A DNA stretch of 64,000 nucleotides from Thermodesulfobium narugense DSM 14796 (GTDB lineage Bacteria > Thermodesulfobiota > Thermodesulfobiia > Thermodesulfobiales > Thermodesulfobiaceae), in contig NC_015499.1 of the NCBI RefSeq assembly GCF_000212395.1, positions 1,499,421 to 1,563,420 of the forward strand, in the 5' to 3' direction. Positions 1-64,000 of this stretch are shown here, piece after piece. How positions within the stretch are numbered: position 1 is the stretch's first letter; the number at the start of each line of letters is the position of its first letter. A program made the translations under genes and the position numbers. The notes under the pieces are model-generated. The model had not been told where the DNA came from and made no database searches. It saw only the letters and a program-made list of their open reading frames with translations.

Positions 1-228
1 TGATGCATTTTGCTGCAACAAAATTAGCATTATTGTGGAAAGAGTAACCATCCAAAGCAAACTATAAGAATAGTCAGAGCCAGCAGCAATGTTTGATGCC
101 CAGTTGCCAGGATCTATAAATCCAACAGTAATTAGAATGCCGGGACCAAGATATTTTGACCAATTTAATACAGTTAGATTTGCCTTGTGCTTGGTTTTAA
201 AATCTTTAAATATAGAAGCTAGATCCAA
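1..228 (-). CDS. NRAMP-family divalent metal transporter, N-terminal fragment
   Basis: 76 codons are present before the window edge cuts the gene. The translation carries the first-helix NRAMP signature GPGILITVGFIDPGNWAS (about residues 28-45); the DPGN stretch lines the metal site in this family, which imports Mn2+/Fe2+ by proton symport. A second hydrophobic segment follows at about 55-72. No ATG exists: an in-frame TAG lies upstream inside the tsaD end. The best start is TTG at 228, ten bases after GGAAG. The gene begins just after the tsaD stop, so the two are probably cotranscribed. Family assignment is strong; the exact start is inferred. Confidence 0.8.
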   Translation of the reverse strand, partial: MDLASIFKDFKTKHKANLTVLNWSKYLGPGILITVGFIDPGNWASNIAAGSDYSYSLLWMVTLSTIMLILLQQNAS

Positions 229-232
229 GTCG

Positions 233-1204
233 TCAAATCTTCCAATCTGGTCTATAATCTAGACTCAAATCGTCAGAAATTCCTCTAAGGGTCTTATCAT
301 ATCCACAAATTGCCACCATGGCAGCGTTGTCAGCGCAAAATTTTGGAGACGGTACCATCATGCCAAGGCCATATTTTTTACAAATTTCTTCAACCTTATT
401 CCTTAGAATGCCGTTTGCCGCAACACCCCCTCCTAACACTATTTCCTTTATCTGATAGTCTTCTATCACTTTTTCAATCTTTGTAGAAAGAGAGCTAAAA
501 AGAGAATTTTGCAGTCCAAGTGCAAATGAAGGATAATCCTCTTTTGAAGAAATTTTTCTAAATTCTCTCAAAGCAGCCGTCTTTATCCCACTAAAGCTCA
601 TCATATAACCTTCCATTTTAAGCCTCGATATCTTGATTTCACCTTTAGCGCTCTGAGATAATCTCTCTATCTCGCTCCCTGCAGGGTATGATATGCCCAT
701 CTCTCTTCCTATCTTGTCAATGACCTCTCCTATTGCATCATCCACTGTCCAACCTATCCTTTCGTATACACCCCACCCACTCCATAAAATTATCTCGGTA
801 TGACCACCAGAGACTATTACTCCCAATGTAGGAAACTTAGGATAGCGATATTCCAACAAGCAAGCTAGCAAGTGAGCTTCAAGGTGATTAACTCCAACTA
901 TTTTCACATTCTCACAAAGCGCTATAGTTTTTGCAAAACAAAGTCCCAATGAAAGAGAGCCAGGAAGTCCTGGACCTACAGTTACAGCTACTACATCAAT
1001 TTTTTCGCTAAATTTTTCTTTTATTATTTCATAAAGCGGCAAAAGTGTCTTAAAGTGTTCCCGAGAAGCTACTTCAGGCACTACACCACCAAATTTTTTA
1101 TGAACTTCTTCTTGAGTAGATCTTACTTCGCAAATTAACGATCCATCCTTTACAACAGCAATGCCTGTATCGTCACAGGACGTTTCTATACCAAGAACTA
1201 TCAT
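233..1204 (-). CDS. tsaD: tRNA N6-adenosine threonylcarbamoyltransferase TsaD
   Basis: 323 residues, normal for the Kae1/TsaD/YgjD family. The N-terminal ASKHA fold begins IVLGIETSCDD. The metal ligands H107 and H111 sit in NHLEAH, SGGHTE follows, and the late CADNAAM carries the conserved metal-binding Asp. The enzyme transfers threonylcarbamoyl to A37 of ANN-decoding tRNAs, working in the cytosol with TsaB, TsaE and TsaC, none of which is in this window. It is 15 bases downstream of a phenylacetate-CoA ligase gene and reads into the NRAMP gene, so it is probably at the tail of the paaK-ior operon. Confidence 0.96.
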   Translation of the reverse strand: MIVLGIETSCDDTGIAVVKDGSLICEVRSTQEEVHKKFGGVVPEVASREHFKTLLPLYEIIKEKFSEKIDVVAVTVGPGLPGSLSLGLCFAKTIALCENVKIVGVNHLEAHLLACLLEYRYPKFPTLGVIVSGGHTEIILWSGWGVYERIGWTVDDAIGEVIDKIGREMGISYPAGSEIERLSQSAKGEIKISRLKMEGYMMSFSGIKTAALREFRKISSKEDYPSFALGLQNSLFSSLSTKIEKVIEDYQIKEIVLGGGVAANGILRNKVEEICKKYGLGMMVPSPKFCADNAAMVAICGYDKTLRGISDDLSLDYRPDWKI

Positions 1205-1219
1205 TTATTTAAAACTCCT

Positions 1220-2524
1220 TTAAGGGCTTAATTTTCTCTTGTCCACCACCCTTTTTGCCTTTCCGCTAGATCTCTCTATAGTCTTTGGTTCAACAAGCCT
1301 AAGCTTTACGTCTATCCCAAGAACTGATTTTAGTTTATGGGTAAGTCCTCTTTCCATCTCCACTAAAGACCTCATCTTATCTTGAAAGATATTATCTGAT
1401 ACTTCAACAAAAACCTCTATAATATCCAGATGATTTTTTCTGTCCAAAACTATTTGATAGTGAGGCAATACTCCTTGAGTGCTAATTAAGACCTCCTCAA
1501 TTTGAGAAGGAAAGACGTTAACACCTCTTACAATAAGCATATCGTCCGTTCTGCCCTTTATCTTGCCTATCCTTGCCATAGTTCTACCACAACCACAGGG
1601 TTCTTCAATAAGATATGTAATGTCTCTTGTCCTATATCTGATGATGGGCAGTGCTTCTTTGGTAAGTGATGTAATTACCAATTCTCCCACTTCTCCAGGT
1701 TCTACCGGCTCTAATGTCTCAGGATCTATGATCTCCACCAGGAAGTGATCCTCCCAGATGTGCATGCCGGATTTTAGCTGACACTCACCTGCCACTCCAG
1801 GCCCCATTATTTCAGATAGTCCATAATTGTCTGTTGCAATAATTCCAAGACTTGACTCCAGTTCTTTTCTGATCTCTTCCGTCCATGGTTCAGCTCCAAA
1901 AAACCCTACTCTCAATTTTAAGTCTTCTCTCTTTATATTCATATCCTTCATAACTTCAGCCAGGTGAAGAGTATACGATGGGGTTCCTATTATAGCCGTA
2001 GTACCAAAATCTTTCATAATATTTATCTGCCTTTCGCTGTTACCTACAGAAGTGGGAATAACTGTAGCGCCAATCTTTTCAGCACCATAATGCATCCCAA
2101 GACCCCCAGTGAACAAACCATATCCTAAAAAGTTTTGTACCTTATCGTCGTGTCTTAGACCACCTGCATAAAGTACCCTTGCAGTAAGCTCAGCCCAAGT
2201 CTCTAAATCTCTTGCAGTATAACCTACTACAGTAGGCTTTCCTGTAGTTCCGCTCGATGCATGAAGCCTCACCACATCGCGCTCGGGCACGGCAAAGAGC
2301 CCAAAGGGATAGGTATCTCTAAGATCTTGCTTTACAGTAAAGGGGAATTTTGAGAAATCTTCAAGAGTTCTTAAATCTTTCAAAGACAGACCCTTTTCTT
2401 CCATCTTTTGCCTATAAAATTTAACGTTTTCCCAAACCCTTGAAAGAATCCCTCTCAATCTTGAAAGCTGCAAATCCTTAATCCTTTTTCTTGGCATACA
2501 TTCATAGTCTGGATTAAATATCAT
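1220..2524 (-). CDS. paaK: Phenylacetate-CoA ligase (PaaK-type), copy A
   Basis: 434 residues, typical of PaaK. The adenylate-forming P-loop [15 protein letters not shown] is at about 89-103; YGLSE and the acidic YRTRD motif follow, then the C-terminal [18 protein letters not shown] hinge. The enzyme makes aryl-CoA thioesters (phenylacetyl-CoA, indoleacetyl-CoA) with ATP-to-AMP cleavage. A second copy lies at 5383-6693 with indolepyruvate oxidoreductase genes between. Because IOR already yields aryl-acetyl-CoA, the ligases could run in the ATP-forming direction or activate free aryl acids; that is inference. The paired copies suggest different substrates. Confidence 0.93.
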
Positions 2525-2547
2525 ATACAGGCTCCTTAGAAATTAGT

Positions 2548-2976
2548 TTAATTATTTATTTTTCTTGCTACAATGTCAGAATGAGACAGTATTCCTATAT
2601 TGTTATCTTGAAGTACTTTTATTCCTTTTTCTGTATCCGAAAGGTCAAAAACCACAAATCCACCAACGCCAGAATACAGATACTCAACGTTTATCCCTTC
2701 ATCAGCAAGAATTTTAAGAGTTTTATGTAGTCCTCCTGGGATATCAGGAACGTCAACGCATATAACGTCGGTCTCTTTTACAGTGAATCCCTCATTTTTA
2801 AGCATCTCTTTAGCCTTTGCAGGGTCGTCTACTAGAACTCTAAATATACCATACTCTGCAGTATCGGCTACAGAAAACCCCCTGATATCAATCTTTCCCT
2901 TTGCTAAAACCTCTGTCAATTCAGCAAGCCTTCCTGCCCTATTCTCCATAAATATTGCTAATTGTCTTACTTTCAT
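2548..2976 (-). CDS. Tandem ACT-domain regulatory protein
   Basis: 142 residues forming two ACT domains (about 1-68 and 69-140); the first begins VRQLAIFMENRAGRLAEL, a standard ACT start. No catalytic domain is attached. ACT domains bind amino acids, and this stand-alone type is regularly found beside paaK and iorAB, where it is thought to sense an aromatic amino acid. It lies between iorB and paaK copy A with short gaps, so it belongs to the operon. Ligand and target cannot be read from the sequence. Confidence 0.88.
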   Translation of the reverse strand: MKVRQLAIFMENRAGRLAELTEVLAKGKIDIRGFSVADTAEYGIFRVLVDDPAKAKEMLKNEGFTVKETDVICVDVPDIPGGLHKTLKILADEGINVEYLYSGVGGFVVFDLSDTEKGIKVLQDNNIGILSHSDIVARKINN

Positions 2977-3011
2977 ATTCTCCTCCTCCTAAGGCTTTTT
3001 TTTATAAATCT

Positions 3012-3587
3012 TTACTCGTACTTTCTCCCCACCATAAAAGCTTTCAAATTAATCTCATGAAGCCTTTCGGGTAAAGACTCCTTTATAGATTCTATCCACA
3101 AATCTTCTGGAATATCCAGATATTTTGATAATAGCCCCATCATAATAATGTTTATTGTCTTTGGATTTCCCACATCCTTTGCCAATTTTGAAGCGTTAAC
3201 GAGATCGAAATCAAAACCAAGATCCTTTATCTTATCCATTATGTCTACAGGATATTCAGCTTTTCCAGATATCACGGACAAGGGAGGCAACATCTCATCT
3301 GAAACTAATAGTTTGCCGTCCGGCTTTAGATATTCCAAATACCTTGCAGCCTCCAAACACTCAAAAGCCACAAGAAAATCAACTTCGCCCTTTGATAAAA
3401 GAGGAGAGTGCACCTTTTTAGCAAGCCTTACAGCGCTCTCTACGCTTCCCCCTCTTTGTGCCATGCCGTGAACCTCAGTTAGTTTTACGTCATAACCGCT
3501 CTTAAATCCCACACTAGATACCAACCTAGATGCAGTTAACACCCCCTGTCCTCCTACGCCTACAAACAAGAAGTCAATTTTATCCAT
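3012..3587 (-). CDS. iorB: Indolepyruvate:ferredoxin oxidoreductase, beta subunit
   Basis: 191 residues from ATG at 3587; an upstream TTG in the same frame lies closer to the GGGAGGAAG ribosome site and is less likely. The N-terminal FVGVGGQGVLTASRLVS is the hallmark of the gamma-type domain of 2-oxoacid:ferredoxin oxidoreductases, followed by VHGMAQRGGSVESAVR. With IorA it oxidatively decarboxylates aryl pyruvates, from transamination of Trp, Phe or Tyr, to aryl-acetyl-CoA and reduced ferredoxin. It sits directly after iorA in the same operon. Confidence 0.94.
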   Translation of the reverse strand: MDKIDFLFVGVGGQGVLTASRLVSSVGFKSGYDVKLTEVHGMAQRGGSVESAVRLAKKVHSPLLSKGEVDFLVAFECLEAARYLEYLKPDGKLLVSDEMLPPLSVISGKAEYPVDIMDKIKDLGFDFDLVNASKLAKDVGNPKTINIIMMGLLSKYLDIPEDLWIESIKESLPERLHEINLKAFMVGRKYE

Positions 3588-3617
3588 CAATTCTTCCTCC
3601 CAAGTCTAAAATAGCCT

Positions 3618-5360
3618 TTATAATTGTTTTATTGCGCCGTGTAGACATGCGTCCACACACAATCTGCAACCGTAACACAGATCAGCTCTTATCTTTACCT
3701 TTTTTATATCCTTATTAAAACTCATTGCAGGACATGCTACATTTAGACATATCTTACAACCCTTGCACTTTTCTTCATCCACAGTATATTTAACGTTTTG
3801 GGCCCTTTCAACCAAAACGCATGGCCTTTTTGAAACAATAACGCATGGCTCGTTAAGTTTTAACATCTTTTCAATAGTCTTCTGAAGCTTTTTAAAGTCT
3901 ATAGGATCTACAACTTTTACGTGATTTATCCCTAAGCCTTTCAAGACTTTCTTTATCTTTATGGGATCTGTTTCATCGCCTCTTGCCCTTATGCCAGACA
4001 TAGGATTTCCTTGGTGTCCTGTCATAGCAGTAGTCCTGTTATCTAATATAATTACAAGAACAGGCGCCTTATTGTAAGCTAATTCAGCAATTCCGGGAAG
4101 CCCTGCATGAGTAAATGTAGAATCTCCTAACGTAGCTACTACTTTAATGCCGTCATCAGATTTAAGGTTTTGAGCCAGCCCTGCAGCCATTCCAAGACTT
4201 GCCCCCATACATATAATCGTATCAGTTGCGTCCAGAGGCTTCAGCGCCCCAAGAGAATAACAGCCAATATCAGATGTTATATAAAGGTCTTTTTTCTTCA
4301 TCCTTATTTTATTTAGCGCATAATAAACTCCTCTGTGAGGACATCCAGCGCAAAAAAGCGGAGGCCTGGGAAGAACTGGCAAATCGTATTTTGGCGCCTC
4401 CACATTAAAAAGCGTCTTTCTTATCAAATCGGGTGACATCTCAAGAGATGGCTCAAAAACCTCTTTCCCAATAATCTCGACCCCCAAATTCATTGCTCTA
4501 ATTTCATCCGCCACAAAGGGATCTGATTCCTCAATGACATATACTCTGTCAAATCTTCTAACGAAATCAGATATTAGGGACTTAGGCAAGGGATAGGTAG
4601 TGGAAAGTTTCAAAAATGAAGCGTATTTAAAGACTTCTCTTGCATGTTCATAAGCAACGCCGCAAGCAATAACTCCAGTATTTCCATTTCCCTCAATTTT
4701 ATTAAAGTTTGATTTTTCAAAAATGCTAACAGCCTTTTTTACTTTATTGTCAAGATTTGCTCTGAGCCTTCTTGCATTGGCAGGCAAAACAATATATTTT
4801 TCTGGCCTCTTATCTATATCCTTTTTTAAGACTTCTACTCTATCTTCAAGCTCTACTATTGAAGAAGAGTGAGATAGCCTTGTAGTAGATCTGATTATTA
4901 CAGGCAAGTCGGTCTCTTCTGAAACCTCAAATGCCCACTTGGTTAAATCTTTTGCTTCCTGAGAATCTGAAGGTTCAAGAACTATTGCCCTTGACATCTT
5001 TGCAAAATATCTTGTGTCTTGTTCGTTTTGAGAACTGTGCATGCCAGGATCATCAGCCACCACAATAACCAATCCTGCGTTTATTCCCGTATAAGTCATA
5101 GTCTGAAGCACATCTGCAGCAACATTTAACCCAACGTGTTTCATAGAACATATGCTTCTATTACCTGAAAGAGAAGCTCCAAAACAAGCTTCAAGGGAGA
5201 CCTTTTCGTTTGGAGCCCACTCTACATACAACTCTTCATATTTCTTCAGGTTCTCCATAACTTCAGTACTAGGCGTTCCAGGATATGCCGATGCAAATGT
5301 TGCTCCTGCCTCCCATGCTCCCCTTGCAATAGCCTCGTTGCCCAACATTATCTTTTTCAA
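3618..5360 (-). CDS. iorA: Indolepyruvate:ferredoxin oxidoreductase, alpha subunit
   Basis: 580 residues. The N-terminal pyrimidine-binding domain contains GNEAIARGAWEAG and FASAYPGTPSTE. The thiamine-diphosphate region carries the GDSTF motif near the middle-to-late part. Two [4Fe-4S] cluster motifs close the protein: Cys 532/535/538/543 and Cys 562/565/568/572. The first has the family's short CxxCxxC spacing with a displaced fourth Cys. The subunit binds TPP and passes electrons to ferredoxin. The start is a TTG with AAGGGG upstream. It is downstream of paaK copy B and upstream of iorB. Confidence 0.95.
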   Translation of the reverse strand: MKKIMLGNEAIARGAWEAGATFASAYPGTPSTEVMENLKKYEELYVEWAPNEKVSLEACFGASLSGNRSICSMKHVGLNVAADVLQTMTYTGINAGLVIVVADDPGMHSSQNEQDTRYFAKMSRAIVLEPSDSQEAKDLTKWAFEVSEETDLPVIIRSTTRLSHSSSIVELEDRVEVLKKDIDKRPEKYIVLPANARRLRANLDNKVKKAVSIFEKSNFNKIEGNGNTGVIACGVAYEHAREVFKYASFLKLSTTYPLPKSLISDFVRRFDRVYVIEESDPFVADEIRAMNLGVEIIGKEVFEPSLEMSPDLIRKTLFNVEAPKYDLPVLPRPPLFCAGCPHRGVYYALNKIRMKKKDLYITSDIGCYSLGALKPLDATDTIICMGASLGMAAGLAQNLKSDDGIKVVATLGDSTFTHAGLPGIAELAYNKAPVLVIILDNRTTAMTGHQGNPMSGIRARGDETDPIKIKKVLKGLGINHVKVVDPIDFKKLQKTIEKMLKLNEPCVIVSKRPCVLVERAQNVKYTVDEEKCKGCKICLNVACPAMSFNKDIKKVKIRADLCYGCRLCVDACLHGAIKQL

Positions 5361-5382
5361 AATTCACACACCCCTTAAGAAC

Positions 5383-6693
5383 TTATTTGTTAATTTTTCT
5401 TTTATCTATCACCCTTTTTGCCTTACCTTCTGACCTTTCTATGCTCTTTGGCTCAACAAGCTTTACTTTTACTGATATGCCACAGATGTTATAAATAGAG
5501 TCCGCCACCTTCTTTTGAAGCCTTTCCAAAGACCTTACTTCTGAAGTGAACAGTTCTGGCAAAACCTCAACCCAAACCTCAATAGTATCTAACTCTTTTT
5601 CTCTGTCTACTATTATCAAATAATGAGGAGAAGTGCCTTCCACCTGAGCCAGTGCAGATTCGATTTGGGAAGGGAATACGTTTACTCCTCTGATAATAAG
5701 CATATCGTCAGATCTTCCAAGTATCCTTGAAATCCTCGCATGAGTCCTGCCACATATGCAGGGTTCAACGTTAAGTTTTGTCAGGTCTCTTGTTCTGTAT
5801 CTAATAAGAGGTATGCCCTCCTTTAGAAGTGTGGTTATTACCAGCTCCCCAACCTCACCAGGAGGCAGAGGTTCTAAGGTGTTTGGATCGACTATTTCAG
5901 CAATAAACGCATCTTCTGCAACGTGAAGTCCATCCTTTTCAAGACACTCACAAGCCACTCCCGGACCCATTATCTCAGAAAGACCATAAATATCTACTGC
6001 AGTGAAGTCAATTCTTTCTTCAATCTTTTTTCTCATTTCTTCAGACCACGGTTCAGCCCCAAGCACTCCAACTCTTAGCTTTGAATCTTTAAGGCTAAGT
6101 CCCATCTCCTCAGCCACATCTGCAAGGTGTAATAAATAAGATGGAGTACAAGCTATAACTGTTGCCTCAAAATCCATAATAAGTTGAATCTGTCTTTTCG
6201 TCTGACCACCAGAAGATGGAACTACTGTGCCGCCAAGCCTTTCAACTCCGTAATGAAGTCCCAAACCACCTGTAAAAAGTCCATATCCGTACGCAATGTG
6301 TACGGTATCATATTTGCTCACCCCAGCACCCACAAGTGCCCTTGCTACCAGATCAGCCCAAACGTTCAGATCGTTTTGGGTATACCCAACCACAGTAGGT
6401 TTTCCTGTAGTCCCACTTGATGCGTGAAGCCTGACTATCTCTCCTCTATTTACTGCAAACATACCAAATGGATAATTATCTCTAAGATCGCTCTTTAACG
6501 TAAAGGGGAGCTTTCTGATATCTTCAATATCTCGAATATCAGATGGAGTTATCCCCAATTCGTTAAATCTCCTTCTGTAAAATGGGACAAATTCGTAGAC
6601 ATAACGCACTAACCTTCTAAGTCTTGATTCTTGGAGACTAACTATCTCTTTCCTGGGCAAAAGCTCCACTTCGGGTTTAAAATATTTCATCAT
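5383..6693 (-). CDS. paaK: Phenylacetate-CoA ligase (PaaK-type), copy B
   Basis: 436 residues, clearly paralogous to copy A at 1220-2524. The P-loop [15 protein letters not shown] starts at about 91; [14 protein letters not shown] and the hinge [18 protein letters not shown] follow. It is the first gene of the aryl-acid operon and is preceded by a leader with a pseudoknot-capable element (6708-6776). Two adjacent ATGs (6693 and 6690) lie immediately after AGGAG; the second has slightly better spacing. Which aryl acid each copy prefers cannot be told from sequence. Confidence 0.93.
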
Positions 6694-6707
6694 CTCCTAC
6701 TCTTTGG

Positions 6708-6776
6708 CTGAGTCAACAGATCTCAGGTTGGGATATTTTTAGTCCGCCACCACAAACCCTACTCCCAACAGGCGGA
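6708..6776 (-). promoter_or_regulatory. Structured leader with pseudoknot ahead of the paaK-ior operon
   Basis: Read on the minus strand, TCCGCC (6771-6776 side) and GGCGGA (6743-6748 side) form a perfect 6-bp stem. Its loop contains GTTGGGA (6763-6769), which is exactly complementary to TCCCAAC just downstream (6727-6733), giving an H-type pseudoknot. A second hairpin CTGAG/CTCAG (6708-6726) lies directly after it, just before the ribosome-binding site of paaK copy B. The geometry suits a cis-acting regulatory RNA controlling translation. I do not recognise a known riboswitch class in it. Confidence 0.5.
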
Positions 6777-6831
6777 ACTTAGGGCAACTGCTTTAGATGT
6801 ATTTTACTATATAGTTAATAAATTTAAATAG

Positions 6832-7197
6832 TCATAACCTATCAACTAAACTTATGGCACCATTTTTGCAACCCTTTACGCAAGCTCCACAGCCCACACA
6901 CTTGGGCTCATCCACACGCGCCTTCCCATCTACAATCGATATTGCTCCCTTTTTACAAAACCTTAGGCACACTTCGCATCCTTTGCACAAAATAGGGTCT
7001 ACTCTTGCAACCTTTAATTTTCTTGGTGTCTTTAAAGCTTTATCGTTAGTACTTTCAACCGTACTTGTTTGAATATTCTCAATCTGTGAATTAACCGCTC
7101 CAACTCCAAAAAGGTTATTAAAATTATTCCTTGAAAAACGCCCCACTTTCCCCCTATGATGCCTTCCAATTCCATGTCCACAACGACGACCTTTCAT
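6832..7197 (-). CDS. Small 2[4Fe-4S] ferredoxin-like protein with basic N-terminus
   Basis: 121 residues. The C-terminal half is a classic two-cluster ferredoxin: Cys 71/74/77/81 and Cys 100/103/106/110. The first 25 residues are rich in Gly, His, Arg and Lys (MKGRRCGHGIGRHHRGK), and a Ser/Thr/Asn-rich linker follows at about 26-65. That layout resembles DUF5320-like or NifB-associated small ferredoxins, though I cannot fix the family. It is transcribed toward the aryl-acid operon but separated from it by about 140 bases, so it may be independently expressed. It is a plausible electron acceptor for IOR; this is inference from proximity only. Confidence 0.8.
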   Translation of the reverse strand: MKGRRCGHGIGRHHRGKVGRFSRNNFNNLFGVGAVNSQIENIQTSTVESTNDKALKTPRKLKVARVDPILCKGCEVCLRFCKKGAISIVDGKARVDEPKCVGCGACVKGCKNGAISLVDRL

Positions 7198-7287
7198 TTA
7201 TCATCACCTCTAAAGCTTAATTTTAACAAAATTAATATAAAATATTCTTTATCGATTTTTTAATATAAAACTCACTCTGGAGGAAGG

Positions 7288-8169
7288 ATGAGAATTCAAA
7301 CGCTTGACTTAAATTTCTTAAATTCAAAACACGTTTTGAGTAGTTATCTTGTAGAAACAGATCCCCCTTTCTTAATAGAAACAGGCCCAGATTCAACATT
7401 TGAAAATCTAAAAACTGCTTTGAATAAAGCCGGCTATGAAATAAAGGATATTAAAAATGTCTTTATCACCCACATACACCTGGATCACTCTGGCGCTGCA
7501 TTCAGGTTTGCAAGTGAAGGTGCAAAAATTTACGTACACCCAAACGGCAAAAAGCATCTTGTAAATCCAGATAGGCTTATTAGATCGGCTACAATGGTCT
7601 ATAAAGAAAGAACTCGTGAACTCTGGGGAGACACTCTTCCTATTGACGAAGAAAAGGTAATAGAGACCTCAGATGAACAAATTGTAACTATAGGAAACGT
7701 TCAAGTCAGAGTAATAGAGTCTCCAGGACATGCAAAACATCACAACGTTTATCTTATTGAAGACCACCTTTTTACAGGCGATACTGGAGGAGTAAGGATT
7801 AATGACGGCCCAATTATGCCAGCAGTTCCACCTCCAGATATAGATATCCCCCTGTGGTTAAAAACTATAGAGAAGATGAAGAGCCTTAAACCCACTTATA
7901 TATGTCCTTCACACTTTGGATGCTTTGATGATGCATTAGATCACCTTGAAATCTTAAAAGAAAACTTGATAAAATATGACGAATTTATAAGAAAACAAAT
8001 AAAATTTTCAGACGATTACAATACTCTATTTCCAATATTCAAAGAATACGTAGACTCGTTTTTCACAGACAAAAAAGTTAGAGACTTCTACCAGTTTGCA
8101 AATCCAGATGAGATGAACCTTGCAGGGCTAATTAGGTATGCGAAGGTAAATAAGTTTGATGTGAAGTGA
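7288..8169 (+). CDS. MBL-fold metallo-hydrolase
   Basis: 293 residues. The metal-binding signature THIHLDH is at about 61-67; the further ligands are in the SPGHAKHH region, the GDTGG aspartate and the late CPSHFGC histidine. The architecture is that of a single-domain beta-lactamase-fold hydrolase, with a helical C-terminal extension of about 80 residues. The ribosome-binding site GGAGGAAGG lies immediately before the ATG. It stands alone on the plus strand, divergent from the ferredoxin gene. The substrate is unknown; related proteins hydrolyse thioesters or cyclic esters. Confidence 0.9.
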   Translation: MRIQTLDLNFLNSKHVLSSYLVETDPPFLIETGPDSTFENLKTALNKAGYEIKDIKNVFITHIHLDHSGAAFRFASEGAKIYVHPNGKKHLVNPDRLIRSATMVYKERTRELWGDTLPIDEEKVIETSDEQIVTIGNVQVRVIESPGHAKHHNVYLIEDHLFTGDTGGVRINDGPIMPAVPPPDIDIPLWLKTIEKMKSLKPTYICPSHFGCFDDALDHLEILKENLIKYDEFIRKQIKFSDDYNTLFPIFKEYVDSFFTDKKVRDFYQFANPDEMNLAGLIRYAKVNKFDVK

Positions 8170-8192
8170 TAAAATCCTGGACTAACCTGAGC

Positions 8193-9185
8193 TTAAAACA
8201 TATCCCTTATTTCATCTATGCTTTGAACCTTGATGGTCGCTTTAAGTATGCTTCTTAGTTTATCCCTATCTTTTGTTTTTTTCACCATTAGTTTTATATC
8301 TCTTGGGACTTTATCAAATTTGGCTTCAATGGCATCTAAAAGTAAATCCTGGGCTTCAATAATCATACCCTCTATCTTACCTTTCTCCATACCTTCTAAT
8401 AGTCCTTCTTCCTTACCTTTTTTAATGCCCTCTTCTCTTCCCTTTTCTATCCACTTCTCAATTACAGGTGCCATCTTATCACCTCCTACAGTAGAGTCTA
8501 ATATAGTTTTTATTTCTTCTTCTTCCAGGTCATTTACAGTTGTAATATACATCAAGTATATCAAAAACTCGTCTAAATCTAAATCTTTTACGATATAGAG
8601 TATCTCAGAATATTTATTTAAGTCTTTACCTAAAAATATGAATTTAAACAGCAATAATGCGCTTAGAAGACATTTGTTATTTATGTTAAGGCGAAATCTC
8701 TCTTCTTCAATTTTATTTGTATCTATCAGAATATACTTAAAAGCAGGCAGATAATCTTTATAGATATATTTTTCTTCAAATAGATCTGAAAAATCTATAG
8801 GTTTGTCCCAATTTGTTTTTCCGTGATAGAAAACTACTGGAATAATTGGCTCTATTGGCCTTTTGTTTTTCATATCCTCTTCCCATATTGCAAGCATATA
8901 TGAGAGTATCTGGATATTACTAAAGCTTCCCGTCTCTGATTTGTGCTCCAGTAGATAATACACCTGGGCTGAACTGGTTTTTGTCTGAAATCTAAAAGCT
9001 ATGTCTAAATTAAACCTTTTATACTTCTTTGAAATCTTTTCTGTGTTTATAGGTTTTATTGTATCAAGGTCAAGTTGTTCTAAAATCTCTTTTGGCAAAG
9101 AGAATTCAACAAAGCTTTTTGCATTCTCAATATTTGAGATTATCTGTTTAAAAAATTTATCATGTGTCTGGTATATATCTTCCAT
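8193..9185 (-). CDS. Rpn-family PD-(D/E)XK recombination-promoting nuclease
   Basis: 330 residues from ATG at 9185 (MEDIYQTHDKFFKQI, the usual family start); the frame runs open 32 codons further, but that part overlaps the divergent gene's leader and looks non-coding. The nuclease core shows an Asp in LDIAFRF and YYLLEHKSE carrying the ExK motif. The C-terminal end has the GREEGIKKGKEEGLLEG repeat typical of Rpn/YhgA proteins. These are often labelled transposases but are RecA-independent recombination-promoting nucleases. It is at the edge of the defence island. No terminal repeats were seen around it. Confidence 0.85.
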   Translation of the reverse strand: MEDIYQTHDKFFKQIISNIENAKSFVEFSLPKEILEQLDLDTIKPINTEKISKKYKRFNLDIAFRFQTKTSSAQVYYLLEHKSETGSFSNIQILSYMLAIWEEDMKNKRPIEPIIPVVFYHGKTNWDKPIDFSDLFEEKYIYKDYLPAFKYILIDTNKIEEERFRLNINNKCLLSALLLFKFIFLGKDLNKYSEILYIVKDLDLDEFLIYLMYITTVNDLEEEEIKTILDSTVGGDKMAPVIEKWIEKGREEGIKKGKEEGLLEGMEKGKIEGMIIEAQDLLLDAIEAKFDKVPRDIKLMVKKTKDRDKLRSILKATIKVQSIDEIRDMF

Positions 9186-9303
9186 AAATTGATTAAAACA
9201 CAATAAAAAGGAACTGTCAAATAAGGGACAAAGATCATACAGGGACAGTTTGATATTCACAGGTAAAAAAATATTGAACAAATATCTAAATAAGTTTAAA
9301 ATT

Positions 9304-12300
9304 ATGACTAAAAATTACATTATAAGGGGAATTAAAATCAATACAGACCTAACCTTTATTACAAACGAAAATGGACAAAGCCTACTTGAGCGCTTTAAGG
9401 TGTTGATAAAGGACGCTGAGTTTTTTGATTGCTTGGTTGGGTATTTTTATACGAGCGGATTTCATAATCTATATGAAGCCTTTGTAAAAACAAAAAGGAT
9501 TAGGATTTTAATTGGAATCGGCACGGATAAAAAAACACATGAGCTTATTAGATCTTACCATCACGTAAAAGAAGTGTATTCAGATGAAGTAAAAGAAGAA
9601 ATAGAGGATTCAGAAAACAAATATGAAGTAGAAAAGGGAATTGAGCTTTTTAAAGAGTGGCTCAAATCTGGCAAAATTCAGATTAAAGCCTATCCTGAAA
9701 GGAACTTGCACGCAAAGCTATATATAATGAGCTTTTCTGAAAGCGACAGGGATGCAGGACGAGTCATTACAGGTTCAAGTAATTTCAGCCAGTCTGGCTT
9801 GTCCAATAATTTAGAATTCAACGTCGAGCTAAAAAATGTTAGCGATTACAAATTCGCGAAAGAAAAATTTGAAGAATTATGGGAAAACTCAGTCGATGTA
9901 AGTGAAGACTATATTACAACTATCGAACAAAAAACATGGCTAAGAAATGATATATCCCCTTACGAATTATTTTTGAAGTTTTTGTACGAATATTTCAAAC
10001 GTGACCTGGAAGAGTCAGGCGAGCTATATAACCTAGAACTTCCAAATAATTTTTTGCAGCTTGAATACCAAAAGCAGGCGGTCATAAACGCAAGGCGCAT
10101 ACTGGAAGAATACGGTGGAGTCTTCTTATCTGACGTGGTGGGATTAGGAAAAACCTATATGGCAGCAATGCTCGCTTCACAGCTTGATGGCAGAACGCTA
10201 ATATTGGCCTCTCCTGTTTTAATTAACCCAAAAAATCCTGGCTCATGGGTAAACGTGTTCAGGGAGTTTAACTTAAAATTTGATACAGAATCTATTGGCC
10301 AATTAAAAAGGGTAAAAGAAACGTATAATCTTGATAAATACAAAAATATAATAATAGATGAGTCTCACAAATTCAGAACTGAGGACACAGTATCTTATAC
10401 CCTCCTTTCTGAAATATGTCGCGGCAAAAGGATAATATTAGTTAGCGCAACCCCATATAACAATTCTCCACAGGACATTTTATCTCAGATAAAACTATTT
10501 CAGAGCCCTCGAAAAAGCACGATTCCAGGCATAATAGATTTAGAAAGCTTCTTTAACAATCTGAAAAAAAAGCTTAAAAGCATAGATAAAAAAGAAAATC
10601 CTGAAAAATACATCGAAGCAGTTAAAGAAAACGCATATCTAATAAGAGAAAAAATTTTAAAATATCTTATGATAAGGCGAACAAGAAGTGAAATAGAAAA
10701 GTATTTTCCTAAAGATTTAGAGAAAAATAAGTTAAAATTTCCTCAGGTAAATGACCCAATAGCGCTCTTTTATGAGTTAAACGATGAAGAAAACAAAATT
10801 TTTGACGAAACTATAAGGTTAATAACTAAACAAATTAGCTACGCAAGATACACCCCGCTTCTTTACTTAAAATCAAAAGATCTATCAATCATCGAAAAAT
10901 ATGGTCAGCTAAACATGGGCACATTTATGAAAGTGCTACTTGTAAAGAGGCTGGAGAGCTCATTTCACGCATTTCGTCTGACAATAGATAGATTTATAGA
11001 TAACTATAAAAAATTTATAGATGAATTTAAGAAAGGCAACGTGTATATAAGCAAAAAATATACAAATAAAATATTCGAATATATAGAAAATGACGACGAT
11101 GAGGCTATCCAAAAGTTAATAGAAGAGGATAAAGCTGAAAGATATTCAAGCGATGAATTTGAGGAAAGATTTAAAGAAGATTTAGAAAGAGATTATGAAA
11201 CTTTTTCCAAAATAAAAACAATGTGGGGAAGAATTAGTAGAGATCCAAAACTTAAGAAACTTCTTGAACAATTAAAGACAAATAAGATTTTAAAGGATAA
11301 AAAGTTAATAATATTTAGCGAATCCAAAGATACTGTAAATTATATTGCAGAAAAAATTGAAAATGATCTTAATAAAAAAATACTAGTATTTAGCAGCTCA
11401 TCAAGCGAGAAAATAAAAGATATTGTAATAGAAAACTTTGATGCTAATTCAAATAATCAAAAAGACGAGTACAACATTTTAATTTCTACTGAAGTATTGT
11501 CCGAAGGCGTAAACCTTCATAGGTCAAACGTAATTATAAACTACGATATTCCATGGAATCCCACAAGAATGATGCAGCGAGTTGGAAGAATAAACCGCGT
11601 CGGCACAAAATTTGACGAATTGTTCGTTTTTAACTTCTTTCCTACTCAGCAGTCAAATGACCAGATCAAACTTCAAGAAATAGCCAAATCAAAGATAGAG
11701 GCATTCCTGACCTTATTGGGTGACGATGCAGCAGTGCTAACTGAAGACGAACCAATAGGATCACATGAATTGTTTGGAAAATTAACTTCAAAGACCACAA
11801 TTACCGGAGAAAGCGAAATAGAAGAAAGCGAATTAAAATACTTTAGAATTCTTCAAGATATTAGAGAAAAGAATCCAGATTTGTTCCAAAAAATTAAATA
11901 TCTGCCAAAGAAGGCAAGAAGTGCAAAGATAAGTCATAAAAAGTCAGGTTTACTTACATATTTTAGAAAGGGAAAGGTGGAAAAATTTTATCTTGCAAAA
12001 AGAGGCGAATCAACTGAATTAGATTTTATGAGCGCAGCATCTCTCCTGGAAAGCGCACCAGAAGATCTAAGAGTAAAATTACCAGAAAATTTTTATGATC
12101 TTTTAAACTTAAACACAGAGCAATTTTCACAAACTTTAAATAGCACTGAACCCATGCCCACAAGAAGAGGCAGGGATAAATCTCTAACCATACTAAGATA
12201 CCTTAAAGCAATAGACAAAACTCCTCTTACCGACACACAAGAACAATATATAGAAACTTTGCAGGAGAAATTAGAAAATGGCGAAATCCCTAAAAAAACC

Positions 12301-12492
12301 TTAACTAAGATTTTGCAATCTATAGAAAACCTAAAAGAACAAAAGGTAAATTCTTTAAAAATTCTGGGTGCAATTCAAAGCGCCTTGCCAGAAAGGCTAT
12401 TAAAAGAACACTACTCAAGCTCTTCATCTGATGAAGACATCTCAAATAAAACAGAAGTAATTTTGTCTATGTATCTAAAGGAGGGGCAATGA
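9304..12492 (+). CDS. PLD-nuclease/SF2 helicase fusion, restriction-like
   Basis: 1062 residues from ATG at 9304; the frame is open from 9250 but no ribosome site supports that start. Residues about 40-180 form a phospholipase-D-type nuclease domain with HAK near 136 and the GSSNFS segment near 157. A SNF2-like helicase follows: GLGKT (about 280), DESH (about 352), SATP (about 380) and QRVGRINRVG (about 757). The ATGA overlap with the next gene shows tight coupling to a nuclease-methyltransferase. Together they resemble a type ISP restriction enzyme divided over two proteins, or a DISARM core; no known system is assigned with certainty. Confidence 0.9.
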   Translation: MTKNYIIRGIKINTDLTFITNENGQSLLERFKVLIKDAEFFDCLVGYFYTSGFHNLYEAFVKTKRIRILIGIGTDKKTHELIRSYHHVKEVYSDEVKEEIEDSENKYEVEKGIELFKEWLKSGKIQIKAYPERNLHAKLYIMSFSESDRDAGRVITGSSNFSQSGLSNNLEFNVELKNVSDYKFAKEKFEELWENSVDVSEDYITTIEQKTWLRNDISPYELFLKFLYEYFKRDLEESGELYNLELPNNFLQLEYQKQAVINARRILEEYGGVFLSDVVGLGKTYMAAMLASQLDGRTLILASPVLINPKNPGSWVNVFREFNLKFDTESIGQLKRVKETYNLDKYKNIIIDESHKFRTEDTVSYTLLSEICRGKRIILVSATPYNNSPQDILSQIKLFQSPRKSTIPGIIDLESFFNNLKKKLKSIDKKENPEKYIEAVKENAYLIREKILKYLMIRRTRSEIEKYFPKDLEKNKLKFPQVNDPIALFYELNDEENKIFDETIRLITKQISYARYTPLLYLKSKDLSIIEKYGQLNMGTFMKVLLVKRLESSFHAFRLTIDRFIDNYKKFIDEFKKGNVYISKKYTNKIFEYIENDDDEAIQKLIEEDKAERYSSDEFEERFKEDLERDYETFSKIKTMWGRISRDPKLKKLLEQLKTNKILKDKKLIIFSESKDTVNYIAEKIENDLNKKILVFSSSSSEKIKDIVIENFDANSNNQKDEYNILISTEVLSEGVNLHRSNVIINYDIPWNPTRMMQRVGRINRVGTKFDELFVFNFFPTQQSNDQIKLQEIAKSKIEAFLTLLGDDAAVLTEDEPIGSHELFGKLTSKTTITGESEIEESELKYFRILQDIREKNPDLFQKIKYLPKKARSAKISHKKSGLLTYFRKGKVEKFYLAKRGESTELDFMSAASLLESAPEDLRVKLPENFYDLLNLNTEQFSQTLNSTEPMPTRRGRDKSLTILRYLKAIDKTPLTDTQEQYIETLQEKLENGEIPKKTLTKILQSIENLKEQKVNSLKILGAIQSALPERLLKEHYSSSSSDEDISNKTEVILSMYLKEGQ

Positions 12493-15400
12493 ACGAAAAT
12501 CTATTCAAAAATTTAATAAAAGATACCTTTGAAGATAGATTTGAAAAAACTAAATTTATAAAATTTTTAGGAGCACTTCTAAAAGAATTTGAAAAGGATA
12601 ATTTCAGATATGTCGGCATTTATGTTAGAGAATGTTTTAAGCCATATATTAGCTCTTTAGAAAGAATTGGCAAATATAATGATGGCAAAAAAGAAATAGA
12701 TCTATTAATAGTTGAACTAAAAAGTGAAACCTCTCTACTAAGGGCAAGAACTGCCCAGAGAAATTTTATCAGATGGTATCTAAACGGCAGTAGAGGCGGA
12801 AAACTTAAAGATGCAGCGCTCGTTGCCTTTGTGTCGCCAAATCAAGAAGATTGGCGCTTTTCCTTAGTAAAAATGGAATACAGGTTTGATGAAAAAGGCA
12901 ATGTAATAGAAAAGCTTAGTCCAGCAAAAAGGTTTTCATTTCTAGTAGGAAGAAATGAAAACAGTCATACAGCGAAGTCTCGCTTTCACACTTTGGTCCT
13001 TTCTGACAGAAAACCGACACTCGACGACCTGGAAGAAGCTTTCAAAGCCGAACGGGTAACTGATGAGTTTTTTAAAGAATATAAAAATCTATTTATAAAA
13101 ACAGTAGATGAAATAAAAAAGAGAATTGATATTGACAAATCCCTAAGAGAAGAATTTGAAATCAAAAATATAAGCGTTGTAGATTTTTCCAAAAAGTTAC
13201 TGGGTCAGATTGTTTTCTTGTATTTCTTGCAAAAAAAGGGTTGGCTGGGAGTCTCTAAAGATAAAAATTGGGGTGAAGGGGATAAAAATTTCCTCCGTTC
13301 ACTATTTAAAAGGTGCATCGATGAGAAGAAAAACTTTTTTAACGACTACTTGGAATATCTATTCTACGATGCCCTAAATAATGAAAGAAGCCATCAGGCA
13401 GATCCTAGCTGGCATGAGCGTCTGGGCTGCAAAATACCGTTTTTAAACGGCGGCCTCTTTGAACCTTTTAGTGACTACGACTGGAAAAATATAGATCTAT
13501 TGATACCAAACGATCTATTTTCAAACAATAATGAAGATGGAATCTTAGACGTATTTGATCTATTTAACTTTACGGTGAAAGAAGACGAACCGCTTGAAAA
13601 AGAGGTAGCAGTAGATCCTGAGCTTTTGGGTAAAATCTATGAGAAGCTCAACGCAATAAGAGAAGACAACTTTGAAGAATATAAAAAGGCGCTTAAGAGC
13701 AAGGGCTCTGAAAACAGGTTTAACAAAGAATACGGGGTCTATTACACTCCAAGAGAGATAGTGCACTTTATGGCACAAAGCGCCCTTGTTGAATATTTGT
13801 TTGAAAATCTTAAAAGCATATCTCAAAATTTAAAAAGTCTAAAAGAAGATATAGAGAACTTTATCTGTCACTCTGAACACTTTATAGAAAATGATAAAAC
13901 TGCAATGGAAAAAGAAGAAAGAATTGAAATGGGCGAACAAAAAACCTCAATATACAATTCAATGATCCCTGGTTTTATAAAAGAAAACGCTAAAACAATA
14001 GACAGACTTTTAGAAGATATAAGAATATTAGATCCTGCTGTAGGATCTGGAGCTTTCCCCATAGGCCTTATGCACGAAATCGTAAAGGCAAGAGAAATTT
14101 TAAGTCCATATATTGATGATACAGATAGAACCGCATACAACTTCAAGTGCCACTCTATCCAAAATTCTCTATATGGAGTAGATATAGACAAAGGAGCCAT
14201 AGAAATTACAAGGCTAAGATTCTGGCTGTCTTTAGTAGTGGACGAAGAAGACCTTACTCAGATAAAGCCTCTTCCAAACTTAGACTACAAGCTGGTATCA
14301 GGCGATTCCTTGTTAAATATTGAGAGAATTTTATATAATTATAAAGACTTTGATAATTTAGAAGCTCTTAAAAAAGAACATCAAACAGAGACGAATTCAG
14401 ATAAAAAGAGAGAATTAAAAAAACAAATCGATGAAGAGATCAAAAATCTTACAGGCAAACATACAGAATTTGACTTCGAAGTTTACTTCTCAGAGGTAAT
14501 GCGTGGCGGTGGCTTTGACATTGTAATTGGAAACCCGCCGTATATACAACTGCAAAAGAATGCAGGACTACTTGCAAAAAATTATAAAAACTTTAATTAC
14601 AAAGTATTTGACAGCATGGGAGACATATACGCTCTTTTTTATGAAAAGGGCATAAAGTTATTAAAGAAAAATGGACATCTTTGCTTCATAACCTCAAACA
14701 AGTGGATGAGAGCAGGTTATGGAAAAAAGCTAAGAGAGTTTTTTACAAAGTATAATCCAAAGATATTAGTTGATTTAGGACCTGGAGTATTTGAAAGCGC
14801 AACAGTAGATACAAATATCTTGCTCGTTCAAAAGAAAGAAAACCAGAAAGAACTCGTTGCTACTACATTACAAAAGGAAGATAAGGGAAACATATTAAAC
14901 GCTATAAAAGAAAGAGGAGTAATCTTAGATAAGCTTTCTAAAGACGCTTGGTTCATAGGAAGTAGCGCTGAACAAAAGCTAAAAGAAAAGATAGAAAGAA
15001 TTGGAAAACCGCTAAAAGACTGGGATGTAAAAATTTATCGTGGCATTTTAACAGGCCTAAATGAAGCATTTATTATAACTACAGAGAAAAGAGACGAAAT
15101 ACTTAAAAATTGCAATACTGAAGAAGAAAGAGAAAGAACAAGTAAAATTATAAGACCAATTCTTCGAGGAAGGGATATAAAAAGATATTATTATGAGTGG
15201 GCGGGGTTGTGGCTTTTATGGGTTTATCAAGGCATAGATATTTCAAAATATCCAACGATTTACAATTATTTAAAACCTTATAAAAACAGATTAGAATTAA
15301 GAACAGGAGGGGCTAAAATTGCGGGCGATCCCAATACAGTATCTTACAAATGGTACGAATTACAAGTAGACTCTGCATCGCATATATCCGAGTTTGAGAA

Positions 15401-15815
15401 AGAGAAGGTGGTGTGGCAAAGAATTACACAGGCACCAACTTTTTGTCTCGTCGAACCAAATGTCTTTGTACTTGATAGCATGGCTTTTTTTACAGGTAAT
15501 AACTTAAAATACATTATGGCAGTTTTAGATTCCAAATTGATATATGAATATGTTTCAATGATTGTTCATCAATATGGTTTTACTGGCTTTAGACTTTCCA
15601 ATCAATATGTTGAAATTATGCCCATTGCTCCCATAACCTCATCAAATCAAGAAATAGTACAAAATATAGAAACACTTACAAGTAACATTATGGCTGCTAA
15701 GAAACAAAATCCACAGGCAGATACGAGTGAATGGGAGAAAGAAATAGATCGCTTAGTTTATAAACTTTATGAATTAACCGAAGAAGAAATAGAAATTATC
15801 GAATCAGGAAAATAA
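12489..15815 (+). CDS. Eco57I-type N6-adenine methyltransferase with N-terminal nuclease domain
   Basis: 1108 residues. Near the N-terminus KEIDLLIVELKSE matches a PD-(D/E)XK site (D71, E76, K78). The methyltransferase core has DPAVGSGAF (about 515) for S-adenosylmethionine binding and NPPY (about 681) for target adenine flipping. The C-terminal part (about 850-1080) begins IYRGILTGLNEAF, as in TaqI-C target-recognition domains. This is the architecture of a type IIG restriction-modification protein. It overlaps the helicase gene by four bases. A recognition site cannot be deduced from sequence alone. Confidence 0.92.
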   Translation: MNENLFKNLIKDTFEDRFEKTKFIKFLGALLKEFEKDNFRYVGIYVRECFKPYISSLERIGKYNDGKKEIDLLIVELKSETSLLRARTAQRNFIRWYLNGSRGGKLKDAALVAFVSPNQEDWRFSLVKMEYRFDEKGNVIEKLSPAKRFSFLVGRNENSHTAKSRFHTLVLSDRKPTLDDLEEAFKAERVTDEFFKEYKNLFIKTVDEIKKRIDIDKSLREEFEIKNISVVDFSKKLLGQIVFLYFLQKKGWLGVSKDKNWGEGDKNFLRSLFKRCIDEKKNFFNDYLEYLFYDALNNERSHQADPSWHERLGCKIPFLNGGLFEPFSDYDWKNIDLLIPNDLFSNNNEDGILDVFDLFNFTVKEDEPLEKEVAVDPELLGKIYEKLNAIREDNFEEYKKALKSKGSENRFNKEYGVYYTPREIVHFMAQSALVEYLFENLKSISQNLKSLKEDIENFICHSEHFIENDKTAMEKEERIEMGEQKTSIYNSMIPGFIKENAKTIDRLLEDIRILDPAVGSGAFPIGLMHEIVKAREILSPYIDDTDRTAYNFKCHSIQNSLYGVDIDKGAIEITRLRFWLSLVVDEEDLTQIKPLPNLDYKLVSGDSLLNIERILYNYKDFDNLEALKKEHQTETNSDKKRELKKQIDEEIKNLTGKHTEFDFEVYFSEVMRGGGFDIVIGNPPYIQLQKNAGLLAKNYKNFNYKVFDSMGDIYALFYEKGIKLLKKNGHLCFITSNKWMRAGYGKKLREFFTKYNPKILVDLGPGVFESATVDTNILLVQKKENQKELVATTLQKEDKGNILNAIKERGVILDKLSKDAWFIGSSAEQKLKEKIERIGKPLKDWDVKIYRGILTGLNEAFIITTEKRDEILKNCNTEEERERTSKIIRPILRGRDIKRYYYEWAGLWLLWVYQGIDISKYPTIYNYLKPYKNRLELRTGGAKIAGDPNTVSYKWYELQVDSASHISEFEKEKVVWQRITQAPTFCLVEPNVFVLDSMAFFTGNNLKYIMAVLDSKLIYEYVSMIVHQYGFTGFRLSNQYVEIMPIAPITSSNQEIVQNIETLTSNIMAAKKQNPQADTSEWEKEIDRLVYKLYELTEEEIEIIESGK

Positions 15816-15819
15816 TTAT

Positions 15820-16857
15820 ATGAGAAGAGAACCTTGTATAGTAAAACAAATGCTTCAAAAAGCTAAAGATACTGCACTATTAGCAATTGAATATTATAAC
15901 AAACCTGCCGTTTCCTTTAAATCTGGAGGTTTCATCGTTATGATATGTATTAGCTGGACTTCGCTATTTCACGCATATTTTTTAAAAAACAAAATAAAAC
16001 CATTTTATCGTAAAAATGAAAAAAGTATAAAGCCAAGATATATGTATATAGAAGAGAAATCGCAAGATGGTAAAGTTACAAAATATAGAAAATGGTGAGA
16101 TCTAAACAAATGTTTGAAAGAATTTTTTAAAATTAATCCAGATGTTGCCGTTCAAAAAAATATTGAATTTTTATCAGGTTTACGAAATTTAATTGTACAT
16201 AGCTACTTACCAGAATTAGATGCATCAATATTCGGTGAATGTCAATCAAGTGTTTTGAACCTTAATAGCTATTTAGATAAATACTTTGGAGAAAAACATA
16301 GAATTGATACATTTTTATCTTTTTCTATTCAGATTTTTCAAAGTCCAAAAAATTTTATAGAAGCATCAAAAAAAGAATTAAAAAAGAAAAATGCAATTGA
16401 AATTGTTGAATTTATAAAAGCATTTAGATCGACATTATCAACAGAAATCTGGGAATCTGGACAATTTTCTTTTAAAGCAATATTAATACAGGTTGTGAAT
16501 CACGAAAGTAGAGATACATTACCAATAAAATTTATAAATGAAAGAGATTTAACAGAAGAACAAAGACAAATTCTAAAAGATGTTGGAATTGTTTTTACTA
16601 AGTATAAAAATGTAGATGCAGTTCCCGAAAATTTTACATTAGACTATAAAGTATTATGCAACAAATTAAAGGAAGATATACCTAATTTTAAAATGAATCA
16701 ACAATTTCACAAGTTTAGAAAAGATATAATTAATGGTAATCCAAAATTAAAACATACCAGAAGATTAGACCCCAAAAATATCAAAAGTCCTAAAAAAGAT
16801 TTTTATGATTACAAAATAATTGACGAATTTAAGAAAAAATACAAAGATATTACATAA
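15820..16857 (+). pseudogene. DUF3644 (HEPN-type) protein interrupted by in-frame TGA
   Basis: A 345-codon frame begins 4 bases after the methyltransferase stop. The first 92 codons match the start of DUF3644 (LLAIEYYNKPAVSFK). Codon 93 (16096-16098) is TGA, and the same frame continues without a gap through LNKCLKEFF and LRNLIVHSYLPELD to 16857. RNLIVH (R122 onward) fits the Rx4-6H catalytic motif of HEPN ribonucleases. The single nonsense codon splits the domain ahead of that motif, so the full protein is not made unless there is readthrough. A sequencing error is possible. Position suggests it was once a third part of the defence module. Confidence 0.75.
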
Positions 16858-17096
16858 TAACTTGTTATGCATATGAATAAAAAAATTAATAAATTAATTC
16901 CATACTTCTAAAGTAAAACTCAATTTTCAGACAAAAAATTTAGAAAAAATTGAGCGGCCAACTTTTAAACTCTACAATTTAAATTTATAATACCCTTCCC
17001 TTTTCGTTTATATTTTGTTAACTTTTTTCATAAAAATTTTTTATTTGAGATTATGCCCATCTTAATTTAATCTTTAGCCAAAACCAATTTAAGAAA

Positions 17097-17112
17097 TAGA
17101 CAATATTGTCTA
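17097..17112. promoter_or_regulatory. 16-bp perfect palindrome, operator-like
   Basis: TAGACAATATTGTCTA reads identically on both strands. It lies in the 16858-17161 gap, about 50 bases before the ribosome-binding site of the MORN gene, where a repressor dimer could control its promoter. The rest of that gap is very A+T-rich with no gene that I can support. The cognate regulator is unknown. Confidence 0.4.
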
Positions 17113-17161
17113 CAAAATATATAATTTTAAGTAAAAAATAAAAATAACCTGAAAGGAGAAA

Positions 17162-17721
17162 ATGAAGTAAGTCAACTATTATACAAAGCCATTAAAAAGT
17201 TCAATTCGATTCAGAGAGCATTATTATTAGGGTTATGTATAGTGATTTGGTTAGCAGTTTCTGCAGACAATTCAGCAGCGCAAGGGACAGAACTTTGTGG
17301 AGTTGATCCTACAAATGGTGCAAAAATTTGCATTATATCCGGTGACAATAGTGCTTCATTAGTTTCAGTAAGCTGGTCAGGGGCGGTAGTAAATGGAATG
17401 GCAGATGGTCCAGGAAACTTAACCTGTGTCTATAAAATTCCTGATAAAGAGACAAAGGTTCAAGGCAGCGCAGAAATGAAAGCTGGTAAGCTAAATGGCA
17501 AGGCAAATCTTAAATGGTCAAATGGATATTCATACGACGGATACTTCCAAGACGGCCTGCGAAACGGGCAAGGTGTATTCAGATGGCCTGATGGCATAGT
17601 TTATGATGGTGAATGGAAGAATGGAACATATGATGGATATGGTGTTATGAAGTTTGCCATGAGGCTCCCTCAATCCCTGACGCTCACAAACTGGTCACCT
17701 ATGACTATCGTGTCTGGATGA
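17162..17721 (+). pseudogene. Exported MORN-repeat protein, probably frameshifted
   Basis: Open from the first codon upstream of a GTG at 17242, this frame encodes a good signal peptide: KAIKKF basic start, hydrophobic ALLLGLCIVIWLAV, then SADNSAAQG. It then has at least three MORN-type repeats (GSAEMKAGKLNGKANL, YDGYFQDGLRNGQGVF, YDGEWKNGTYDGYGVM). The signal peptide has no start codon in frame. The only ATG with a ribosome site (AAAGGAG, ATG at 17162) is one base out of frame and stops at codon 3; restoring one base would join them. After GYGVMKF the repeat pattern ends abruptly in unrelated sequence. Both ends look damaged. Confidence 0.6.
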
Positions 17722-17935
17722 AATGATGAAAAAATATCCAGTATATCAAATGGCAGTACTTATGACTTACAAGTTAATTCAGGGCAATGGCTTTGAGAAC
17801 GTTATCTATTTCTATCAACTCCTTCATAGCGGTGTACCGGTAAACAAGATTTTTCTGACAGCTTTTAAAGTGCCAATGTCCTACTTCTTAAATGATGTGA
17901 ACGAATATTTTGCCAGCTTGCGAAGCACATAACAA
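17643..17935 (+). pseudogene. Scrambled coding remnant, possibly Rpn/PD-(D/E)XK-like
   Basis: Two overlapping short frames look like shattered coding sequence. One (17643-17726) reads CHEAPSIPDAHKLVTYDYRVWMK then stops; shifted by two bases, the next (17723-17932) continues KKYPVYQMAVLM and ends NDVNEYFASLRST. The joined stretch LVTYDYRVWMK plus KKYPVYQMAVLM resembles the central strand-helix-strand of Rpn-like nucleases. No start and no complete domain remain. It abuts the broken MORN gene, so the region probably records a deletion or recombination join. The assignment is tentative. Confidence 0.35.
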
Positions 17936-17961
17936 AAAATATGATATTTCGGATTTAATAT

Positions 17962-18236
17962 TTAGTTCTTTTTCTGGATAGAGCTTCTGCTATTACCCCA
18001 CTCACCAATATGCCTATCCTCCTCTTTTCTTAATCCATCAACAAATTTAATTGGATCTTCTATTTCTTCTTGCCATTTACCCTTTAGATTAAAGCCTCTT
18101 TAATGTTCATCTTTTCTATGTATTCAGACAAAGCTTTTCTCACTATGTCGCTAAAATTTGCTTTAGGATTTATGTGTTTAATATCTTTAAATATTTTTTC
18201 ATCAATCATAATTGTTTTTCTGATAATACTATTCAT
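17962..18236 (-). pseudogene. Ribbon-helix-helix antitoxin, frameshifted
   Basis: ATG at 18236 follows GAGGTGA and opens a 50-residue frame (to 18084): RKTIMIDEKIFKDIK plus ANFSDIVRKALSEYIEK, a typical ribbon-helix-helix DNA-binding fold. It then stops. In another frame the sequence continues as LKGKWQEEIEDPIKFVDGLRKEEDRHIGEW, the usual toxin-neutralising tail, ending at 17962. A frameshift around 18100 therefore separates the two halves. At the end LVSGVIAEALSRK looks like the start of a PIN-type toxin that stops after a few codons. The DNA-binding half may still be made and bind its operator. Confidence 0.6.
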
Positions 18237-18248
18237 AACATCACCTCA

Positions 18249-18269
18249 ATTATCATATTATTTGATAAT
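18249..18269. promoter_or_regulatory. Inverted-repeat operator of the antitoxin gene
   Basis: ATTATCA (18249-18255) and TGATAAT (18263-18269) form a 7-bp inverted repeat with a 7-base spacer, only 13 bases upstream of the antitoxin start. Ribbon-helix-helix antitoxins normally autoregulate through such repeats. Confidence 0.5.
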
Positions 18270-18320
18270 ATTACAACAACATATTAAGTCAAGTCTATTT
18301 ATAAAAAACTCCCTTTTACT

Positions 18321-18355
18321 CGTTCATCTTCCGTTAATATTCGTTCGTGTATAGT
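18321..18355 (+). promoter_or_regulatory. Direct-repeat regulator site and -10 box before the PepSY gene
   Basis: CGTTC (18321), CGTTA (18332) and CGTTC (18342) repeat at 10-11 base spacing on one face of the helix, followed by TATAGT (18350-18355) as a likely -10 box. Spaced direct repeats overlapping the -35 position are typical of OmpR/PhoB-family activation. The response regulator gene is the next but one downstream. Confidence 0.4.
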
Positions 18356-18387
18356 TCTTTACAAGAATTAAAAAACGGAGGTGTGTT

Positions 18388-18759
18388 ATGAACGGTGTAA
18401 AAAAGTTTACAGTTTTAGCAATTGGAGGACTATTACTGACAACTTCAGCATTTGGAGTAGCAAAAGCTGATCAGCATGTAACAGGATCTATCAAGATTAC
18501 TCAGGATAACGAGGCAAGCTATGCAGATCTGTCGCGCACAACAATTGATCAGGCAGTGTCAAGTGCTCTTTCAGCCCAACCAGGAAAGGTTATCAAAGCA
18601 AAGCTTGAAGATGAAAACGGCACTTTGGTCTGGAATGTAGACGTCGTGTCCAACAACCAGATGTATGAAGTAAAAGTAGATGCAAAGGATGCCAAGGTTT
18701 TAAGCACAGGAATAGATCAGGTAGATAACCAAAAAGAAAGTGTTGAAGAAAGAGATTAA
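18388..18759 (+). CDS. Exported PepSY-domain protein
   Basis: 123 residues. A signal peptide (basic MNGVKKF, hydrophobic 8-22, cleavage after AKA near 27) is followed by one PepSY domain at about 50-112, including TIDQAVSSALSAQPGKVIKAKLE and VWNVDVVSNNQMYEV. PepSY proteins act outside the membrane, often binding or inhibiting peptidases, and are commonly controlled by an adjacent two-component system. GGAGG lies eight bases before the ATG. A terminator follows directly, so regulator and sensor are expressed separately or by readthrough. Confidence 0.88.
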   Translation: MNGVKKFTVLAIGGLLLTTSAFGVAKADQHVTGSIKITQDNEASYADLSRTTIDQAVSSALSAQPGKVIKAKLEDENGTLVWNVDVVSNNQMYEVKVDAKDAKVLSTGIDQVDNQKESVEERD

Positions 18760-18766
18760 TTTTTTT

Positions 18767-18795
18767 GGGGGGCTTTGTCCCCCCTCTTTATTATT
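18767..18795 (+). terminator. Intrinsic terminator after the PepSY gene
   Basis: GGGGGG (18767-18772), six-base loop, CCCCCC (18779-18784), followed by a T-rich run. A T-run also precedes it, so it could work on either strand. Confidence 0.8.
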
Positions 18796-18832
18796 TATTT
18801 ATTTATTGAAAATTCTATAAAGTTAAGTTAAT

Positions 18833-19510
18833 ATGAGCACAATGAGACTATTGATAGTAGAAGATGAAAAGACTCTTGCGAATTTAATAAAAAAGGGCTT
18901 TGAAGAAGAAGGTTATGCCGTAGATGTCACATACAACGGCGAGGATGGTCTTTTTTTTGCAAAAAACAATATTTATGATGCCATAGTGCTTGACATTATG
19001 CTGCCAATTATTGACGGCATTAGCTTATTGAAAGAGTTAAGGGAACAAAATATTTCAACGCCAGTTATCATACTTACAGCTAAAGACTCTGTAAAGGATA
19101 AGGTACTCGGTTTGGACAGCGGCTCTGACGACTACCTTACAAAGCCATTCTCTTTTGAAGAGCTGCTTTCCAGAGTAAGGGCTTTGATAAGGCGAAGATT
19201 TGCAACATCCAGCCCAATAATAAAAATTTCTGATTTAGTAATTGATACTGCACAAAAAACTATCAAAAGGGGCAATAAAAGAATTGATCTTAGCGCAAAG
19301 GAATATGCTCTTCTTGAATACTTAGCCTTAAACAAAAATAAAGTAATAAGTCGCACATCAATAATCGAGCACTTATACGATGAAGATTTTGATTTATATA
19401 GCAACGTTATAGATGTATTTATCAATAGAATCAGGAATAAAATTGACAAAGATTTTGACAAAAAGTTGATTCACACATATCGTGGCATTGGTTACAGCCT
19501 AAAAGAGTGA
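18833..19510 (+). CDS. OmpR-family response regulator
   Basis: 225 residues. Receiver domain at about 4-118 with acidic pocket E10/D11, phospho-acceptor D54 in VLDIMLP, T82 and K104; winged-helix DNA-binding domain at about 130-224 ending FINRIRNKIDK and HTYRGIGYSL. Start could be 18833 or the internal ATG at 18842 (MRLLIVEDE), which matches the family better. Its stop overlaps the GTG of the sensor kinase gene by four bases. It probably controls the PepSY gene through the direct repeats at 18321-18346. Confidence 0.95.
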   Translation: MSTMRLLIVEDEKTLANLIKKGFEEEGYAVDVTYNGEDGLFFAKNNIYDAIVLDIMLPIIDGISLLKELREQNISTPVIILTAKDSVKDKVLGLDSGSDDYLTKPFSFEELLSRVRALIRRRFATSSPIIKISDLVIDTAQKTIKRGNKRIDLSAKEYALLEYLALNKNKVISRTSIIEHLYDEDFDLYSNVIDVFINRIRNKIDKDFDKKLIHTYRGIGYSLKE

Positions 19511-20832
19511 ATTCTATAAAATTTAGACTATTTATATTCTACCTTATCATATCATCTATAATATTTGGGATATTAGGTACTTTTTTGTTCTTTAGTCTTA
19601 AAAGTATCGTTCTAGAATCAATTGATAATGCTCTTATTGTAAAGTCTAAGGCAATAGCTACTCTTATAGACGAAGACAACGGCATAAACTTACAGTTTTC
19701 TGATGAGATTCTAAAAGAATATTCAAAAAACTCAAATCAGTATTTCCAGATAATTCAGAACTCAAAAATTGTAGAAAAATCTGAATCCTTAGGATCTGAT
19801 AATTTGCCTATTGTAGGTTCGGCAAAAACTTTCTACTTTAAAAATAGAATCCTTCGAATCGTACCATACAATATAACTATAAATAATGAACATCTTTTAA
19901 TAGAATGTGCTCAAGACATTGAAAATAGAATAGATTTGCTCCAAACTTACTTAAGCGTACTACTTTTATCAATTTTTGGGGCAATTTTATTGAGCGCTTT
20001 AGGTAGCCTATTTATCGTAAACATAATGCTCAAGCCAATTAAACAGATCTCTTACACAATAAGTAAACTTTCAGAATCTAATCTATTCCAGAGCCACATC
20101 GACGAAAATGTAGTAGATGAACTCAAGCCTCTTGCTATTTCTTTTAATAGAACGTTCAAAAAACTTGATAATGCTTTTACTAAACAAAAACAATTTGTCT
20201 CAGACGTCTCTCACGAATTAAAAACTCCTCTTAGCGTAATAATGATGGAAACAGAGATTTCGCTCAGAAAACAACGAAGCATACAAGAATATATTAATAC
20301 CATTAAACAGATTAAAGAAAGAGCCCAACACATGAAAAGCATTATAAACACTCTGTTCAAGCTTATAAAAATAGAAAACACACAGCTTCTGGAGAAGAGA
20401 ATTCTTGATATACAAGAAATAATTCATAAATCAGTCACACTATTAAAAGATCAAATAGAAAAGAAACGTTTAATTTGCAACATACAAGGCAATACATTTT
20501 TGATTGATGCTGATGAAACGCTAATTATGGAGGTCTTTTTAAACCTTATAGACAATGCAATCAAGTATAATAGAGAAGGCGGCACGATAGATATTTTCAT
20601 TCATCCAGAAAAACGCGTAGAGATAGTCGATAGTGGTATCGGAATACCAAAAGAATCGCTTGAAAGGGTGTTTGACAAGTTCTATAGGGCAGATCCTTCC
20701 AGGTCAAAAGAAATTGAAGGTTTAGGACTGGGCCTAAGCCTTGTAAAGGAAATTTTAGATCTGCACAATGCCAGGATTGAAATAGAGAGCACGCCCGATG
20801 TGGGAACGAAGATTTTGCTTTCATTTTACTGA
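19507..20832 (+). CDS. Membrane sensor histidine kinase
   Basis: 441 residues, GTG start overlapping the regulator's stop. Two membrane segments (about 8-30 and 148-175) flank an extracytoplasmic sensor of about 115 residues; a HAMP domain follows. H236 in SDVSHELKTPLS is the phosphorylated His; the ATPase domain shows LIDNAIKYN (N box), DSGIGIPKESL (G1), FYRADPSRS and GLGLGLSLV (G2). All catalytic motifs are intact. It should phosphorylate the adjacent OmpR-type regulator; the signal is unknown. Confidence 0.95.
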   Translation: MNSIKFRLFIFYLIISSIIFGILGTFLFFSLKSIVLESIDNALIVKSKAIATLIDEDNGINLQFSDEILKEYSKNSNQYFQIIQNSKIVEKSESLGSDNLPIVGSAKTFYFKNRILRIVPYNITINNEHLLIECAQDIENRIDLLQTYLSVLLLSIFGAILLSALGSLFIVNIMLKPIKQISYTISKLSESNLFQSHIDENVVDELKPLAISFNRTFKKLDNAFTKQKQFVSDVSHELKTPLSVIMMETEISLRKQRSIQEYINTIKQIKERAQHMKSIINTLFKLIKIENTQLLEKRILDIQEIIHKSVTLLKDQIEKKRLICNIQGNTFLIDADETLIMEVFLNLIDNAIKYNREGGTIDIFIHPEKRVEIVDSGIGIPKESLERVFDKFYRADPSRSKEIEGLGLGLSLVKEILDLHNARIEIESTPDVGTKILLSFY

Positions 20833-21042
20833 GAACTTCAAGTCAGAAAAGAAGGTGGAATGGAAGAAAAAATGAGAAGAGTTACTATAGAATAATTTAT
20901 TTTATACAATTTATAATTTACAAACATATTACTCACTTTTTAGCAATAAAAAGATTGTTAATTTCTTGCATTATCAGTAATTCTTGAGATTTTTGTTTAC
21001 TAAAGCTGTCAAAGATAAATTTAGAAAATAAAATGAGGTGCT

Positions 21043-21894
21043 ATGCCAATAGTTTTAGAAAAAGAAAATTATAAAGAAAAACTAAAGGCTCATCCGATTG
21101 TTAAATGGGCAGGAGGGAAAAGGCAGTTAATTTCGATAATTAAAGAAAACATGCCCAAACATTTCAATCGCTATTTCGAACCTTTTATAGGAGGCGGCGC
21201 TGTTTTCTTTGAAATACAACCTGAAAATGCCTACATTTCTGATACAAATGAAGAATTGATAAATTTATACAATGTAGTAAAAAATAATCCCCTACAGTTA
21301 ATAGCCGATTTACGCAAACACATAAATACGAAAGAATATTTCCTAAAAATTAGAAACGCTGACAGGAATGCAAGCTATAGAAATTGGTCAGATGTCCAAA
21401 AGGCAAGCCGCTTTGTTTACTTAAATAGAACTTGTTTCAATGGGCTCTATAGGGTTAATAGCAAGGGTCAATTCAATGTACCTTTTGGAAATTATTCAAA
21501 CCCAAAAATTGTTGATGAAGAAAATATTCTCAATTGTTCGAAAATTTTAAAAAATACACAGATAAGTTGTAAAAATTTTGTTGAAATATTAAACTACGTA
21601 AAAAAAGGCGACTTTGTCTATTTTGATCCCCCATATCTTCCTTTAAATAAAACGTCAAGCTTCACATCATACACAAAAGAAGGATTTAACATTGACATGC
21701 AGTTTAAGCTCAAAGCTGTTTGCGATGAAATTGACAAAAAAGGCGCAAAATTTTTACTCTCCAATTCTGATACGGAAGTTATAAACGAGCTATACAAATC
21801 ATACAATATTAAAAAGGTCTTTGCATCGCGCGCTATTAATTCAAACGCAAAAGGAAGGGGCAAGATAACAGAGGTATTAATTAGAAATTACTGA
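21043..21894 (+). CDS. dam: Dam-type DNA adenine N6-methyltransferase (orphan)
   Basis: 283 residues of the D12 class. VKWAGGKRQLI (about 20-30) and PFIGGGAVFFE (about 48-57) form the cofactor site, YLNRTCFNGLYRVN (about 126-139) is the conserved GATC-recognition stretch, and DPPY is at 195-198. It methylates adenine, by family probably in GATC. No restriction endonuclease gene is adjacent, so it acts as a solitary methylase here. The 210-base gap before it (20833-21042) holds no gene that I can support. It converges on queE with 14 bases between stops. Confidence 0.93.
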   Translation: MPIVLEKENYKEKLKAHPIVKWAGGKRQLISIIKENMPKHFNRYFEPFIGGGAVFFEIQPENAYISDTNEELINLYNVVKNNPLQLIADLRKHINTKEYFLKIRNADRNASYRNWSDVQKASRFVYLNRTCFNGLYRVNSKGQFNVPFGNYSNPKIVDEENILNCSKILKNTQISCKNFVEILNYVKKGDFVYFDPPYLPLNKTSSFTSYTKEGFNIDMQFKLKAVCDEIDKKGAKFLLSNSDTEVINELYKSYNIKKVFASRAINSNAKGRGKITEVLIRNY

Positions 21895-21908
21895 ATAATC
21901 CAAACCCC

Positions 21909-22559
21909 CTACAAAAGCCCCACAACCTTGTGCATCTGAATTGAAAATATCAGATCGCCCAATAATTTTTCGTCCCTCTCCCTAATAAAGTTTACAATAT
22001 CTAAGATCTTTTCTCCCTTTGCATCCAGAGGGCTAATCGCAAATTGAAAAAGACCGTACATCTTTGAAAGGATTTGAAAAACAAATTCAAGATCCTCTTT
22101 AGAGTTGTCCACTACTAGCTTCACTATAACCCTGTGCTCTATCCAGTTATCTATAAACTCCTCAAATGAAGGCATCCTGTCCATCATCCCAGAAGACGGA
22201 CCCTTGTAGTCCACCACCCAACCACAATCGGACGAATAACCACTTGGTAAGAATATACTTCCATTAGTTTCTATCTGAACAAAGTGATGTCTCTCTATCA
22301 AGCGATCTATCAACTTGAGAGTTTCTTCTTGAATAAGTGGCTCTCCCCCAGTAATGAGCACCTTATGGTTTTTGCACCTATCTATAACCTCATCAATTGA
22401 AAGCATATATTTAGCTTCAATGCTCTGAGAATCCTTTGTATCGCACCATCTACATCTCAAATTACACCCTTGAAGCCTTACTATTGTGCACCAGGAACCC
22501 TGAGGCATAAATCCTACTTCCCCTGATATGCTTTCAAATATAGAATGAATCGCTATCAC
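21909..22559 (-). CDS. queE: 7-carboxy-7-deazaguanine synthase QueE
   Basis: 216 residues from GTG at 22559, which overlaps the queD stop TAG by one base; the frame is open further upstream but only inside queD. The radical-SAM triad CNLRCRWC (Cys 32/36/39) lies in LQGCNLRC, followed by ITGGEPL. QueE converts 6-carboxytetrahydropterin to 7-carboxy-7-deazaguanine in queuosine precursor synthesis. It pairs with QueD just upstream; QueC and FolE are not in the window. Confidence 0.94.
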   Translation of the reverse strand: MIAIHSIFESISGEVGFMPQGSWCTIVRLQGCNLRCRWCDTKDSQSIEAKYMLSIDEVIDRCKNHKVLITGGEPLIQEETLKLIDRLIERHHFVQIETNGSIFLPSGYSSDCGWVVDYKGPSSGMMDRMPSFEEFIDNWIEHRVIVKLVVDNSKEDLEFVFQILSKMYGLFQFAISPLDAKGEKILDIVNFIRERDEKLLGDLIFSIQMHKVVGLL

Positions 22560-22915
22560 TATACAGATATCTCCACATAAGATGTTTCTGATTCCCAAAG
22601 CCTTACAAATTCTAATTTTACGCTTTCAGGTACAGAATCTTTTAATTCGTTTAATATCCACTCACAAACCTTCTCGGCAGTGGGGTTATATATAATATCG
22701 TTTAAGTATTTGTGATCCAATTTAGAAATTATCCTTTCTTCTACAATATTTTTAAGGATTTTAAAATCTATTACCATAGAGTTTTCTCCAATAGGTCCAG
22801 ACACTGCGACTCCTAACCTGTAAGTATGCCCATGAAGATTGGCACAATCGCCTTTATAATCTACTAGCTTGTGTGCAGCAGAAAAGCTAAATTCCTTATA
22901 AACCTTTATTCTCAT
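22559..22915 (-). CDS. queD: 6-carboxy-5,6,7,8-tetrahydropterin synthase QueD
   Basis: 118 residues. Zinc ligands H15, H28 and H30 sit in SAAHKL and NLHGHTY, with catalytic Cys 24 between. PTAEKVCEWILNEL and the terminal WESETSYVEI follow the PTPS/QueD family. It makes 6-carboxytetrahydropterin from dihydroneopterin triphosphate. It is translationally coupled to queE. Confidence 0.94.
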   Translation of the reverse strand: MRIKVYKEFSFSAAHKLVDYKGDCANLHGHTYRLGVAVSGPIGENSMVIDFKILKNIVEERIISKLDHKYLNDIIYNPTAEKVCEWILNELKDSVPESVKLEFVRLWESETSYVEISV

Positions 22916-22968
22916 TATTCACACTGTCCTTTCTTCAAGAAGCAATTTTGGAACAAAAAATTTTTCAG

Positions 22969-23835
22969 TTATTTCTTATATTTTATAACGCTACTTCCTA
23001 TATCAACTCCAAGTTCCTTTGCTATTATGTTACATTTTGCCATCAACATAAAGAAAATATTATGAAACTCACTTAATCCCTCAAAATTCCCCTGCCCTTT
23101 TGAAATTACTATATCATGTTCATTTATATATCTTCTCACTTCATCGCTTCTTCTTGAGGGAGCACTATTCTTTTCTCCGTTTGAAATCTCTAAGAATTTA
23201 ACATTAGGAAGTTTGTCAATTCCTACATTACAAGCATCTTCCAACATTGTATCGTTTATTATAGGTCCGCTCTTTACTACAAAGCTAATTTGTTTAAATG
23301 GCCTATCTCTTGTTCTTAACATCTCTTCAATAAATATCCTGTCAAAGACTATCTCTCCTGCGTTGTCTGCAAAGTAGAGTAGTCTTTCAGAAGAAACTAT
23401 CTTTTTCTTAAGACTATCAAAGTTATCAATAGCCAAATCTTTGTTCATTACTTCATTCACAGTGTTCTTAAGATCAAACTCATTAGAGGGACCAAAATCT
23501 ATTATGTTTCCCGCAATAGCTAGCTTCGCAGCCGTATAAAGCCTATTTTCAAATTTTTCTCTATCCAAAATTTCTTTTAATTCAGGGCACATCTCAAGAG
23601 CAATTCTATTGCTTCTCTCTTTAACTTCTTTATATGGATCTGATAAGCCAGAGACCTCTCTTATAATAAAGTGAACCTCGTTTGCTAACTCATCAGGAGA
23701 AGTCTCCCAATCAGCATTACACAGAAAAAGCATCACTTTCTTTAATATCTTTGCCCGCAAGCTCTCATCCAAATCTTTTGTAGCAAAGAGAGCTTGTTTT
23801 TGAAAACAAACTATACAATCAAGATGTAATTTCAT
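22969..23835 (-). CDS. DUF89/ARMT1-family metal-dependent phosphatase
   Basis: 288 residues. LHLDCIVCFQKQAL at the N-terminus and FADNAGEIVFDRIF in the middle are hallmark motifs of DUF89, whose members are metal-dependent damage-control phosphatases on sugar or cofactor phosphates. VISKGQGNFEGL near the C-terminus is also conserved. It starts inside the 3' end of the zinc-ribbon gene (17-base overlap), so the pair is cotranscribed. The substrate is unknown. Confidence 0.88.
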   Translation of the reverse strand: MKLHLDCIVCFQKQALFATKDLDESLRAKILKKVMLFLCNADWETSPDELANEVHFIIREVSGLSDPYKEVKERSNRIALEMCPELKEILDREKFENRLYTAAKLAIAGNIIDFGPSNEFDLKNTVNEVMNKDLAIDNFDSLKKKIVSSERLLYFADNAGEIVFDRIFIEEMLRTRDRPFKQISFVVKSGPIINDTMLEDACNVGIDKLPNVKFLEISNGEKNSAPSRRSDEVRRYINEHDIVISKGQGNFEGLSEFHNIFFMLMAKCNIIAKELGVDIGSSVIKYKK

Positions 23836-24184
23836 CTATATAGTTGTTCACAATTTTATTATTCTTTTGTCTTATCTTTTCTATTATCTTATTAGCTTCA
23901 CTTGAACCAATTTGCTTTAAAGACTTGTATATAGCAATTAGCTCCAACGGATCGCTTGATTTGTTTGCAAGATCAGATAGTTTTGGCAAGGCCTTTTTTA
24001 TGCACTTTTCTCCAACCAACTTAATAGATAACATTCTAACATCAAGTATTGGATGGTCTAAAGACAATATTATCTTATCATCATAAGAAACATTATCCCT
24101 CAAATCAGTTTTGCAAAAGGGACAGATTTCCAAATCTTCTGGCAACTCAGCTTTGCAGAATGGACAAAAATATTTTATAGCCAA
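23819..24184 (-). CDS. Zinc-ribbon protein with HEAT-like helices
   Basis: 121 residues. CPFC (7/10) and CPFC (21/24) form a zinc ribbon; the rest is helical, with a HEAT-like pair around IKKALPKLSDLANKSSDPLELIAIYKSLKQIG. No catalytic motif is visible. It overlaps the DUF89 gene and follows the Bax-inhibitor gene by 28 bases, suggesting one operon. The role is unknown; an adaptor function is a guess. Confidence 0.75.
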   Translation of the reverse strand: MAIKYFCPFCKAELPEDLEICPFCKTDLRDNVSYDDKIILSLDHPILDVRMLSIKLVGEKCIKKALPKLSDLANKSSDPLELIAIYKSLKQIGSSEANKIIEKIRQKNNKIVNNYIDEITS

Positions 24185-24212
24185 TTCCTAAAAATTTTTT
24201 AGTAATAAAAAT

Positions 24213-24920
24213 TTAGTCTCTTCTATTTCCCATTATATTCAGCAGCATAAGAAATAGGTTTATGAAGTCCAAATATAATGTAAGAGCACCAAGTACTGTC
24301 TCTTTTCTCTCGTCAAAGAGGCCAGCAGCATATATCTTTTTAAGCTTTTGCATATCATATGCAGTAAGTCCCAAAAAGACAATCACGCCTACTACAGACA
24401 AAAGAAGCACCAAAGCGCTACTGTGCAAGAAAATATTTATAATAAAACCTATTATTATTGCAATAAGCCCAGCCATCATAAATGTTCCCATCTTAGTCAG
24501 GTCTGCTTTTGTTGTGTATCCAAGTAGAGCCATTACGCCAAAAGATATAGCAGTAACAAAAAAGGTAGAAGCTATGGAACTAGAAGTATAAATTACAAAT
24601 AGCGTCGAAAAGGTTACTCCAGTTAAAGTAGAATACAATATGAAGATAAACTCTGCAACCTCAGCAGGGAGCTTTGTAATAGCAGCAGAAAGGGTTATCA
24701 CTGCTGCAAATTGCAAAGCAATTATCCCATAAAACAAGATTGGGTTACTCAAAATAAACCTTAAAATTGAATCGTTTGATGCTACTAAATATGAAATCAC
24801 TCCTGTAAACAAGAGCCCCAAAAACATCCACGTAAATACTCCTCTAAAAAATCCCGATACGTCAAGAGCAACTGTTCTACTCGTTAGCTCATCATTATAT
24901 GGCCTATACATACCTTTCAC
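24213..24920 (-). CDS. Bax inhibitor-1/YccA-family membrane protein
   Basis: 235 residues with seven predicted membrane segments and the family's late GLTAYDMQKLKKIY and ALTLYLDFINLFLMLL motifs. The N-terminus (SRTVALDVSGFFRGVFTWMFLGLL) also fits. Bacterial members are inner-membrane proteins, some acting as calcium leak channels or partners of FtsH. It is probably the first gene of the operon that continues to queE. Confidence 0.92.
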   Translation of the reverse strand: MKGMYRPYNDELTSRTVALDVSGFFRGVFTWMFLGLLFTGVISYLVASNDSILRFILSNPILFYGIIALQFAAVITLSAAITKLPAEVAEFIFILYSTLTGVTFSTLFVIYTSSSIASTFFVTAISFGVMALLGYTTKADLTKMGTFMMAGLIAIIIGFIINIFLHSSALVLLLSVVGVIVFLGLTAYDMQKLKKIYAAGLFDERKETVLGALTLYLDFINLFLMLLNIMGNRRD

Positions 24921-24984
24921 TCCTTTTTTACTTATTCTAAGTACACTAAGCCCATTTTACATCTAAAAGGTTAAATTTACAATA

Positions 24985-25021
24985 AAAAAGGGCATTGACC
25001 AATTCTATGACCAATGCCCTT
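24985..25021 (-). terminator. Intrinsic terminator after the small membrane protein gene
   Basis: On the minus strand AAGGGCATTG and CAATGCCCTT form a 10-bp stem followed by TTTTT. It ends the transcript of the small gene at 25037-25267. Confidence 0.85.
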
Positions 25022-25036
25022 CGACTTCGAAAAAAT

Positions 25037-25267
25037 TTATTTTTCTTCTTTTAACCTCTTTATCTCTTCCTTTAAGCTATTTATCTCCTTTATAAGTTCT
25101 TCGTTTGAAGTGCTACTACTAAGCACAGAGCATCTACTCATCGTTGGTCTAAAGAAGTAGAAAAGAGCAAAAACTAAAACTGCAAGGAAAAATATAGGAA
25201 ACAGCATACCAAAAAACGGCATTCCATAAAAGCCGTGACCATAAAATCCTGGACCAGAACACCACAT
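25037..25267 (-). CDS. Small membrane protein with C-terminal coiled coil
   Basis: 76 residues from the ATG at 25267, which follows GGAGGTGA at good spacing; an in-frame ATG at 25282 lies inside that ribosome site. The Gly/Phe/Tyr-rich start (CSGPGFYGHGFYGMPFFG) leads into one membrane helix (FPIFFLAVLVFALFYFF). A charged coiled coil (NEELIKEINSLKEEIKRLKEE) closes it. I do not recognise a named family; the layout resembles small SHOCT-like membrane proteins. It is a single-gene transcript with its own terminator. Confidence 0.75.
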   Translation of the reverse strand: MWCSGPGFYGHGFYGMPFFGMLFPIFFLAVLVFALFYFFRPTMSRCSVLSSSTSNEELIKEINSLKEEIKRLKEEK

Positions 25268-25336
25268 ATATATCACCTCCATGATTAATATTATAAAATA
25301 GTTGACAATAAAAGTAAACTTAATTTTTATTTCACT

Positions 25337-25364
25337 TTTAACAAAAAATCTTTTAAGTTATAAT
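25337..25364 (+). promoter_or_regulatory. Promoter of the SemiSWEET gene
   Basis: TTTAAC (25337-25342), 16-base spacer, TATAAT (25359-25364). The ATG begins only six bases after the -10 box, so the message is predicted to be leaderless or nearly so. Confidence 0.55.
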
Positions 25365-25370
25365 ATTCTT

Positions 25371-25631
25371 ATGTTTGAAACATATCTTGGATTATTTGCC
25401 GGAATGCTTACAACTAGCTCTCTTGTGCCACAGGTAATAAAGGCATGGAAGACGCGCTCAACAAATGACATATCCCTCATAATGTTAGTTATGATGTGGA
25501 TAGGAGTATTTTGCTGGGTAATATATGGCCTCTCTATATTCCAAATGCCAATAGTTTTGTGGAACTTTATAAGCTTTGTTTTGTTATCAGTTCTCCTATA
25601 TTTTAAAAAAAGCTCCAAAAATTCCTATTAG
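25371..25631 (+). CDS. SemiSWEET-family small sugar transporter
   Basis: 86 residues from ATG at 25371 (MFETYLGLFAGMLTT); a frame open further upstream covers the promoter and is rejected. Three membrane helices with the PQ-loop signature SLVPQVIKAWKTRSTNDIS after the first and a conserved WxxYG (WVIYGL) in the second and N in WNFIS of the third. SemiSWEETs dimerise to make a sugar uniporter; the substrate is not predictable. It has no Shine-Dalgarno sequence, matching the leaderless promoter. Confidence 0.85.
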   Translation: MFETYLGLFAGMLTTSSLVPQVIKAWKTRSTNDISLIMLVMMWIGVFCWVIYGLSIFQMPIVLWNFISFVLLSVLLYFKKSSKNSY

Positions 25632-25632
25632 C

Positions 25633-27135
25633 TCATTTTTTTACGTAGTCTATTAGAGCCTTTACCAATCCGTTTATGTTGTACTCTTCTGCCTGAGCCA
25701 CTACATTAAATCCCAAATTCTTCGCTTTCTCAGAAGTAATAGGCCCAATAGACACTACTTTAGCTTTTCTAAGCGCTATATCTTTGTGCTCCCCAAGTGA
25801 TTCATAAAAATACTCAGCTGTCTTAGAGCTTGCAAAGGTTATAAAAGTTTCTTTCTCGTCTTGAAAAACCTTTTCAACTTCATCCTTTAAAATTTTTTCA
25901 GGTTGTACAGAATATATGTGAAAATCATCTACCACATACCCTTTTTCCAACAAACCTCTTACTAGCTCATCTCTGCCTTCTTTTGCCCTCGGTATTAAAA
26001 TTTTCTTAGGCTCATTAGTTTTTTCAATGCTGTCGACAAGGCTTTCAGCCACAAACTTATCAGGTACGATATCCGCCCTTATCCCATATTTCAAAAGTGC
26101 TTCACTAGTTCCATCACCTATTACAGCAATCTTAGATCTTATGCACCTGCTATCATATCCAGATCTAAACAGGTTTTCAAAAAAGATATCTACTCCCGTT
26201 GATGAACTAAAAATAATAAAATCATAACTACATAAGTTATTAAAAATAAAATCAAATTCGCTTTGATCGGCTATTTGAACACACTTTATAACAGGTATCT
26301 CAAATACCTCTGCTCCTTCTTCCTTTAACCTTTCACTTAATAGACTTGCTTTTATTCTTGATCTGGTTACTACAACTCTTTTTCCAAACAATAATTTTTT
26401 CTCAAACCATGTCAGATCATCTCTCAATTTTACGACATTTCCAACCACAAACAGTGCAGGAGGTTTGATTGAATTTTCTTCAGCAAGTTCTACTATATTT
26501 GACAAGTTTCCAACAACTACCTTCTGAGTGGGAAGAGTGCCGTTTTGAATAAGTGCACAAGAAATTTCTTTATCCTTTCTAACAGCAATTATCTTTTCTA
26601 CTATCTTATCAAGCCTCTCTACCCCCATAAAGAAAACAAGAGTATCTGCCCCAAGAGAGTGCTCCCAATCAATAGTAGAGTCCTCTTTGGTAGGGTCCTC
26701 ATGACCAGTAAAGATAGCATATGATGAAGCAACCTTTCTGTGTGTAACAGGAATTCCTGCATACAAAGGTACAGCTAAAGCCGCGCTAATTCCTGGAACC
26801 AATTCAAACTCTATACCCCTTTCTTTAAGATACAAAGCCTCTTCTCCTCCCCTACCAAATAAAAATGGATCCCCTCCCTTTAACCTGACTACCAACTTGC
26901 CCTCAGATGCCCTATCAGCAAGCAACTTGTTTATATCATCTTGCTTCATTGCATGTTTGCTCGATTCTTTTCCTACATAAATTTGTTCACAGCTTTCTGG
27001 AACCATCTGTAATAGCTCTTTGGGAATAAGTCTATCAAAAACCAGAACTTGAGCCTTTTTCAAAATATTCATCCCTCGTATAGTAAAGAGTCCATCATTC
27101 CCAGGACCTGCACCAACTAAAAAAACTTTTCCCAT
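25633..27135 (-). CDS. cobA-hemD: Fused uroporphyrinogen-III methyltransferase/uroporphyrinogen-III synthase
   Basis: 500 residues. The first half (about 1-240) is a SUMT/CobA domain: VFLVGAGPGNDGLFTIRG, VVRLKGGDPFLFGRGGEE and VPGISAALAVP. The second (about 250-498) is a HemD domain starting VVVTRSRIKASLLSERL and ending AEEYNINGLVKAL. HemD cyclises hydroxymethylbilane to uroporphyrinogen III; CobA methylates it to precorrin-2 for sirohaem, haem d1/alternative haem or cobalamin. The fusion is common in clostridia and relatives. It is the last gene of the long run starting at pstC. Confidence 0.95.
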   Translation of the reverse strand: MGKVFLVGAGPGNDGLFTIRGMNILKKAQVLVFDRLIPKELLQMVPESCEQIYVGKESSKHAMKQDDINKLLADRASEGKLVVRLKGGDPFLFGRGGEEALYLKERGIEFELVPGISAALAVPLYAGIPVTHRKVASSYAIFTGHEDPTKEDSTIDWEHSLGADTLVFFMGVERLDKIVEKIIAVRKDKEISCALIQNGTLPTQKVVVGNLSNIVELAEENSIKPPALFVVGNVVKLRDDLTWFEKKLLFGKRVVVTRSRIKASLLSERLKEEGAEVFEIPVIKCVQIADQSEFDFIFNNLCSYDFIIFSSSTGVDIFFENLFRSGYDSRCIRSKIAVIGDGTSEALLKYGIRADIVPDKFVAESLVDSIEKTNEPKKILIPRAKEGRDELVRGLLEKGYVVDDFHIYSVQPEKILKDEVEKVFQDEKETFITFASSKTAEYFYESLGEHKDIALRKAKVVSIGPITSEKAKNLGFNVVAQAEEYNINGLVKALIDYVKK

Positions 27136-27154
27136 TTTTTACTCTCCTTAAAGT

Positions 27155-27727
27155 TTAAGATTTATTGTCACCTTCCCAGGGTTTTAAAAGTTCGCTGTCA
27201 ATTCCTATCCTCTTTAAGGTCTTCGCTACCACAAAATCTACCATATCTTCTACTGATTTTGGTTTATTATAAAATCCTGGGCAGGCAGGCAAAATAATAC
27301 CTCCTGCCATAGCAACCTTTTTCATATTTTCAATATGAATCAAGTTTAGAGGCGTTTCTCTAAAAACTAAAATTAGCTTTACACCCTCTTTGAGGGCTAC
27401 ATCACAAACGCGCTCCAAAAGATTTGAAGACAAACCATTGGCAACGCTTGAAAGCGTTGCAGCAGAACAGGGACAAACAATTACAGCATCTGGTCTTTGT
27501 GAGCCCGATGCATATTTGCAACTAAAATCACTTTCATCATAAAACTTTACATCGCCATGTCTCTCTTTTATCTCACTAATGTCAATACCTTCTTCATCCA
27601 TCATCACAAGTCTTGCTGCCCTAGTATATATCACACACAAATCACATTCTCTTTTTAAAACGTCAATTATTTTTAAAGCATATCTAATGCCGCTAGCTCC
27701 AGTAATACCTATTACAATCTTTTTCAA
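27155..27727 (-). CDS. ubiX: Flavin prenyltransferase UbiX
   Basis: 190 residues from TTG at 27727, which follows AAGGTGG; the frame is open 24 codons further, but that part covers the end of ubiA and is not like UbiX. KKIVIGITGASGIRYAL is the FMN-binding start; CPCSAATLSSVANGLSSNLLERVCDVALKE and the RETPLNLIHIENM motif follow. It makes prenylated FMN, the cofactor of the UbiD-type decarboxylase encoded two genes upstream. Confidence 0.94.
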   Translation of the reverse strand: MKKIVIGITGASGIRYALKIIDVLKRECDLCVIYTRAARLVMMDEEGIDISEIKERHGDVKFYDESDFSCKYASGSQRPDAVIVCPCSAATLSSVANGLSSNLLERVCDVALKEGVKLILVFRETPLNLIHIENMKKVAMAGGIILPACPGFYNKPKSVEDMVDFVVAKTLKRIGIDSELLKPWEGDNKS

Positions 27728-27747
27728 CTTTATCCACCTTAGTAGTA

Positions 27748-28596
27748 TTATTTTATTAAAACAGAAAAAATTACAAAAAAAGCATATATAAATGAACAAA
27801 TAGCGTTAACGTTGAAAAAAGCAACATCTATTTTAGAAAGATCGTTTGGCTTTACCAAGGAATGCTCATACAGCAAAAGGCCTGCAAATATAATTAAGCC
27901 TAGATAGTAAACGAAACTTATTTGAGCCAATATTCCTATTGGGCACAAAAAGAGTATGGTAAGGGAGTGAAAAAACCTTGCCACATATAAAGAATTCTTC
28001 TCGCCTATTGCAACAGGTATAGAGTGGAGTCCTTGTTTTATATCATATTTTAGATCCTGAAGAGAATACAAAACGTCAAATCCTGCAAGCCAGAAAACTA
28101 CAGCAAACATCATAAAAAACGGGACTAAACCAAAATCATTTCTCAATGCAATCCACGCTCCACCAGGTGCAAGACTTAGGGCAAGACCTAAAACTATATG
28201 ACTTAGTGCAGTAAATCTTTTCGTATATGAATAGAAAAAAACTATAAAAAGTGCTACAGGAGACAGCAAAAATGTCAAATTTCCAAGAAAGTACGAGGTT
28301 AAAATAAACATTGCCGAACAAAAACATACAAACAAAAACATATCTTTTCTTTTCACTGCACCCTTTGGAATAGATCTCTTTGCGGTTCTTGGATTGAATT
28401 TGTCAATATTTGCATCTGCAAATCGATTAAAGGACATAGCCGCAGCCCTTGCAAACAAAAGTGCCAATATTATAAGAATTAATTTATCAATTTCAGGAAA
28501 ACCATTTGAAGCTATAAATGCAGAGGCTAATAAAAAGGGCAGTGAAAAAACAGTATGTTCCACTCTTATATCGTTGAGAATGTTCGTTAGTTTCAA
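27748..28596 (-). CDS. UbiA-family prenyltransferase (UbiA/MqnP type)
   Basis: 282 residues with about eight membrane helices. NRFADANIDKFNPRTAKR is the first Asp-rich motif and the second lies near DVLYSLQDLKYD. It prenylates an aromatic acid in quinone biosynthesis. With UbiX and UbiD beside it and an anaerobic setting, a role in menaquinone by the futalosine route (MqnP) is more likely than ubiquinone; that is inference, since no mqnA-D is in view. Confidence 0.9.
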   Translation of the reverse strand: MKLTNILNDIRVEHTVFSLPFLLASAFIASNGFPEIDKLILIILALLFARAAAMSFNRFADANIDKFNPRTAKRSIPKGAVKRKDMFLFVCFCSAMFILTSYFLGNLTFLLSPVALFIVFFYSYTKRFTALSHIVLGLALSLAPGGAWIALRNDFGLVPFFMMFAVVFWLAGFDVLYSLQDLKYDIKQGLHSIPVAIGEKNSLYVARFFHSLTILFLCPIGILAQISFVYYLGLIIFAGLLLYEHSLVKPNDLSKIDVAFFNVNAICSFIYAFFVIFSVLIK

Positions 28597-28639
28597 TATA
28601 AATTGATTTATTATATTCCCAAACTCCTTTCAATCAATG

Positions 28640-30091
28640 CTAAAATCCATATTCTTTCCAACGTTTGCTCACCAAATCTTTTATCTTTTTATCCATCACA
28701 ATATCAGGAGGAAATTCTCTTACAAGCCCCTCTTCTTTCATCTTCCTTGTTGCATCTATCCCCATCTTGGAACCAAATCTCGGATAGGGAGCAGCGTGAT
28801 CTAAAACGTCCACTGGACCCTTTACAATTTCAATATCCCTTTCTGGATCTACATTATTAAGCGCTTTCCATCTCACAAAGGACATGTCGTGTACGTTTAC
28901 ATCTTCATCAACTACTATAATAAATTTCGTAAAACTCATCTGACCAAGTCCCCACAGCGCATGCATAACCTTTCTCGCATGCCCTGGATATTGCTTTTTA
29001 ATTGAAACTACTGCCAAATTATGAAATACCCCTTCAATTGGCAAGTTTATATCCACTATCTCAGGCAAAGTCATCTTCAGCATAGGAAGAAATATTCTTT
29101 CAGTAGCCTTGCCAAGATATGCATCTTCCATAGGAGGTCTTCCCACAATAGTAGCTACATAAATAGGATTTTTTCTATGAGTAATACAATCAACGTGAAA
29201 AACAGGGAAATCGTCTTCCAAAGAATAAAATCCAGTATGGTCTCCAAATGGCCCCTCTCGTCTAAGTTCTCCCTTCACCACGTAACCTTCTAACACAAAT
29301 TCAGCTTGAGCCGGCACCAATAAATCTGAAGTTACAGCTTTAACCATCTCTACACCGGAACCTCTCAAAAAACCAGCAAAAACAAATTCGTCAACGTTTG
29401 GCGGCAAAGGTGCCGTAGCAGCATAAATAGTAGCAGGGTCAGCGCCAATAGCTACTGCAATAGGCATTTTCTCACCAGGATTTAATTTTGAATAGTGTCT
29501 TGCCCCATCCTTATGGTGATGCCAGTGCATACCTGTCGTATTTTTATCAAACACTTGCATCCTGTACATCCCAAGGTTTCTCTCTTTTGTTATTGGATCC
29601 TGAGTAATAACAAGCGGAAGAGTAATAAACGGCCCACCATCAAGTGGCCAGCAATGTAGTATTGGTAGATCGCCTAAATTTACTTCGTCACCCTTTAATA
29701 TTACTTCCTGACACGGAGCTTTATTTACAATTTTTGGTTTTATATTTATAAGTCCCAAAACATCCGGTAAAGATTTCAAAGCATCCCAAAAACCAACTTT
29801 CTTAGTTGGAAACTTAAGCAATTCTTCAATCCTTTTAGCAATGTCTTCAGGATTTCCTATTGCACTTATCACTCTATCCCAAGTACCGAAAATGTTAATA
29901 GCCAAAGGAAAATTAGAATTTTTTACCCTTTCAAAGTAAAGAGCAGGTCCTCCTACCTTTACAAATCTATCTGCAATCTCCGTTATTTCAAGGTATCTGT
30001 CAACTTCAACTTTTATTCTCTTTAACTCATTTTTCTTTTCTAAAAAAGATAAGTATTCACCCAATGATGTAAAGGCGCTTATTTTACTCAC
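28640..30091 (-). CDS. ubiD: UbiD-family prenyl-FMN-dependent decarboxylase
   Basis: 483 residues. NLGMYRMQVFDKNTTGMHW, the EFVLEGYV Glu motif, REGPFGDHTGFY and the late YPRFGSKMGIDATRK are all family signatures. It decarboxylates an aromatic or polyprenylated aromatic acid with prenylated FMN from UbiX. Gene order ubiD-ubiA-ubiX with small gaps shows a functional unit, probably late menaquinone steps. Confidence 0.95.
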   Translation of the reverse strand: MSKISAFTSLGEYLSFLEKKNELKRIKVEVDRYLEITEIADRFVKVGGPALYFERVKNSNFPLAINIFGTWDRVISAIGNPEDIAKRIEELLKFPTKKVGFWDALKSLPDVLGLINIKPKIVNKAPCQEVILKGDEVNLGDLPILHCWPLDGGPFITLPLVITQDPITKERNLGMYRMQVFDKNTTGMHWHHHKDGARHYSKLNPGEKMPIAVAIGADPATIYAATAPLPPNVDEFVFAGFLRGSGVEMVKAVTSDLLVPAQAEFVLEGYVVKGELRREGPFGDHTGFYSLEDDFPVFHVDCITHRKNPIYVATIVGRPPMEDAYLGKATERIFLPMLKMTLPEIVDINLPIEGVFHNLAVVSIKKQYPGHARKVMHALWGLGQMSFTKFIIVVDEDVNVHDMSFVRWKALNNVDPERDIEIVKGPVDVLDHAAPYPRFGSKMGIDATRKMKEEGLVREFPPDIVMDKKIKDLVSKRWKEYGF

Positions 30092-30164
30092 TCCCTAAAA
30101 AATAAAAGAATACCTTCAAGCTAAATAGCCCTTAAAATATTATTTAGTTTTTGTTTAATTTATT

Positions 30165-30593
30165 CTATTTAACCAGAATTACTGGAACCTTTGCATTTTT
30201 TAATATAGCATAAGCAACGCTGCCCAAAAGCCCAGACAAAGGATTTAAACCCTTATTTCCAACCACAATTCTATCAACATTATTTTCTTCAGCATATTTT
30301 AAAATTTCCTTTGCAGGGTCGCCACCTGATATCAGTATAGCCTTTACATTCACTCCACTATTATCAAAAATTTTCTTAGCTTCATCCAATTTTTTTGAAA
30401 AAGCCAAATCACAGGCTTCATTAATCTTCTCTGGATCCACAAAAACATCATCGCTAACATATGTCCAGTCATATGAACAGCCTACTGTCATAAGTATTAC
30501 TTCGACCGATTTGTGTTCCTTTGCCAAATTCAAAGCAAATTCGGCAGCTTTCATTGAGGGTTTTGAACCGTCCACAGCAACTAAAACTTTCAT
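30165..30593 (-). CDS. Universal stress protein (UspA family)
   Basis: 142 residues: KVLVAVDGSKPSMKAAEFAL at the start and DRIVVGNKGLNPLSGLLGSVAYAILKNAKVPVILVK at the end contain the ATP-binding GxxGxxxxxG(S) motif (given here only to identify the region). It is probably an ATP-binding regulator. It lies between the putative selenoprotein gene and ubiD with short gaps. Confidence 0.93.
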   Translation of the reverse strand: MKVLVAVDGSKPSMKAAEFALNLAKEHKSVEVILMTVGCSYDWTYVSDDVFVDPEKINEACDLAFSKKLDEAKKIFDNSGVNVKAILISGGDPAKEILKYAEENNVDRIVVGNKGLNPLSGLLGSVAYAILKNAKVPVILVK

Positions 30594-30615
30594 CTTTACC
30601 TCCTTAAGTTATGTT

Positions 30616-30960
30616 TTAGACTTTTGCCAGATCCATAAGAAGTCTTGGATCCGGATTTACACATAAATATGGAACTTCAGTAACATCATCATAACAAAGA
30701 TCTAAAACATGATCAATTTGACCAAAGTATTTATCTGTAAGGAAATCAATGTACACATTTATTCCTTCTTCCCAAAAAATCAGATCATGCTTAAATTTGT
30801 TAATTTGATCCGGCGTCACTATTCTTGCCTGCAAACTGCTAGGCTCTGGATCTGCTCAAGCACCGCAATATTTTATAGGTGCACTAATTATAATGTAAGC
30901 TGTACCTTTTGTTCTCGCTTGAATAAACTTTTTTGCTTCATTTGTTACTCTTATTTTCAT
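30616..30960 (-). CDS. Candidate selenoprotein with CxxU motif (in-frame TGA)
   Basis: Reading from ATG at 30960 (GGGGAG eight bases upstream) gives 34 codons, MKIRVTNEAKKFI through YCGA, then TGA at 30858-30856, then an unbroken frame to the stop at 30616. Reading TGA as selenocysteine gives a 114-residue protein with C32-G-A-U35. The start resembles HesB/IscA-type small (seleno)proteins; the rest is WEEGINVYIDF and CYDDVTEVPYLCVNPDP. Downstream of TGA, a hairpin fits the bacterial SECIS rules (30827-30844). Without readthrough, only a 34-residue stub or a TTG-started 72-residue piece would be made. It lies between phoU and a stress protein gene. Family name uncertain. Confidence 0.75.
30827..30844 (-). 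promoter_or_regulatory. SECIS-like hairpin after the in-frame TGA
   Basis: GCCTAGCAGTTTGCAGGC folds as a 4-bp stem (GCCT/AGGC), one bulged A, a 2-bp stem (GC/GC) and a five-base loop AGTTT. The loop begins 18 bases after the TGA and has G at its second position, both inside published bacterial SECIS limits. GATCC (30848-30852) and GGATC (30807-30811) could close a longer outer stem. Confidence 0.6.
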
Positions 30961-31039
30961 AATTGCATCTCCCCACTTCAAACTAAAAATCCTTTAGTTT
31001 TTAAGACTAAACTCCCCTCACAGCTAAATTTAATTTCAG

Positions 31040-31699
31040 TTAAGGCTTCATATGCTTTACATTTTTTCCTCTTACAATATACAAAACGTCCTCTGCAATA
31101 TTTGTGGCATGATCCCCCAATCTCTCAAAATGTCTGGTAATAAAAAGCCAATCAATAATTCTCTCACAGTTAAAACGCCTTTCAGCAAGTTCTTTTTTTA
31201 AATTTTGTAGTATATTGTGATAATCCTCATCTACAGCATCATCATCTTCTATTACGCTAAGTGCCATCTCTTCGTTTCTTTCCACAAGTGAGGTAATGGC
31301 ATTTCTAACCATAACCTTTACTTTCTTAGCCATATCAGGAATTTTTTGCATAAAGAGTTCAATTGGAGGATCCTTTAACAAATTTATAGCAGAAACAGCG
31401 ATGCTCTTCGTCTCATCAGACATCCTTTCAAGATCTACTATTATTCTCATAATCATAACAATATATCTAAGATCCCTTGCTACCGGCTGATAAAGCGCCA
31501 ACATAGTCATACACTGTTCTTCTATATCTATCTCAAGTTCATCGGTAATCTTTTCGCTTTCGATGACCTCTTGAGCAATTCTTGAATCCCTTTCCAGAAT
31601 GGAAAGAATTACCAGATCTATCGCTCTCTCTACAAGAGTTGTCATTTCGAAAAGCTTTTTTGTTAATTCCCTGATTTCTATATCAAAATGTCTCTCCAA
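31040..31699 (-). CDS. phoU: Phosphate uptake regulator PhoU
   Basis: 219 residues built of two three-helix bundles, each with a metal-binding E/DxxxD-type motif (ILERDSRIAQEVIESEKITDE region and LVERNEEMALSVIEDDD region), ending ERLGDHATNIAEDVLYIV. PhoU links the Pst transporter to the phosphate sensor kinase. It follows pstB as in most pst operons. Confidence 0.95.
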   Translation of the reverse strand: MERHFDIEIRELTKKLFEMTTLVERAIDLVILSILERDSRIAQEVIESEKITDELEIDIEEQCMTMLALYQPVARDLRYIVMIMRIIVDLERMSDETKSIAVSAINLLKDPPIELFMQKIPDMAKKVKVMVRNAITSLVERNEEMALSVIEDDDAVDEDYHNILQNLKKELAERRFNCERIIDWLFITRHFERLGDHATNIAEDVLYIVRGKNVKHMKP

Positions 31700-31716
31700 A
31701 GATACACCTCTCTTTC

Positions 31717-32469
31717 TTAACCAAATCTGCCAGTTATATAGTCCTCTGTAAGCTTTTCTTTTGGAACTTTAAATATCTGTTCTGTTACACCATATTCTAT
31801 CAAACTTCCAAGATACATAAATGAAGTAAAGTCAGAAATTCTTGCTGCCTGTTGCATGTTGTGTGTAACTATGACAATTACTATCTCATTTTTCAGATTT
31901 ACTATCAATTCCTCTATTTTTGCAGTAGAAATTGGGTCAAGTGCCGATGTAGGCTCATCCATCAAGATAATTTCGGGATCGTTTGCAAGGGCTCTTGCAA
32001 TGCAAAGCCTTTGTTGTTGACCGCCTGAAAGATTCGTTGGAAGATCTTTTAACCTATCTTTAGTTTCTTCCCACAAAGCAACTCTAATTAAATTCTTTTC
32101 ACATATTTCTTCTTTTTGTTTTTTTGAAAGTCTTTTTCCGCTCATCAAAAATCCTGCTAGGACATTATCCTGTATGGACATAAAGGGAAAGGGATTAGGT
32201 CTTTGAAAAACCATTCCAACCTTTCTTCTCACTTTATATAAATCCATCTTGAAAATGTCCTCATTGTCTAAAAGTATTTTCCCCTTAACAGATGCATTTT
32301 TATCGAGTTCGTGCATTCTATTCAAACACCTCAAAAGCGTTGTTTTCCCGCATCCAGAAGGACCAATTATTGCTGTAACAGCCTTATCATAAATATCAAG
32401 GTTAATGCCCTTCAAAACTTCGTTCTTCCCAAAAAAAGCGTGAACATCCTGCAATTTCATCTTTATCAT
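31717..32469 (-). CDS. pstB: Phosphate ABC transporter ATP-binding protein PstB
   Basis: 250 residues. Walker A GPSGCGKT at 36-43, signature LSGGQQQRLCIARAL, Walker B IILMDEP with the SALDP D-loop, and H-loop VIVTHNM. It energises phosphate import with the PstC/PstA channel. An internal ATG four codons in (MKLQDVHAFF) is an alternative start. Confidence 0.96.
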   Translation of the reverse strand: MIKMKLQDVHAFFGKNEVLKGINLDIYDKAVTAIIGPSGCGKTTLLRCLNRMHELDKNASVKGKILLDNEDIFKMDLYKVRRKVGMVFQRPNPFPFMSIQDNVLAGFLMSGKRLSKKQKEEICEKNLIRVALWEETKDRLKDLPTNLSGGQQQRLCIARALANDPEIILMDEPTSALDPISTAKIEELIVNLKNEIVIVIVTHNMQQAARISDFTSFMYLGSLIEYGVTEQIFKVPKEKLTEDYITGRFG

Positions 32470-32478
32470 ATCTTTCGC

Positions 32479-33297
32479 CTACTCTCCGAGTCTTCTATAA
32501 CGACCTAAAATTATACTCAAAACTGTAACAAAAGTTATTAGAACTAAGGCTCCAGCCCAGGCTAATCTGTGCCATTCATCATATGGCGAGATTGCATATA
32601 TAAATATTTGCAACGGTATTGCAGCCATTGGCCTTGTAGGGTTTAACTCTAAAAAGCTATTTCCAAAAGCTGTAAAAAGAAGCGGAGCTGTTTCACCGGC
32701 TATTCGTGCAAGAGTTAAAAGTGAAATAGCAAGAAGTGGAAATTTTGCAAACCTAAGTACCACGAAAAAAATAACCCTTGTTCTAGAAAGACCAAGCGAA
32801 TAAGCCGCCTCAAGCAAAAGGGTAGGAGTCATATTAAAAATCTGCTCACTTGCAAGCACCATATATGGAATTCCAACTAACGCAAGCGCTACCGAACCAG
32901 CAAGACCAGAAAAGTGTCCCATTTGCTTTACTACTATATAATAAACACAGATACCACAAACAATTGTTGGAGTCCCCTGAAGCAAAGACATCGATTCTTT
33001 TAGAACCTTGGCAAAAAAACTTCCAGAATAAAGGTGCAAATATAGACCTCCCAAAATAGATAAACAAACAATTATTATCATTGCAATTGAATCAATAATT
33101 ATAGAACCTACAATTGCTTGTTTGAATCCTCCTGAACTAGAACCTACAGGCCTTGCCGTTTCAGTAAAAAAATTAATGCTTAGCGAACTAATCCCATCTT
33201 TTATAAGTTGAAAAAGTATAAAGGCTAAAATTAAAGATACAAAAATTGCCACCCCAAGCGTAAAAACTTGAAAAACTTTATCAACAATAAATCTCAA
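32479..33297 (-). CDS. pstA: Phosphate ABC transporter permease PstA
   Basis: 272 residues, six membrane helices. GGLYLHLYSG, TPTIVCGICVYY and the EAAYSLGLSRTRVIFFVVL coupling motif (EAA loop) identify an ABC importer permease of the PstA family. It is one base after pstC and pairs with it in the channel. Confidence 0.94.
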   Translation of the reverse strand: MRFIVDKVFQVFTLGVAIFVSLILAFILFQLIKDGISSLSINFFTETARPVGSSSGGFKQAIVGSIIIDSIAMIIIVCLSILGGLYLHLYSGSFFAKVLKESMSLLQGTPTIVCGICVYYIVVKQMGHFSGLAGSVALALVGIPYMVLASEQIFNMTPTLLLEAAYSLGLSRTRVIFFVVLRFAKFPLLAISLLTLARIAGETAPLLFTAFGNSFLELNPTRPMAAIPLQIFIYAISPYDEWHRLAWAGALVLITFVTVLSIILGRYRRLGE

Positions 33298-33298
33298 A

Positions 33299-34240
33299 CT
33301 ATGCCCTCCTATACAAAAACCTTAGTAAGAGCTTAGCAAAAACATTAGTAACAAACACAAGAACAAACAAAATAAGTCCAAGCTCAAATAAAACAGATAG
33401 ATATATTCTAGAAAAAGCCTCCGCAAATTCATTTGCAATAATACTTGTTAGCGTTGCGGTAGGAGAAAAGAGAGAATTTGGGAAAAAAGGTCTATTTCCA
33501 ATAAGCATTGCTGTAGCCATTGTCTCTTCCATGCCTCTTGCAAGAGAGAGAAAAATTACAGCTATTATTCCCTCTTTGATAAATGGCAGAATCAAACCCT
33601 TTACAATCTCAAACTTTGTTATTCCAAGACTAAAACCAGCCTCAATTAGACTTTTAGGAACCAAAACTATTAATTCCTTGATCAAAACCGTCTGAATCGG
33701 GACAAGCATCAAGGTCAAGATTAGAATAGTAGTAAAAAGACCAAATGGAGAAGGATCTCCATTTAAAAATGGGATAAAACCAAAGAAAGTTTTTATTATA
33801 GTCTCAACTTTATCAATGTGTGGAGCCACATAAAAAATAGCCCATAAGCCAAGAACCACTGATGGAATAGACGCAAGCGCATCTATAACTGTAGAAAAAA
33901 AAGAAGAAATTTTTCCTCTTGAATAAAATGAAAGAAAGAGGGCAATTGGAGTTGAAATCATCAAACCCAAAACTGTGCTAATAACGCCAACCATAACTGT
34001 TACAAGCAAAGGCGCTATCACACCAAATTTATCGTTTACAGGATCCCAGTTATTCGTAGTAAACACACTAAAACCCAAATGTTCTATTGCAGGTAAAGAA
34101 TTTATAAACAAAACTATAAAAATCAAAGCAGGCAATAGTACCAGAAAAAGTGCAGAAAACTTTAACAATAAGTCAAAAAAAGAAAAATTTTCAAGCCTAA
34201 AAGAACTAGAATCAAACAAAAACTTAGCTCTTTTGAACAC
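33299..34240 (-). CDS. pstC: Phosphate ABC transporter permease PstC
   Basis: 313 residues, six membrane helices. STPIALFLSFYSRGK, ALASIPSVVLGLWAI and the EAA-type loop LIEAGFSLGITKFEIVKG mark PstC. It is the first gene of the operon; a Pho-box-like repeat lies about 60 bases before it. No gene for the substrate-binding PstS is in the window, which is unusual since pstS normally comes first. Confidence 0.94.
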   Translation of the reverse strand: MFKRAKFLFDSSSFRLENFSFFDLLLKFSALFLVLLPALIFIVLFINSLPAIEHLGFSVFTTNNWDPVNDKFGVIAPLLVTVMVGVISTVLGLMISTPIALFLSFYSRGKISSFFSTVIDALASIPSVVLGLWAIFYVAPHIDKVETIIKTFFGFIPFLNGDPSPFGLFTTILILTLMLVPIQTVLIKELIVLVPKSLIEAGFSLGITKFEIVKGLILPFIKEGIIAVIFLSLARGMEETMATAMLIGNRPFFPNSLFSPTATLTSIIANEFAEAFSRIYLSVLFELGLILFVLVFVTNVFAKLLLRFLYRRA

Positions 34241-34298
34241 TAAGCTCTTTCACTCCTTAAAGTTAGCATAAGATACACATCTTAATTTATCACAATAA

Positions 34299-34315
34299 TG
34301 TTAATTTTATGTTAA
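34299..34315 (-). promoter_or_regulatory. Pho-box-like direct repeat upstream of pstC
   Basis: TTAACA-N5-TTAACA on the minus strand (34310-34315, then 34299-34304), an exact match to the TT(A/T/C)ACA direct repeats with about 5-base spacing bound by PhoP in Gram-positive bacteria. It sits about 60 bases upstream of pstC. Confidence 0.55.
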
Positions 34316-34378
34316 TAAGAAAATAACTACAAAATTTTCATATTTTTAAAAAAAACTAATTTTAAGTTTCTTTAAATC

Positions 34379-34411
34379 TAAAAAAAACCTCGCAGTCAAT
34401 TTAGCTGCGAG
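34379..34411 (-). terminator. Intrinsic terminator after dapB
   Basis: CCTCGCAG and CTGCGAGG (34387-34394 and 34404-34411) form an 8-bp stem, followed on the minus strand by TTTTTTT. It ends the long housekeeping gene train. Confidence 0.9.
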
Positions 34412-34452
34412 GACTTATAGATAAAGTTATTACCATAAAAACTTAATTCCAT

Positions 34453-35241
34453 TTATAACAAGTTTTCTAGACCTATTACAAAACCGTTTAGGTCCTTTAC
34501 TTTTCTAATTGCAAGTAGCACGCCCGGCATAAATGATTCTCTTGACAAAGAATCATGCCTAATTGTCAAAATTTCACCCACGCCTCCAAAAAGAACTTCT
34601 TGATGTGCTACAAAACCAGGTAGTCTTACAGAATGGATTCTAATACCGTTTACCTCTCCACCGAGGGCACACTTTATCTTCTCTTCGCCTTGAACAGTAT
34701 CTTTATTAAAAACTTTTGAACCCTCTGACATCAAATACGCTGTTCTTAAAGCAGTCCCAGAAGGGGCATCAGCTTTTTGATTGTGATGAAGCTCTATTAT
34801 TTCAGCATGATCCAGATACTTAGCTGCCTTTTTAGCAAACTCCATCATCAAAACAGCACCTAAAGAAAAATTAGGGGCCAGGAAAAATCCTACTTTTAAT
34901 TCATTTGCCATCTTGCCCAGGCGATCCAATTCTTTGCCATCAATTCCCGTTGTCCCTACTACCACGTTTCTCCTATATTCAAGAGTCTTTTCAATAGTAT
35001 GCGGGGCTACATTTCCCCTTGTAAAATCTATCAACACGTCAAACTGAGTTTTTACCAACAGGTCTTCAATAGTAGAACTTACAGTAGTAGGATCATCAAT
35101 CTTAAATAACTCGCTGAGAGTTTTCCCGCCAACAGCAGGGTCAACCCCACCTACCAACTTCATGTCTGGCTGTTTTAAAATGGTTTCAGAAACCATTCTT
35201 CCCATCTTTCCACCAATACCCGATACCACTACACTAATCAT
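34453..35241 (-). CDS. dapB: 4-hydroxy-tetrahydrodipicolinate reductase DapB
   Basis: 262 residues from ATG at 35241, six bases after GGAGGAGA; an in-frame GTG at 35256 lies within that ribosome site and is rejected. VSGIGGKMGRMVSETI binds NAD(P)H, VGTTGID is the GTTG motif, and IELHHNQKADAPSGTAL holds the catalytic His-His and Lys. It makes tetrahydrodipicolinate for lysine and peptidoglycan. It is the last gene of its train. Confidence 0.96.
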   Translation of the reverse strand: MISVVVSGIGGKMGRMVSETILKQPDMKLVGGVDPAVGGKTLSELFKIDDPTTVSSTIEDLLVKTQFDVLIDFTRGNVAPHTIEKTLEYRRNVVVGTTGIDGKELDRLGKMANELKVGFFLAPNFSLGAVLMMEFAKKAAKYLDHAEIIELHHNQKADAPSGTALRTAYLMSEGSKVFNKDTVQGEEKIKCALGGEVNGIRIHSVRLPGFVAHQEVLFGGVGEILTIRHDSLSRESFMPGVLLAIRKVKDLNGFVIGLENLL

Positions 35242-35275
35242 CTTTATCTCCTCCACAAATAAAATAAATACAAAC

Positions 35276-36151
35276 TTAGATGACTAAATTCTCAGGATTA
35301 ATTAAAAAATCCCTTAATTGTTTCATAAAATTCAAAACAAAGGATAAGTTTTTTTGAAAAATACATTCAAAAAATATGCTTAGCTCATCCTCAGGCTCTT
35401 CATTTTCAAATTCTGCTTTATTATAAGCAGAAATTAAAAGCACAGATGTATTACTGCTCAAATTTAACTCTACCTCATCCAACTCAATACCCTTACAAAG
35501 GATTATATACAACCCTTCATTTGCTGAAAAATCTACAACTTCATCTTTTTCTGTTTTAAATTCCTCTATAGATCTTAACCCCTCAATCTGAACTTTCTTA
35601 AGTAACTTATCTGAATAAGAAAAACTACTCTCTAAACCTTTATCAGTTAACTCCAAAAAGTTAATAGAATAATCTTGCCCAAAAAAGGGATATTTAATAT
35701 ATGATTTTAAAACACAGAAGAATAAATAACTCGAAAGAGTAATAGAATTTCTTCTAATAAAATTAGTGCTTCTTAAAACGTTAACCCTAATCTTTAGCTT
35801 CAAAAAATTTCCCCTATGTACTTTTACAAGTTCTTCAGGTTCCTCTTTGTGTTCTATTTTTACTTTTTCTACTCGAGTTTCCAAATCCTTATTTATACCT
35901 AGAGAAGGGCTCTCATTAGATAAGACATCTACAACCTCAGCAACTGGTTGACCTACATTTATAAAACTATTTTCTTGAAGCATATTAATTAGCCTTCCAG
36001 AATAGGGAGACTTTATAACGCTTGTCACCCTTTGATTTTCAATCAAAGCTATCTCATCGCCAACTTTTACCAGATCGTTTTCTTTTTTTAACCATTTTAC
36101 CAATCTATTTCTTATACTATCCTTGTTTACTTCAGGCATCAAAATTTGCAT
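35276..36151 (-). CDS. Lipoyl-domain/E2-like protein lacking the lipoylated lysine
   Basis: 291 residues from ATG at 36151 (GGGAG seven bases upstream). Residues 1-75 form a biotinyl/lipoyl-type fold (QILMPEV, VGDEIALIENQRVTS, SPYSGRL). The position that normally holds DK with the modified Lys reads QR (R41). Residues about 115-290 resemble the start of an E2 acyltransferase domain (LKLKIRVNVLRSTNF, SSYLFFCVLKSYIKYPFFG), but the catalytic HxxxDG is absent. There is no E1 or E3 gene nearby. It appears to be a non-catalytic relative, perhaps structural or regulatory. Confidence 0.65.
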   Translation of the reverse strand: MQILMPEVNKDSIRNRLVKWLKKENDLVKVGDEIALIENQRVTSVIKSPYSGRLINMLQENSFINVGQPVAEVVDVLSNESPSLGINKDLETRVEKVKIEHKEEPEELVKVHRGNFLKLKIRVNVLRSTNFIRRNSITLSSYLFFCVLKSYIKYPFFGQDYSINFLELTDKGLESSFSYSDKLLKKVQIEGLRSIEEFKTEKDEVVDFSANEGLYIILCKGIELDEVELNLSSNTSVLLISAYNKAEFENEEPEDELSIFFECIFQKNLSFVLNFMKQLRDFLINPENLVI

Positions 36152-36175
36152 AGTCAAACTCCCAAAAATTAGTCT

Positions 36176-36520
36176 TTATATGCTTATGTAAAAATATCCT
36201 GATCTATAAAGCTTTACCAGTTCTATTAGACCAGCATCAATAATATCTAAAAATGGATACTCGTCGGATTTTACTTTTTCAGCATTGGGTAATACTAGCT
36301 TAAATTTTACGCCATAAGTACTTAAATTTTCCATTCTCTTCACAAGGTCTTCTGTAACTATGCGCTTATAGAACAAATCAATCCCCTCAAATGTAAAAAG
36401 AAATATTACCGATATAGATCCTGGACTTACCTTTTGGTAAAGCTTTTCAACCTGATCAATTGCAATCCCCAACCTATATGTATCACAACTTTTTACATGC
36501 AACGCAATCTGATAAAGCAT
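36176..36520 (-). CDS. DsrE-like small protein
   Basis: 114 residues with a DsrE/F-like alpha/beta layout: early YRLGIAIDQVEKLYQK, hydrophobic ISVIFLFTFEGID, and the C-terminal AGLIELVKLYRSGYFYIS that resembles DsrE family ends. No Cys at the usual catalytic place is evident, so sulfur transfer is uncertain. It lies between dgt and the E2-like gene. Confidence 0.55.
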   Translation of the reverse strand: MLYQIALHVKSCDTYRLGIAIDQVEKLYQKVSPGSISVIFLFTFEGIDLFYKRIVTEDLVKRMENLSTYGVKFKLVLPNAEKVKSDEYPFLDIIDAGLIELVKLYRSGYFYISI

Positions 36521-36594
36521 ACTGACCCCCTTTTAGTGAAATTAATTTGAAAAATAACTACAATATAATAATATAAAAATTTTAACACATTTAG

Positions 36595-37632
36595 CTAGAA
36601 ATCCAACTTAAGTGGCCAGCTTGAAGGTAAAAAGTTTTTTTCAAAATATAAGACTATATAAGAATCAGTCATGCCTGAAATATAATCCTTTATAGCAATA
36701 TTTGATTTTTCTGAATCAGAATTATACCACCCATACACCTCAGGCAAATTCAAAATTTTGTCAATATTTGACTTCAAATACTCTATTATAAAGTTAAACA
36801 TTCTAGTAACCTTTTCTTCTTCTCTTCTTAGAATTTCTGCTGAATATACGCTTTGCATCATAAAATCCCTTAAACTCTTAATTACACCAATAAATTTTGC
36901 ATCATCTTTAAATCCTTCTTCTTCGTCAAATCCACTAATAATAAGCCTAATAAGAGTATCTACCCTCTCACTATGAGTCTTGCCAATTTCTTTAACAAAG
37001 GAGGGCAAATCATCGTATTTCAATAAACCTGCTCTTATTGCATCATCGAGGTCATGACATATATAAGAAATTTTGTCACAATATCTCACCAACAAGCCCT
37101 CTTGAGTAATAGGTTTAATTTTATCGTTTATACTATGCCTTAGAATACCGTCTCTTGTCTCTTGAGTAAGGTTTAACCCAAACCCTTTCCCTTCTCTTTT
37201 TTCTAAAATGTCAACAACTCTTAAACTTTGTTCCTCGTGTCTAAATGGAGGCAACAGCCTATTCAATACATCCTCGCCTATATGACCAAATGGAGTATGC
37301 CCCAGATCGTGACCAAGACTTATTGCCTCTACAAGATCTTCATTTAAACCTAAAATTCTTGCACACGTTCTAGAAATCTGAGAAACCTCAAGAACATGAG
37401 TAAGTCTCGTTCTAAAATGATCTCCTTCAGGAGAAATAAAAACTTGAGTTTTATGTTTCAAGCGTCTAAATGCCTTTGAATGAATAATTCTGTCCCTATC
37501 TCTTTGAAATGGATTTCTGTATTCACATTCAGGCTCAGGAGTCTGGCGACCCAAAGTCTTTGAACTAAGAGCCGCCAATTTTGAAAGATATCTTTTTTCT
37601 CTTTCTTCCTGAGTAGTTCTATAAACCAGCAT
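36595..37632 (-). CDS. dgt: Deoxyguanosinetriphosphate triphosphohydrolase-like protein
   Basis: 345 residues of the dGTPase HD family. DRDRIIHSKAFRRLKHKTQVF, then HD-domain ligands around H79, H108-D109 (GHDLGHTPFGHIGED), and ISYICHDLDDAI. It hydrolyses dNTP to nucleoside plus triphosphate and so trims dNTP pools. Start is ATG at 37632; a TTG one codon earlier is possible and no clear ribosome site exists. Confidence 0.93.
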   Translation of the reverse strand: MLVYRTTQEEREKRYLSKLAALSSKTLGRQTPEPECEYRNPFQRDRDRIIHSKAFRRLKHKTQVFISPEGDHFRTRLTHVLEVSQISRTCARILGLNEDLVEAISLGHDLGHTPFGHIGEDVLNRLLPPFRHEEQSLRVVDILEKREGKGFGLNLTQETRDGILRHSINDKIKPITQEGLLVRYCDKISYICHDLDDAIRAGLLKYDDLPSFVKEIGKTHSERVDTLIRLIISGFDEEEGFKDDAKFIGVIKSLRDFMMQSVYSAEILRREEEKVTRMFNFIIEYLKSNIDKILNLPEVYGWYNSDSEKSNIAIKDYISGMTDSYIVLYFEKNFLPSSWPLKLDF

Positions 37633-37657
37633 CAAATTCTAAAAAATTAATTAAATA

Positions 37658-40309
37658 TTATTTATCGGCTTCATACTGCCTTTTTGCAAGAATAGTTGCC
37701 CTTGCAGCAGCAAGCCTAGCAACCGGGACCCTAAAAGGAGAACAGCTAACATAATCAAGGCCTATTTCATAGCAAAAAGCTATTGACTCAGGGTCTCCAC
37801 CATGTTCACCACATATGCCAATTTCAAGTTCCTTGTTTGCCTTTCTTCCCCTTTCGACAGCAATCCTCATCAACTCGCCCACTCCGTCTCTATCAAGAGT
37901 TTGAAATGGGTTTACAGGCAGTATTCCTCTCTCTAAATACACCGGTAAAAACTTGCTTTCTGCATCATCTCGGCTAAAGCCAAAGGTCATCTGAGTAAGG
38001 TCATTTGTACCAAAAGAGAAAAATCTAGCATATTTTGCTATTTCATCAGCTTTTAGCGCCGCCCTTGGAAGTTCTATCATTGTCCCAAATAGATATGGTA
38101 TCTGAATGCCCTGCTCTGAAATAACTTCTTTTGCAACTTCTTCAAGCTTTTCCCTGACAAGTCTTATTTCATTTATATGGCCCACAAGTGGCACCATTAT
38201 TTCTGGAAAGACTTTATCGCCCTCTTTGATTACCATTGCTGCTGCTTCCAGGATAGCCCTAACCTGCATCTCATTTATTTCAGGATAAACAAGACCCAAC
38301 CTACACCCTCTAAAGCCCATCATTGGATTAGATTCCTTTAGAGCCTCTGCTCTTCTAAGAAGTCTTTTCTTTTTCTCTACAAGGTCTTTTTCTCCATTTT
38401 TCTCATGCTGGGCTATCTCTTCTTTCAAGATCTCTCTTTTTGGCAAAAATTCGTGCAAAGGCGGGTCAAGAAGTCTGATTATTACAGGATATCCTTTCAT
38501 TTCTTTAAATATCCCATAAAAATCTTCTCTTTGCATAGGAAGCAATTTTTCAAGTGCAGCCTTTCTTTCTTCTATAGTTTCGGCTACTATCATCTCCTGC
38601 ATAGCAGGAAGCCTATCCTGTGCCATAAACATATGTTCAGTCCTACAAAGGCCTATACCCTTTGCCCCAAATTCATAACTTCTTTTCGCGTCCTCTGGAG
38701 TATCAGCATTAGCCCTAACTTGAATCTTTGCTAATTTATCAGACAAAGACAACAAATTCTTAAGATCTTCACTAAGTTCAGGCATAATAAGTGGAGCAAC
38801 ACCTTTAAAAATATTTCCAGAAGTTCCATCTATAGTTATAACGTCAAATTCCTTTACAGTTTCGCCATTTACAGTAAAGAGCCTTTCTTTTAGATCTATT
38901 TTTATCGATTCAGCGCCTACTACAGCAGGCTTTCCCATTCCTCTAGCTACCACAGCAGCATGGCTTGTCATGCCACCTCTTGCGGTAAGAACACCCTTTG
39001 CAGCAGCCAGACCATGAATGTCATCTGGTACAGTTTCTGGTCTAACTAAAATTACGTCTTCATCGCTCATCTTAGCGGCAAGATCAGCATCAAAGACCAC
39101 TTTACCAGTAGCAGCACCCGGAGATGCTCCTAAGCCCTTTGCTATGCTCTGAAGCTTTGAGGAAACATCAATTCTTGGATGAAGTAAAAAGTCCACCTGT
39201 GAAGGTTCAACTCTTAGAATTGCTTCTTCTTCGTTAATTAACCCTTCATTCAAAAAATCCATAGCTAGTTTTACGGCTGCACCAGGTGTTCTTTTGCCAG
39301 TTCTAACTTGAAGCATATAAAGTTTGCCTTTTTCTATGGTAAACTCTATATCCTGCATATCTTTATAGTGTTCTTCAAGGACCTTACAAAACTTTAGAAG
39401 TTCATCATAAACGCTTGGCATTTCCTTTTTTAACTCAATTATTGGCTTTGGCGTTCTTATGCCAGCAACCACGTCTTCACCCTGGGCGTTTACTAAATAC
39501 TCACCAAATACACCCTTGTCGCCTTTCTTTGGATCTCTTGTAAATGCCACACCGGTAGCGCTATCATTACCCATATTTCCAAAGACCATAGTAACAACGT
39601 TTACAGCTGTACCAAGATCATTTGGAATATTGTTAATTTTTCTGTAAGTAATTGCACGAGGAGCATTCCATGATTTAAAAACAGCCTCTATAGCCATTTT
39701 CAATTGAACAAATGGATCCTGTGGAAATTCTTTATTAAACCTCTTGTATATATCGAAGTATCTTTTTATAAGTTCCTTAAGGTCTTCAGCACTTAATTCC
39801 ACATCATATTTAATGCCTTTTTTGGCTTTCATATTCTCAAGTTCATTTTCAAACGGCTGCAAACCCATATCAAGAACAATATCACCAAACATCTGAACAA
39901 GTCTTCTATAAGAATCATAAGCAAGTCTTGGATTAGAAGATTCCTTACTAAACAATTCTACTGTTTCATCGTTTAATCCTATGTTTAAAACAGTATCCAT
40001 CATTCCCGGCATTGAGAACTTTGCACCAGACCTAACCGAAAAAAGAAGGGGCAACCCAGACTTTGCAGCAAACTTTTTCCCAGTTTTTTCTTCAACAATC
40101 TTGATATTTTCCAAAACCATCGGCCAAAGCTCTTCGATGATTTTTTCCCCTTTTTCCATATAGAGATTACAAACTTCAGTTGTAATAGTAAATCCGGGGG
40201 GCACAGGCAAACCGATGTTTGTCATCTCTGCAAGTCCAGCACCCTTACCACCCAGCAAGTCTCTCATGGAAGCGTTGCCTTCTTCAAATAAATATACCCA
40301 TTTCCCCAT
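37658..40309 (-). CDS. ppdK: Pyruvate phosphate dikinase
   Basis: 883 residues from ATG at 40309, seven bases after GGAGG. The N-terminal ATP-grasp domain begins LLGGKGAGLAEMTNIGLPVPPGF; the swivelling domain has GGMTSHAAVVARGMGKPAVVG with the phosphorylated His; the C-terminal PEP domain includes GICGEHGGDPES with catalytic Cys. It interconverts pyruvate + ATP + Pi and PEP + AMP + PPi, key to gluconeogenesis or PPi-linked glycolysis in anaerobes. The gene for its regulator is just upstream. Confidence 0.97.
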   Translation of the reverse strand: MGKWVYLFEEGNASMRDLLGGKGAGLAEMTNIGLPVPPGFTITTEVCNLYMEKGEKIIEELWPMVLENIKIVEEKTGKKFAAKSGLPLLFSVRSGAKFSMPGMMDTVLNIGLNDETVELFSKESSNPRLAYDSYRRLVQMFGDIVLDMGLQPFENELENMKAKKGIKYDVELSAEDLKELIKRYFDIYKRFNKEFPQDPFVQLKMAIEAVFKSWNAPRAITYRKINNIPNDLGTAVNVVTMVFGNMGNDSATGVAFTRDPKKGDKGVFGEYLVNAQGEDVVAGIRTPKPIIELKKEMPSVYDELLKFCKVLEEHYKDMQDIEFTIEKGKLYMLQVRTGKRTPGAAVKLAMDFLNEGLINEEEAILRVEPSQVDFLLHPRIDVSSKLQSIAKGLGASPGAATGKVVFDADLAAKMSDEDVILVRPETVPDDIHGLAAAKGVLTARGGMTSHAAVVARGMGKPAVVGAESIKIDLKERLFTVNGETVKEFDVITIDGTSGNIFKGVAPLIMPELSEDLKNLLSLSDKLAKIQVRANADTPEDAKRSYEFGAKGIGLCRTEHMFMAQDRLPAMQEMIVAETIEERKAALEKLLPMQREDFYGIFKEMKGYPVIIRLLDPPLHEFLPKREILKEEIAQHEKNGEKDLVEKKKRLLRRAEALKESNPMMGFRGCRLGLVYPEINEMQVRAILEAAAMVIKEGDKVFPEIMVPLVGHINEIRLVREKLEEVAKEVISEQGIQIPYLFGTMIELPRAALKADEIAKYARFFSFGTNDLTQMTFGFSRDDAESKFLPVYLERGILPVNPFQTLDRDGVGELMRIAVERGRKANKELEIGICGEHGGDPESIAFCYEIGLDYVSCSPFRVPVARLAAARATILAKRQYEADK

Positions 40310-40397
40310 GCTCACTCCTCCTAAAATAGAATTTAAACCCTTTTTGTACTTTGAATTACTAAATTAGATTTTAGCACAAAGAGAAAGTATAAACCTT

Positions 40398-41210
40398 CTA
40401 AGAGATCCTATTGTTGCTTAAAATATTAAGTATCTCTGTGGCAGTTTCTTCTACCGCCTTATTTGTAGCATCCACAATTTTGCAACCAATCCTTTTCATA
40501 ATATTTTTAGCAAAAGCAAGCTCTTCTTCTACAAATCGTATGTCCATGTATGCTTTCATACCAGTAATGCCCATTTTTTCCAATCTCTTTGCCCTTATTG
40601 CTGCAAGAGCATTTGGCTCAATAGTCAAACCAATTATTTTTTCCTTTGGCAACTCAAACAAAATACTAGGCGGTTCTATCCCTAATACCAAAGGAATATT
40701 GGCAACCTTGTATCCTTGATGTGCCATATACATTGAAAGTGGAGTTTTAGAAGTTCGAGATACGCCAATTAATATTAAATCAGCTTTTAACAAATCGCCT
40801 ACATTTGCCCTTCCATCATCACATCTCACAGCAAACTCTATTGCCTCTACTCGGCTAAAGTACATAGTATCGAGTTTGTGTAAAATTCCTGGTTTTTCAA
40901 TTGGGCTTTGTCTTGTAAACGTTTTTATTGCATCAATTGTTTGACCTAAAACGTCTACAGCCTTTATAGATCTTTTTTCTACTTCATCCTTCAAAAGTGA
41001 TCTTAGTTGACTGGTAACAATCGTGTAGAGTATCAATGTGTCTTCTGGGTTAATGTTTTCTAGAATTTCAATAAGTTTTTTATCATCAGTTACATAAGGA
41101 ATTCTTTTAATTCGAAAATCCACAGCATTATCAGGAAAAAGGCTTGTTGCAGCCACAGCTACAGCCTGCGCAGTGTGACCAGTTGAATCAGATAATATTA
41201 GAATATTCAT
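40398..41210 (-). CDS. ppsR: PPDK regulatory kinase/phosphorylase (PpsR family)
   Basis: 270 residues of the DUF299 family. NILILSDSTGHTAQAVA at the start and the P-loop-like GVSRTSKT at 149-156 identify a bifunctional ADP-dependent kinase and Pi-dependent pyrophosphorylase acting on the active-site Thr of PPDK or PEP synthase. Adjacency to ppdK makes PPDK the target. Confidence 0.95.
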   Translation of the reverse strand: MNILILSDSTGHTAQAVAVAATSLFPDNAVDFRIKRIPYVTDDKKLIEILENINPEDTLILYTIVTSQLRSLLKDEVEKRSIKAVDVLGQTIDAIKTFTRQSPIEKPGILHKLDTMYFSRVEAIEFAVRCDDGRANVGDLLKADLILIGVSRTSKTPLSMYMAHQGYKVANIPLVLGIEPPSILFELPKEKIIGLTIEPNALAAIRAKRLEKMGITGMKAYMDIRFVEEELAFAKNIMKRIGCKIVDATNKAVEETATEILNILSNNRIS

Positions 41211-41235
41211 ATTGACTCCTTAATAAGGAAAGTTA

Positions 41236-43311
41236 TTATTGATTTCTTACAATCTTTTTCCAATTCCACAGCCTAAAAAATGGCAATGATATCAAGTTTA
41301 ATAATGCCTTTCTGTTGTCTCTAATTTTCTTATCCTCCACGTTAACGAGCACATTCTCAAAAAATGTGTGAATTGGTCCAGACAGGTTAATAATTATATT
41401 TAGAATCTCATCGTATTTTTTATTTATTATTGCATCTTCCAATTTATCTTTATTGTTAATAAATTTTTCGTAAAGCTCCCTTTCGTCTCTTTCAACTAAT
41501 AAAGATGAGTCAAAAGCTACCAACTCTTCTTTGTCAGAAATAATTCTTCCAAGTCGGATAATGGTACTTACAATATCAAAGAAATCCTTTCTCTTAGACC
41601 ATTCAGTAAGAACGTCCAATCTTCTTTTGGCTTTTACAGGTGAAGAAGTAATGTCTAATACAGCGTCAACCAAATCATATCTATAACCCATATCAATAAA
41701 TAATGATGACATCCTAGTTTTCATAAAACTAATTAACTGGCTAATATCTCTTGAAGGGAGTGTGGTTATATATGAAATAGAATTCAGAGCAAAGTTAAAT
41801 ATTTCTTCAAGTTCATTTTCATAACCGATGTCCATCAATATTCTCAATACTCCTGCACTTGCCCTTCTTTGACCATAGGGGTCACCTGCACCTGATGGAG
41901 TTAAGTTGTTTAAAAAGGACATAAATAGGTGATCGCATTTGTCAGAAAAAGAGAATAACTTTCCTAATAAGGTAGTAGGAAGAGGAGACTTCATGCTTAT
42001 TGGGAGATAATGCTCTTCTATTGCACGGGCAATTTCAGGATCGATTCCTTCTTTTTCAGCGTAAATTCTTCCCATTATACCCTGCAATTCTGGAAATTCA
42101 AAAACCATCTGAGTAACTAAATCGCACTTTAAAAGCGTCGAAGAATTTTTTATTAGCTCTTCGTCAAGATTTATGTCAAAAAACCTATTAAATGCAAGAG
42201 ATAATTCTCTAATCCTAAAGGTTTTGTCAAGATAGTTCCCCAATCCCTCAAGATAAGAAACGCTAACGAGATCGTCTAATCTATCCCTTAACTTTTTTGT
42301 TAAATCCTTTTTCATAAAAAACATTGCATCAGACAATCTTGCTTTCAAAACCTTTTCGTTCCCCGCTCTAACTATCTTCGTATCCTTGTTTACACCGTTT
42401 ATTATTCCTACAAAATTTGGCATTATCTGGTTATTATTATCTACTACAGCAAAATATCTTTGATGCCTTGCCATGACAGTTATGAGAACTTCTCTGGGAA
42501 GATTCAAAAATTCAGAATTAAATGATCCTAAAAATGCTTTTGGACTCTCAACCAAAAACAACACTTCTCTTAAAAGATTCTCATCACAAACAATTTTTTG
42601 GCTCTTATTCAAAACTTTATTAATTTCAAAATCTATCATCTTTGCTCTTTCATTATGATCGACGATAATATTTTTTTCTTTCATAATATTAAAATAATCT
42701 TCGATTGAATTTACTTCATGCTGCTCGTTTGGAGCAAACCTTTCAAGAAAAGTAAATTTATCCGATTCCAATCTTCCAAGATGGACTTTTACATGTCCAG
42801 AGTCAGAAATAGATAAAATCCATCTTATTGGCCTTACAAACCTAATTCCAGCCCCCCATCTCATGCTCTTTGGCATCTTCAACTCTGAAACTATTTTGGG
42901 CAAAATATTTGGGATGATATCTGAAATCTTCAAGCCTTTATCCGTTTTATAAAATACTACATACTCTCCACTTTCGCTCTTATCAATCATTACATCATCA
43001 ACAGAAATATTAAATTTTTCAACAAATTTAAACAACGCAGGCATAGGCTTCATATTGGAATCGTAAGCAAATCTTACAGGAGGTCCTTTTATTTTTTGTT
43101 TTGTTTCCGGAGTAAAATCGGGCAAACTAGAAAATAAGACAATTCTTCTCGGAGTGGCATAACATTCTGTGCTTTGTTTTATCATTTCTAAATCTTTACC
43201 ATCAAATATCTCTGAAAATTTGCTTAAAAATATTTCTTTAAAGTCTACACAAACGCTTGAAGCAAAGTTAAACGGCATCTCTTCACAGCCTATTTCCAAC
43301 AAGTATTTCAT
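41236..43311 (-). CDS. glyS: Glycyl-tRNA synthetase beta subunit
   Basis: 691 residues, the usual length. YLLEIGCEEMPF at the N-terminus, MRWGAGIRFVRPIRWIL, VMARHQRYFAV and GDPYGQRRASAGVLRIL are hallmark segments; the anticodon-binding part is at the C-terminus. It forms the alpha2beta2 bacterial enzyme with GlyQ encoded just upstream. Confidence 0.97.
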   Translation of the reverse strand: MKYLLEIGCEEMPFNFASSVCVDFKEIFLSKFSEIFDGKDLEMIKQSTECYATPRRIVLFSSLPDFTPETKQKIKGPPVRFAYDSNMKPMPALFKFVEKFNISVDDVMIDKSESGEYVVFYKTDKGLKISDIIPNILPKIVSELKMPKSMRWGAGIRFVRPIRWILSISDSGHVKVHLGRLESDKFTFLERFAPNEQHEVNSIEDYFNIMKEKNIIVDHNERAKMIDFEINKVLNKSQKIVCDENLLREVLFLVESPKAFLGSFNSEFLNLPREVLITVMARHQRYFAVVDNNNQIMPNFVGIINGVNKDTKIVRAGNEKVLKARLSDAMFFMKKDLTKKLRDRLDDLVSVSYLEGLGNYLDKTFRIRELSLAFNRFFDINLDEELIKNSSTLLKCDLVTQMVFEFPELQGIMGRIYAEKEGIDPEIARAIEEHYLPISMKSPLPTTLLGKLFSFSDKCDHLFMSFLNNLTPSGAGDPYGQRRASAGVLRILMDIGYENELEEIFNFALNSISYITTLPSRDISQLISFMKTRMSSLFIDMGYRYDLVDAVLDITSSPVKAKRRLDVLTEWSKRKDFFDIVSTIIRLGRIISDKEELVAFDSSLLVERDERELYEKFINNKDKLEDAIINKKYDEILNIIINLSGPIHTFFENVLVNVEDKKIRDNRKALLNLISLPFFRLWNWKKIVRNQ

Positions 43312-43358
43312 ACCTTTATCTACATTTCCTCTCTTTCTTTAAAATAATAAACTTTAAA

Positions 43359-44249
43359 TTAAACATTTTTACTTTTGTTCTCTTTATTATTTTTCTCAAA
43401 AGCTACAATTTTTTTTGCAACCTCTTTTGCAAGATTTCTAACTCTTGATATATAATGTGTCCTTTCTAAAACTCCAATTGCACCCCTTGCGTCCAAAAGG
43501 TTAAAATTATGCGAGCACTTAAGCACATAATCATAAGCGGGCCTTATTAAGTCTAATTCTATTAATCTTAAAGCCTCTTGTTCATAATCATCAAAGTGCC
43601 TTTTTAGCATCGAAATATCAGCTTCTTCAAAATTAAACTTTGACCACTCTACTTCACCGTTAAAATGAACATCTCGATAGGTTACTTTATCGTTAATCTT
43701 TATGTCAAAAACATTGTCTACATCCTGTAGATAAAGAGCTATTCTTTCTAACCCATAGGTAATCTCAAGAGAAATGGGATCAAGATCTATTCCACCAGCC
43801 TGTTGAAAATAAGTAAACTGGGTTATCTCCATGCCATCCAACCACACTTCCCAACCTATACCCCAAGCACCAAGAGTTGGAGACTCCCAATCATCTTCTA
43901 CAAACCTAATATCGTGTTTTTTTACATCAAGGCCCAATGCTTCAAGACTTCTTATATATATATCTTGAGTAAACGTTGGAGCAGGTTTTAATATAACCTG
44001 AAACTGATAATAGTGCTGAAGTCTGTTAGGATTTTCCCCATATCTACCATCAGTAGGCCTTCTAGATGGCTCAACATAACAGGTATTCCAACTGTCTTTC
44101 CCCAAAACCCTCAAAAAGGTCGAAGGGTTCATCGTGCCAGCTCCCTTTTCCACATCATACGGTTGAAGTAATACACACCCATTTTTTGTCCAAAAATCCT
44201 GAAGTTTTAATATGATCTGTTGAAAATTTAATTTTTTGATTTCAAACAC
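43359..44249 (-). CDS. glyQ: Glycyl-tRNA synthetase alpha subunit
   Basis: 296 residues. [51 protein letters not shown] and [18 protein letters not shown] are diagnostic (only the key words [21 protein letters not shown] and [10 protein letters not shown] matter). The GTG start overlaps the end of the preceding glycosyltransferase gene and lies right against its GGAGG, so the exact start is weak. No T-box leader is possible in this overlap. Confidence 0.96.
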
Positions 44250-45705
44250 CTCCTAAACGTTTTGGGGAAACCCATATGCTGGGTTTATTGTCAAACAAAA
44301 CTCTTTTAAAAACAAAAAACATTATAAACATCCAGGTCAACATATAACAAGAAAAAAACAAAGAAAGTAAAATTCTTCTTATAAAACTCATATTAAAATA
44401 GTCCTTTAAAAAATACATTGAAACTGGAAATATTAAAGCTGGATAAGACAAAATAATAACTAAAAATACTAAAATATCACCTTTCCCAAAAATCAACAAT
44501 CCCAATTCTTCAAATATAGAGAGTATAGCAAAAAAAGGTATCAAAAATTCTGAAATAAAGAAAAGAAAAAAATCAATGTTAGATTTAGTTGATTCAAAAG
44601 AAATTTCTTTTAAAAAATTACTTGGCCTGTTTAAGATCGCTCTTCTTAAGATAAGCGCTGAATATTTAATATATCTCCTGAGTGAACCCTCAAGCCATCT
44701 AAACCTTTGTCTCCACCAAGACAAGATATCAAAAACAGTTTGTTCATAGACAAAAGGTTCTTCAAGAAACACTATCTTTTTTCCATTAAAGAACAATCTC
44801 GAAGACATTTCTAGATCGTCTGTAATAGACTCTTCATCAAACCCATGAACTTCTTTCAAAACATCTCTTTTAATAATCATTCCTGTACCACGAAGTTCAA
44901 CAGCCCCTCCAAACGCGTTTCTAGATTTTTGCATAAAAGAATCCAGACACAATTCAAGATAGGATAAATAGGAGATAAGATTATAATTTGGATTTGATGA
45001 AACCTTTCTTAATTGAATTGCATCGGGTTTAAACTCGCTTATAAAATTAGAAATTTTAAGCAAGGCATCTTTTTCAGCAAAATATGAATCTGCATCCAGC
45101 ATAATTACATAATCGCCCACACAAAGTTTTATCCCATCGTTCAAACTAGCCGATTTCCCAGGTTTAGAACCAGGAGCTCTATGTAAAATTTTAATTTTCT
45201 TACCAGAATGAGATTCCTTTTTATATGTGAATACAAAATCATCTACTATTTTACCTGTTTTGTCCTCAGATCTATCATCTACTATTACTATTTCAAAATT
45301 CCCTTCCAACTCAGTAATTTTTCTTAGAGTATTTTCGATAACATCTTCTTCGTTGTGAGCACATATTAAAATGCTAAAGTCACAGGGAATGTCATTTCTT
45401 TTTATTTCATTTTGTTTTAAACTGCTAATATTATTATTACTTTTCAATTTCTTAATGAGAAAAAAAAGATAAACAAAAAATATTATTATAGAGAAAACAT
45501 AAAGGACTATTATAATCTTTCTGACATAGAACCATACAAGAAAATAAACAAGAATAAATATCGAAGATAAAATTGATTTGTATTTTGACAGATTAAAAAA
45601 TATAAAAGATACCATGCTTGATCTAAATTCTTCCGATTTCTCCTGTCCAAAATATACAATATTCTTCTTTTCTATTCTCTTTTGGTTAATTTTCACACCT
45701 TCCAA
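44242..45705 (-). CDS. Processive family-2 glycosyltransferase (membrane)
   Basis: 487 residues. Two N-terminal membrane helices (about 40-85), then a GT-A domain: [34 protein letters not shown] (DxD), [10 protein letters not shown] and the processive-enzyme motif [10 protein letters not shown], then three or more C-terminal helices. This resembles synthases of beta-linked polysaccharides such as poly-N-acetylglucosamine or cellulose. It is flanked by a family-4 glycosyltransferase gene, so a surface polysaccharide is likely; the sugar is unknown. Confidence 0.9.
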
Positions 45706-45731
45706 ATATTTGATAAAAAATATTTATTTAT

Positions 45732-46853
45732 TTAAACTTTGTTATTCTTCAAAAAATCCCTTGAATTTATTACATTATAGTAGACATCTTCCAAAATTTG
45801 TATTTGTCTAAATATATTAAAGTCACTTATAATTCTTTCTCTCGCTTTACTCGAAAATTTATTTCTTAGTTCTTTGTTTTGATAACTAATTTTTAAAGCA
45901 TTTGTTAATTCATCTTTTAATCTCATAGGATTAATCAGTATTCCAGAATCATGAAGCGCATCCTTTGTAGCTCCTACATTTGTTGCTATGCACATTAATT
46001 TAAAACTCATTGCCTCCAAAAGAGCAAGAGGAAGCCCTTCTATTGATGATGGCAAAACAAAGACATCGCTAGATCTAAAAATTTCCTGTTTTCTATCCTG
46101 TTTTGCTTCACCAAAAAATATTATGTTCTCGCAATCAAAGTCTTTCTTTAATCTCAAAAGTTCAATTCCGTCACCAACAACTAATAGCTTAACCTTCTCT
46201 GGAAACTCGTTCTCTAAAAAGGCCTCACATAATACTTTTACATTCTTTTCAGGACTTATTCTCCCTAGATAAAGAAAAAGGAAGTCAGCATCTAACTTTT
46301 CCTTAAGATTAGAGTAACCCGGTGAATATTTTATAGGGTCTACTCCGTTTGGTATTATTTGAAGCTTTTCTCTTTTCACCCCTTTTTCTATTAGAAAGTC
46401 GCTTTGCACAGATGAAAGAGTAATAATCTTATCATAATTGTTTAAAAAGGGCGCATAAACGTTGTAAACAACCTGTGAAAAGACCCCCCAAAGAGTTTTG
46501 TTTTTGTCAAAAGGAGGATGAAATGTGGCAATTACAGGAATATCGTCAAATAGATCCGGGATAAAAAAATCTAAGAAGGACAGTGTCAAAGATATATGAA
46601 TACAATCTGGCTTTACAGCTTTTACAATGTCCTTTAATTTTTTTATTGTTGAAGGAGCGATCATAATGTATGGTTGGGTTTTAAATAAATAGGGCAAAAA
46701 GCTCTTGTCTTCTTCGTCTTCACCCTCGTCAAAAAGTAATAAATGGACGTTGTGTCCTCTTTCACTAAGTTTTTCTTTGATTTCCTGTACATAAACTGAA
46801 TTACCATCAACAGGAGAAAGTCTGCCAAGAATTAGTATTTTAAGTTTACTCAA
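45732..46853 (-). CDS. Family-4 glycosyltransferase
   Basis: 373 residues from TTG at 46853, nine bases after GGAGG; the frame extends seven codons upstream inside the MFS gene. GT-B fold: KILILGRLSPVDGNSVYVQ at the start, IPNGVDPIKYSPG, FLYLGRISPEKNVK and the donor-site motif PSSIEGLPLALLEAMSF. It probably adds a nucleotide-activated sugar in the cytoplasm. It overlaps the MFS stop by eight bases. Confidence 0.93.
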   Translation of the reverse strand: MSKLKILILGRLSPVDGNSVYVQEIKEKLSERGHNVHLLLFDEGEDEEDKSFLPYLFKTQPYIMIAPSTIKKLKDIVKAVKPDCIHISLTLSFLDFFIPDLFDDIPVIATFHPPFDKNKTLWGVFSQVVYNVYAPFLNNYDKIITLSSVQSDFLIEKGVKREKLQIIPNGVDPIKYSPGYSNLKEKLDADFLFLYLGRISPEKNVKVLCEAFLENEFPEKVKLLVVGDGIELLRLKKDFDCENIIFFGEAKQDRKQEIFRSSDVFVLPSSIEGLPLALLEAMSFKLMCIATNVGATKDALHDSGILINPMRLKDELTNALKISYQNKELRNKFSSKARERIISDFNIFRQIQILEDVYYNVINSRDFLKNNKV

Positions 46854-48042
46854 TCTTATCAGCCTCCAATGCAACAGATTTCATAGAAAAATATAAAAAT
46901 GAAGTTAGAATACCAAGAATTAGAAAACAAATTCTTACACCAAACATATCAGCTAATTCACCCGTAAAAAGAATCGGAAATGTCGAAGTAAAGCTAATAA
47001 ACATATTTAGTATTGCAAAGACTCTCCCCCTGAAAGATTCTTTTACAACCTTTTGCATCATAGATTGAATCGGAATGTTTACAAGAGCATTAGAAATACC
47101 TAACAAAAAGGAAATGATGGGTATAATAAGCATTTGAGTAATTATAGACATTAGCACCAAGCACAAGCTGGCAAACAATATTCCTATACTTACAATGGTA
47201 GAATTTTTAAAATTTGGGGTTTTAATGTGCCCAATTATTAAAGAACCTAAAACCATTCCAAGCCCTGCAGGAACTACTATTATAGAAAAATTAGCCTCAC
47301 TAAGGTGCAAAACCTCTCTAACATAACCTACAGCTAGAACGCTTACCATTCCCATCAAAGAAGTTGCTACAGATTGTTCAAGTATTAAAACCTGAATGAG
47401 CTTTGAGGATTTTATATAGGTAAAGGAATCAAAGAGAGCCTTCCTGAAAGAACAATATTTTACTTCTGAATGCGGTCTGTCATTTGGCAAAATTGAAGAA
47501 ACGACAGCAGCCACCAAATAAGACATAGCTGCAAGCACTACTGCTACTTTTATACCAAAAAACAACACAACTGGGCTAATAGCTGCAAAACCAAGTATAA
47601 ATGACATTACCCATGTAACGTTAAAGAGCGAGTTAGCAGCTGGCAAATTTTTTTTCGAAGCAGTTTTTGGTATCATTGCAAATTCTGCTGGAGCAAATAT
47701 AACAATCAATGAAGCTATTAAAAAACTATACAAATAGATTGCAAATAAATTTTCTAGAAAAAAAACTAATAAAATAGACAGCAAACTTCTTAGGATATTA
47801 ATTGAAACCAGGATAATCTTTCTATCCACTTTATCCAAAAAAACTCCTATAAAAGGAGCTATGATTACCGATGGGAGAGCAAAGGATACCATAAGAGAAG
47901 AAACGCTAATATTTGTACTGGTTATATTTGAAACTGCAATCATTAAGGCTGCCATCAAAAATTTATCAGAAAACTGTGAAAAAATCTGAGCTATCCACAG
48001 CCTTAAAAAGTATTTGTCTTCAAAAAGCCAGACTCTATTCAT
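46846..48042 (-). CDS. MFS transporter
   Basis: 398 residues, about twelve membrane helices. FIGVFLDKVDRKIIL between helices 2 and 3 is the family's G-x-D-R-x-R-like loop, and FRGRVFAILNMF lies in the second half. The ATG at 48042 follows AAAAGGA; an in-frame TTG at 48057 is less likely. It overlaps the recO end. It resembles the enterobactin-exporter-like/DHA3 group; no substrate is inferred. Confidence 0.9.
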   Translation of the reverse strand: MNRVWLFEDKYFLRLWIAQIFSQFSDKFLMAALMIAVSNITSTNISVSSLMVSFALPSVIIAPFIGVFLDKVDRKIILVSINILRSLLSILLVFFLENLFAIYLYSFLIASLIVIFAPAEFAMIPKTASKKNLPAANSLFNVTWVMSFILGFAAISPVVLFFGIKVAVVLAAMSYLVAAVVSSILPNDRPHSEVKYCSFRKALFDSFTYIKSSKLIQVLILEQSVATSLMGMVSVLAVGYVREVLHLSEANFSIIVVPAGLGMVLGSLIIGHIKTPNFKNSTIVSIGILFASLCLVLMSIITQMLIIPIISFLLGISNALVNIPIQSMMQKVVKESFRGRVFAILNMFISFTSTFPILFTGELADMFGVRICFLILGILTSFLYFSMKSVALEADKIE

Positions 48043-48571
48043 AAAATTCCTTTTCAATCAGCCTAATTGATTTTGGTAAATAGCCTAAAATTTCAATTAT
48101 TTGCCTCTTTATTGTCTTAAAGTCACCAACGTCTTTTTCATAAGTCAATTTATCCATAAAACCAGCATAATAAAACTCTTCCTTCAAACATCTTATGAAC
48201 CAATCAAGATCTTTAAATTGAGTTTCATCCTCAAAAAATATGTTTGTATAAACTCTTTGAACAGATTCAAAATGACCTCTTGCAATTTTATCTATAATGT
48301 CTAGATATGAAGAAAGCAAAATAGATTGTCTAAAAGAACTTATATTTGGCGATCTTATTATTCTATACTCATTTAATATCATAATCTCTCCCTTTGTTTT
48401 AACAAGTTCAACATCCATAAGTGTGCCAGGAAAAATTAATTTTCTAAGTATATTCTTCTTACTACCTCTTAGGAGAGCTGGCAAAGAACCTTCACTATCA
48501 GTTAAGATTTTAACAATAAAGCTATTTTCTTTAATAGGATAAGACTTTAAAAAGATCACCTGATTAGTCAT
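48035..48571 (-). CDS. recO: DNA repair protein RecO, short form
   Basis: 178 residues. The N-terminal OB fold (VIFLKSYPIKENSFIVKILTDSEG then LPALLRGSKK) matches RecO, as does the helical remainder. Most RecO proteins are 230-250 residues with a four-Cys zinc site; here the C-terminal part is short and no Cys cluster is seen. RecO loads RecA with RecR. It overlaps the cdd end by four bases. Confidence 0.75.
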   Translation of the reverse strand: MTNQVIFLKSYPIKENSFIVKILTDSEGSLPALLRGSKKNILRKLIFPGTLMDVELVKTKGEIMILNEYRIIRSPNISSFRQSILLSSYLDIIDKIARGHFESVQRVYTNIFFEDETQFKDLDWFIRCLKEEFYYAGFMDKLTYEKDVGDFKTIKRQIIEILGYLPKSIRLIEKEFYE

Positions 48572-49008
48572 TTATACAAGCTGAATGGATGTCTTAAAAG
48601 ATCCGAAAAACTCATAATCCTTCTTTCTTTATCAGAAATCAAAATAATTGGGAACTTACTGTCCACAAATTCAGACATAACCTGAAGGCAACATCCACAC
48701 GGATATGGCAAAATATTTTTATTGTATACTGCAAGACATAAAAAACTTCGCTCTCCATAAGATATGGCTTTAAAAAAAGCTACTCTTTCAGCACACATAG
48801 TGGATCCATAAGAGGAATTTTCTATATTACAACCCTGAACTATGTTTCTGCTTTTTAACAACAAACTAGCTCCAACTGCAAACTTTGAATAAGGCGAATA
48901 AGAATACATTGAAGCATTCTTAGCTTCGTCTATAAGTTTTTCTATTAAGTTTTTGTCAATTCTGTTTTTAGAATCTAAAAGCAAATTTACTTCTTTCTCT
49001 ATATCCAA
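48568..49008 (-). CDS. cdd: Cytidine deaminase
   Basis: 146 residues from TTG at 49008 (GGAG nine bases before); a TTG at 49023 is the alternative. CNIENSSYGSTMCAERVAFFKA carries the catalytic C-x-AE motif, and PCGCCLQVM holds the two zinc Cys. YSPYSKFAVGASLLLKSRN binds substrate. It deaminates cytidine and deoxycytidine. It is directly after pyrG in the train. Confidence 0.93.
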   Translation of the reverse strand: MDIEKEVNLLLDSKNRIDKNLIEKLIDEAKNASMYSYSPYSKFAVGASLLLKSRNIVQGCNIENSSYGSTMCAERVAFFKAISYGERSFLCLAVYNKNILPYPCGCCLQVMSEFVDSKFPIILISDKERRIMSFSDLLRHPFSLYK

Positions 49009-49104
49009 ATCTCTACTCTCCAAATAAAAATCTAAAAATAACCAAATCTATACTTATTTGTTTAAAAATTAAAAATTAAAACTATAAAGTCAGAAACTTT
49101 TATC

Positions 49105-50733
49105 TCAAGATTTATCAGATATTGCTACTTTCATAAAGTCAAAAAACAATGGGTGAGGCTTATTGGGTCTAGATTTAAATTCTGGATGAAATTGGGTCCC
49201 CAAATACCATCTATGACCTCTTAACTCTACAATTTCTACTAGATTTTTTTCCTCAAATATGCCACTAGCAATCATGCCATGTTCTTCAAACTCTTTTTTA
49301 AACATATTATTGAATTCATATCTGTGTCTGTGCCTTTCGAAGACCAAATCTTGGTTATAGGCACGCTTTGCAAGAGTGTTATCCATCAACTTACAGGGAA
49401 ATGCTCCAAGCCTCATCGTGGCTCCCTTATCAATCACACTCTTTTGTTCTTCCATTAAATCAATTACAGGAAATTTTGTATTCTCATCAAATTCTGTACT
49501 ATTTGCGCCCTCTAATCCAAGCACATTTCTTGCAAATTCAATACACATAATCTGCATGCCCAAACACAATCCAAAGTACGGAATATTATTTTCACGAGCA
49601 AATCTTGCTGCCAATATCTTCCCCTCTATTCCCCTGACTCCAAAGCCACCAGGCACCACGATGCCTTTTACTCCCTCAAGCATTCTTTTTGCATCATCCA
49701 TTGAGTTAATATTTTCAGTATTTATCCATCTAATTTTCAATTCATATCCCAAATGCAAGCTGCTATGTCTCAAAGACTCCACTACGCTAATATAAGAATC
49801 AGGCAATCCAACATATTTGCCTGCAATAGCAATTTCAACTGTATTCTTCAAATTCTTAGCCATTTCAACTATTCTGATCCAACTATCCAACTGCGGTTCT
49901 ACGTATGGTTCAATCTTTAGTTTACTTGTTACCAGTCTGCTTAATTTGTTGGACTCAAGCATAATTGGCGCTTCATAAATTACATACTTCACATCTTCCA
50001 AAGGAATTACTGCTTCAGGCTCTACATCACAAAATAAAGATATTTTTTCCCTTATGGAATTGTTAATAGATTTTTCAGATCTAAGTATTATTATATCTGG
50101 TTGAATTCCAATGCTCCTTAACTCCTTGACGCTGTGTTGGGTTGGTTTTGTTTTAAGTTCCTTTGCAGCCTTTAAATAAGGAACAAGAGTTAAGTGAATA
50201 TAAAGGGTATTATCTCTACCAACGTCTTTTTTAAACTGTCTAATTGCCTCCAAAAATGGCTCTCCCTCTATATCTCCTACTGTACCTCCAACTTCACAAA
50301 TTAGAACTCCACCATCGTTGAGCAACTCTGCAGCCTCTCTGATCTTTGACTTTATCTCATTTATTACATGTGGCACAACTTGAACAGTGCCTCCCAGGAA
50401 ATCTCCTCGTCTCTCCTTTAAAAGTATTTCTTGATAAACCATACCTGAAGTCAAATTAGATGACTTTGTAAGATTGGTATTTATAAATCTTTCATAGTGC
50501 CCAAGATCAAGATCAGTCTCAGCTCCATCATCGGTTACAAACACTTCGCCATGCTGATAGGGATTCATTGTGCCTGGGTCTACGTTTAAATATGGATCGA
50601 GCTTAATAACGTTTACTTTTAAACCCATAGATTTCAATATTCTCCCCAAAGAAGCGACAACTATGCCCTTTCCCAAAGATGAGGTAACTCCACCAGTAAC
50701 GAAAACAAATTTTGTATTATTGTTTGACTTCAT
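49105..50733 (-). CDS. pyrG: CTP synthase
   Basis: 542 residues, full length. The synthetase domain begins KFVFVTGGVTSSLGKG and includes KLDPYLNVDPGTMNP; the C-terminal glutaminase has GGFGVRG, the nucleophile in YFGLCLGMQ, and late His-Glu in HPEFKS. It aminates UTP to CTP with glutamine. Its start overlaps the CBS/CNNM gene end by 17 bases. Confidence 0.97.
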   Translation of the reverse strand: MKSNNNTKFVFVTGGVTSSLGKGIVVASLGRILKSMGLKVNVIKLDPYLNVDPGTMNPYQHGEVFVTDDGAETDLDLGHYERFINTNLTKSSNLTSGMVYQEILLKERRGDFLGGTVQVVPHVINEIKSKIREAAELLNDGGVLICEVGGTVGDIEGEPFLEAIRQFKKDVGRDNTLYIHLTLVPYLKAAKELKTKPTQHSVKELRSIGIQPDIIILRSEKSINNSIREKISLFCDVEPEAVIPLEDVKYVIYEAPIMLESNKLSRLVTSKLKIEPYVEPQLDSWIRIVEMAKNLKNTVEIAIAGKYVGLPDSYISVVESLRHSSLHLGYELKIRWINTENINSMDDAKRMLEGVKGIVVPGGFGVRGIEGKILAARFARENNIPYFGLCLGMQIMCIEFARNVLGLEGANSTEFDENTKFPVIDLMEEQKSVIDKGATMRLGAFPCKLMDNTLAKRAYNQDLVFERHRHRYEFNNMFKKEFEEHGMIASGIFEEKNLVEIVELRGHRWYLGTQFHPEFKSRPNKPHPLFFDFMKVAISDKS

Positions 50734-52021
50734 CTATATCTCCTTTCTCTTTGGTAACCAATACATCCCTTATTCTTCTGCCATCCACTTTCAAAATTTT
50801 GAATTCGATGCCTTTAAACGAAATTTTATCGCCCTCTTTTGGTATCTTTCCAAAGAGGGCAAACAAAAGACCTGCAAGCGTTTCTTCATTGTAACCATCA
50901 ATAAAATCCTCAAAATCAAGCTCAACTTTGGCTGCAAATTCCCTCAAGCTTAATCTTCCATTTGCAATAAAACTATTTTCGTTAAAATCTTTCACGAGCG
51001 CCTCTTCATCAAAATCATACTCGTCTCTTATCTCTCCTACTATTTCCTCAACCAGATCTTCTACTGTCAAAAGCCCTGCAGTACCCCCAAATTCATCTAT
51101 TACAATAGCCATGTACAACCTCTTAGCCTGAAGCTCTCTGAATAGTTCGCTAATATTTTTCCCTTCCGGGACGAAGTAAGCTTCTCTAAGCGATGAGTCA
51201 ATACTTTTGGAATAATCAGTAGAAGGACCCAAATTCATAAGAATATCCTTTACATATAAAATGCCTACAATGTTGTCTATATCCTTATCATAAACAGGAT
51301 ATCTTGAATGCCCTTCATTTCTTATAATTTCTAAAGTTTCGCTCAAAGTAGTCCCCTTTTTTATGCATACCATATCGATTCTTGGAACCATAATTTCTCT
51401 TACTACTTTATCTTTGAATTCAAAAACACCACTTATCATCTCTTTCTCTTCTTTTTCTATAACCCCTTCTTCTTCACTTACGTTCACAAGATATTTCAAT
51501 TCGCTTTCCGTAATTGACGGCAATCCTTTAACGTTTTTTATACCAAATGGAAATAAGAAAGTCCTTGATATAGAAGTAAACACAAAAACAAATGGTCTGC
51601 TTAAATGAGTCATAAAATAAAGGAAGAATATAAAAACAAAAAATAACTTATCGGCAAAATAGTAACCAATAGTTTTCGGTACAATTTCACCAATAACAAT
51701 AATAAAGAGCGAAGAAATAATTACAGATAGAGTAGCAGCAATTGCTATAGAACCAATATTATTTAAAGAAAATAGCTCTATCATAAAAGACGTTACCAAA
51801 GTAGAAAGCGCTATATTAACGAAGTTATTCAATAGCAAAAGGGTTGTAATCACTTCTTGAGGATGTGTTAGAAGAAATCCTGCTTTTTCGTGTCCGGATT
51901 CTTTGTCATTAATCCACTGCATAATTTTAATTCTACTGGCTTTAGTAAAAACAGTTTCATTACATGACAAAAAAGCTGAACAAATTATTAAAAACAAAGA
52001 TAAAAGAAAATAAGTTATCAT
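50717..52021 (-). CDS. CNNM/CBS-domain hemolysin-like membrane protein
   Basis: 434 residues. An N-terminal DUF21/CNNM membrane domain with about four helices (GEIVPKTIGYYFADK conserved), two CBS domains at about 205-330 (VREIMVPRIDM, YVKDILMNLG), then a CorC/HlyC C-terminal domain (GRLSLREFAAKVELDFED). The family is implicated in Mg2+ or Co2+ handling. It lies between dgkA and pyrG and overlaps both. Confidence 0.92.
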   Translation of the reverse strand: MITYFLLSLFLIICSAFLSCNETVFTKASRIKIMQWINDKESGHEKAGFLLTHPQEVITTLLLLNNFVNIALSTLVTSFMIELFSLNNIGSIAIAATLSVIISSLFIIVIGEIVPKTIGYYFADKLFFVFIFFLYFMTHLSRPFVFVFTSISRTFLFPFGIKNVKGLPSITESELKYLVNVSEEEGVIEKEEKEMISGVFEFKDKVVREIMVPRIDMVCIKKGTTLSETLEIIRNEGHSRYPVYDKDIDNIVGILYVKDILMNLGPSTDYSKSIDSSLREAYFVPEGKNISELFRELQAKRLYMAIVIDEFGGTAGLLTVEDLVEEIVGEIRDEYDFDEEALVKDFNENSFIANGRLSLREFAAKVELDFEDFIDGYNEETLAGLLFALFGKIPKEGDKISFKGIEFKILKVDGRRIRDVLVTKEKGDIDEVKQ

Positions 52022-52422
52022 GTTAGTTTAATATCCTTAAAAGAATTGTTTAATCCAAAAATATATGGAAAAAATCGGTTGAAAATTAAAATCAAAAAAA
52101 TAATTACAGAGAAAAGGCATGCAATAAGAACAAATGAGGCAGACATATCCTTTATTATCTTAACTCTATCATCAAATTCTGGATTTATATAGTCCATTAT
52201 TCTTTCTACAACTGAATTAATAATCTCAGAAACAATAACAATAGATGAAGACAATAAAACAATAATCCATTCAATAGGTTTAAATCTTAATATTAATCCA
52301 ATAGCTAACAGTAAAAAAAACATTGTTAACTGAATTTTTAGATTTCTCTCTTCTTTAAAAGCTATCAAAAGACCCATTATTGCAAAATAAAAACTTTTAT
52401 AAATATTGTGAGACCTTTTCAA
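52018..52422 (-). CDS. dgkA: Diacylglycerol/undecaprenol kinase
   Basis: 134 residues with three membrane helices. FKEERNLKIQLTMFF and SEIINSVVERIMDYINPEFDDRVKIIKDMSASFVL (key part NSVVERIMD and KDMSAS) identify the DgkA family, which in non-enteric bacteria mostly phosphorylates undecaprenol. TTG start after GGAGAGA. It overlaps ybeY by 26 bases. Confidence 0.93.
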   Translation of the reverse strand: MKRSHNIYKSFYFAIMGLLIAFKEERNLKIQLTMFFLLLAIGLILRFKPIEWIIVLLSSSIVIVSEIINSVVERIMDYINPEFDDRVKIIKDMSASFVLIACLFSVIIFLILIFNRFFPYIFGLNNSFKDIKLT

Positions 52423-52846
52423 GACAATCTCTCTCCTTAGATCTCATTTTTCTTTCGCTAACATCATCGTTGTGGTCAAATCCTAAATTATGTAGGATCC
52501 CGTGAATAACAAGCCAAAGCAAGTAGCTTTCAAAATTTTTTTTAGCAACCTCAGGAATTATCTCACCATAGGAACCAGATACAAAATCCTCCCTTGCCCT
52601 CTCTACAGAGATTACAATATCTCCCAAAACGCCTAAATTCATATCCCCTTCGAAAGAGAGAACATCTGTAGGACAATCACTCTTACGAAACTCTTTGTTC
52701 AAAATCCTAATTTCGTTATTGTCCGTTAACAATAAACTAAGCTCACAATCCCCTACACCAAGAAAATTCATAGATTCTTTAATTGCCTTTTTTAATTTGA
52801 TATAGTTTAACTTATACCTTTTTCTTTTAGATAATACTAAACTCAT
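52397..52846 (-). CDS. ybeY: Endoribonuclease YbeY
   Basis: 149 residues. The zinc motif HGILHNLGFDH has H115, H119 and H125; NKEFRKSDCPTDVLSFE and LGDIVIS are other family marks. YbeY matures 16S rRNA 3' ends and takes part in ribosome quality control. It is translationally coupled to dgkA and lies just after pgpH, a common neighbour. Confidence 0.95.
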   Translation of the reverse strand: MSLVLSKRKRYKLNYIKLKKAIKESMNFLGVGDCELSLLLTDNNEIRILNKEFRKSDCPTDVLSFEGDMNLGVLGDIVISVERAREDFVSGSYGEIIPEVAKKNFESYLLWLVIHGILHNLGFDHNDDVSERKMRSKERDCLEKVSQYL

Positions 52847-52935
52847 AAAAGAATTGCAAACCTTAAAATTATATTAAATATATTAAAATGAAACGCACTA
52901 TTTTTCAGTGTAAAAAAACCTCCAACGCTTTAAGA

Positions 52936-54978
52936 TTATTTTCTATTGAGATTAGCAAGATCGGGATACTCAATTCTTTGATGAAAAGATCCTATAAACA
53001 ATCTTATAAAAACTTCTTTTATTCTAAGAAGCTCTTGAAGAGTGATTGGCGATTCGCTTAATTGACCATCTTCAAGTTTGTTTTTAAAAATTCTATCAAC
53101 CAAACTATCTATTTTTGGCGAAACTGAACCAGATGATGCCCTCACAGCAGCTTCTACCGCATCCGCTAGCATTACTATAGCAGCTTCTTTAGTTTTGGGA
53201 AGGGGCCCAGGATATCTAAAATCTTTCTCTTCGACTTCAGAAAAACCCGATTGCAGTGCCTTATGATAAAAAAACACAATCAAACTTGTACCATGATGCT
53301 GAGAAATTATGTCCAATATCTTGTCTGGAATGCCATATGATTTGGCAATTTCTACACCGTCTTTCACATGTGAAATCAAAATGGTAGCAGATAACCAGGG
53401 AGATATTTCTGAATGTAAATTTACGCCATTTTTTTGATTTTCTACAAAAAATTGAGGTCTTTTAAGTTTTCCAACATCATGATAATAAGACGCAACCCTG
53501 GCAAGCAAAGGGTCAGCGTTAATTTCTTCAGCTGCTGTCTCAGCAAGATTTGCCACTATTATGCTGTGGTGATAAGTTCCAGGAGCTTCCATTTGTAACC
53601 TTTTTAACAGTGGATGGCTAGGATTTGATAGGTCCATTAATTTCAATGGGCTAAGAACTCCAACAGTGCTCTCAATATAAGGAAGCGCGCCCATTGCTGC
53701 AATCGATGATAAAAATCCGTTTGCAATAGCAAAGGCAAACTGGCTAAGGGAATCAAGCACGTTTATACCGCTCCAGACATCCCAAAGTAAAACTGCTAAA
53801 AAAAACGTCAACGAAAACAAAAAAGCCGTATCAGACAAATCTCCTCTTCTTTGTATCCCTCTACCAAAGAATGCACCTGCAAAAGCGCTAATGACCGCCA
53901 TGTAAAAGCCAAGAAGACTAAAATTGCCAAAAAAGAAAACCAAAATTGACAATATAACTGAATAAAGGAGAGAAACAGCAGGAGTAAAAATCAAAGACAA
54001 AAGTAAAGAAATACTTGCAAGAGGCACAATAATTGGCGAAATAGGAAACAAAACAAAAACAAAAAGTATATAAACAGAAGAAAGAGCACCAAGAACTATC
54101 AAGTGTCCTCTATCAAGAGTTATTTTCGGTGAAAAATTATAAACAATAAATCTAAAAGCAAATAACATCAGCGCTGAAAAGAAAAATAGACTAACAAAAT
54201 TTCTAACTCCAGAAAGGTTGTCCATAATTCCCAGCTCTTTTAACAAATAAGCTTTTTCTGGAGTCAAGATCTCTCCACTTCTAACCAGTATTTGCCCCTT
54301 TTTAACATCAATTACAACTGGAGCAATCCCTTCAATTGCTTTTTGTTTAAGCTCATTGGTTAGTTTATTGTCTATAGTCGCATTAATCCTGAAATAACCT
54401 AAAATCAAATTCATAAACGCCTGCGAAGTATCTGGATCCAACTTCAAAGAACTAATAATACTTGCTACTCTATTAGACAACACGTCCAATCTTTCTTCCT
54501 TTTGCAAGAGCGCAAAAATTTTGTTAGTATCGGCTTCTAATTCTTTTGGATTTGATGAGATTAACGTCTCTATATCTCTCTCAGTTAAAAAGGGCGCGAT
54601 GTCTTTAAGTTTTGCAACCCTTTGAGCTTCGGGAAGATTTTTTGTAGATTCTAAATTTGAAAGGAAATAATTAATAGAATCATGAATAGAACCAAATTTA
54701 TCATATGTTACCACTAAAACATCTGGTACAGCTCTTTCTCTTTGAATTTTTAACTCTTCTGTAGCAACTTTATTTACAATCTGGGCATCTTTAGGAGAAA
54801 CTACATCGAAAGGAACCATTTTCCCCACAGTCAAAGTAGGATAGACCCCTCTTAAATTATAAAGAAGGGCTGCTAACAAAAACGCAATCAACAAATAACT
54901 AAAGAGTTCTTCCCCTTTAAAGCGAGACCAAAAAGGCTTCAGCTGCCCCAAAAGAGAGCCAAAGCGGCTAAAGTTCAT
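52936..54978 (-). CDS. pgpH: 7TMR-HDED cyclic-di-AMP phosphodiesterase PgpH-like
   Basis: 680 residues. Membrane helix near 25-45, extracytoplasmic HDED domain at about 50-260, seven helices at about 265-455, then an HD domain: EAPGTYHHSIIVANLAETAA, YYHDVGKLKRPQFFVENQ and the late HHGTSL. PgpH-type enzymes hydrolyse c-di-AMP to pApA. Its place before ybeY and dgkA is a conserved neighbourhood. Confidence 0.94.
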   Translation of the reverse strand: MNFSRFGSLLGQLKPFWSRFKGEELFSYLLIAFLLAALLYNLRGVYPTLTVGKMVPFDVVSPKDAQIVNKVATEELKIQRERAVPDVLVVTYDKFGSIHDSINYFLSNLESTKNLPEAQRVAKLKDIAPFLTERDIETLISSNPKELEADTNKIFALLQKEERLDVLSNRVASIISSLKLDPDTSQAFMNLILGYFRINATIDNKLTNELKQKAIEGIAPVVIDVKKGQILVRSGEILTPEKAYLLKELGIMDNLSGVRNFVSLFFFSALMLFAFRFIVYNFSPKITLDRGHLIVLGALSSVYILFVFVLFPISPIIVPLASISLLLSLIFTPAVSLLYSVILSILVFFFGNFSLLGFYMAVISAFAGAFFGRGIQRRGDLSDTAFLFSLTFFLAVLLWDVWSGINVLDSLSQFAFAIANGFLSSIAAMGALPYIESTVGVLSPLKLMDLSNPSHPLLKRLQMEAPGTYHHSIIVANLAETAAEEINADPLLARVASYYHDVGKLKRPQFFVENQKNGVNLHSEISPWLSATILISHVKDGVEIAKSYGIPDKILDIISQHHGTSLIVFFYHKALQSGFSEVEEKDFRYPGPLPKTKEAAIVMLADAVEAAVRASSGSVSPKIDSLVDRIFKNKLEDGQLSESPITLQELLRIKEVFIRLFIGSFHQRIEYPDLANLNRK

Positions 54979-54989
54979 TTTAATTTAAA

Positions 54990-55169
54990 TTATCTTTTTT
55001 TTCTTTTTTTTGCTGCCTCAGCCCTCTTCTTCTTTTTCTTTACACTAGGACTTTCGTAGAATTCTCTCTTTCTAACTTCAGAAAGAATCCCTTCCTGCTG
55101 AACCACTTTGTTAAATCGTTTTAGAGCACTGTCTATTGATTCATCTTTGTTAATACGAATTTCTGGCAA
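54990..55169 (-). CDS. rpsU: Ribosomal protein bS21
   Basis: 59 residues; too short for ordinary ORF calling. TTG start at 55169, ten bases after GAGGAGG. The translation begins [19 protein letters not shown] and carries [15 protein letters not shown], the standard bS21 core, then a Lys/Arg-rich tail. It is a small-subunit protein near the anti-Shine-Dalgarno helix. It is between the HIT gene and pgpH. Confidence 0.95.
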
Positions 55170-55193
55170 AGTTTAACAACCTCCTCAAAATTA

Positions 55194-55529
55194 TCATCCC
55201 GGTGGCCAATTCATAGGCCTACCGCCTATCACATGAAAATGAAGATGAAATATGGTCTGACCTCCATCATCTCCAACGTTTGTTACAACTCTATACCCCT
55301 TTGTCAGTCCTTCTCTTTGAGCAACCAAATTGCATACATATAATAAATGAGAAACCAGACTGAAATCCTCAACATCACTTAAGCTCCTTATATGCTTTTT
55401 TGGTATTACAAGAGCATGAAAAGGCGCCACAGGATGTATATCCAAAAAAGCTAAAGAGATATCATCTTCATAAATTATCTTAGAATTAAGTTTCTTTTCA
55501 GCAATAAGACAAAAAACACAATTATCCAG
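55194..55529 (-). CDS. HIT-family nucleotide-binding hydrolase
   Basis: 111 residues from CTG at 55529, seven bases after AGGAGG. CVFCLIAEKKLNSKIIYEDD at the start and the HLHFHV histidine triad near the end are standard. An ATG at 55595 in the same frame would give 22 extra residues, but this lies inside the 6S-like RNA and its translation is unlike HIT proteins. Non-AUG initiation is therefore predicted. It probably hydrolyses AMP-lysine or dinucleotide-like substrates. Confidence 0.9.
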   Translation of the reverse strand: MDNCVFCLIAEKKLNSKIIYEDDISLAFLDIHPVAPFHALVIPKKHIRSLSDVEDFSLVSHLLYVCNLVAQREGLTKGYRVVTNVGDDGGQTIFHLHFHVIGGRPMNWPPG

Positions 55530-55551
55530 ATAAAGACCTCCTAAGAAAATA

Positions 55552-55718
55552 CTCCCACAGTGCCGTGTACCAAGAGTCTTGAACCCAAGCCTCATACACT
55601 AATGGGCTTACCTTCCTGCAGTCGTTCGCAAAAAGCGAACATAATACAAGAAGAGATCAGCCCTCGAACTTCGGTGTTAGCTCAAGATCTCAAGAGCATC
55701 ACGAACACCGCAGGAACT
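55552..55718 (-). ncRNA. ssrS: 6S RNA-like regulatory RNA
   Basis: About 167 bases on the minus strand fold into one long hairpin. The ends TTCCTGCGGTG and CACTGTGGGAG pair over 11 positions and CGTG/CACG extends them. An internal TCTTGAGC pairs with GGTTCAAGA. A large central bubble (TAACACCGAAG on one side, TTAGTGTATGAGG on the other) follows, then GGGCT/AGCCC, CTTCTTGTA/TGCAGGAAG and a terminal GTTCGC/GCGAAC hairpin. Closing stem, open central bubble and terminal arm are the 6S signature, mimicking an open promoter for RNA polymerase. It has its own promoter just upstream. Confidence 0.7.
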
Positions 55719-55724
55719 TATAAG

Positions 55725-55753
55725 AGTATAACATAAAATAAGCTTAGAGTTAA
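55725..55753 (-). promoter_or_regulatory. Promoter of the 6S-like RNA
   Basis: On the minus strand TTAACT (55753-55748), 17-base spacer, TATACT (55730-55725), with the predicted RNA 5' end seven bases downstream. Confidence 0.6.
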
Positions 55754-55833
55754 TAGAAAAAAGTTCTACATAATAATAGCTTAATAAAATTTGTTTAAGT
55801 TAACTGGAAATTTAAGTAGTATATAATAATAAC

Positions 55834-56829
55834 ATGCCACTCAAAGAAAAAACAAAGATTCTTGTCATATTCGGATACCCTGGTATTGGTGATATATTAC
55901 TAGCTTCACCGGTATTAAGAGCATTATACAATTATTACAATGAAGTAGAATTTACTCTTTTTGTAAGAAAAATCTCATCTCTTTCAAGCGTTTTCAATAT
56001 CATTCCTCATTGTGAAAAAGTTGTTTTCTACGATAAAAATATAGAACACAAAAGTAATTTATCCTTTTTTAGGTTATGTATGTCCCTTAGGAAGGAAAAA
56101 TTTGACCTTGCCGTAGTCTTGCATCATTCTCCAAGAAATTCTATAGTCTCTTTTCTTTCAGGCGCAAAAAATAGAATAGGATTTGATTACGGGATAAATA
56201 AGATCTTCTTAACCAAGCATATAACCCCGAACGAGAATCAAAATATTATTTACTATTATGCTGATATCTTGAAAACTATAGGAATAAAAGAGTTTAATCC
56301 AAGGCCATGGATTATAAAACAAAATATAAAAAAAGTGAAAAATAGAATAGTTTTTTCAATTGGCTCTAGCTGGCATCGTAAAGAATGGCCACCTGAAAAT
56401 TTTGCTTTTCTGGCGAATATGCTCTGCAAAGCAGGTCACGAAATAGTTTTGGTAGGTTCAGACAAGGATATAGAAAAAGCAAATATTATTGCATTAAATT
56501 CAGCAGTTACTAATATGGTTAACAAGACAAAAAATCTTCTGGATCTTTGCAAGATTATTGAAAGTTCAAGCCTTCTAATTTGCCCCGATACAGCAAGCCT
56601 TCATATTGCTAGAGGACTTGACACAAAAACTATTAGTCTTTTTGGACCAACTTCGCCGATAATATATGGACCTCTTCCAGAAGAAGAATTAGATCACAAA
56701 GTAATATATAAAAACCTTCCTTGCTCTAATAGATGCATTGACAAAGAATGTCCAGACAACGTATGTATGAAAGAAATTACCCCTGATGAAGTTTATAAAA
56801 AAGCGATAGAAATTCTATCTAATCAGTAA
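55834..56829 (+). CDS. Family-9 glycosyltransferase (heptosyltransferase-like)
   Basis: 331 residues. LVIFGYPGIGDILLASPVLRAL at the N-terminus, FSIGSSWHRKEWPPENFAFLA in the middle, CPDTASLHIARGL and FGPTSP near the end are the GT9 landmarks. Such enzymes add heptose to lipopolysaccharide inner core, implying a diderm envelope. Its 3' end overlaps that of the convergent O-antigen ligase gene by 11 bases. Confidence 0.92.
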   Translation: MPLKEKTKILVIFGYPGIGDILLASPVLRALYNYYNEVEFTLFVRKISSLSSVFNIIPHCEKVVFYDKNIEHKSNLSFFRLCMSLRKEKFDLAVVLHHSPRNSIVSFLSGAKNRIGFDYGINKIFLTKHITPNENQNIIYYYADILKTIGIKEFNPRPWIIKQNIKKVKNRIVFSIGSSWHRKEWPPENFAFLANMLCKAGHEIVLVGSDKDIEKANIIALNSAVTNMVNKTKNLLDLCKIIESSSLLICPDTASLHIARGLDTKTISLFGPTSPIIYGPLPEEELDHKVIYKNLPCSNRCIDKECPDNVCMKEITPDEVYKKAIEILSNQ

Positions 56830-57967
56830 GCCTTATTGTTGAGAGAGTCATAAAGTAAGCTAGTATTTCAAGTTGCATCCTACCATAAAACATATTACCT
56901 GTAAGTCCCTCACCAATCCAATATCCAGTTATAAAAGTTAATAATACTGAAGATAGTGCCCACTGAAAACCACTTGAGTTCTTGAATATGTTTATAGTCT
57001 GCTTATAATATTGATAAAGCAAGGTTAAAAGGCATGCTAAACCAACTATCCCCATGTCTGTTAGAACCTGAATAAAGGTATCGTGTGCATGAGCCACTGA
57101 ATTTGCAAGAGGATCCTTTGGGTTAAGATATCTATAATGATATGCAAAATGTCCTGCACCTACACCGATTATTGGACTAAGTGGAAAAATCTTAAAGATA
57201 GCCACCTTCCAAAACATTATTCTTTCGTGATTAGCTGTATAAGTGAAGTTTAGAAGATCCAGAAAATTCGTTATACCCACATTCCTTTTTATAGGTGCAA
57301 GCAAACCAAACAAGAAAATTGCTGTAGCAACAATTAAACCTTTTGTCCTGAAAATTAGTATTACAAACAGACAAAGACCTATTACGCTGGAGATAAAACT
57401 TCCTCTCGCACTCGAAATGTACAATACAAAAAATTCAAAGAAATAGATAACAAACCAAAAATAAAAAGATTTTTTTCTAAAGTTATAAACCGCAAGAATA
57501 AATGGCGCCAAAAGAGCAAGAGCTTGATAGGCGCTGTAAGCTGTGTAATAATGAAAACTACCTACAACCTCTTTTCCCTTTAACCATTGAAAGAAAAACG
57601 CATATATTGTGATGGGAAGAGAAGAGCAAGTCATTGTTACAAAAGAAAAAATAACGTCACTTTTAGACTTTATAATGCAATAGGTAACAAATATCACAAT
57701 AGCATATTCAAGGTAAGTACTAGTCCACCTCAGCCACAATTCTTTATCTGCTGCTGCAATACCAGATAATACAGCCGATCCAAATAACAACAAAGCGTAA
57801 GGCAATATTCCCTTTTTCAAAACAGATAAATTTTCTTTAGTTAAACAACTTAAAAATGAAAGCGTTAAAAAAATATAATCAACAGCATTACTTAAAGGAT
57901 TAGAAAACAAAAAAAGACAAAAGAATAATAAAGAAATCTTATGTCTGTCGATAGCAAATTTTTTCAT
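56819..57967 (-). CDS. O-antigen ligase/polymerase family membrane protein
   Basis: 382 residues with about ten or more membrane helices and a large loop containing GVGAGHFAYHYRYL and AHAHDTFIQVLTDMG, typical of the Wzy/RfaL (O-antigen ligase) superfamily. Together with the GT9 gene it indicates lipopolysaccharide assembly. It has no neighbour on its own strand in the same direction for 140 bases upstream. Confidence 0.88.
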   Translation of the reverse strand: MKKFAIDRHKISLLFFCLFLFSNPLSNAVDYIFLTLSFLSCLTKENLSVLKKGILPYALLLFGSAVLSGIAAADKELWLRWTSTYLEYAIVIFVTYCIIKSKSDVIFSFVTMTCSSLPITIYAFFFQWLKGKEVVGSFHYYTAYSAYQALALLAPFILAVYNFRKKSFYFWFVIYFFEFFVLYISSARGSFISSVIGLCLFVILIFRTKGLIVATAIFLFGLLAPIKRNVGITNFLDLLNFTYTANHERIMFWKVAIFKIFPLSPIIGVGAGHFAYHYRYLNPKDPLANSVAHAHDTFIQVLTDMGIVGLACLLTLLYQYYKQTINIFKNSSGFQWALSSVLLTFITGYWIGEGLTGNMFYGRMQLEILAYFMTLSTIRLTD

Positions 57968-58117
57968 AATGGCTCCCTGATAAAATTTTTTTACATTTTA
58001 ACACCAAAAACAATAATACGTCATAAAATTTTCTTTTTATAAGTTAAGTCTGCATATTTTTTTTTACAAAAAATTAACAATTTTGTTATTTAATACCTTC
58101 TACTGGAGGTGAATAAT

Positions 58118-59875
58118 TTGAATGATTTATTAAAAAATATATTAGAAAATAAAAATTTCACTACACTATTTCAGCCTATATTTTCACTTTCAAATGCTAC
58201 AGTAGTAGGTTATGAGGCCCTTACGAGAGGCCCAGAGAACTCTATTTACTACAATCCAGAAAAACTATTTGAAAGTGCAAAAAGTGAAAATTTGCTATGG
58301 GAACTTGAACTATCTACAAGGTTAAGCGCTATAGAAAAATTTTGCAATTTTAAAACAGATAAGATTTTATTTTTAAACGTAGACCCAGATATAATAAAAG
58401 ACAAAAAATTTACTAAGGGCGCTACAAAACACTTATTTGAAAATATAATTAACACTTCGAACATAGTTTTTGAAATTACAGAAAAAACAGCAATAAAAGA
58501 TTACATAGAGTTTAAAGAAATTATCCAAAATTACAAAACTCAGGGTTACAAAATTGCAATTGACGACGTTGGGTCAGGGTATTCTGGTCTAACTACTATT
58601 TCAGAAGTAAGGCCAAATTATATAAAGATTGACATGTTTCTGATTAGAGATATTGACAAAGATAATTTCAAGAAATCTATAGTAAAAGCACTTGTAGAAT
58701 TAGCTGACAACACAAACATAAAGCTTATAGCTGAAGGAATAGAAACATTAGATGAACTAAAGACTGTAATAGAATTAGGAATTCCTTTAGCACAGGGTTT
58801 TTTGTTGAGTAGGCCAGCAAAGGAACTTTTGGAAATGAATGTAACCCTAAAAAACTTTATTAAGGAAATAAAATCTTCTTTAGAAAAGACAAAATTCACT
58901 TCTGCTTTTGAAATTAGCATCGGCAAATTAGCAAGAAGAGACAAAGCAGTTCAATTTTCAACTCTATCAGCTGATATAGAAAAGATATTTTTAAATAATT
59001 ATAGATTACATGGTATAGCAGTGCTAGAAGGCGAAAGGGTTGTAGGGTTAATCACAAAGAGAGACTTTTTCACACAACTTGGCACTCGATTCGGAAGAGA
59101 GCTTTATTTAAAAAAGCCTATAGAAAAGATTATGGATACAGAACCTTTATTAGTTGACTATTACACACCAATCAATAAAGTGATAAAAAGAATAGCAAAT
59201 AGAGAAGAACATAAACTATATGACTATGTAATAGTTGAAAAGGAAGAAAAATATTTTGGAGTAGTTCCAATCATAAATCTTTTAGAAAAATCTATGGAAT
59301 TAGAACTATATATGGCAAAATATTCAAATCCCCTTACAGGATTGCCTGGCAATCCAATAATTGAAGAAAAAATTGGAGAAGCAATAGACAAGAAAACGCC
59401 TTTTTCCCTAATTTATTTCGATTTAAATAATTTTAAATCCTTTAACGACTATTATGGTTTTGAAAGAGGAGATAAGGTCATTAAGTATACTGCAAACATT
59501 TTATCAAGACATATTAGTTTTAATGATAATGCCTTTTTAGGGCACGTGGGTGGAGATGATTTTGTCGCCATTGTGAAATCATATAATATAAAAAATTTAT
59601 GCAAGAATATCATAGAAGAGTTCGATTTTAATATAAAAAGATTTTATAATAGAGAAGACTTAGAGAGAGGGTATATAGCTACCCTTGATAGAGATGGATC
59701 TCAAAAAAATTTTCCAATTATGAGCATCTCAATATCATCTGTAAGCAACAAGAATCACCTAAATTATGAAAAAATAATAGAAAGAGTTTCAGAAGTAAAA
59801 AAATTATGCAAGAGTTTTTGTAAAAAATATTGTAAAAGCTACTTTCTTGCTGAAGAAGAGATCTTTATTGAATAA
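58118..59875 (+). CDS. EAL-CBS-GGDEF c-di-GMP signalling protein
   Basis: 585 residues from TTG at 58118, eight bases after GGAGG; a GTG at 58109 overlaps the ribosome site. EAL domain (about 10-235): YEALTRGP, EITEKT, IDDVGSGYSG, AEGIET and QGFLLSRP, all catalytic residues kept. A CBS pair spans about 275-390. A GGDEF domain (about 400-560) has GGDDF in place of GGDEF; whether it still makes c-di-GMP is open. No membrane helices. It lies just upstream of the hydrogenase leader that resembles a c-di-GMP riboswitch. Confidence 0.92.
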   Translation: MNDLLKNILENKNFTTLFQPIFSLSNATVVGYEALTRGPENSIYYNPEKLFESAKSENLLWELELSTRLSAIEKFCNFKTDKILFLNVDPDIIKDKKFTKGATKHLFENIINTSNIVFEITEKTAIKDYIEFKEIIQNYKTQGYKIAIDDVGSGYSGLTTISEVRPNYIKIDMFLIRDIDKDNFKKSIVKALVELADNTNIKLIAEGIETLDELKTVIELGIPLAQGFLLSRPAKELLEMNVTLKNFIKEIKSSLEKTKFTSAFEISIGKLARRDKAVQFSTLSADIEKIFLNNYRLHGIAVLEGERVVGLITKRDFFTQLGTRFGRELYLKKPIEKIMDTEPLLVDYYTPINKVIKRIANREEHKLYDYVIVEKEEKYFGVVPIINLLEKSMELELYMAKYSNPLTGLPGNPIIEEKIGEAIDKKTPFSLIYFDLNNFKSFNDYYGFERGDKVIKYTANILSRHISFNDNAFLGHVGGDDFVAIVKSYNIKNLCKNIIEEFDFNIKRFYNREDLERGYIATLDRDGSQKNFPIMSISISSVSNKNHLNYEKIIERVSEVKKLCKSFCKKYCKSYFLAEEEIFIE

Positions 59876-59958
59876 ACTGAAATAAGTAACAATAACAAAA
59901 TTATCCTCTCCTTAAAAAGCCAAAATCAGGATCTATTAACAAAAAATAATTCATTTAT

Positions 59959-59988
59959 TTGACAACCTTTTAAATTTTTTTCTATAAT
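59959..59988 (+). promoter_or_regulatory. Promoter of the hydrogenase operon
   Basis: TTGACA (59959-59964), 18-base spacer, TATAAT (59983-59988): both hexamers match the sigma-70 consensus. The predicted start near 59995 leaves a leader of about 190 bases. Confidence 0.75.
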
Positions 59989-60004
59989 TCATTAATAAAT
60001 AATT

Positions 60005-60100
60005 TTGCCAAGAAGGCATAAAGAGATAATATAGCTGTAGCCGCAAATCCTCTGGCCATAAGCTCCTTTTTGATACCAAAAAGGCGTTGTCTAAACGCAA
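60005..60100 (+). promoter_or_regulatory. Structured leader, c-di-GMP-I (GEMM) riboswitch-like core
   Basis: GCCGCAAATCC (60040-60050) followed by TCTGGCCATAAG (60051-60062) lines up with the conserved GACGCAAAGCC-TCCGGCCTAA core of GEMM-I aptamers with few changes, and GGCATAAAG (60014-60022) sits where GGCAAACC is expected. A perfect 8-bp hairpin CCTTTTTG-ATAC-CAAAAAGG (60065-60084) follows, and GCGTT/AACGC (60084-60098) offers an alternative pairing that could switch. The P1b helix is weak by eye, so the class is tentative. The remaining leader (60100-60175) has a small GGCT/AGCC hairpin and GGAGG. Confidence 0.4.
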
Positions 60101-60187
60101 TTTGAAATTATTTCGTAATCATACATACTTTCCTGAAGGTTGGTTAAAGGCTAAGAAAGCCCAGATAAAAAATTGAGGAGGTTTACT

Positions 60188-61012
60188 ATGGATCAGGGCT
60201 TTGAGCCTAAAATTGTTGCTTTTTTGTGCAATTGGTGCAGCTATGCAGGAGCAGATTTGGCTGGTTCATTACATTATACTTATCCACCCAACTTATGCGC
60301 AGTTCGTGTTCCTTGTTCAGGAAGAGTTGAACCTGAGTTTATCGTTCAAGCTTTATTGTCAGGTGCTGATGGTGTTTTAGTTTCAGGTTGCCATCCAGGG
60401 GATTGCCATTATGGGACGGGAAATTATTATGCTAATCGAAGATTTAATCTTCTTACCAGATTTCTCGAAGTAATTGGAATTTCAAAAGAAAGAGTGAAAC
60501 TTGAATGGGTTTCAGGGGCAGAAGGTTTAAGATTTTCTCAAGTTGCAAAAAGTTTTACAGAAAAAATTAAAAACCTTGGTCCAATATCAATTAAAACTCC
60601 TACAAGAATAGATTGGGCTACTCTCTCAAGAACAATAGCTGTTGTTGGTTCAGCAGGAAAGCTTTTCTGGGATGAAAATAAATGCATGGTAGAAATGGTC
60701 GATTTCTTCCTCGATTATACTCAAAAAAATTCATGCGGCGAATGTGTCCCATGTAGGATTGGGTCAAAGAGGATGCAAGAAATCGTTAAAAAAATTTCAA
60801 ATGGTTCCGTCTCAGAAGAGGAAATTTCTATTCTCAATGAATTGTCAGAAGTTATTGGAGCATCAAGTAAATGCGACCTTGGAAAAATGGCAGGCAAAGC
60901 TGTGAAGTTCACCTTACAGTACTGTAAAGATGATATAGATGCTCACAGAAATGGGGGCTGTGGGTATTCAGTTCCAGCTAATCCAGGCTGGAAAGCAATA
61001 GTATTAAAATAA
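60188..61012 (+). CDS. MvhD-NuoF-type fusion iron-sulfur protein of hydrogenase
   Basis: 274 residues from ATG at 60188, seven bases after GAGGAGG. The N-terminal 130 residues form an MvhD domain (AFLCNWCSYAGADLAG, VRVPCSGRVEP, VSGCHPGDCHY), which passes electrons to heterodisulfide reductase-like flavoproteins. The C-terminal part (about 150-260) is the NuoF/HydB [4Fe-4S] domain: SCGECVPCRIGSKRM near 182 and a later SKCDLGK Cys. FMN- and NADH-binding parts of NuoF are missing. The gene for HydA follows 19 bases later. It probably links HydA to another redox partner; that partner is not in view. Confidence 0.85.
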   Translation: MDQGFEPKIVAFLCNWCSYAGADLAGSLHYTYPPNLCAVRVPCSGRVEPEFIVQALLSGADGVLVSGCHPGDCHYGTGNYYANRRFNLLTRFLEVIGISKERVKLEWVSGAEGLRFSQVAKSFTEKIKNLGPISIKTPTRIDWATLSRTIAVVGSAGKLFWDENKCMVEMVDFFLDYTQKNSCGECVPCRIGSKRMQEIVKKISNGSVSEEEISILNELSEVIGASSKCDLGKMAGKAVKFTLQYCKDDIDAHRNGGCGYSVPANPGWKAIVLK

Positions 61013-61031
61013 CTGAGGGAGGATAAGGCAT

Positions 61032-62804
61032 ATGGCAAATATAACGTGTACGATTGATGGACAAAGAGTTAGTGTACCTGAGGGCACAACAATACTTAAT
61101 GCTGCAAAGCAAGTAGGGGTAAAAATCCCAACTCTTTGTTATCTTGAACATGTTGGATTAAGACATGTAAAACATGAAGTGGGAGAATGTAGGGTTTGCG
61201 TTGTAGAAGTTGAAGGAAAAAAGGATTTTGTAACATCATGTAATACTCCTGTTGAAGAAAATATGATTATTCATACTCACACCCCAAAAATTATCGCAGC
61301 AAGAAAACTAAATCTTGAAATGATGTTGAGCGATCATCACCTTGACTGTCCAACATGTCCAAAGAATGGTATATGCGAATTGCAAAAACTTTGTGCAGAA
61401 CTCAATGTAAGACAGATAAGACCTCAGGGAGAAAAAAAAGAATTGCCAATTGATGATTCGTCTCCTTCCATAATAAGAGATCCAAATAAATGTATTCTCT
61501 GCCAAAGATGTATTACTGCTTGTCGAGTTCTTCAAACAGTTGATGCTCTTGAACTTTATGGGAATGGATATGATGCTGTCGTAAGACCAAAAGGTGGACT
61601 ACCTCTTATTGAAACACAGTGCGTCGCTTGTGGCCAGTGTGCTCTTGTGTGTCCAACAGGCGCGATCTTAGAAAAAGATGATACAGGAACAGTATGGAAA
61701 GCGCTTGCTGATCCGAAAAAACATGTTGTTGTTCAGACTGCACCTTCTACACATGTAACAATTGGCGAGGCATTTGGGTTACCTGTTGGAACAGATATCA
61801 CGGGAAAAATGGTTGCAGCACTTAAAAGACTTGGATTTAATGCAGTATTTGATACAAACTGGTCTGCAGACCTTACAATTATGGAAGAAGGTTACGAGTT
61901 AATTCATAGAATTAAAAATGGAGGCGTTCTTCCACAATTTACATCTTGCAGCCCTGGTTGGATAAAATTCTGTGAAGAATTTTATCCTGATTTGCTTCCC
62001 CATATTTCGTCCTGCAAATCACCTCAGCAAATGTTTGGACCCATCGCGAAAACTTATTATGCTGAAAAAAAAGGAATTAATCCCGAGGATATCTTCGTTG
62101 TTTCAATAATGCCCTGTACAGCAAAGAAATACGAAGCTGCTCGCCCAGAAATGAATGCGGCAGCTACTTACTGGAACAATCCAAATATCACAAGAGATGT
62201 TGATGTTGTCTTGACGTCACGAGAGCTTATAAGAATGATTCGCGAGGCTGGAATTGATTTTGCCAACCTTCCTGATGAACCATACGATCCTCTCATGGGA
62301 GAAGGCACAGGTGCTGCACAAATATTTGGTGCAACAGGTGGAGTTATGGAAGCAGCTCTGAGGACAGCATATGAAGTTATCACTGGAAAAACGCTGCCAA
62401 AACTTGATTTTGAAGATGTAAGAGGAATGAAAGAAATTAAAGAAGCATCAGTAAATATGAACGGACTTACAGTAAAAGTACTTGTTGCACATTCTCTCGG
62501 AGCAGCTAGACAACTCTTGGATAAAGTCAGAGCGGGAGAACTTAAAGATTATCACTTTATAGAAATTATGGCATGTCCAGGAGGATGTATTGGTGGAGGT
62601 GGACAGCCAATTCCAACTACAGTTGAGGAAAGAGAAAATCGTATCAAAGGGATATACGAAAGAGATAAAAAACTTAAAATCAGGAAAAGCCATGAAAATC
62701 CTGAAATTCAAGCAATTTATAAAGAATTTCTCAAAGAACCTCTTGGACACAAATCACATCAACTTCTTCATACCCACTACACGCCAAGAGGTAAAAGTAA
62801 TTAA
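61032..62804 (+). CDS. hydA: [FeFe]-hydrogenase, multi-domain HydA
   Basis: 590 residues. A [2Fe-2S] domain (about 1-80; ECRVCVVEVEG), the His-Cys cluster segment HLDCPTCPKNGICELQ, two [4Fe-4S] motifs (CILCQRCITACR, CVACGQCALVCPTGA), then the H-cluster domain: TSCSPGW near 303, MPCTAKK near 360 and MACPGGCIGGGGQP near 513. The small-subunit tail is fused. This is the group A multicluster form. It should produce or oxidise H2 with ferredoxin and, with the upstream fusion protein, possibly a second carrier. HydEFG maturases are not in the window. Confidence 0.96.
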   Translation: MANITCTIDGQRVSVPEGTTILNAAKQVGVKIPTLCYLEHVGLRHVKHEVGECRVCVVEVEGKKDFVTSCNTPVEENMIIHTHTPKIIAARKLNLEMMLSDHHLDCPTCPKNGICELQKLCAELNVRQIRPQGEKKELPIDDSSPSIIRDPNKCILCQRCITACRVLQTVDALELYGNGYDAVVRPKGGLPLIETQCVACGQCALVCPTGAILEKDDTGTVWKALADPKKHVVVQTAPSTHVTIGEAFGLPVGTDITGKMVAALKRLGFNAVFDTNWSADLTIMEEGYELIHRIKNGGVLPQFTSCSPGWIKFCEEFYPDLLPHISSCKSPQQMFGPIAKTYYAEKKGINPEDIFVVSIMPCTAKKYEAARPEMNAAATYWNNPNITRDVDVVLTSRELIRMIREAGIDFANLPDEPYDPLMGEGTGAAQIFGATGGVMEAALRTAYEVITGKTLPKLDFEDVRGMKEIKEASVNMNGLTVKVLVAHSLGAARQLLDKVRAGELKDYHFIEIMACPGGCIGGGGQPIPTTVEERENRIKGIYERDKKLKIRKSHENPEIQAIYKEFLKEPLGHKSHQLLHTHYTPRGKSN

Positions 62805-62927
62805 AAAATAGAAAAAGTTTGCTAAACATTAAGAAAACAAAATTATAAATAGATGTTGATTTGAAAATTAATAAATTAGGAGGCAGAGCTCTTAAAAAAG
62901 AAGATTGAAATTGTTTCTGTCTATAAT

Positions 62928-62955
62928 CCTACAGGATCTCTAATGATCCTGTAGG
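62928..62955 (+). terminator. Perfect 11-bp hairpin between hydA and aspA
   Basis: CCTACAGGATC, six-base loop, GATCCTGTAGG. Only a weak T-rich tail follows (TCTCATTT), so it may terminate the hydrogenase message or act as a leader element of aspA. TATAAT (62922-62927) lies just before it but no good -35 is seen. The remainder of the 62805-63026 gap contains no gene that I can support. Confidence 0.5.
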
Positions 62956-63026
62956 TCTCATTTCAGTACATAAAGTACAATGAAGAACTCTTTATCATTT
63001 TAGCGAAGTGAGGTTATTGTAAGCTA

Positions 63027-64000
63027 ATGTTTACTTATCGTCATGAAGAAGATTTAATTGGTTGTATGAATATCCCTACTAATATTTATTGGGGTATTCA
63101 TACCGAAAGAGCTAAAAGAAATTTTGATTTTGGTTTTGCCAAAGTAAATATGGCCATTATTTTTGCTCTTGCTATGGTCAAAAAGGCATGCACCATAACC
63201 AACTATGAATTAGGGTTCTTAGAAGAAAAAAAGGCTAAAGCTATTATTACAGCATGTGATGAAATTATGGAAGGAAAGTTTAGTGATCAGTTTCCACTAG
63301 ATGCTCTTCAAGGGGGCGCTGGTACTTCTATTAACATGAATTTAAACGAGGTTATTGCCAATAGAGCCATTGAAACTCTTGGTGGCTTAAAGGGTAATTA
63401 TAACTTAGTTCATCCCTTACATGATGTCAATCTTCATCAATCTACAAACGATGTTTTCCCTACTGCTATCAAAATAGCAGCAATATTTAAACTAAGAGAA
63501 CTTAGCGAAGCCATTGCTAGACTTCAGGGTGCCTTCCAAAAAAAAGAAAAAGAATTTGCTGGTATTGTAAAGATTGGACGCACTGAACTTCAAGAAGCTG
63601 TACCCTTAACCTTGGGAACTGAATTTGCAGCTTTTGCTGAAGCTATTGCCAGAGATAGATGGCGAACATTTAAATGCGAAGAAAGATTAAGAGTAGTTAA
63701 TCTTGGTGGTACTGCAATAGGGACTGGGCTAACAGCACCAAAGGAATATATTTTTTTAGTCATTGAGAAATTGAGAGAAATTACAGGGCTTGGACTTTGC
63801 CGCGGTGAAAATGTCCCAGGAGAAACAGCCAACGCCGATCCTTTTGTAGAGGTTTCTGGCATACTTAAAGCTCATGCCTCTAATTTAGTAAAAATTAATA
63901 ATGACTTAAGACTTTTAAACCTTTTTGGAGAAATTATGCTTCCTGCCCTACAATCAGGCTCTTCTATTATGCCAGGTAAAATCAATCCAGTACTCTGCGA
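63027..64000 (+). CDS. aspA: Aspartate ammonia-lyase, cut by the window end
   Basis: 324 codons with no stop before the window edge; family length is about 470. IYWGIHTERAKRNF, the QGGAGTSINMNLNEVIANRA region, HQSTNDVFPTA, TELQEAVPLTLG and the fumarase/aspartase signature GSSIMPGKINP (about 310) are all present. It converts aspartate to fumarate and ammonia. The ATG at 63027 has only a distant AGTGAGG. Its codon use (mostly ATT/ATC for Ile, GCT, GGT) differs from the ATA-rich genes upstream. Confidence 0.94.
   Translation, partial: MFTYRHEEDLIGCMNIPTNIYWGIHTERAKRNFDFGFAKVNMAIIFALAMVKKACTITNYELGFLEEKKAKAIITACDEIMEGKFSDQFPLDALQGGAGTSINMNLNEVIANRAIETLGGLKGNYNLVHPLHDVNLHQSTNDVFPTAIKIAAIFKLRELSEAIARLQGAFQKKEKEFAGIVKIGRTELQEAVPLTLGTEFAAFAEAIARDRWRTFKCEERLRVVNLGGTAIGTGLTAPKEYIFLVIEKLREITGLGLCRGENVPGETANADPFVEVSGILKAHASNLVKINNDLRLLNLFGEIMLPALQSGSSIMPGKINPVLC

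Follow-up and report, generated by a model that had tools for sequence, protein, structure and literature searches.

Two overlapping genes in a 64,000-nucleotide stretch of the Thermodesulfobium narugense DSM 14796 genome (hereafter the window) raise the question of whether they encode one restriction-modification (R-M) enzyme divided over two chains or two proteins that happen to be neighbours. Pfam identifies PLDc_2, SNF2-rel_dom and Helicase_C in the first protein (HEL) and Eco57I, N6_Mtase and TaqI_C in the second (IIG). Both reading frames are open over the positions given in Table 1 and lie in different frames. The join reads GGGGCAATGAACG, where the ATG at 12489-12491 shares bases with the TGA at 12490-12492. 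Thus, the open reading frames, the join and the domains all agree with the preliminary description of a phospholipase D (PLD)-SF2 helicase overlapping a TaqI-C methylase by ATGA. The reading favored here, to which a probability of roughly 0.7 is given, is that HEL and IIG act together as the two subunits of a single ATP-dependent R-M system, which resembles a split type ISP or type III enzyme with a PLD nuclease.

Table 1. Positions in the window of the HEL and IIG genes, their putative functional regions and the adjoining gene.
Feature	Position	Strand	Remarks
HEL, PLD nuclease and SF2/SNF2 helicase, putative restriction/motor chain	9304..12492	+	1062 aa
PLD catalytic region of HEL	9709..9816	+	H136, K138, N160, E171
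SF2 motor domains of HEL	10051..11823	+	approx. aa 250-840
ATGA start/stop overlap of HEL and IIG	12489..12492	+	
IIG, N6-adenine methylase with putative N-terminal adaptor and TaqI-like specificity domain	12489..15815	+	1108 aa
Candidate helicase-docking module of IIG	12489..13088	+	aa 1-200, alpha-beta domain
Pseudo PD-(D/E)XK letters of IIG	12699..12722	+	D71-LLIV-E76-L-K78, unconserved
Methylase motif I	14031..14057	+	DPAVGSGAF
Catalytic motif IV, also the crossover site for exchange of the C-terminal half	14511..14543	+	GFDIVIGNPPY
Target recognition domain (TaqI_C), second nested swap unit	15156..15638	+	approx. aa 890-1050
DUF3644/HEPN accessory gene, directly downstream of IIG	15820..16857	+	Pfam

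The AlphaFold2 model of HEL (pLDDT = 82.9, pTM = 0.73) has a helicase fold that resembles RapA/SNF2 by structure comparison. Conservation was followed in 47 complete HEL-IIG pairs, a set that leaves out truncated and very long IIG proteins and counts one pair twice (L048 is identical to L088). Each residue of the PLD tetrad, which we take to be BfiI-like, is invariant in 47/47 pairs, and its HxK is the sole fully conserved HxK column in HEL. The motor residues K283, D352-E353 and Q758/R759/R762/R765 are likewise found in all 47. Overall, 20 of the 22 PLD and motor positions examined are invariant, the exceptions being A137 (46/47) and E175 (43/47). The strict conservation of the tetrad suggests that the PLD domain is catalytic.

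The AlphaFold2 model of IIG (pLDDT = 83.4, pTM = 0.77) matches the folds of CamA, BrxX, LlaGI/LlaBIII and MmeI, and both Pfam and fold place the methylase in the Eco57I/TaqI (gamma) class. Residues 193-1094 align with residues 714-1569 of the type ISP enzyme LlaGI (Z = 24.3, 568 aligned, RMSD 5.4), and the LlaBIII structure is similarly close (Z = 23.3). Defence-system models from PADLOC match both halves of the pair. C3a139 (HKD+Snf2), for which the library states neither a cut-off nor a function, matches HEL and its relatives (46/46 with E-values of 1e-30 or better), and PDLC03596 (REase_MTase_IIG) matches residues 1-1106 of IIG with 1173 bits.

The preliminary description had assigned IIG its own PD-(D/E)XK site and so counted two different nucleases in the pair. 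While the letters are present, the full D/E/K triad is found in only 6/71 IIG relatives, the window's IIG among them. Residue 76 is glutamate in 7 of the 71 and most commonly lysine (14) or histidine (14); in the orthologue from locus L039, which is 74-75% identical, histidine replaces E76. Nuclease profiles from Pfam and the PDB gave only chance-level matches to residues 1-180 of 20 relatives, the nearest being Cas_Cas4 in 2/20 members (best E-value 0.068). In the AlphaFold2 model, D71 and E76 are located on one strand (69-77) of a domain with the strand and helix order a-b-b-b-a-b-b. Residues 1-186, hardly covered by the fold-library comparison, may represent a degenerate PD-(D/E)XK fold. 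A second nuclease in IIG was dismissed on the poor conservation of the triad; the six proteins that carry the D/E-x-K letters, the window's included, may have one. With the PLD tetrad invariant and the IIG triad this rare, the pair is best described as one motor-nuclease chain and one methylase-recognition chain.

Amino acids 1-200 of IIG occupy the position where type IIG and IIL enzymes carry their nuclease. Among the 47 complete pairs, sequence identity over IIG 1-230 follows that of HEL with a Spearman correlation of 0.826. The correlation drops along IIG to 0.657, 0.506 and finally 0.054 in the recognition domain (Mantel, 67 of 300), this last value perhaps partly because identities there saturate near 0.2. 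In a natural swap between L042 and L046, the N-terminal module of IIG goes with the helicase type. From this co-variation, we infer that amino acids 1-200 dock HEL.

A different pattern is found beyond the N-terminal module. Identity between the IIG proteins of the window and L041 is 0.12 before, 1.0 within and 0.91 after GFDIVIGNPPY, and a comparison of L004 with L041 gives the opposite pattern. The recognition domains of the window and L039 proteins differ. Among 75 IIG pairs that are at least 65% identical over amino acids 231-674 (a count that leaves out L088), 66 are less than 45% identical over amino acids 686-850. These alignments show that the C-terminal half of IIG can be exchanged and place the crossover within the 11-residue motif. 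Replacement of the targeting half seems to take place at this one fixed point. In some relatives, including those on Lactococcus and Prevotella plasmids, a serine recombinase adjoins silent C-terminal cassettes in inverted orientation, an arrangement seen in the sequence that probably drives the exchange in those lineages. A phase-variable type IIG enzyme has reportedly been found in C. jejuni.

The same gene pair was sought in other genomes. HEL family loci were ranked by similarity to HEL and the best 80 of 532 relatives, which are spread over bacteria and archaea, were considered. IIG is found downstream on the same strand in 68 of these 80, within 150 bp of HEL in 39 of the 68; at the remaining loci, eight contigs stop within 700 bp and four are without IIG. 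The four-base overlap is kept in 8/39 adjacent relatives. In the reverse direction, 24 of the 28 places in 386 genomes with an IIG N-terminal module have a HEL gene no more than 1.5 kb away on the same strand, as compared by eye from coordinates; one locus (L199) has a full IIG without HEL. HEL-family helicases occur in 65/386 sampled genomes (E-value of 1e-60 or better), with pairing checked for part of these only. Thirteen closer further regions (L171-L183) include nine pairs with the methylase downstream, one of which (L175) has just an N-terminal methylase piece beyond another gene. L172 and L183 are unpaired, the L171 region ends too soon to tell, and L182 was left out of the count since its reading frame was not called. 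Distant relatives (A1 score < 500 bits) are mostly not paired as HEL followed by IIG. Among seven of them (L184-L190), a methylase is present in another gene order in L184 and L186, L187 has a methylase match of 41 bits only, and four have no methylase adjoining HEL. A 2210-aa protein (L050) was considered as a natural HEL-IIG fusion and dropped because a run of N spans the join.

The surroundings of the pair provide two observations that the preliminary description missed. An in-frame TGA at 16096-16098 interrupts the DUF3644 gene. The gene has an RNLIVH motif at 16183, RX4-6H being presumably the HEPN motif, and the copy in L039 (L039 12954-14135) is open and encodes 393 aa. A second HEL-IIG pair is present elsewhere in the same genome, its HEL being 31-34% identical. 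The AAA_13 neighbors of the pair are, we assume, similar to RloC/PrrC.

In comparison with known systems, the pair belongs to neither DISARM nor BREX-related (BR) type 2 and departs from the layouts of type ISP, type IIG and type III. The type ISP enzymes LlaGI and LlaBIII likewise have a motor, a gamma N6-methylase and a C-terminal recognition domain; however, these are joined with the nuclease on one polypeptide rather than two, and the nuclease is Mrr-like PD-(D/E)XK instead of PLD (PMC3874165). Type ISP cutting is reported to require two molecules and two head-to-head sites. IIG has the Eco57I-type methylase and C-terminal specificity domain of type IIG enzymes but has no conserved endonuclease site at its N-terminus (triad in 6/71), while type III systems combine a beta-class Mod with a PD-(D/E)XK Res helicase where the pair has a gamma methylase and PLD. 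Class 1 DISARM, like the pair, combines a PLD function with an SNF2 helicase and an adenine methylase, and HEL gives a partial match to the DrmD model (119 bits). DISARM membership was ruled out since DrmC (PLD) and DrmD (SNF2) are separate proteins whereas HEL joins both in one chain, and the DrmB-type MZB/DUF1998 model (PF09369) has no match in the whole genome against matches in 8/14 control genomes. BR type 2 also has an HKD nuclease N-terminal to an SNF2 helicase and an N6-methylase (PMC12839542); it was ruled out because the genome yields no match to its core DUF499 ATPase (PF04465; 1/14 controls matches).

Two further systems are similar in part. SauUSI, a type IV enzyme, resembles HEL in its N-terminal PLD and SF2 helicase and, as proposed for HEL, restricts in an ATP-dependent manner (PMC12707154); the fold match has an E-value of 2.8e-10 but a TM-score of only 0.20-0.25. 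SauUSI reads modified bases with an SRA domain, whereas recognition in HEL-IIG is located on a separate methylase. DnmA-YeeB-YeeC of B. subtilis likewise pairs a helicase with a methylase that lacks a nuclease motif, but differs from HEL-IIG in its separate GIY-YIG-type nuclease and in having the methylase gene first (PMC9973331). In that source, this related methylase-helicase-nuclease cluster gave no restriction on testing, which counts against an R-M reading of the pair.

Only one description of a similar layout was found among open-licence PMC papers, that of orf33-orf34 of the Lactococcus plasmid pLd8 (2018), where a PLD-SNF2 protein is beside a TaqI_C methylase (PMC6098607). That description reports no restriction domain in the methylase, likens the pair to class 1 DISARM and offers neither a mechanism nor a family analysis. 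The pLd8 pair is only a distant member if it is like pUCCL629A (L196), the plasmid actually compared, which matches HEL with 159 + 130 bits and IIG from profile position 231 only. With this paper describing the layout and PADLOC models covering both halves, the earlier word "undescribed" was too strong; no name for the pair was found in the same literature.

One alternative to a two-subunit system is that IIG methylates and cuts on its own as a type IIG enzyme, with HEL an independent PLD-helicase defence protein and a mere companion. The PADLOC type IIG call spans the whole of IIG and matches 33/33 relatives, the window's IIG has the D/E-x-K letters, and stand-alone phospholipase D-like anti-phage proteins form an NCBI family (NF042964). 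HEL, however, scores 157 bits against that family, far below the curated cut-off of 1100, and few IIG relatives keep the triad. Pairing that is near universal both ways (68/80 among the best 80 of 532; 24/28) and the co-variation of the IIG N-terminus with HEL make this alternative improbable.

Exclusion without cutting, as in BREX, would have HEL block replication and leave the PLD domain a structural role. The fold of IIG is close to the BrxX/PglX structure (Z = 25.1, 693 aligned) and BREX type 1 is reported to restrict without cleavage (PMC12707154), but the tetrad is strictly conserved, DUF499 has no match in the genome, and no PglZ or BrxC-type model was found among the 10 window proteins scanned; this reading is very improbable. 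A decayed or orphan system whose main remaining use is regulatory methylation, the role suggested for DnmA-YeeB-YeeC (PMC9973331), would agree with the broken DUF3644 gene. It is to be doubted to much the same degree as a self-contained IIG, given that HEL and IIG are full length with all examined catalytic motifs intact and that the specificity half is still diversifying, as phage pressure would predict.

For the two-subunit system, a mechanism may be proposed. From its domains and fold, the TaqI-like C-terminal domain of IIG would read a short, probably asymmetric sequence, and the methylase would modify adenine to mark self DNA. Amino acids 1-200, without a conserved nuclease site, would dock the helicase. 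An unmodified site would license HEL to hydrolyze ATP and translocate. PLD nucleases act as dimers. Since HEL has a single PLD half-site and two motifs are needed, two HEL molecules should have to meet before cutting, for example by converging head-on from two sites. Specificity would shift by a swap of the IIG C-terminal half at NPPY, or of the recognition domain alone. The suggestion of a translocating R-M system in a split variant is thereby retained, with the conserved pairing, the division into one motor-nuclease and one methylase-recognition chain and the R-M-like specificity swaps in its favor, and with its two nucleases set aside.

The odds are about even that HEL-IIG is a distinct, unnamed class of ATP-dependent R-M system. 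Such an enzyme would require both chains and would have a PLD motor, a dead nuclease-position domain in the methylase serving as the docking adaptor of the motor, and cassette exchange inside NPPY by homologous exchange and, in some lineages, a dedicated serine invertase. Annotation overlooks the functional unit, taking IIG for a standard type IIG enzyme and HEL for an isolated candidate gene. If the two-subunit reading is true, a metal-independent PLD nuclease would join the translocating R-M enzymes and there would be a simple reason for cutting by two motors. NPPY would then be a natural cassette boundary at which specificity is exchanged between helicase types.

The HEL chain (PLD nuclease and helicase) and the IIG chain (adenine methylase and TaqI-like specificity domain) are encoded by frames that overlap by ATGA; composition, pairing and intact catalytic motifs are matters of observation for this unit. 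None of HEL's PLD residues (H136, K138, N160, E171) or motor residues (K283, D352, E353, R762, R765) varies across the 47 complete pairs. Since HEL has a single fully conserved HxK column, each HEL chain supplies one PLD motif. The preliminary description had proposed two different nucleases and one helicase over two chains; the second nuclease is not borne out, as only 6 of 71 relatives have the full supposed PD-(D/E)XK triad in IIG. The E76 position is E in 7 of the 71 and H in the nearest orthologue. Conservation is higher at the nearby positions R87, R91, R123, S125, R148 and T161, a set that does not resemble a nuclease site. The alignments thus support one nuclease only in the pair.

Features of the window around the HEL-IIG pair
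Feature	Position	Strand	Remarks
PF04754 (Rpn/YhgA-like transposase-nuclease) gene	8193-9281	-	directly upstream of pair
HEL	9304-12492	+	open frame; PLDc_2, SNF2-rel_dom, Helicase_C (Pfam)
IIG	12489-15815	+	open frame; Eco57I, N6_Mtase, TaqI_C (Pfam)
DUF3644 (HEPN) gene	15820-16857		neighbour of pair; in-frame TGA at 16096
MORN-repeat protein	17242-17721		between defence pair and PepSY gene
D12-class (Dam-like) N6-adenine methylase	21043-21894		adjoins two-component system
Defence hotspot	8170-18387		flanks: MBL-fold gene, PepSY/response-regulator/kinase; also L039, L194, L195

In PADLOC, IIG is called a type IIG enzyme along its full length (1173 bits), and the best label for HEL is C3a139 "HKD+Snf2" (168 bits); in profile comparison HEL falls far short of the curated NF042964 and DrmD cut-offs. 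The AlphaFold2 models are good overall (IIG pLDDT = 83.4, pTM = 0.77; HEL pLDDT = 82.9, pTM = 0.73). The IIG model aligns with CamA (Z = 27.6), BrxX (25.1), LlaGI (24.3) and MmeI (21.8), with residues 1-186 barely covered. RapA and further SNF2 proteins are structural matches for the modelled helicase core of HEL, and the Foldseek list includes SauUSI (E = 2.8e-10, TM-score 0.20-0.25), a restriction enzyme that, like HEL, joins PLD and helicase.

DISARM was rejected, with 0 MZB/DUF1998 matches in the genome, as was BREX-related type 2, with no DUF499 match there. Type ISP as defined does not accommodate two chains and a PLD nuclease, nor does type IIG as defined accommodate a protein whose conserved nuclease site is absent. 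The layout itself has already been seen, because a Lactococcus pair sharing it was described in 2018 (available text of PMC6098607). Searches of open-licence PMC papers turned up no published account of the family-wide unit, the putative docking module or the NPPY cassette boundary.

A HEL profile yielded 80 loci from named genomes, the best 80 of 532 relatives by HEL similarity, from many candidate phyla, Nitrospirae, Chloroflexi, Bacteroidota, Verrucomicrobia, Proteobacteria, Thermotogota and also archaea (e.g. Methanoculleus). Among these best 80, IIG lies downstream of HEL on the same strand in 68 (39 within 150 bp, 29 with a gap or inserted gene) and upstream in none; the contig stops within 700 bp past HEL in 8, and 4 have no IIG, three of them with <1.1 kb of sequence remaining. 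The IIG N-module occurs at 28 places in 386 genomes, 24 with HEL within 1.5 kb on the same contig and strand; the others are in G135, G033, G030 and G345. In further HEL regions examined, pairing weakens among more distant helicases. A supposed 2210-aa HEL-IIG fusion (L050, 2888-9520) was rejected because the sequence across the join is a stretch of N; it is a trap for inference from fusions. The window's own genome carries a second pair (C1:1117758-1124428, or L004 2759-9429), its HEL 31-34% identical. After it comes a 600-aa gene with no Pfam match, kept at 71% in the sampled genome G003, where the copy adjoins decayed IIG pieces (L040).

Comparison of inter-locus identity (47 loci, Spearman with 300 permutations) shows that the IIG N-terminus co-varies with HEL and that the C-terminus is exchanged. 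Correlation with HEL is 0.826 for IIG 1-230, 0.657 for 231-420 and 0.506 for 500-790, values reached in 0/300 permutations each; for the recognition domain it is 0.054, reached in 67/300. L041 comes from a different species in the genus, and its helicase is of the type found in the second pair (L004) of the window's own genome. Taken in blocks, the L041 IIG shares 57-100% identity with that of L004 up to residue 674, and 80-98% with the window's over 686-1050. The two DNA-level matches overlap by 34 bases, encoding GFDIVIGNPPY. Across 75 pairs with at least 65% identity over 231-674, mean identity is 0.81 inside this motif and 0.28 directly after, and residues 686-850 fall below 0.45 in 66. 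The recognition domain, near 900-1050, is a nested second exchange unit (window versus the sister-genome locus L039). Between L042 and L046, IIG 231-850 is kept at 74-82%, and residues 1-200, at only 26%, track differing helicases (34%). Putative helicase docking is therefore placed in IIG residues 1-200.

Silent inverted C-terminal IIG segments lie behind the gene in L125 (Verrucomicrobia, next to a recombinase; repeats of 294 bp at 85% and 38 bp at 92%), on Lactococcus plasmid pUCCL629A (with a Mpi-type serine recombinase whose Resolvase domain was confirmed) and on a Prevotella nigrescens plasmid (invertase annotated Mpi-type; a 47-bp repeat, 96%, coincides with the NPPY motif). In L122 only a short inverted remnant lies beside a recombinase. 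From their arrangement, the cassettes are potentially invertible. They are a minority arrangement, since a recombinase of this type was found only in L122 and L125 among 121 loci scanned; searches of the window found no inverted cassette.

The window and G003 hold the pair at a site bounded by a metallo-beta-lactamase-fold gene on one side and a PepSY/two-component cluster on the other. Identical flanks in G001 enclose a BsaWI-type R-M system in its place, which marks the site as a defence hotspot. The PF04754 gene is largely missing from this spot in G003; G002 and G003 both conserve the DNA of the D12-class methylase. DUF3644 counts among the HEPN families (PMC3710099, available text), and L039 carries an open copy of its gene (12954-14135, 393 aa) that follows two AAA_15/OLD-like pieces. 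Inserts in or after the pair elsewhere, named by Pfam from one member each, include SLFN_AlbA_2 (9 genes in the cluster, 8 of which separate HEL from IIG), Bro-N (4), Fic, RhuM/Fic and AAA_13 (3).

HEL-IIG would work most like type ISP, for which two molecules and two head-to-head sites are reported as needed (available text of PMC3874165). HEL and IIG would form a complex, ATP-driven translocation would start from unmodified sites, and cutting may occur when two PLD half-sites meet.

Follow-up and report, generated by a model that had tools for sequence, protein, structure and literature searches.

Gene structure and genomic context

The window analysed here, a continuous stretch of DNA of 64 kb, contains on its minus strand a small putative selenoprotein gene whose reading frame crosses a single TGA codon. 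The features of the locus are as follows, the two neighbours being named by our own reading of their sequences:

30616..30960, minus strand: putative selenoprotein gene, 114 codons with selenocysteine (Sec) at codon 35, plus a TAA stop
30858-30856, minus strand: in-frame TGA, codon 35, giving Cys-Gly-Ala-Sec (CxxU), identical in the four species compared
30969..30974, minus strand: Shine-Dalgarno-like GGGGAG, 8 nt upstream of the ATG, by direct reading
30658..30738, minus strand: C-terminal part (codons 75-101), nearly invariant, with Cys89, Cys100 and a Y-L-C-[VI]-NP-like end
31040..31699, minus strand: next gene upstream, PhoU-like, itself preceded by pst transport genes
30165..30593, minus strand: next gene downstream, universal-stress-protein-like, beginning 22 nt past the stop

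Read along the minus strand, the gene consists of an ATG at 30960-30958, 33 further sense codons, the TGA, 79 sense codons and a TAA at 30618-30616, and its translated product has 114 residues. The original prediction had described an ATG with a good ribosome site and a frame with one TGA at codon 35 that continues to codon 115, giving no strand. On the minus strand all of this is confirmed; a plus-strand reading was rejected because that frame is not open. The GGGGAG sequence that would serve as the ribosome site is found ahead of the start codon in the three other species too. The TGA lies immediately 3' of the Cys-Gly-Ala codons, so that the predicted C-x-x-U motif is indeed there (C32-G-A-U35). 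In nine frames of the window, a TGA is preceded by 30 or more codons and followed by 75 or more; such an open frame is thus within chance by itself and was rejected as proof. Regarding the neighbourhood, the order pst genes, PhoU-like gene, focal gene, universal-stress-like gene and UbiD-like gene is kept in all four species, with neighbour names again read from sequence.

A probable SECIS hairpin behind the TGA

The region that follows the TGA can fold into a short hairpin with the features of a bacterial selenocysteine insertion element:

30827..30844, minus strand: SECIS hairpin GCCU-A-GC-[AGUUU]-GC-AGGC, 6 bp with one bulged A (30840), -7.8 kcal/mol
30833..30837, minus strand: apical loop of the SECIS hairpin, AGUUU, with G as its second base and starting 18 nt downstream of the UGA

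The outer stem (GCCU/AGGC) is followed by the bulged A, a GC/GC step and the loop. The distance of 18 bases from the TGA, given earlier for the start of the hairpin, is that of the loop; the stem begins at 11 nt. According to the published bSECIS model, the loop has 3-9 nt and the stem 4-16 bp (PMC13188914 Fig. 2A), a G occupies one of the first two loop bases and is usually followed by G or U, the loop lies 16-37 nt from the UGA, and the minimum free energy is at most -7.5 kcal/mol (PMC13188914). The hairpin agrees with the model in every respect (loop of 5 nt, 6 bp plus the bulge, AGU, 18 nt and -7.8 kcal/mol), as had been claimed for a bulged hairpin with an AGTTT loop under bacterial SECIS rules.

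Of the 2,233 TGAs in the window, just 0.6% reach this standard under a generic SECIS rule. A descriptor (loop A-G-[GU]-U-N, hairpin at most -6 kcal/mol) was built from three other TGA-containing genes of the same genome, namely selD and two paralogues of the focal gene:

G000:C1:1602705-1603628, plus strand: selD (L060), with a TGA in CAGU and an AGGUG-loop hairpin, itself a selenoprotein gene
G000:C1:1870671-1870931 and 1870990-1871232, minus strand: two adjoining CC/Se-motif paralogues (L024, L026, L035)

Both paralogues carry a CxxU motif at an in-frame TGA and a hairpin with an AGUUA loop, which in two of the four species reads AGUUC for one of them. The descriptor matches exactly one of the 2,233 TGAs, that of codon 35. 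It is specific rather than complete, since one orthologue of a paralogue (-3.6 kcal/mol) fails its energy limit. The global folding energy of the region was uninformative (z -0.04). The hairpin sequence is identical in all four species; no covariation was found within the orthologue hairpins, which, being invariant, make this test unusable.

Conservation and selection across the TGA

The protein is encoded in all four genomes of the phylum that were compared, the three other orthologues being 82-89% identical to the query. Each gene has exactly one TGA, at the same place, no other stop, and the frame behind it intact; the homologue check proposed with the prediction thus came out in its favour. 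Among the four species, dN/dS is 0.04-0.18 before the TGA and 0.03-0.09 after it. Purifying selection is therefore similar on both sides, and the 79 residues after Sec are under strong selection at the protein level. Codons 36-42, between the TGA and a TTG at 30834, are also open and conserved. At the nucleotide level, third-position changes affect none of the eight hairpin codons and 58 of the 104 other codons (Fisher P 0.002). The length of the identical-codon run over the hairpin (P 0.05, or 0.23 within amino-acid-invariant columns) was dropped as a weak test, and the third-position contrast was preferred. What decides the matter against chance is that all four species have kept the frame, the TGA and the hairpin together.

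Outside the phylum, no orthologue was found among 286 other genomes, neither with the TGA nor with Cys at position 35. A search of genome contigs gave a single close match, apparently the same contig as in one of the four genomes, and the viral contigs contained no orthologue. Searches for the CC/Se-motif family (NF041239) in three other phyla returned more TGA and Cys members, none resembling the focal group. The gene group is so far restricted to one phylum of anaerobes.

Selenocysteine machinery and probable decoding of the TGA

The genome was searched for the selenocysteine genes, and all of them, as the prediction demanded, are present: tRNA-Sec (74.3 bits, cut-off 47), selB directly behind the tRNA-Sec gene (367 bits, cut-off 242), selA (531 bits, cut-off 268) and selD (323 bits, cut-off 125), the last with one in-frame TGA. 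The three protein genes (selA, selB, selD) were found in all four genomes. The conserved frame and TGA, the selection on both sides, the bSECIS-conforming hairpin, the uniqueness of the descriptor match and the full machinery strongly support the proposed read-through, and the codon 35 TGA is very probably decoded as selenocysteine. SelB with Sec-tRNA-Sec would bind the AGUUU-loop hairpin behind the UGA, and codon 35 would then be decoded as selenocysteine to yield the full-length selenoprotein.

Other explanations account for these observations less well. The TGA could be a true stop that separates a peptide of 34 residues from a protein of 72 residues, the latter restarted at TTG 30834 within the hairpin; the TTG-started frame (30616-30834) is present in all species, and annotation pipelines may call it. 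This TTG, however, has no ribosome-binding sequence, the open and conserved codons 36-42 would be left untranslated, and the presence of hairpin, CxxU paralogues and sel genes would have to be put down to coincidence, which makes the two-protein reading highly improbable. We give the same very low credence to a UGA that is decoded inefficiently and whose role is to switch the downstream universal-stress-like gene on or off according to selenium, not to make a Sec enzyme. In all four species the gene does have the PhoU-like gene on one side and the universal-stress-like gene on the other, with the next gene close behind its stop, but a mere switch would not need the strong selection seen on the 79 residues after Sec. 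Finally, one stop within a frame is what a pseudogene or a sequencing error usually looks like, yet both have practically no chance here and are refuted. The four species, whose genomes were assembled independently and in two cases as a single contig, share the TGA, which rules out the error, and dN/dS far below 1 on both sides argues against a degraded gene.

Relationship to the CC/Se-motif family

The sole meaningful NCBIfam match of the protein is NF041239 (24.8 bits, E 1.7e-5), which is listed as a CxxU selenoprotein family and described as a hypothetical protein (PMC13188914 Table 1). The score stays below the curated cut-off of 40 bits and the match covers model positions 1-64 of 91 only. 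The model matches each of the four orthologues (best E 1e-5), and a profile comparison with 14 NF041239-matching relatives gave a probability of 95% (E 3e-8) and set Sec35 against the Cys/Sec column of the family. Pfam and PDB sequence searches gave no meaningful match. The protein thus shares with NF041239 members both homology and the CxxU motif; because it reaches neither the curated score nor full coverage, the gene is, judged by its sequence, a divergent, sub-threshold relative of NF041239 (a subfamily) and not a plain member. The model match does not extend to the final 40 residues, which include Cys89 and Cys100 and hardly vary within the genus. Members without a TGA have a single conserved Cys, whose place in the alignment depends on the letter used for U. 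With C as that letter it coincides with Sec35; with X it lies a few columns from Sec35 in the focal group but matches the Sec position of several other TGA members.

The genome has three further members of the family. The two adjoining TGA paralogues read CFSU (54.4 bits) and CSTU (28.3 bits), and the second of them, below the NCBIfam cut-off, may also be missed by annotation. The remaining member is:

G000:C1:1155437-1155712, plus strand: fourth family member, without TGA (L015; 88.8 bits), one Cys in the Sec region

The gene neighbourhoods of the paralogues are varied and uninformative. In another phylum (G171, G290, G291, G292; L020, L031-L033), NF041239 members with an in-frame TGA also occur. 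Three of these that were read have CTU or CSU, two have a strong GGUC-loop hairpin, and the neighbourhoods in G171 and G292 include genes resembling phenylacetate-CoA ligase.

Predicted fold and proposed function

A structure model was computed from 18 family sequences (mean pLDDT 73, pTM 0.65), with the Cys/Sec loop among its least certain parts. The top eight PDB fold matches are all of HesB/IscA type, including IscA, YneR, SufA, AQ_1857, a putative Fe-S biosynthesis protein and HI1723. Their probability reaches 1.00, and the matches are weak by E-value (0.008 or worse) and TM (about 0.47). With a model from four sequences, the HesB/IscA family was again the first match. In profile comparison with 25 PF01521 (IscA/SufA/HesB) proteins, the whole group gave a probability of 75% (P 2.5e-5) and the focal group alone a weak match (7%); both alignments, the second being weak, line up the Cys/Sec column with the first of the ligand cysteines. 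In the focal protein itself, PF01521 gave no match up to E 10, and the Pfam gathering score was not reached. The three ligand cysteines C-x(~60)-C-G-C are absent as such: Sec35/Cys32 would take the first place, followed by Cys89 and Cys100 instead of CGC. Taken together, these results make a HesB/IscA-like fold reasonably likely for the modelled protein. The family guess of the original prediction (CC/Se-motif, HesB-like) holds, with NF041239 as the nearest family and a predicted fold that points to HesB/IscA.

The product would be a small, probably cytoplasmic protein with this predicted fold, in which Cys32-x-x-Sec35 sits in the loop after the second strand, at the place of the first ligand cysteine of A-type carriers (by the weak profile alignment). 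Cys32 and Sec35, perhaps together with Cys89 and Cys100, would most likely serve thiol/selenol redox chemistry or the binding of a metal or cluster. We regard a redox role for the Cys-x-x-Sec protein as about an even bet. The four organisms are presumably anaerobes that need to build iron-sulfur clusters, and no PF01521 match was found in any of the four genomes. This leaves room for a substitute carrier and does not itself demonstrate such a role. That the protein and its paralogues are Sec-ligated A-type Fe-S (or other metal) carriers replacing IscA/SufA appears unlikely, and the redox role, the more ordinary reading, is preferred.

Novelty and significance

Selenoproteins as such, SECIS elements and the CC/Se family have all been described before. 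As far as we have seen, two things are new: a subfamily distinguished by its C-terminus and by where its hairpin lies, and the suggestion of a HesB/IscA-like fold for the family. The accessible part of a published account (PMC12013277) counts four known selenoprotein genes in a Thermodesulfobium genome, with no names given there, so the focal gene may be among those detected earlier. Given 24.8 bits against the NCBIfam cut-off of 40, it is plausible that the gene is missing from public annotation. The curated cut-off misses this selenoprotein subfamily, and annotation is therefore likely to split or drop the gene. An otherwise featureless CC/Se-motif family gains a testable structural hypothesis, namely a HesB/IscA-like protein with Sec at the first cysteine of an A-type carrier. 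The presence in one genome of four genes of the family, broadly taken, three of them with a TGA, suggests that the family is important to these anaerobes.

Comparison with known systems

The NF041239 family was first predicted in Moorella thermoacetica. Its members resemble the focal protein over the N-terminal 72 residues or so, which align with conserved Ala9, Ile13 and Pro50, and in the combination of CxxU with a TGA and a SECIS element. In contrast, the focal C-terminus is longer and distinct, and it is here that the near-invariance and the two additional cysteines are found. The placement of the hairpin also differs within the genome, the focal loop lying 18 nt after the TGA and those of the two paralogues 23 nt. 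The selD genes of the same genomes likewise carry a TGA within the frame and, behind it, a hairpin whose loop has five bases (AGGUG), although the SelD protein is unrelated to the focal protein. Regarding HesB/IscA proteins, the NP motif near the C-terminus resembles, by inspection only, their G-F-x-x-x-NPN end; the focal protein differs from them in the absence of a C-terminal CGCG and in the extra Cys32, which creates the CxxU. HesB-like genes with a TGA are found at two loci:

G054:C87:57188-57445 and G083:C23:30008-30247: HesB-like selenoprotein genes (L095, L096)

In these genes the Sec belongs to a GUGGP motif and takes the place that the first ligand cysteine has in A-type carriers.
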